From: Chloroflexota bacterium
GTDB lineage: Bacteria > Chloroflexota > Anaerolineae > Anaerolineales > Villigracilaceae
DNA length: 10,313 bases
Assembly: GCA_016191895.1 (NCBI GenBank)
Contig: JACPVD010000217.1
Span: forward strand, 1 to 10,313
Reading direction: 5' to 3'
Each line of letters starts with the position of its first letter. Within the stretch, counting starts at the first letter, position 1. Position numbers and translations under genes: made by a program. The notes beneath the pieces were generated by a model. It was not told the origin of the DNA. It made no database searches and was given only the letters and a program-made list of their open reading frames with translations. Below, piece by piece: positions 1-10,313 of the stretch.

Positions 1-121
1 CCGCAGTTGCAATTGCTTCCTGCGTGGGAGTTGCCGTTCCTTGACAGGCCGCACAATACTGGATGGCAAGCGTCACTGCCAGCAGATATGCGGTCGTTGG
101 GCGTATGCGTGGATGGGACAA
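1..121 (-). CDS. Probable lipoprotein, N-terminal part only (runs off left edge)
   Basis: Reading leftward from a TTG at 121-119 gives 40 codons with no stop up to the window edge. The peptide has a short basic N-terminus (Arg5, Arg7), a hydrophobic core at about residues 11-22 (AYLLAVTLAIQY), and then CAAC, where Cys26 could be the lipidated cysteine. The -1 and -2 positions are Ala as in a lipobox, but -3 is Cys rather than the usual Leu/Val/Ile. After it comes QGTATPTQ, a Thr/Pro-rich linker common in lipoproteins. A GGAG at 131-128 lies six bases before the TTG, which decides the start; an in-frame TGA lies two codons upstream of it. The gene follows the HAD gene by 61 bases on the same strand and may share its transcript. 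The mature domain is outside the window, so function is unknown; solute-binding or surface lipoprotein are both possible. Confidence 0.5.
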   Translation of the reverse strand, partial: MSHPRIRPTTAYLLAVTLAIQYCAACQGTATPTQEAIATA

Positions 122-127
122 GTGTCA

Positions 128-131
128 CTCC
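128..131 (-). promoter_or_regulatory. Ribosome binding site for the lipoprotein TTG start
   Basis: On the minus strand GGAG sits six bases before TTG at 121-119. It is the main reason for choosing this non-ATG start, because no ATG precedes the signal peptide in frame. Confidence 0.5.
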
Positions 132-182
132 GTTGGTCAGCGCTGCCTGCGTTCATTACGGGGAAGTGTTTCTGACGGCGAT

Positions 183-683
183 CTATTTATCAGGGTTGAT
201 GTGGTGGATGATTTCCGCCCAAGATTCAACCATGAGTATTTTCTCTCCCGTATATTCGCTTTCAAATGCAGATTTTTCTTCCGGGAACGGGTTGAACAGG
301 TACAGTTTATTCATCAAGTCCAGGTCGTCCAAATGGCGCAACACAGACCAGCGATCGTCAATAAAATAATTGAGCCGATGTTCTTCCGCGATGATTCTTT
401 TTTGGTGCCTTTTCTCGCAGAAATAGAGATTTTCGAACGGCACGCCTGTTGTCTTGAAAAAATTCCTATGAAACAACCATTCCCTGGACATTCTCTGATT
501 CAGCATTGAACATTTTGAAACAAGAAATATATTTGTCCCGCCAAACCATTCGACCAGTTTTCCAACGGATTCGAATGTGCCCTCATAAGCCGGCACGTTG
601 AGATAATCTTTCCCAAAAGGGGCAACATCCGTATCCCTTTGGGTCAGCACATTGCCGATGTCGATTCCAATTTTCACATCCAT
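183..683 (-). CDS. Small HAD-like hydrolase family protein
   Basis: The 166-residue product reads as a compact HAD-fold protein without an obvious cap domain. Motif I is IDIGNVL with Asp8 as the expected nucleophile. The position two residues on, normally an Asp acid/base in HAD phosphatases, is Gly10, giving the DxGNV variant also known from YihX-type HADs. Motif II is probably Ser56 in FLVSKCS. Motif III is one of Lys91/95/96. Motif IV is the acidic pair Asp109-Asp110 in YFIDDR, which would bind Mg2+. The family acts on phosphomonoesters, but the substrate cannot be read from the sequence and nucleotidase-like or regulatory roles are possible. The ATG at 683 has only a weak upstream purine run (AGGGA, about 14 bases away). 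It begins 33 bases after the chelatase D stop on the same strand, so it is probably co-transcribed. Fold assignment is fairly sure; activity is not. Confidence 0.7.
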   Translation of the reverse strand: MDVKIGIDIGNVLTQRDTDVAPFGKDYLNVPAYEGTFESVGKLVEWFGGTNIFLVSKCSMLNQRMSREWLFHRNFFKTTGVPFENLYFCEKRHQKRIIAEEHRLNYFIDDRWSVLRHLDDLDLMNKLYLFNPFPEEKSAFESEYTGEKILMVESWAEIIHHINPDK

Positions 684-716
684 TATTAATTTTTCATTCC
701 CTGCGAAGCCAGCCAG

Positions 717-1628
717 CTACTTCTTCACCGGCTTTGCCATCTCATCCTTGACGGCGTGATACAAATTCTCAGCCTTGAGCTCGCTGAGCGCGTAACACGG
801 GGCTTTGAGGTTATCCGCCAATTGCTGGGCGAGTCCCTGATCGAAGGCGGCGTCTTCCATGTTGATCACCACCGAGCGGACTTTTTCATTCGCAATGAGT
901 TCCGCGAATTTATAGGATTCTTCCTGCGGCGGCAATGTGCCCAGTGAGACATTCCCCGCGCCATCGGTCAGGACAATGAGGAGCGGTTCCACATCGGGAT
1001 GTGTGTGTTTTTCGTGCGTCAATACATCGTGCGCCATGAACAACCCTGCCGAAAGCGGAGTCTTCCCGCCGACGGGAATATCCATCAATGCGCGTTGCGC
1101 GAGTTGCACGGAGTTGGTGGGGGAGAGCACCAGCGTGGCGCGATCTTTTTGAAAGACGATCAAACCCACACGGTCACGGCGTTGATACGCGTCTGTCAAC
1201 AGCGAAAGGATCGCGCCTTTAGTTGCGTTCATGCGTTCGGCTACCGCCATCGACCATGAAGCATCCACCAGGAACAGCACAAGATTTGCAACCCGCTTCA
1301 CGCGGACTTTGCGTTGCAGGTCGCCTTTCTTAATGGAGAAGGCGAGTTTCTTCCGTTCTTCCGTGCGTTGTTTTTGGAACGGCGCGGCGGCGCGGAAGGT
1401 GGCGTCGAAAGCGATGTCGTTGAGTTTATCGCCGGCCGGACGCGCCTTGATATAACGGCCATGCTTGCGCTCGGTCTTGGTGAGCGAACGACGTCCGGCC
1501 TGTTTGCGGGTTAATTTATCGAGAGGGGTATTGAGCTTGCGCGGTTGGAAGGTCTCGCCTGCTTTAACTTTTTGCCCGCCGTCCCACCAGTTTGCGCTCG
1601 TGCTTGCGAACACTTCCTGTTGCTGCAT
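717..1628 (-). CDS. chlD: Magnesium/cobalt chelatase ChlD-like C-terminal half (VWA domain)
   Basis: This 303-residue frame is the C-terminal half of a ChlD/BchD-type chelatase subunit. A conserved basic stretch (residues about 40-65, AGRRSLTKTERKHGRY) leads to the family segment IAFDATFRAAAPFQ (72-85) and a von Willebrand A/integrin-I domain (about 115-295). The MIDAS metal site is complete: DASWS (Asp122, Ser124, Ser126), Thr190 in GGKTPLSAGL, and Asp222 in LTDGAGN. In the family this subunit forms a ring with ChlI and couples ATP hydrolysis to metal insertion by a large porphyrin-binding subunit. The ATG at 1628 has no good ribosome binding site. The frame stays open upstream through 1685 and on to 1724, overlapping the end of the ATPase gene. 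I therefore think it is mostly translated by a -1 shift at the A9 run (1692-1684), giving a fused product of about 687 residues. Independent initiation at 1628 cannot be excluded. The large subunit is not in the window, so Mg versus Co is undecided. Confidence 0.85.
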   Translation of the reverse strand: MQQQEVFASTSANWWDGGQKVKAGETFQPRKLNTPLDKLTRKQAGRRSLTKTERKHGRYIKARPAGDKLNDIAFDATFRAAAPFQKQRTEERKKLAFSIKKGDLQRKVRVKRVANLVLFLVDASWSMAVAERMNATKGAILSLLTDAYQRRDRVGLIVFQKDRATLVLSPTNSVQLAQRALMDIPVGGKTPLSAGLFMAHDVLTHEKHTHPDVEPLLIVLTDGAGNVSLGTLPPQEESYKFAELIANEKVRSVVINMEDAAFDQGLAQQLADNLKAPCYALSELKAENLYHAVKDEMAKPVKK

Positions 1629-1678
1629 GGGTTCGGGGTTTCCCTGTTGCGGACCTTCCTGCTGTTCATCTTCAAGTT

Positions 1679-2779
1679 TTAAGTTTTTTTTTCCTCGCCT
1701 TCGCCGTCCTGCTTGCTTTCGGATTCATCGTCCGCTTCGCTCGGCATGGACTGACCCGCCAACTGTTCGATGCGTTCCTGTAATTGTTCGGTGGTCATTT
1801 CGGCTTGTTGGAACGGCGTGCGCTTGATGCGGTGGGGAAGGGCCAATTCTGCGGCCAGCGCGATATCGTGATCGTTGATTTTGGTCCGGCCTTCGAAAGC
1901 GGCTTCGGCGCGTGCGGCTTTGAGGATGACCAAATCCGCGCGGTGACCATCGACATTCAATGAGGCGGTCAGTGCGGCAATGGAGAGCAGGTCGCGGCTG
2001 GTGTGCGTGACCTGATCGACGAGTTCGCGGCCGCGCGCGATCTTCTGTGAAAGTTCATCTTCCTTCACAAGCCATAATTTACGGAAGGTATCTGCGTCTT
2101 TTTCGTAGGACAGGTTGCGCTCCATGATCGTGACGCGCTCGCGCGCATCGCGGATGCCGACGATATCGACGGATAGCGCAAAGCGGTCCAGCAGCTGGGG
2201 GCGGAGATCCCCCTCTTCAGGATTCATCGTCCCGACGAGAATGAAGCGCGCCGGGTGGGCGAAGGAAATCCCCTCGCGTTCGACCGTGTTCACGCCCATG
2301 GCGGCAGAGTCGAGGAGAATATCCACCACATGATCGTCGAGCAGATTCACTTCGTCGATGTAGAGCAATCCGCGGTTTGCGCTGGCGAGCACACCGGGCT
2401 CGAAATGACGTTCACCTTTTTGAATGGCTTTTTCGATATCGAGCGTGCCAACCACGCGATCTTCGGTGGCGGAAACGGGAAGGTTGATGAATGGCGTGGC
2501 GCGTTCTGCGGTGGGAAGTTTCTTCGCGGCGGCATAACGTTCCTTGCATTCGGTACACCATGTCCCGGGTTTCTCGGGATCGCATCCGAAGCGGCAATCC
2601 TGCACGATTTTTACATGGGGCAACAACGCGGCCAGGGAACGCGCGGCGGTCGACTTTGCCGTGCCGCGTTCGCCGCGGATCAATACGCCGCCGATGCGGG
2701 TATCAACTGCATTAAGAATGAGGGCGCGTTTCATGCGCTCCTGTCCAACAATGGCTGTGAATGGGAAAATGGCGGGCAT
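1679..2779 (-). CDS. chlI: Magnesium/cobalt chelatase AAA+ ATPase (ChlI / ChlD N-terminal half)
   Basis: The 366-residue product is an AAA+ ATPase of the ChlI/BchI type. Walker A is GERGTAKST (36-44, Lys42), Walker B is LLYIDE (Asp142, Glu143), sensor 1 is in VGTMNPEEG (Asn186), and the arginine finger is probably Arg199 in LLDRF. Four cysteines (62, 66, 75, 78) form the CxxxC/CxxC insert common in this branch. A helical lid follows (about 245-330) with NVDGHRADLVILKAARA. The C-terminus is an acidic, Ser/Glu-rich linker (about 345-363), as found between the ATPase and VWA halves of ChlD. I chose ATG 2779 because GGAG lies seven bases upstream and the protein then begins PFTAIVGQE; the frame extends to 2845 but those 22 residues are not family-like. 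The stop TAA (1681-1679) follows the A9 slippery run by two bases. The hexameric ATPase would drive metal insertion in (bacterio)chlorophyll or cobalamin synthesis; which one is not shown here. Confidence 0.9.
   Translation of the reverse strand: MPAIFPFTAIVGQERMKRALILNAVDTRIGGVLIRGERGTAKSTAARSLAALLPHVKIVQDCRFGCDPEKPGTWCTECKERYAAAKKLPTAERATPFINLPVSATEDRVVGTLDIEKAIQKGERHFEPGVLASANRGLLYIDEVNLLDDHVVDILLDSAAMGVNTVEREGISFAHPARFILVGTMNPEEGDLRPQLLDRFALSVDIVGIRDARERVTIMERNLSYEKDADTFRKLWLVKEDELSQKIARGRELVDQVTHTSRDLLSIAALTASLNVDGHRADLVILKAARAEAAFEGRTKINDHDIALAAELALPHRIKRTPFQQAEMTTEQLQERIEQLAGQSMPSEADDESESKQDGEGEEKKT
1684..1692 (-). other. A9 slippery site: probable -1 programmed frameshift joining chlI to chlD
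   Basis: The coding strand reads GAG-GAA-AAA-AAA-ACT-TAA in the ATPase frame, with nine A residues at 1692-1684. Slipping back one base on A-AAA-AAA places the ribosome on AAC-TTA-AAA and enters the VWA frame, open from 1685 to 720. An extra A added by RNA polymerase would do the same. The VWA frame is closed upstream by TGA at 1727-1725, so the switch must occur between 1724 and 1682. The result is 365 ATPase codons plus 322 VWA codons, a normal ChlD length, with the switch lying in the acidic linker. Short Shine-Dalgarno-like AGGA (1710-1707) and GAGG (1696-1693) precede the run. I see no strong hairpin close downstream; a weak one could form at about 1655-1630. The weak downstream structure leaves transcriptional slippage a good alternative. 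An assembly error in the homopolymer is the main other explanation. Confidence 0.7.
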
Positions 2780-2786
2780 GTGTGTA

Positions 2787-2790
2787 CTCC
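2787..2790 (-). promoter_or_regulatory. Ribosome binding site fixing the chlI start
   Basis: GGAG on the minus strand is seven bases before ATG 2779. No comparable site precedes the upstream in-frame ATG at 2845, which overlaps the promoter itself. Confidence 0.65.
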
Positions 2791-2816
2791 AGTGCGCGAT
2801 TATAACGCGAGTTTTC

Positions 2817-2845
2817 ATTTTCAAACGAAATATCGGGGTTGTCAA
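2817..2845 (-). promoter_or_regulatory. Sigma70-type promoter for the chelatase operon
   Basis: A perfect TTGACA (2845-2840) is followed after 17 bases by GAAAAT (2822-2817), four of six matches to the -10 consensus. Transcription would start near 2810, leaving a leader of about 30 bases with the GGAG site. A perfect TATAAT also lies at 2804-2799, but it has no -35 at proper spacing and would start transcription almost at the ribosome binding site. Confidence 0.45.
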
Positions 2846-2867
2846 CTTCCCATTTCACTTGTATAAT
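2839..2867 (+). promoter_or_regulatory. Strong sigma70-type promoter for the S1 gene
   Basis: TTGTCA (2839-2844), a 17-base spacer and a perfect TATAAT (2862-2867) make a near-consensus housekeeping promoter. Transcription should begin near 2874, giving a leader of about 28 bases. Its -35 box overlaps that of the divergent chelatase promoter on the opposite strand. Confidence 0.7.
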
Positions 2868-2889
2868 CCAACTTACATTTCAGTTAATT

Positions 2890-2893
2890 GGAG
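2890..2893 (+). promoter_or_regulatory. Ribosome binding site fixing the S1 start
   Basis: GGAG is nine bases before ATG 2903. An in-frame TTG at 2888 overlaps this site and is therefore unlikely to be the start. Confidence 0.65.
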
Positions 2894-2902
2894 TCACGCG
2901 TA

Positions 2903-4147
2903 ATGGATGAACAAAAAGCCCAAAACGGGCAAGGAGATGCAAATCCCCAGGGAGATCAGCACCAGCAAAACCAAACCATGGAGTCTCTGCTCGAAACGGA
3001 ATCATTGAGCGTAGAGTTGCCCCAGGTGGGTGAGATTCGCAAAGGGGTGATTGCAAGCATTGGAACAAACCAGATTCTTATCAGTGTCGGCGCAAAATCC
3101 GAAGGCATTGTTTCCGGCCGCGAGTTGGAACAACTCAACGCGGAGGAACGCTCCGCCCTCTCGGTGGGACAGGAGGTAAACGTATACGTCCTCAACCCGG
3201 AAGATTCAAACGGCAACGTCGTTTTATCCTTCAAACGGGCGCAGGAGGAATTGTCCTGGGAAAACGTCGAAAAGATGATCGCCGAAGAAACCGTGATCGA
3301 TACCAAGATCATCGGCTTCAACAAAGGCGGTTTGATCGCCGCGGTTGGAACCCTGCGCGGGTTCGTTCCCTCCTCCCAGATCAGTTCGATACGTCGTTCG
3401 CAAGCCAGCGGTGACACCCCCGAACAAAAATGGCAGAAGATGGTCGGCCAGCCGATCTCTGTCCGCATCATCGAAGTCGATCGCGAACGCCGTCGTTTGA
3501 TTTTATCCGAACGTTCCACCAATCCCGAAACGCGCTCTTCCATGAAAGACCGCGTAATCAGTGAATTGGAAGAGGGCAAGACCTATTCCGGAAAAGTGAC
3601 CAGCCTCGCGGATTTCGGCGCGTTTATCAACATCAACGGCGCGGACGGACTGGTTCACCTCTCCGAACTTTCGTGGGAACGTCTCCAGCATCCGCGTGAA
3701 ATTCTCGAAGTCGGGCAGGAGGTCAAGGTCAAGGTCATCAACATCGACCGCGAAAAGAAACGCATTGGCCTTTCCCTGCGCGCCCTGCAGGAAGACCCGT
3801 GGAAACACAAGGTTGAAAAATTCAGCGTCGGCCAGCTTGTCGAAGGCGCGATCACCCGCCTCACCAAGTTTGGCGCATTCGCCCGGCTCGAAGGCGATGT
3901 TGAAGGCCTGATTCACATCTCCGAGTTGAGCGAGAACCGCGTCGAACATCCAAAGGAAGTCTTGAAGGAAGGCGATGTCAAGACTCTGCGCGTCATCCGC
4001 ATCGACAACGAACAGCACCGTATCGGCCTCAGTCTGCGCAAAGTGGACTCCGCTGCCTTTGCCGACAAAGACTTCAAGATGCTCACCAGGGATTTCAACG
4101 ACCCGGACGAGCCATCCCCCTCCGACGACGATAACAAACCCGAATAA
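2903..4147 (+). CDS. rpsA: Ribosomal protein S1-type RNA-binding protein, four S1 domains
   Basis: The 414-residue product has a polar Gln/Asn-rich N-terminus (1-40) and then four S1 (OB-fold) repeats at about 41-112, 126-203, 223-294 and 310-381. It ends in an acidic, Pro/Ser/Asp-rich tail. Repeat signatures are clear: SEGIVSG and VVLSFKRA in domain 1; KGGLIAAVGTLRGFVPSSQIS in domain 2; ADFGAFININGADGLVHLSELS in domain 3; TKFGAFARLEGDVEGLIHISELS in domain 4, the last two being canonical mRNA-binding types. The S1 family holds mRNA on the 30S subunit during initiation. Four domains, rather than the six of E. coli, is the form seen in many Gram-positive and deep-branching bacteria. A near-consensus promoter and an intrinsic terminator frame it as a single-gene unit, fitting high expression. 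Whether it is a stoichiometric ribosomal protein or a looser S1 homologue cannot be told. Confidence 0.88.
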   Translation: MDEQKAQNGQGDANPQGDQHQQNQTMESLLETESLSVELPQVGEIRKGVIASIGTNQILISVGAKSEGIVSGRELEQLNAEERSALSVGQEVNVYVLNPEDSNGNVVLSFKRAQEELSWENVEKMIAEETVIDTKIIGFNKGGLIAAVGTLRGFVPSSQISSIRRSQASGDTPEQKWQKMVGQPISVRIIEVDRERRRLILSERSTNPETRSSMKDRVISELEEGKTYSGKVTSLADFGAFININGADGLVHLSELSWERLQHPREILEVGQEVKVKVINIDREKKRIGLSLRALQEDPWKHKVEKFSVGQLVEGAITRLTKFGAFARLEGDVEGLIHISELSENRVEHPKEVLKEGDVKTLRVIRIDNEQHRIGLSLRKVDSAAFADKDFKMLTRDFNDPDEPSPSDDDNKPE

Positions 4148-4154
4148 ACCCCAG

Positions 4155-4184
4155 AGCGCGCCCGCCAAGCGAGGCGCGCTTTTT
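4155..4184 (+). terminator. Intrinsic terminator after the S1 gene
   Basis: AGCGCGC (4155-4161) pairs with GCGCGCT (4174-4180); one further C-G pair and a small inner CGC/GCG helix extend it. A run of T residues (4180-4184) follows. It begins eight bases after the S1 stop codon. The next start codon lies only eight bases beyond the T-run. Confidence 0.8.
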
Positions 4185-4192
4185 ATAATCCC

Positions 4193-5287
4193 ATGCCAAT
4201 CCTTGTCGACGCTCACGCAGACATCGCCTATAACATGCTCAAGTTCGAGCGCGATTACTCCCGTTCAGCCCACGAAACGCGCCAGATCGAAATCGGCAGT
4301 CAGGTCGTCGTCGACAACGAGGACGCCCTCATTGGCTGGCCCGATTATCAGCGCGGACAGGTCGCGATCATTTTCTCCACGCTCTTTGCCCTCCCCGCGC
4401 GTTGGAGCAAAACCGCAAACAAAGCCCAATCCTATCGCACCTTCGACGAGGCCCATGCGATTTGTCGCGAACAATTGCAGGCATACCAGCGGATGACCGA
4501 TTCGCAACCCGACAAATTTCGACTCATCGCTTCCACCCGCGACCTGAACCTGGTCCTCGACAATTGGCAAACTCCCACCCCCAGCCTGGGCGGACATCCC
4601 GTCGGCATGGTCATGTTGATGGAAGGCGCGGAAGCCATCCGCGACCTCTCCGAACTCGACGAATGGCACGACCTCGGCTTGCGCCTGATCGGCCCCGCAT
4701 GGGTGGGCACACGATATTGCGGCGGCTGGAATGAACCCGGCCCGCTTACACCTGATGGCCGCAAACTCCTCTCCGCGATGGCTGATCATCACTTCATCCT
4801 CGATCTCAGCCACATGGACGAACAATCTTCAGTGGAAGCGCTGGATGTTTATCGCGGCCCCATTGTCGGCACACATGGGAATTGTTTATCACTGATGCCG
4901 AATTCCAACACCAACCGCCATTTTTCAGACCGTGTCATCGAAGGCATTATCGAGCGCGATGGGGTGGTGGGAGTCGTCCCTTATAACAGTTATCTCAAAC
5001 CCGGCTGGGTGGTTGGACAGAACGCTCGTTCCGAAGTCCCGCTTCGCTATGTGGCCGATCATATCGACCATATCTGCCAGATCGCCGGCGACGCGCTCCA
5101 CGCCGGCATCGGCTCCGACTTCGACGGCGGCTTTGGCTTGCAATCCGTCCCGCCGGAGATCGACACCATTGCCGACCTGCAAAATCTGGTATCCTTGCTT
5201 CAAATGCGCGGATACAGCGAAACCGACATCGAAAACATTTTCAGCGGAAACTGGATCGCGCGTTTGAAAAGAGACCTGCCCTCATGA
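4193..5287 (+). CDS. Zinc-dependent dipeptidase, peptidase family M19 (membrane dipeptidase-like)
   Basis: The 364-residue product matches the M19 (renal/membrane dipeptidase) TIM-barrel family over its full length. Likely metal and catalytic residues are His8 and Asp10 (DAHAD), bridging Glu144 (MLMEGAEAI), His207 (DLSHMDE), His228 (GTHGN, 21 residues later, the spacing of the human enzyme), Arg242 in NRHFSD, and Asp309 in GIGSDFDGG. The family hydrolyses dipeptides, including D-amino-acid-containing ones, so peptide salvage or cell-wall peptide turnover is plausible. There is no signal peptide, implying a cytoplasmic enzyme. ATG 4193 must be close to the true start because the zinc ligands lie at residues 8-10; the next ATG (4235) would remove them. 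There is no ribosome binding site, and the upstream bases are the S1 terminator. The stop overlaps the next gene by ATGA, indicating translational coupling. Confidence 0.9.
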   Translation: MPILVDAHADIAYNMLKFERDYSRSAHETRQIEIGSQVVVDNEDALIGWPDYQRGQVAIIFSTLFALPARWSKTANKAQSYRTFDEAHAICREQLQAYQRMTDSQPDKFRLIASTRDLNLVLDNWQTPTPSLGGHPVGMVMLMEGAEAIRDLSELDEWHDLGLRLIGPAWVGTRYCGGWNEPGPLTPDGRKLLSAMADHHFILDLSHMDEQSSVEALDVYRGPIVGTHGNCLSLMPNSNTNRHFSDRVIEGIIERDGVVGVVPYNSYLKPGWVVGQNARSEVPLRYVADHIDHICQIAGDALHAGIGSDFDGGFGLQSVPPEIDTIADLQNLVSLLQMRGYSETDIENIFSGNWIARLKRDLPS

Positions 5288-5787
5288 CCGCAAATCGACA
5301 AGAGTCTGTCCCTGCCTCCGCGCCGGTGAATACCGCTCCGCTTGAGAACGGAACCCTCACACCGCGAGTGTCTGTCAGTTTGGGGCTGACCTTTTTGGGC
5401 TTCATCATTTTTACCATTGGCGCAAAACCCGACTGGCTTGGCTGGGACCGCAGTCCCGTTGTCGGCTTTGTGCAGATCGCCGTCTTTCTCGCCGGCCTTG
5501 CATTCATTTGCCTGGGTGGCTATAGCGGGTTGCTTATTTTGTGGTGGGGATACGAGCGGACAATCGTTTCTGAAATCGGCACACGGCTGATGGCGACGGG
5601 CTATGTGGTGACCGTCTTTGCCGGCATGGCGGATGTGTTCGGCATGGGATCACAGCCGTTTCCGCAAATCCCCTATTTCGGCCCATGGCAGGCAACGGGG
5701 ATATTGGTTGGGCAGGGGATTATTGCATTGGGATTTCTATTGTTTATCCCATTCAACCCGCAGAAGGGCTCGCAGCGCCATAACTGA
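5284..5787 (+). CDS. Four-helix membrane protein of unknown function
   Basis: The 167-residue product starts with a hydrophilic segment of about 28 residues rich in Ala, Pro, Thr and Asn, then has four probable membrane helices at about 29-47, 59-85, 101-119 and 135-156. It ends in a short basic tail. The loop after helix 1 (KPDWLGWDRSP) and the one after helix 3 (MGSQPFPQIPYFGPW) are rich in Trp, Phe and Pro. Charges are sparse within the helices, so there is no sign of a transporter or catalytic site. I do not recognise the family. Its ATG overlaps the dipeptidase stop (ATGA), so the two are almost certainly translated from one mRNA. A linked role, for example peptide handling at the membrane, is possible but unproven. 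The coding call is firm because of the overlap and the regular helix pattern. Confidence 0.75.
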   Translation: MTANRQESVPASAPVNTAPLENGTLTPRVSVSLGLTFLGFIIFTIGAKPDWLGWDRSPVVGFVQIAVFLAGLAFICLGGYSGLLILWWGYERTIVSEIGTRLMATGYVVTVFAGMADVFGMGSQPFPQIPYFGPWQATGILVGQGIIALGFLLFIPFNPQKGSQRHN

Positions 5788-5807
5788 ATTATCGCGGCAG
5801 GTTTTTT
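5776..5807 (+). terminator. Weak possible terminator after the membrane protein gene
   Basis: CGC-ATAA (5776-5783) can pair with TTAT-CGCG (5790-5796) with one C-C mismatch, and six T residues follow at 5802-5807. The helix is short, includes the stop codon and is five bases from the T-run, so this is a tentative call. Confidence 0.25.
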
Positions 5808-5972
5808 ATATTTGTTGTTCGAACATGAACAGGCATTGCCGCCGAACCGCTATGTGTATCTTTTCAAAAAGAAGGGGGGCAAACTCATCTACAAAACTTT
5901 ACCTTTAGTGCGCCCGACATACGGGGATAGTTGCGGAACGCTCGTTGGGGTAAAATAAAAAATTGCCCTGAT

Positions 5973-8900
5973 ATGAAAAATCTTCTGGATGCCCTGCGGG
6001 ATATTCTCTCCTATCGAAATTTGAGCGAAGGACTTCGGGCCGGGAAGCAAGTTCGCAGCCTCGGCCTGCCGCGTTCTGCGCGGTTGCCGGTATTGGCGGC
6101 CCTGTATGCAGATGTAAACCTCCCGATCCTGCTCATCACCGATCGCGCCGACCATGCCCTTTCGATGTTCGATGAGTTGGGTTTTTGGGTCAAGTCGCCG
6201 CGGTATTTGTTTGCAGAACCGAATCCGTTGTTTTACGAGGAGGCTGCATGGGGAGTTTCGACCCGCCGCGACCGTTTGCAGGTATTGGCCGTCCTGTCCA
6301 ATTATCACTTGCCATTTGCAAAGCAGCCCGATGCGCCGCCGATCATTGTCGCATCTGCCCGTTCGCTGATGACGCGCACTCTGCCGAGGCGGGACTTTCT
6401 CAAAGCGTGTAAAAAATTATCCGTAAGCCAGACCATCCAACCCGAAGTCCTGATCCGTGAGTGGGTGAGGATCGGTTACCAGCGCGTGAACACCGTCCTT
6501 GAGCCCGGCCAATTCTCGCATCGCGGAGGCCTGCTCGACGTCTGGCCGTCGACTGAATCCCATCCCGTTCGTTTGGATTTTTTCGGCGACGAGATCGAAA
6601 CCATCCGCCAGTTCGATCCCGCTTCGCAAAGAACGATCGAAAAATTGGAATCGATTCTTGTCACGCCTGCGCGCGAATTTTTAGCGGAGACTTCGGATGC
6701 GGAAACGCAGTTATCCGAGTTTCATATCCCGCTGCTTCATTCGCAGCCCGCTTCGCTGCTCGATTATTTTCCGCAAAAAGCGTTGATGGTTGCAGACGAT
6801 CTGAGTCTGATGGAAACGATGGCGAACGAGGTGGAGGAGCAGGCGGTTAAATTTAGGAATGACAGCATTAACGAGGGAACGCTTTCGGGTGATTTTCCCG
6901 TGCCGTATCTTCCGTGGTCTGAATTGAACGACGCGCTGACAGGGTATGCGTTCGTGGAGTTGGGATCGAGCTCGTCATCCGCCCTCCCGGGCAATCATCG
7001 GGACAATGTGAGCGAAGTCGAAGGGCTGGTAATCAATTTGAGCGAGAGTTTCGGTCACGATGAGAGATTCGGCGGCCGCCTCAAACCGTTTATCGATTAT
7101 CTCTTTGCGCTGGTCGAAAAAGGAGAGCGGGTCTTTCTCGTTTCGCGCCAGTCTTCGCGATTGCGCGAACTTTGGAACGAACATTATCCCGATTTAACTC
7201 ATCCCAATCTTGATTTTATCGAAGCCTCGCTATCTGAAGGTTTCACGCTTTCCGCCCAACCATTCCCTATTCACCTAATTTCTGACTCTGAAATCTTCGG
7301 CTGGGAACGACCGCAGACCCGCACGCGGCGCGCTTCGGGGCAGACAGCAGAAACACCCGAATCGTTCTATGCAGACCTGATAGTCGGCGACTACGTTGTG
7401 CATGTGGATCACGGCATTGGGCGGTTTGCGGGTCTTGTTCAGCGACAGTTGGACGGCCACGAGCGAGAGTATCTCACAATTGAATATGATCGCCAGGATG
7501 TGCTGTACGTCCCTGTGCATCAAGCGGACAGGCTCACCCGTTACGTCGGCTCGGATGGTGGCAAGCCTTCGCTCGATCATCTCGGCGGGCAGGCATGGCA
7601 CGAGACGAAGTCGCGGGTGAAGGAAGCGGTTCATAAAGTCGCCGAAGACCTGCTGGATTTATATGCCCGCCGCCAGGTTGTGGAAGGATACGCCTTTGCG
7701 CTTGATTCGCAATGGCAGGGCGAACTCGAAGATAGTTTTCCGTATGTCGAAACCGACGATCAAAAACGCGCGATTGCCGACATCAAACGCGATATGGAAC
7801 GCCCGCGCCCGATGGATCGACTGCTGTGCGGCGATGTGGGTTACGGAAAAACGGAGGTTGCTTTACGCGCCGCATTCAAGGCGGTGATGAGCGGAAAGCA
7901 AGCCGCTGTCCTTGTGCCGACGACCGTTTTGGCGCAACAGCATTTTGAAACATTTTCGCAAAGACTGGCGGCATTTCCTGTAAAAGTGGAGATGCTTTCG
8001 CGTTTCCGCACCCCTCGCGAACAGACGGAGATTTTATTCAAACTTGCGCTGGGCGAAATTGATATTGTCGTTGGCACACATCGTTTGATCTCGGCGGATG
8101 TGCAGTTCAGGGATTTGGGTTTAGTCATCATTGACGAGGAACAGCGCTTCGGCGTGACTCATAAGGAGCATCTCAAAAAACTGCGCACCGAAGTGGATGT
8201 GTTGACGTTGACCGCCACGCCGATTCCGCGCACGCTTTATATGGCCCTGACCGGCGTGCGTGATATTTCCAATTTGAATACGCCTCCCGAGGAACGCCTG
8301 CCAATTGTCACGCATGTCGGGCCGTATTCGCCGTGGCTTGTGCGGCAGTCCATTTTGCGTGAACTGGAGCGCGGCGGACAGATCTTCTTCGTCCATAACC
8401 GCGTGAACACCATCGATGCGATGAAAGCGCATCTCAATAAACTTGTCCCGGAAGCGCGGGTGGATATCGGCCACGGCCAGATGCACGAGACTCAACTGGC
8501 AAGCGTGATGCATCGCTTCAACCTTGGCGAGATCGATATTTTGCTTTGCACCACAATTATTGAATCAGGCCTGGATATTCCCAACGCAAACACCCTGATC
8601 GTCGATCGTGCCGATACGTTTGGGTTGGCGCAACTCTATCAACTGCGCGGGCGCGTGGGGCGCGGCGCGATGCGCGCGTATGCATATTTCTTCCGCCATA
8701 ACAAAATGTCGCCGACGCAGGATGGACAGCAGAGGCTGGAGGTCATTGCGGAGAATACGCAACTCGGCGCGGGCTATTCGATTGCGATGCGCGACCTTGA
8801 AATTCGCGGGGCAGGTGATCTGCTTGGAACGCGCCAGCATGGATATATTCAATCCGTCGGGTTTCATCTTTATACGAGAATGTTGTCGGATGCGGTGAGG

Positions 8901-9422
8901 CGGCTTAGGAGGGGTGAAGGTTCAAGGTTGAAGGTCGAAGGTTCGCCTGAAGTTACACTTGACTTTCAACTTTCAACTTTCAACCTTCCACTATCTCTCC
9001 CCGTCAATGTAGATTTGCCGCTTGCGGTTGGAATCCCCAGCGAATATATTTCGGATCAGGATTTGCGCCTGCGTTTGTATCGCCGCATTGCGGATCTGCG
9101 CGACGAGACCGAACTCGACGCGCTTGGCTCCGAGTTTCGCGATCGATTCGGCATCATGCCGGAGACGACCCAAAACTTGCTGTATCAGATGCGGGTGAAG
9201 TTGCGAGCCGAGAAAGCGGGGCTGGCTTCGGTAAACATGGAGTCGTCGGGGCAGATTCTGCTCAAATATCCCGCGCCGGTTGACGGGTCTGATGTGAAGC
9301 GTTTGCCCGATCTGGGAAATGGGGTGAGGGGAGGCAAGTCTGCTTATTGGGTGACGGTTGGGAATGACGAATTGTGGAGGGTGAAGTTGCTGGATGTGTT
9401 GGGGGAGTTGGAGAATAGATAA
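5973..9422 (+). CDS. mfd: Transcription-repair coupling factor Mfd
   Basis: The 1149-residue product has the full Mfd architecture. A UvrB-like damage-recognition module is at about 10-330, with the typical [12 protein letters not shown] near 182-193. The linker to RNA polymerase interaction carries [14 protein letters not shown] at about 472-485 (CarD/RID domain to about 530). The RecG-like SF2 translocase follows: Walker [10 protein letters not shown] (620-628), DEEQ box (721-724), TATPIPRTL (747-755), and motif [10 protein letters not shown] (890-897). [13 protein letters not shown] (945-957) and the C-terminal TRCF domain (about 1015-1110) complete it. Mfd pushes stalled RNA polymerase off damaged DNA and recruits UvrA. 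ATG 5973 is preferred over the in-frame TTG at 5931, since the protein then begins at the normal family position. No ribosome binding site is visible before either; a TAAAAT at 5951-5956 could be a -10 box with a very short leader. An inverted repeat is inserted at residues about 982-1006. Confidence 0.97.
8916..8988. repeat. In-frame inverted repeat of 7-bp units inside mfd
   Basis: Four tandem copies of a GAAGGTT-like unit (8916-8943) face four copies of its complement, AACTTTC/AACCTTC-like (8961-8988), across a 17-base loop. The two arms align over 28 positions with 22 Watson-Crick pairs, four G-T wobbles and two mismatches, so the RNA could form a long hairpin. It is read in frame and adds roughly 20 residues ([20 protein letters not shown] and a few more) to the linker between the helicase and C-terminal domains. 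Heptamer arrays and in-frame palindromic elements are known in other bacteria, but I cannot name this family. Confidence 0.75.
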
Positions 9423-9440
9423 ATGGAAAGTAGAGATTGG

Positions 9441-10313
9441 TTATTGGTAATTTGCGCAGTTTAGATCGTCTTTTAAATTAACAATCGTATTGTCGCGTTG
9501 TTGGGATACAGGGGCGTTTTGTGACAGGCGATCAAGCGTCGCGCATAGGCTGGGTTCGACTCCGGCGGTGATCCTCTTTGCCATTTTCGTTAGTGTTTTC
9601 ACCTGATCCCAATCTTCGAGATGACCGTGGCCTTCGATGAAGGGGATGTATTCGAAGCCGTTGTCGGGTTGTTCGCCGATGGACTGCGCTTCCATCCAAA
9701 GTCGCGCGATTGTGTTCCAGTCTCCATATTGTCGCGCAAGATCGGCTTTTTCAAAGTAGTAACACCAGGTTTTGGTGTTTTGTTTTCCGTAGATTTCTTC
9801 GGGCAGGGCTGGCTCTGCGTCGGTTTGTTGAATCAAATTGATATCCGAGCCTGCGCTGAGTTGACGCATATCATCGCTGATGAGGCGCAGGTTGGTGTCG
9901 TTGGGGCTGAGAATCCACAGACAGCGATTCAATTCAGGGTTGAAGGTGAATACAAGCATCTGTTTGCTATTGCCTGAAAAGTTCATGCTGAGTTTGCTGT
10001 CTTCCAGCGGGATGCCTTGTAGAAAATCGCCGACATTTGGATGGGTGTAGTAGAACGGGAAATACCAGTAGGGGGGAGTCGTGATGTCGCCGGGTTGATA
10101 GGATGTGATGATCGAAAATGAATTCGAGTAACTTCCCATGTAGCCCAGAATCTCTTCATCGGTGACAAGCGCGGTACCGGGTTGAATCATCGGCGCGCGC
10201 CAGAGGAGTTGTTGGGCGAAACGTTCCTGCTTTTCCCAAGAATACGCAAAATCTTTTTCGTTCGTCAAGTGCATGGACACCGCCAGCGCGACGCACATCG
10301 AGATGACAACGGC
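9441..10313 (-). CDS. C-terminal part of a membrane-anchored protein of unknown function (enters from right edge)
   Basis: The frame is open from the right edge, giving 290 residues to TAA at 9443-9441; the start lies outside the window. The first visible residues, AVVISMCVALAVSMHL, look like the end of a membrane helix, so the true protein probably has more helices upstream. An exported-looking domain follows, with LLWRAPMIQPGTALVTDEE and the aromatic run PPYWYFPFYY. From about residue 200 the sequence becomes helical and repeat-like (ADLARQYGDWNTIARLWMEA, then HLEDWDQVKTLTKMA), resembling TPR hairpins. The arrangement recalls large polytopic membrane proteins with a C-terminal extracytoplasmic domain, but I cannot name the family; a glycosyltransferase-like membrane part is only a guess. 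It is convergent with mfd, with 18 bases between the stop codons and no clear terminator there. Confidence 0.75.
   Translation of the reverse strand, partial: AVVISMCVALAVSMHLTNEKDFAYSWEKQERFAQQLLWRAPMIQPGTALVTDEEILGYMGSYSNSFSIITSYQPGDITTPPYWYFPFYYTHPNVGDFLQGIPLEDSKLSMNFSGNSKQMLVFTFNPELNRCLWILSPNDTNLRLISDDMRQLSAGSDINLIQQTDAEPALPEEIYGKQNTKTWCYYFEKADLARQYGDWNTIARLWMEAQSIGEQPDNGFEYIPFIEGHGHLEDWDQVKTLTKMAKRITAGVEPSLCATLDRLSQNAPVSQQRDNTIVNLKDDLNCANYQ

Follow-up and report, generated by a model that had tools for sequence, protein, structure and literature searches.

A nine-adenine run as the probable slip site of a one-gene, two-product chlD in Chloroflexota, and orthologues that keep the run in changing frames

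We analysed a 10,313-nt stretch of Chloroflexota DNA (hereafter the window) from a fragmented MAG (G000; 67% complete, 367 contigs) and conclude from its sequence, with a probability of about 0.9, that it carries a slippage gene of the fs-chlD kind, one gene with two products. Reading in the zero frame would stop just past a run of nine A residues and give a ChlI-like ATPase, while a −1 slip at the run would lead on to a ChlD-like protein composed of ATPase part, linker and VWA part. The slip could occur either by re-pairing of the ribosome on A_AAA_AAA or by addition of one A to the mRNA by RNA polymerase. The two products would have the ATPase part in common and presumably join in a mixed AAA+ ring, and both are probably made, in comparable amounts. 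The window gene is a further member of a kind already published; what appears to be new lies in its orthologues, in which a retained run goes with reversed polarity, and not in the window gene. The features of the gene are as follows.

2787-2790, minus strand: Shine-Dalgarno (SD) sequence GGAG, 7 nt 5′ of the ATG of the gene; a 4-nt SD match is present in 81 of the 85 sequences tested.
1679-2779, minus strand: ChlI-like AAA+ ATPase frame (predicted short product), 366 aa, from ATG at 2779 to TAA at 1681-1679; matches TIGR02442 positions 1-353, TIGR02030 under its cut-off, and solved ChlI/BchI structures at E 1e-97 to 1e-94.
2648-2674, minus strand: GERGTAKST, with A instead of G before K; we take it to be the Walker A motif, the usual form of which has G before K.
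1684-1692, minus strand: putative slip site A9, zero-frame reading GAA AAA AAA ACT TAA, which holds an in-phase A_AAA_AAA; A9 or A10 in 87/87 distinct sequences, window included.
1679-1681, minus strand: zero-frame stop TAA ending the short product, 2 nt 3′ of the run; at equal distance in 78/87 distinct sequences.
717-1724, minus strand: −1 frame with acidic linker and ChlD-like VWA half, 687 aa once joined to the ATPase half; matches TIGR02442 positions 384-640, VWA_2 and 2x31 (60 kDa Mg-chelatase subunit).
1626-1628, minus strand: first in-frame ATG of the VWA half, with a poor ribosome binding site (3-nt SD match); 9/87 distinct sequences have no start codon at all.
1251-1265, minus strand: DASWS (DxSxS) of the VWA domain, presumably the MIDAS motif.

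The run (1692-1684) apart, the window has no homopolymer of 8 nt or longer. Relative to the ATPase frame, the VWA frame is shifted by −1 and stays open from position 1724 to its end at 717, and the two frames overlap by 43 nt; a preliminary description of this DNA had put the ATPase stop two bases past A9 and the VWA half at −1 with an overlap of about 43 bases, and the same coordinates were recovered on the minus strand. Its product sizes were also reproduced, since a single −1 slip at A9 would give a fused ATPase-linker-VWA product of 687 aa and no slip a ChlI-like protein of 366 aa. Both halves matched TIGR02442 (putative cobaltochelatase), in its N- and C-terminal parts, respectively, each alone staying below the full-length cut-off. 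The ATPase half matched the solved ChlI/BchI structures and the VWA half matched BchD, which are the AAA+ and VWA subunits of the BchI/BchD family found in Mg and Co chelatases.

The set of close relatives consisted of the best 80 of 141 confirmed loci from a contig scan, plus 30 loci taken from a search of 61 genomes with matches in 52; six order-level genes with open frames longer than 430 aa from the latter search were left out. Among the 112 loci at first, 111 had both halves, L001 (another Mg_chelatase match) was dropped, and the 111 were reduced to 87 distinct sequences, window included. In named contigs the relatives were Chloroflexota, many of them Anaerolineales. The VWA half was at −1 in 87/87 distinct sequences, with A9 in 86 and A10 in one, and GAAAAAAAAACTTAA was identical in 70/87. 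In an alignment of the 87 sequences anchored at the run, conservation was 100% in each of the nine A columns and 0.33 to 0.98 in the flanking columns; the check by alignment proposed in the preliminary description thus came out as it had expected, with the A-run conserved in 87/87, the stop 2 nt past it in 78/87 and variable flanks. Within 587,068 bases of 80 related loci (L003-L082; best 80 of 141), 80 of the 82 runs of A9/T9 or longer were the slip site, and runs of A9 or longer occurred at 17 places in the whole own genome. The A9 and −1 arrangement was also present in two single-contig genomes (G021 and G026).

Just past the stop, variability by −1-frame codon position was 0.148/0.056/0.318 (85 sequences), highest at the third position, which indicates that this stretch is translated in the −1 frame before any start codon. 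Just 5′ of the run, no third-position excess was found (0.439/0.288/0.425). Comparison of the relatives shows the two frames, a conserved site and −1-frame coding right past the stop. Slippage had been the preliminary reading, together with the remark that frameshifting chlD genes can make both subunits; the former is strongly supported by the arrangement in 87/87, the −1 codon periodicity and published precedents, and the latter by the same precedents, as given in the available text of PMC3711429 and PMC9227772.

Across the class and phylum, the family was searched in 249 class genomes and 151 genomes drawn from the phylum, some being in both. From the matches listed, 140 chlD regions (L113-L252) were hand-picked and spread over families, a non-random choice in which some genomes gave 2-3 regions. 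An orthologue rule set by hand (ATPase ≥55% and VWA ≥45% identity to the window) retained 104 of the 140. Frames, phases and distances were all derived from one pipeline, and the genera are incompletely independent. Among the 104 orthologues, the VWA half lay at −1 behind a run in 62 and at +1 behind A10 in 2; the remaining 40 were uninterrupted, 34 of them with A6 or a longer run and 6 without a run. Among the 36 non-orthologue regions, 33 were uninterrupted without a run, one (L127) was interrupted without a run and two, from family f80 and just below the rule, were uninterrupted with a run. The L127 pair (G258) is divergent (49/37% identity), lacks an A-run and has a 1-nt frame overlap; it is perhaps a pair of separate chlI and chlD genes.

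Uninterrupted close relatives without a slippery run had been named beforehand as evidence against slippage. The orthologue group contains 42 uninterrupted genes (40 under the identity rule and 2 from family f80), of which six are of this type, whereas 36 keep A6 or more with a close −1 stop. The six run-less genes (L179, L183, L189, L194, L203 and L209; families f23, f32, f39 and f63) come from genomes in which no second ChlI match was found, so two products seem not to be needed in every lineage. All 36 uninterrupted genes with a run (27 genera) carry a −1 stop ≤29 nt from it. Counted by genus, a −1 stop ≤30 nt was present in 27/27, compared with control rates of 0.37 for the linker (binomial p 3e-12 against this rate) and 0.24 for the remainder of the gene. 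These genes would have a reversed, dnaX-like polarity, in which the zero frame gives the long product and a −1 slip the short one; in the window itself the zero frame gives the short product.

In relatives the slip site is thus usually kept, while the product of the non-slipped reading appears to switch repeatedly. A tree of 109 orthologues (104 + 5) was obtained by a quick search under LG+G4 and carries a long-branch warning. On it, the three frame arrangements require a minimum of 21 changes and run presence 4, and the starred branches force at least 13 changes for the uninterrupted label. Within genus g28, L132 (A9, interrupted) and L174 (A10, uninterrupted) were identical at 135/145 positions around the site and differed in length by one A; single pairs of this sort could be sequencing errors. 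The uninterrupted form with A9 was found in at least 3 genomes each of families f80, f38, f24, f47 and f20. Two A10 genes of family f56 (L125 and L167) have the VWA half in the +1 frame, so that −1 ribosomal slippage alone could not give their long product.

The route of slippage was considered by run length. All A7 runs (15/15) were in phase xxA AAA AAA and all interrupted A8 runs (7/7) in phase xAA AAA AAA. As A makes up only 5.8% of fourfold third positions in A7 genes, the in-phase A_AAA_AAA looks selected. A_AAA_AAA or A_AAA_AAG was in phase in every examined run of at least A7 and was absent from two A6 runs (L185 and L190). Folding of the 50 nt downstream, compared with shuffles, had a mean z of −2.13 in 19 A7/A8 genera and −0.32 in 56 A9/A10 genera (p 1e-5), and the contrast was also found at the family level (10 vs 32 families, p 0.001); families f52 and f56 were weak or contrary and the single A9 genes L207 and L158 have a stem. 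A hairpin lies shortly past the run in most A7/A8 genes, many of the stems starting about 7 nt from it, and the A9/A10 genes are mostly without one. A +1-frame stop ≤30 nt was present in 48/57 A9/A10 genera and 11/21 short-run genera (p 0.007; controls 0.11-0.32), and fewer +1 stops in the A7/A8 genes may partly be due to their GC-rich stems. These patterns favour ribosomal slippage in A7/A8 genes and suggest that polymerase slippage may have a large share in A9/A10 genes, including that of the window.

For the window, a purely ribosomal −1 slip on A_AAA_AAA with no polymerase part, as in the A7/A8 relatives, is a serious contender that we rate a little below even. A9 in any phase contains an in-phase A_AAA_AAA, −1 is far the commoner interrupted form (62 vs 2 among orthologue rows), and the uninterrupted genes with a run have their −1 stop ≤29 nt away in 36/36. 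Insertion-biased polymerase slippage would favour −1 as well, however, and the extra +1-frame stops of A9/A10 genes and the two A10 genes needing +1 point away from ribosomes alone. A downstream hairpin, a usual though not universal part of fs-chlD, was not found in the window (folding z +0.57), nor is one present on average in A9/A10 genes. Polymerase slippage is accordingly placed slightly ahead of purely ribosomal slippage for the window. The preliminary description had seen little downstream RNA structure, in agreement with this z value, and its suggestion that RNA polymerase slippage may contribute gains some support from the A9/A10 genes, which are mostly without hairpins and mostly have stops in both other frames.

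We give even odds to a wider reading of chlD in Chloroflexota, in which the conserved trait would be a slip site giving a roughly balanced ratio of short to long product and not the frame. Under this reading −1, uninterrupted and rare +1 forms would replace one another (a minimum of 21 changes, as opposed to 4 for run presence, in some cases through a single A between members of one genus), slipping itself would alternate between ribosomal (A7/A8 with hairpin) and polymerase-type (A9/A10 with stops in both other frames), and in most of these bacteria the products would serve an AAA+/VWA machine without a known metal-inserting subunit. With a balanced ratio near 50%, the choice of standard product would matter little and polarity flips would be nearly neutral.

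Returning to the window gene, the VWA half might instead be an adjacent gene translated alone by reinitiation past the TAA, with no fusion made; we regard this as improbable. An in-frame ATG does lie 55 nt past the run in the window (1628-1626), and some VWA-frame start codon is nearby in 78/87 distinct sequences; over a wider stretch, one is present in 158 of the 175 interrupted genes (duplicates not removed). That ATG has an SD match of only 3 nt, against the 4-nt GGAG of the real start, and the claim of the preliminary description that the VWA half lacks a good ribosome binding site extends to the 87 sequences, where no match exceeded 4 nt, 4 nt was reached in 4/87 and 9/87 have no start codon. 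Before the VWA-frame start of the 175 interrupted genes (duplicates counted), a 4-nt SD was found in 30 and a 5-nt SD in one. Moreover, the stretch past the stop evolves as −1-frame codons, and 40/104 orthologues encode the fusion in a single frame. Reinitiation is therefore disfavoured by the weak SD, the missing start codons and the −1 codon pattern, and slippage at A9 is preferred. A pseudogene or an assembly error with A10 in the real DNA is the least probable explanation, for although the source MAG is fragmented (67% complete, 367 contigs) and homopolymers are error-prone, the arrangement agrees in 87/87 distinct sequences from many separate assemblies, two of them single-contig genomes, codon periodicity continues in the −1 frame behind the stop, and A9 is otherwise rare.

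The label 'chelatase' for the window gene is given on homology only. PF02514 (ChlH/CobN) had no match in the own genome (67% complete) and none in the 13 family f1 genomes listed, G000 included, so a role in chelation is putative. In the class, PF02514 matched in 25/249 genomes, 24 of them over the cut-off; 23 were among the 161 genomes with completeness ≥90% and contamination ≤5%. In the examined part of the own genome (67% complete) no separate chlI was found, and the only other Mg_chelatase match is a 514-aa frame that looks like YifB. The single-contig relatives G021 and G026 have one match each. A rule by which uninterrupted chlD goes with a separate chlI and interrupted chlD without one was unsupported: a further distant ChlI-like match (36-49% identity, E up to 1e-40) in a shorter frame was found in 12/33 genomes chosen for an uninterrupted gene, six of the 12 being one genus and that of G066 lying in a longer frame with a stop, vs 6/35 chosen for an interrupted gene. 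Among the 33 genomes of the uninterrupted set, five (G171, G124, G092, G151 and G104) contain two or more ChlD-like genes or pieces. Outside the class, the 12 run-less genes fetched from f86, f83, f73 and f108 share their contig with a ChlI-like match; in 9 genomes of f78, f74, f94 and f70, whose genes are run-less too, a second small ChlI match was looked for and not found.

The neighbourhood is a weak functional clue. Among the best 80 of 141 loci, some cut by contig ends, the best-kept neighbour was a divergent S1-domain gene (51/80), which gives no hint of function; a downstream oxidoreductase-like gene on the opposite strand was found in 29/80, and another neighbour cluster in 49 loci consists apparently of reverse-strand frames. 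The last 48 VWA residues have a second match, some 0.7 kb downstream from the gene, in two genomes of the same genus (G031:C201:6382-6525 and G001:C37:33773-33916; identities of 81 and 54%).

As described in the available text of the sources, fs-chlD was published in 2013 (PMC3711429) and cases from Anaerolineaceae in 2022 (PMC9227772), the latter in four species that all have a separate chlI as well. Interrupted chlD genes were annotated as two genes, and a fused Chloroflexus aggregans protein was taken to point to a shared function; frameshift product from chelatase cassettes carrying A7, A9 and A11 in E. coli reporters amounted to 10, 40 and 63%, respectively, the A9 cassette being from another species (PMC3711429). 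A slip site A_AAA_AAR is conserved in the overlap of fs-chlD (PMC5009743). The window gene shares with fs-chlD the ChlI- and ChlD-like halves in overlapping frames, the −1 shift and the poly-A site. In the published account, within the text available, the signal vanishes from single-frame chlD, whereas most uninterrupted orthologues here keep the run and the −1 stop. A second difference is that hairpins here track run length. Novelty of the reversed-polarity form is provisional: no description of an uninterrupted chlD with a retained slip site was found in a literature search that did not cover Antonov 2020, a work said to treat fs-chlD genes as well.

Outside chelatases, dnaX is the nearest comparison. 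The E. coli tau/gamma gene and the reversed version that a few bacteria have (PMC5009743, in the text available) likewise obtain long and short products with a common ATPase part from one gene, with reversible polarity; they belong to another protein family, and in chlD a single bacterial class shows many changes of arrangement. Polymerase slippage in Thermus thermophilus dnaX, by the same text, also uses a run of nine with stops in both non-zero frames; it was measured there, while slippage here is deduced from sequence. In the own genome, dnaX had matches below the cut-off only. Matches of the AAA+ and VWA halves point to the subunits of Mg-chelatase (BchI/BchD) and Co-chelatase, but one gene stands here in place of two, and no ChlH/CobN was found in the 13 f1 genomes. 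The frequent absence of ChlH/CobN hints at another job for the AAA+/VWA pair, a question already raised in PMC9227772, the available text of which mentions fs-chlD species without the large subunit, such as Brevefilum fermentans, and calls the function unknown.

The orthologues amount to a natural recoding experiment, since a single gene differs across the class in run length, hairpin, phase, off-frame stops and polarity. The set would allow selection on the ratio of two products to be tested against selection on frame, and the replacement of ribosomal by polymerase slippage, or the reverse, to be examined. A short product of uninterrupted chlD would escape frame-based annotation. For plasmid-borne relatives from other phyla, 42 records matched and 6 among the 40 listed were fetched: a Comamonas gene is interrupted with A7, a Spirosoma gene has A8 with a −1 stop at 39 nt, and the other four have no run of A5 or longer. 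Reversed polarity was not seen in this small look at 6 genes outside Chloroflexota.

Two further observations concern the rest of the window. After the slippage gene and on the same strand, 183-683 (minus) encodes a 166-aa protein with no Pfam/NCBIfam match at E 0.001, the start of which, we assume, resembles HAD-type phosphatases. At 8911-9000 (plus strand), an imperfect inverted repeat with arms of 33 nt (73% complementary) lies inside the frame of mfd (transcription-repair coupling factor), which it leaves unbroken; similar DNA occurs at 8 other places in the own genome, and these copies suggest that the repeat is a dispersed palindromic element that has entered a coding gene.
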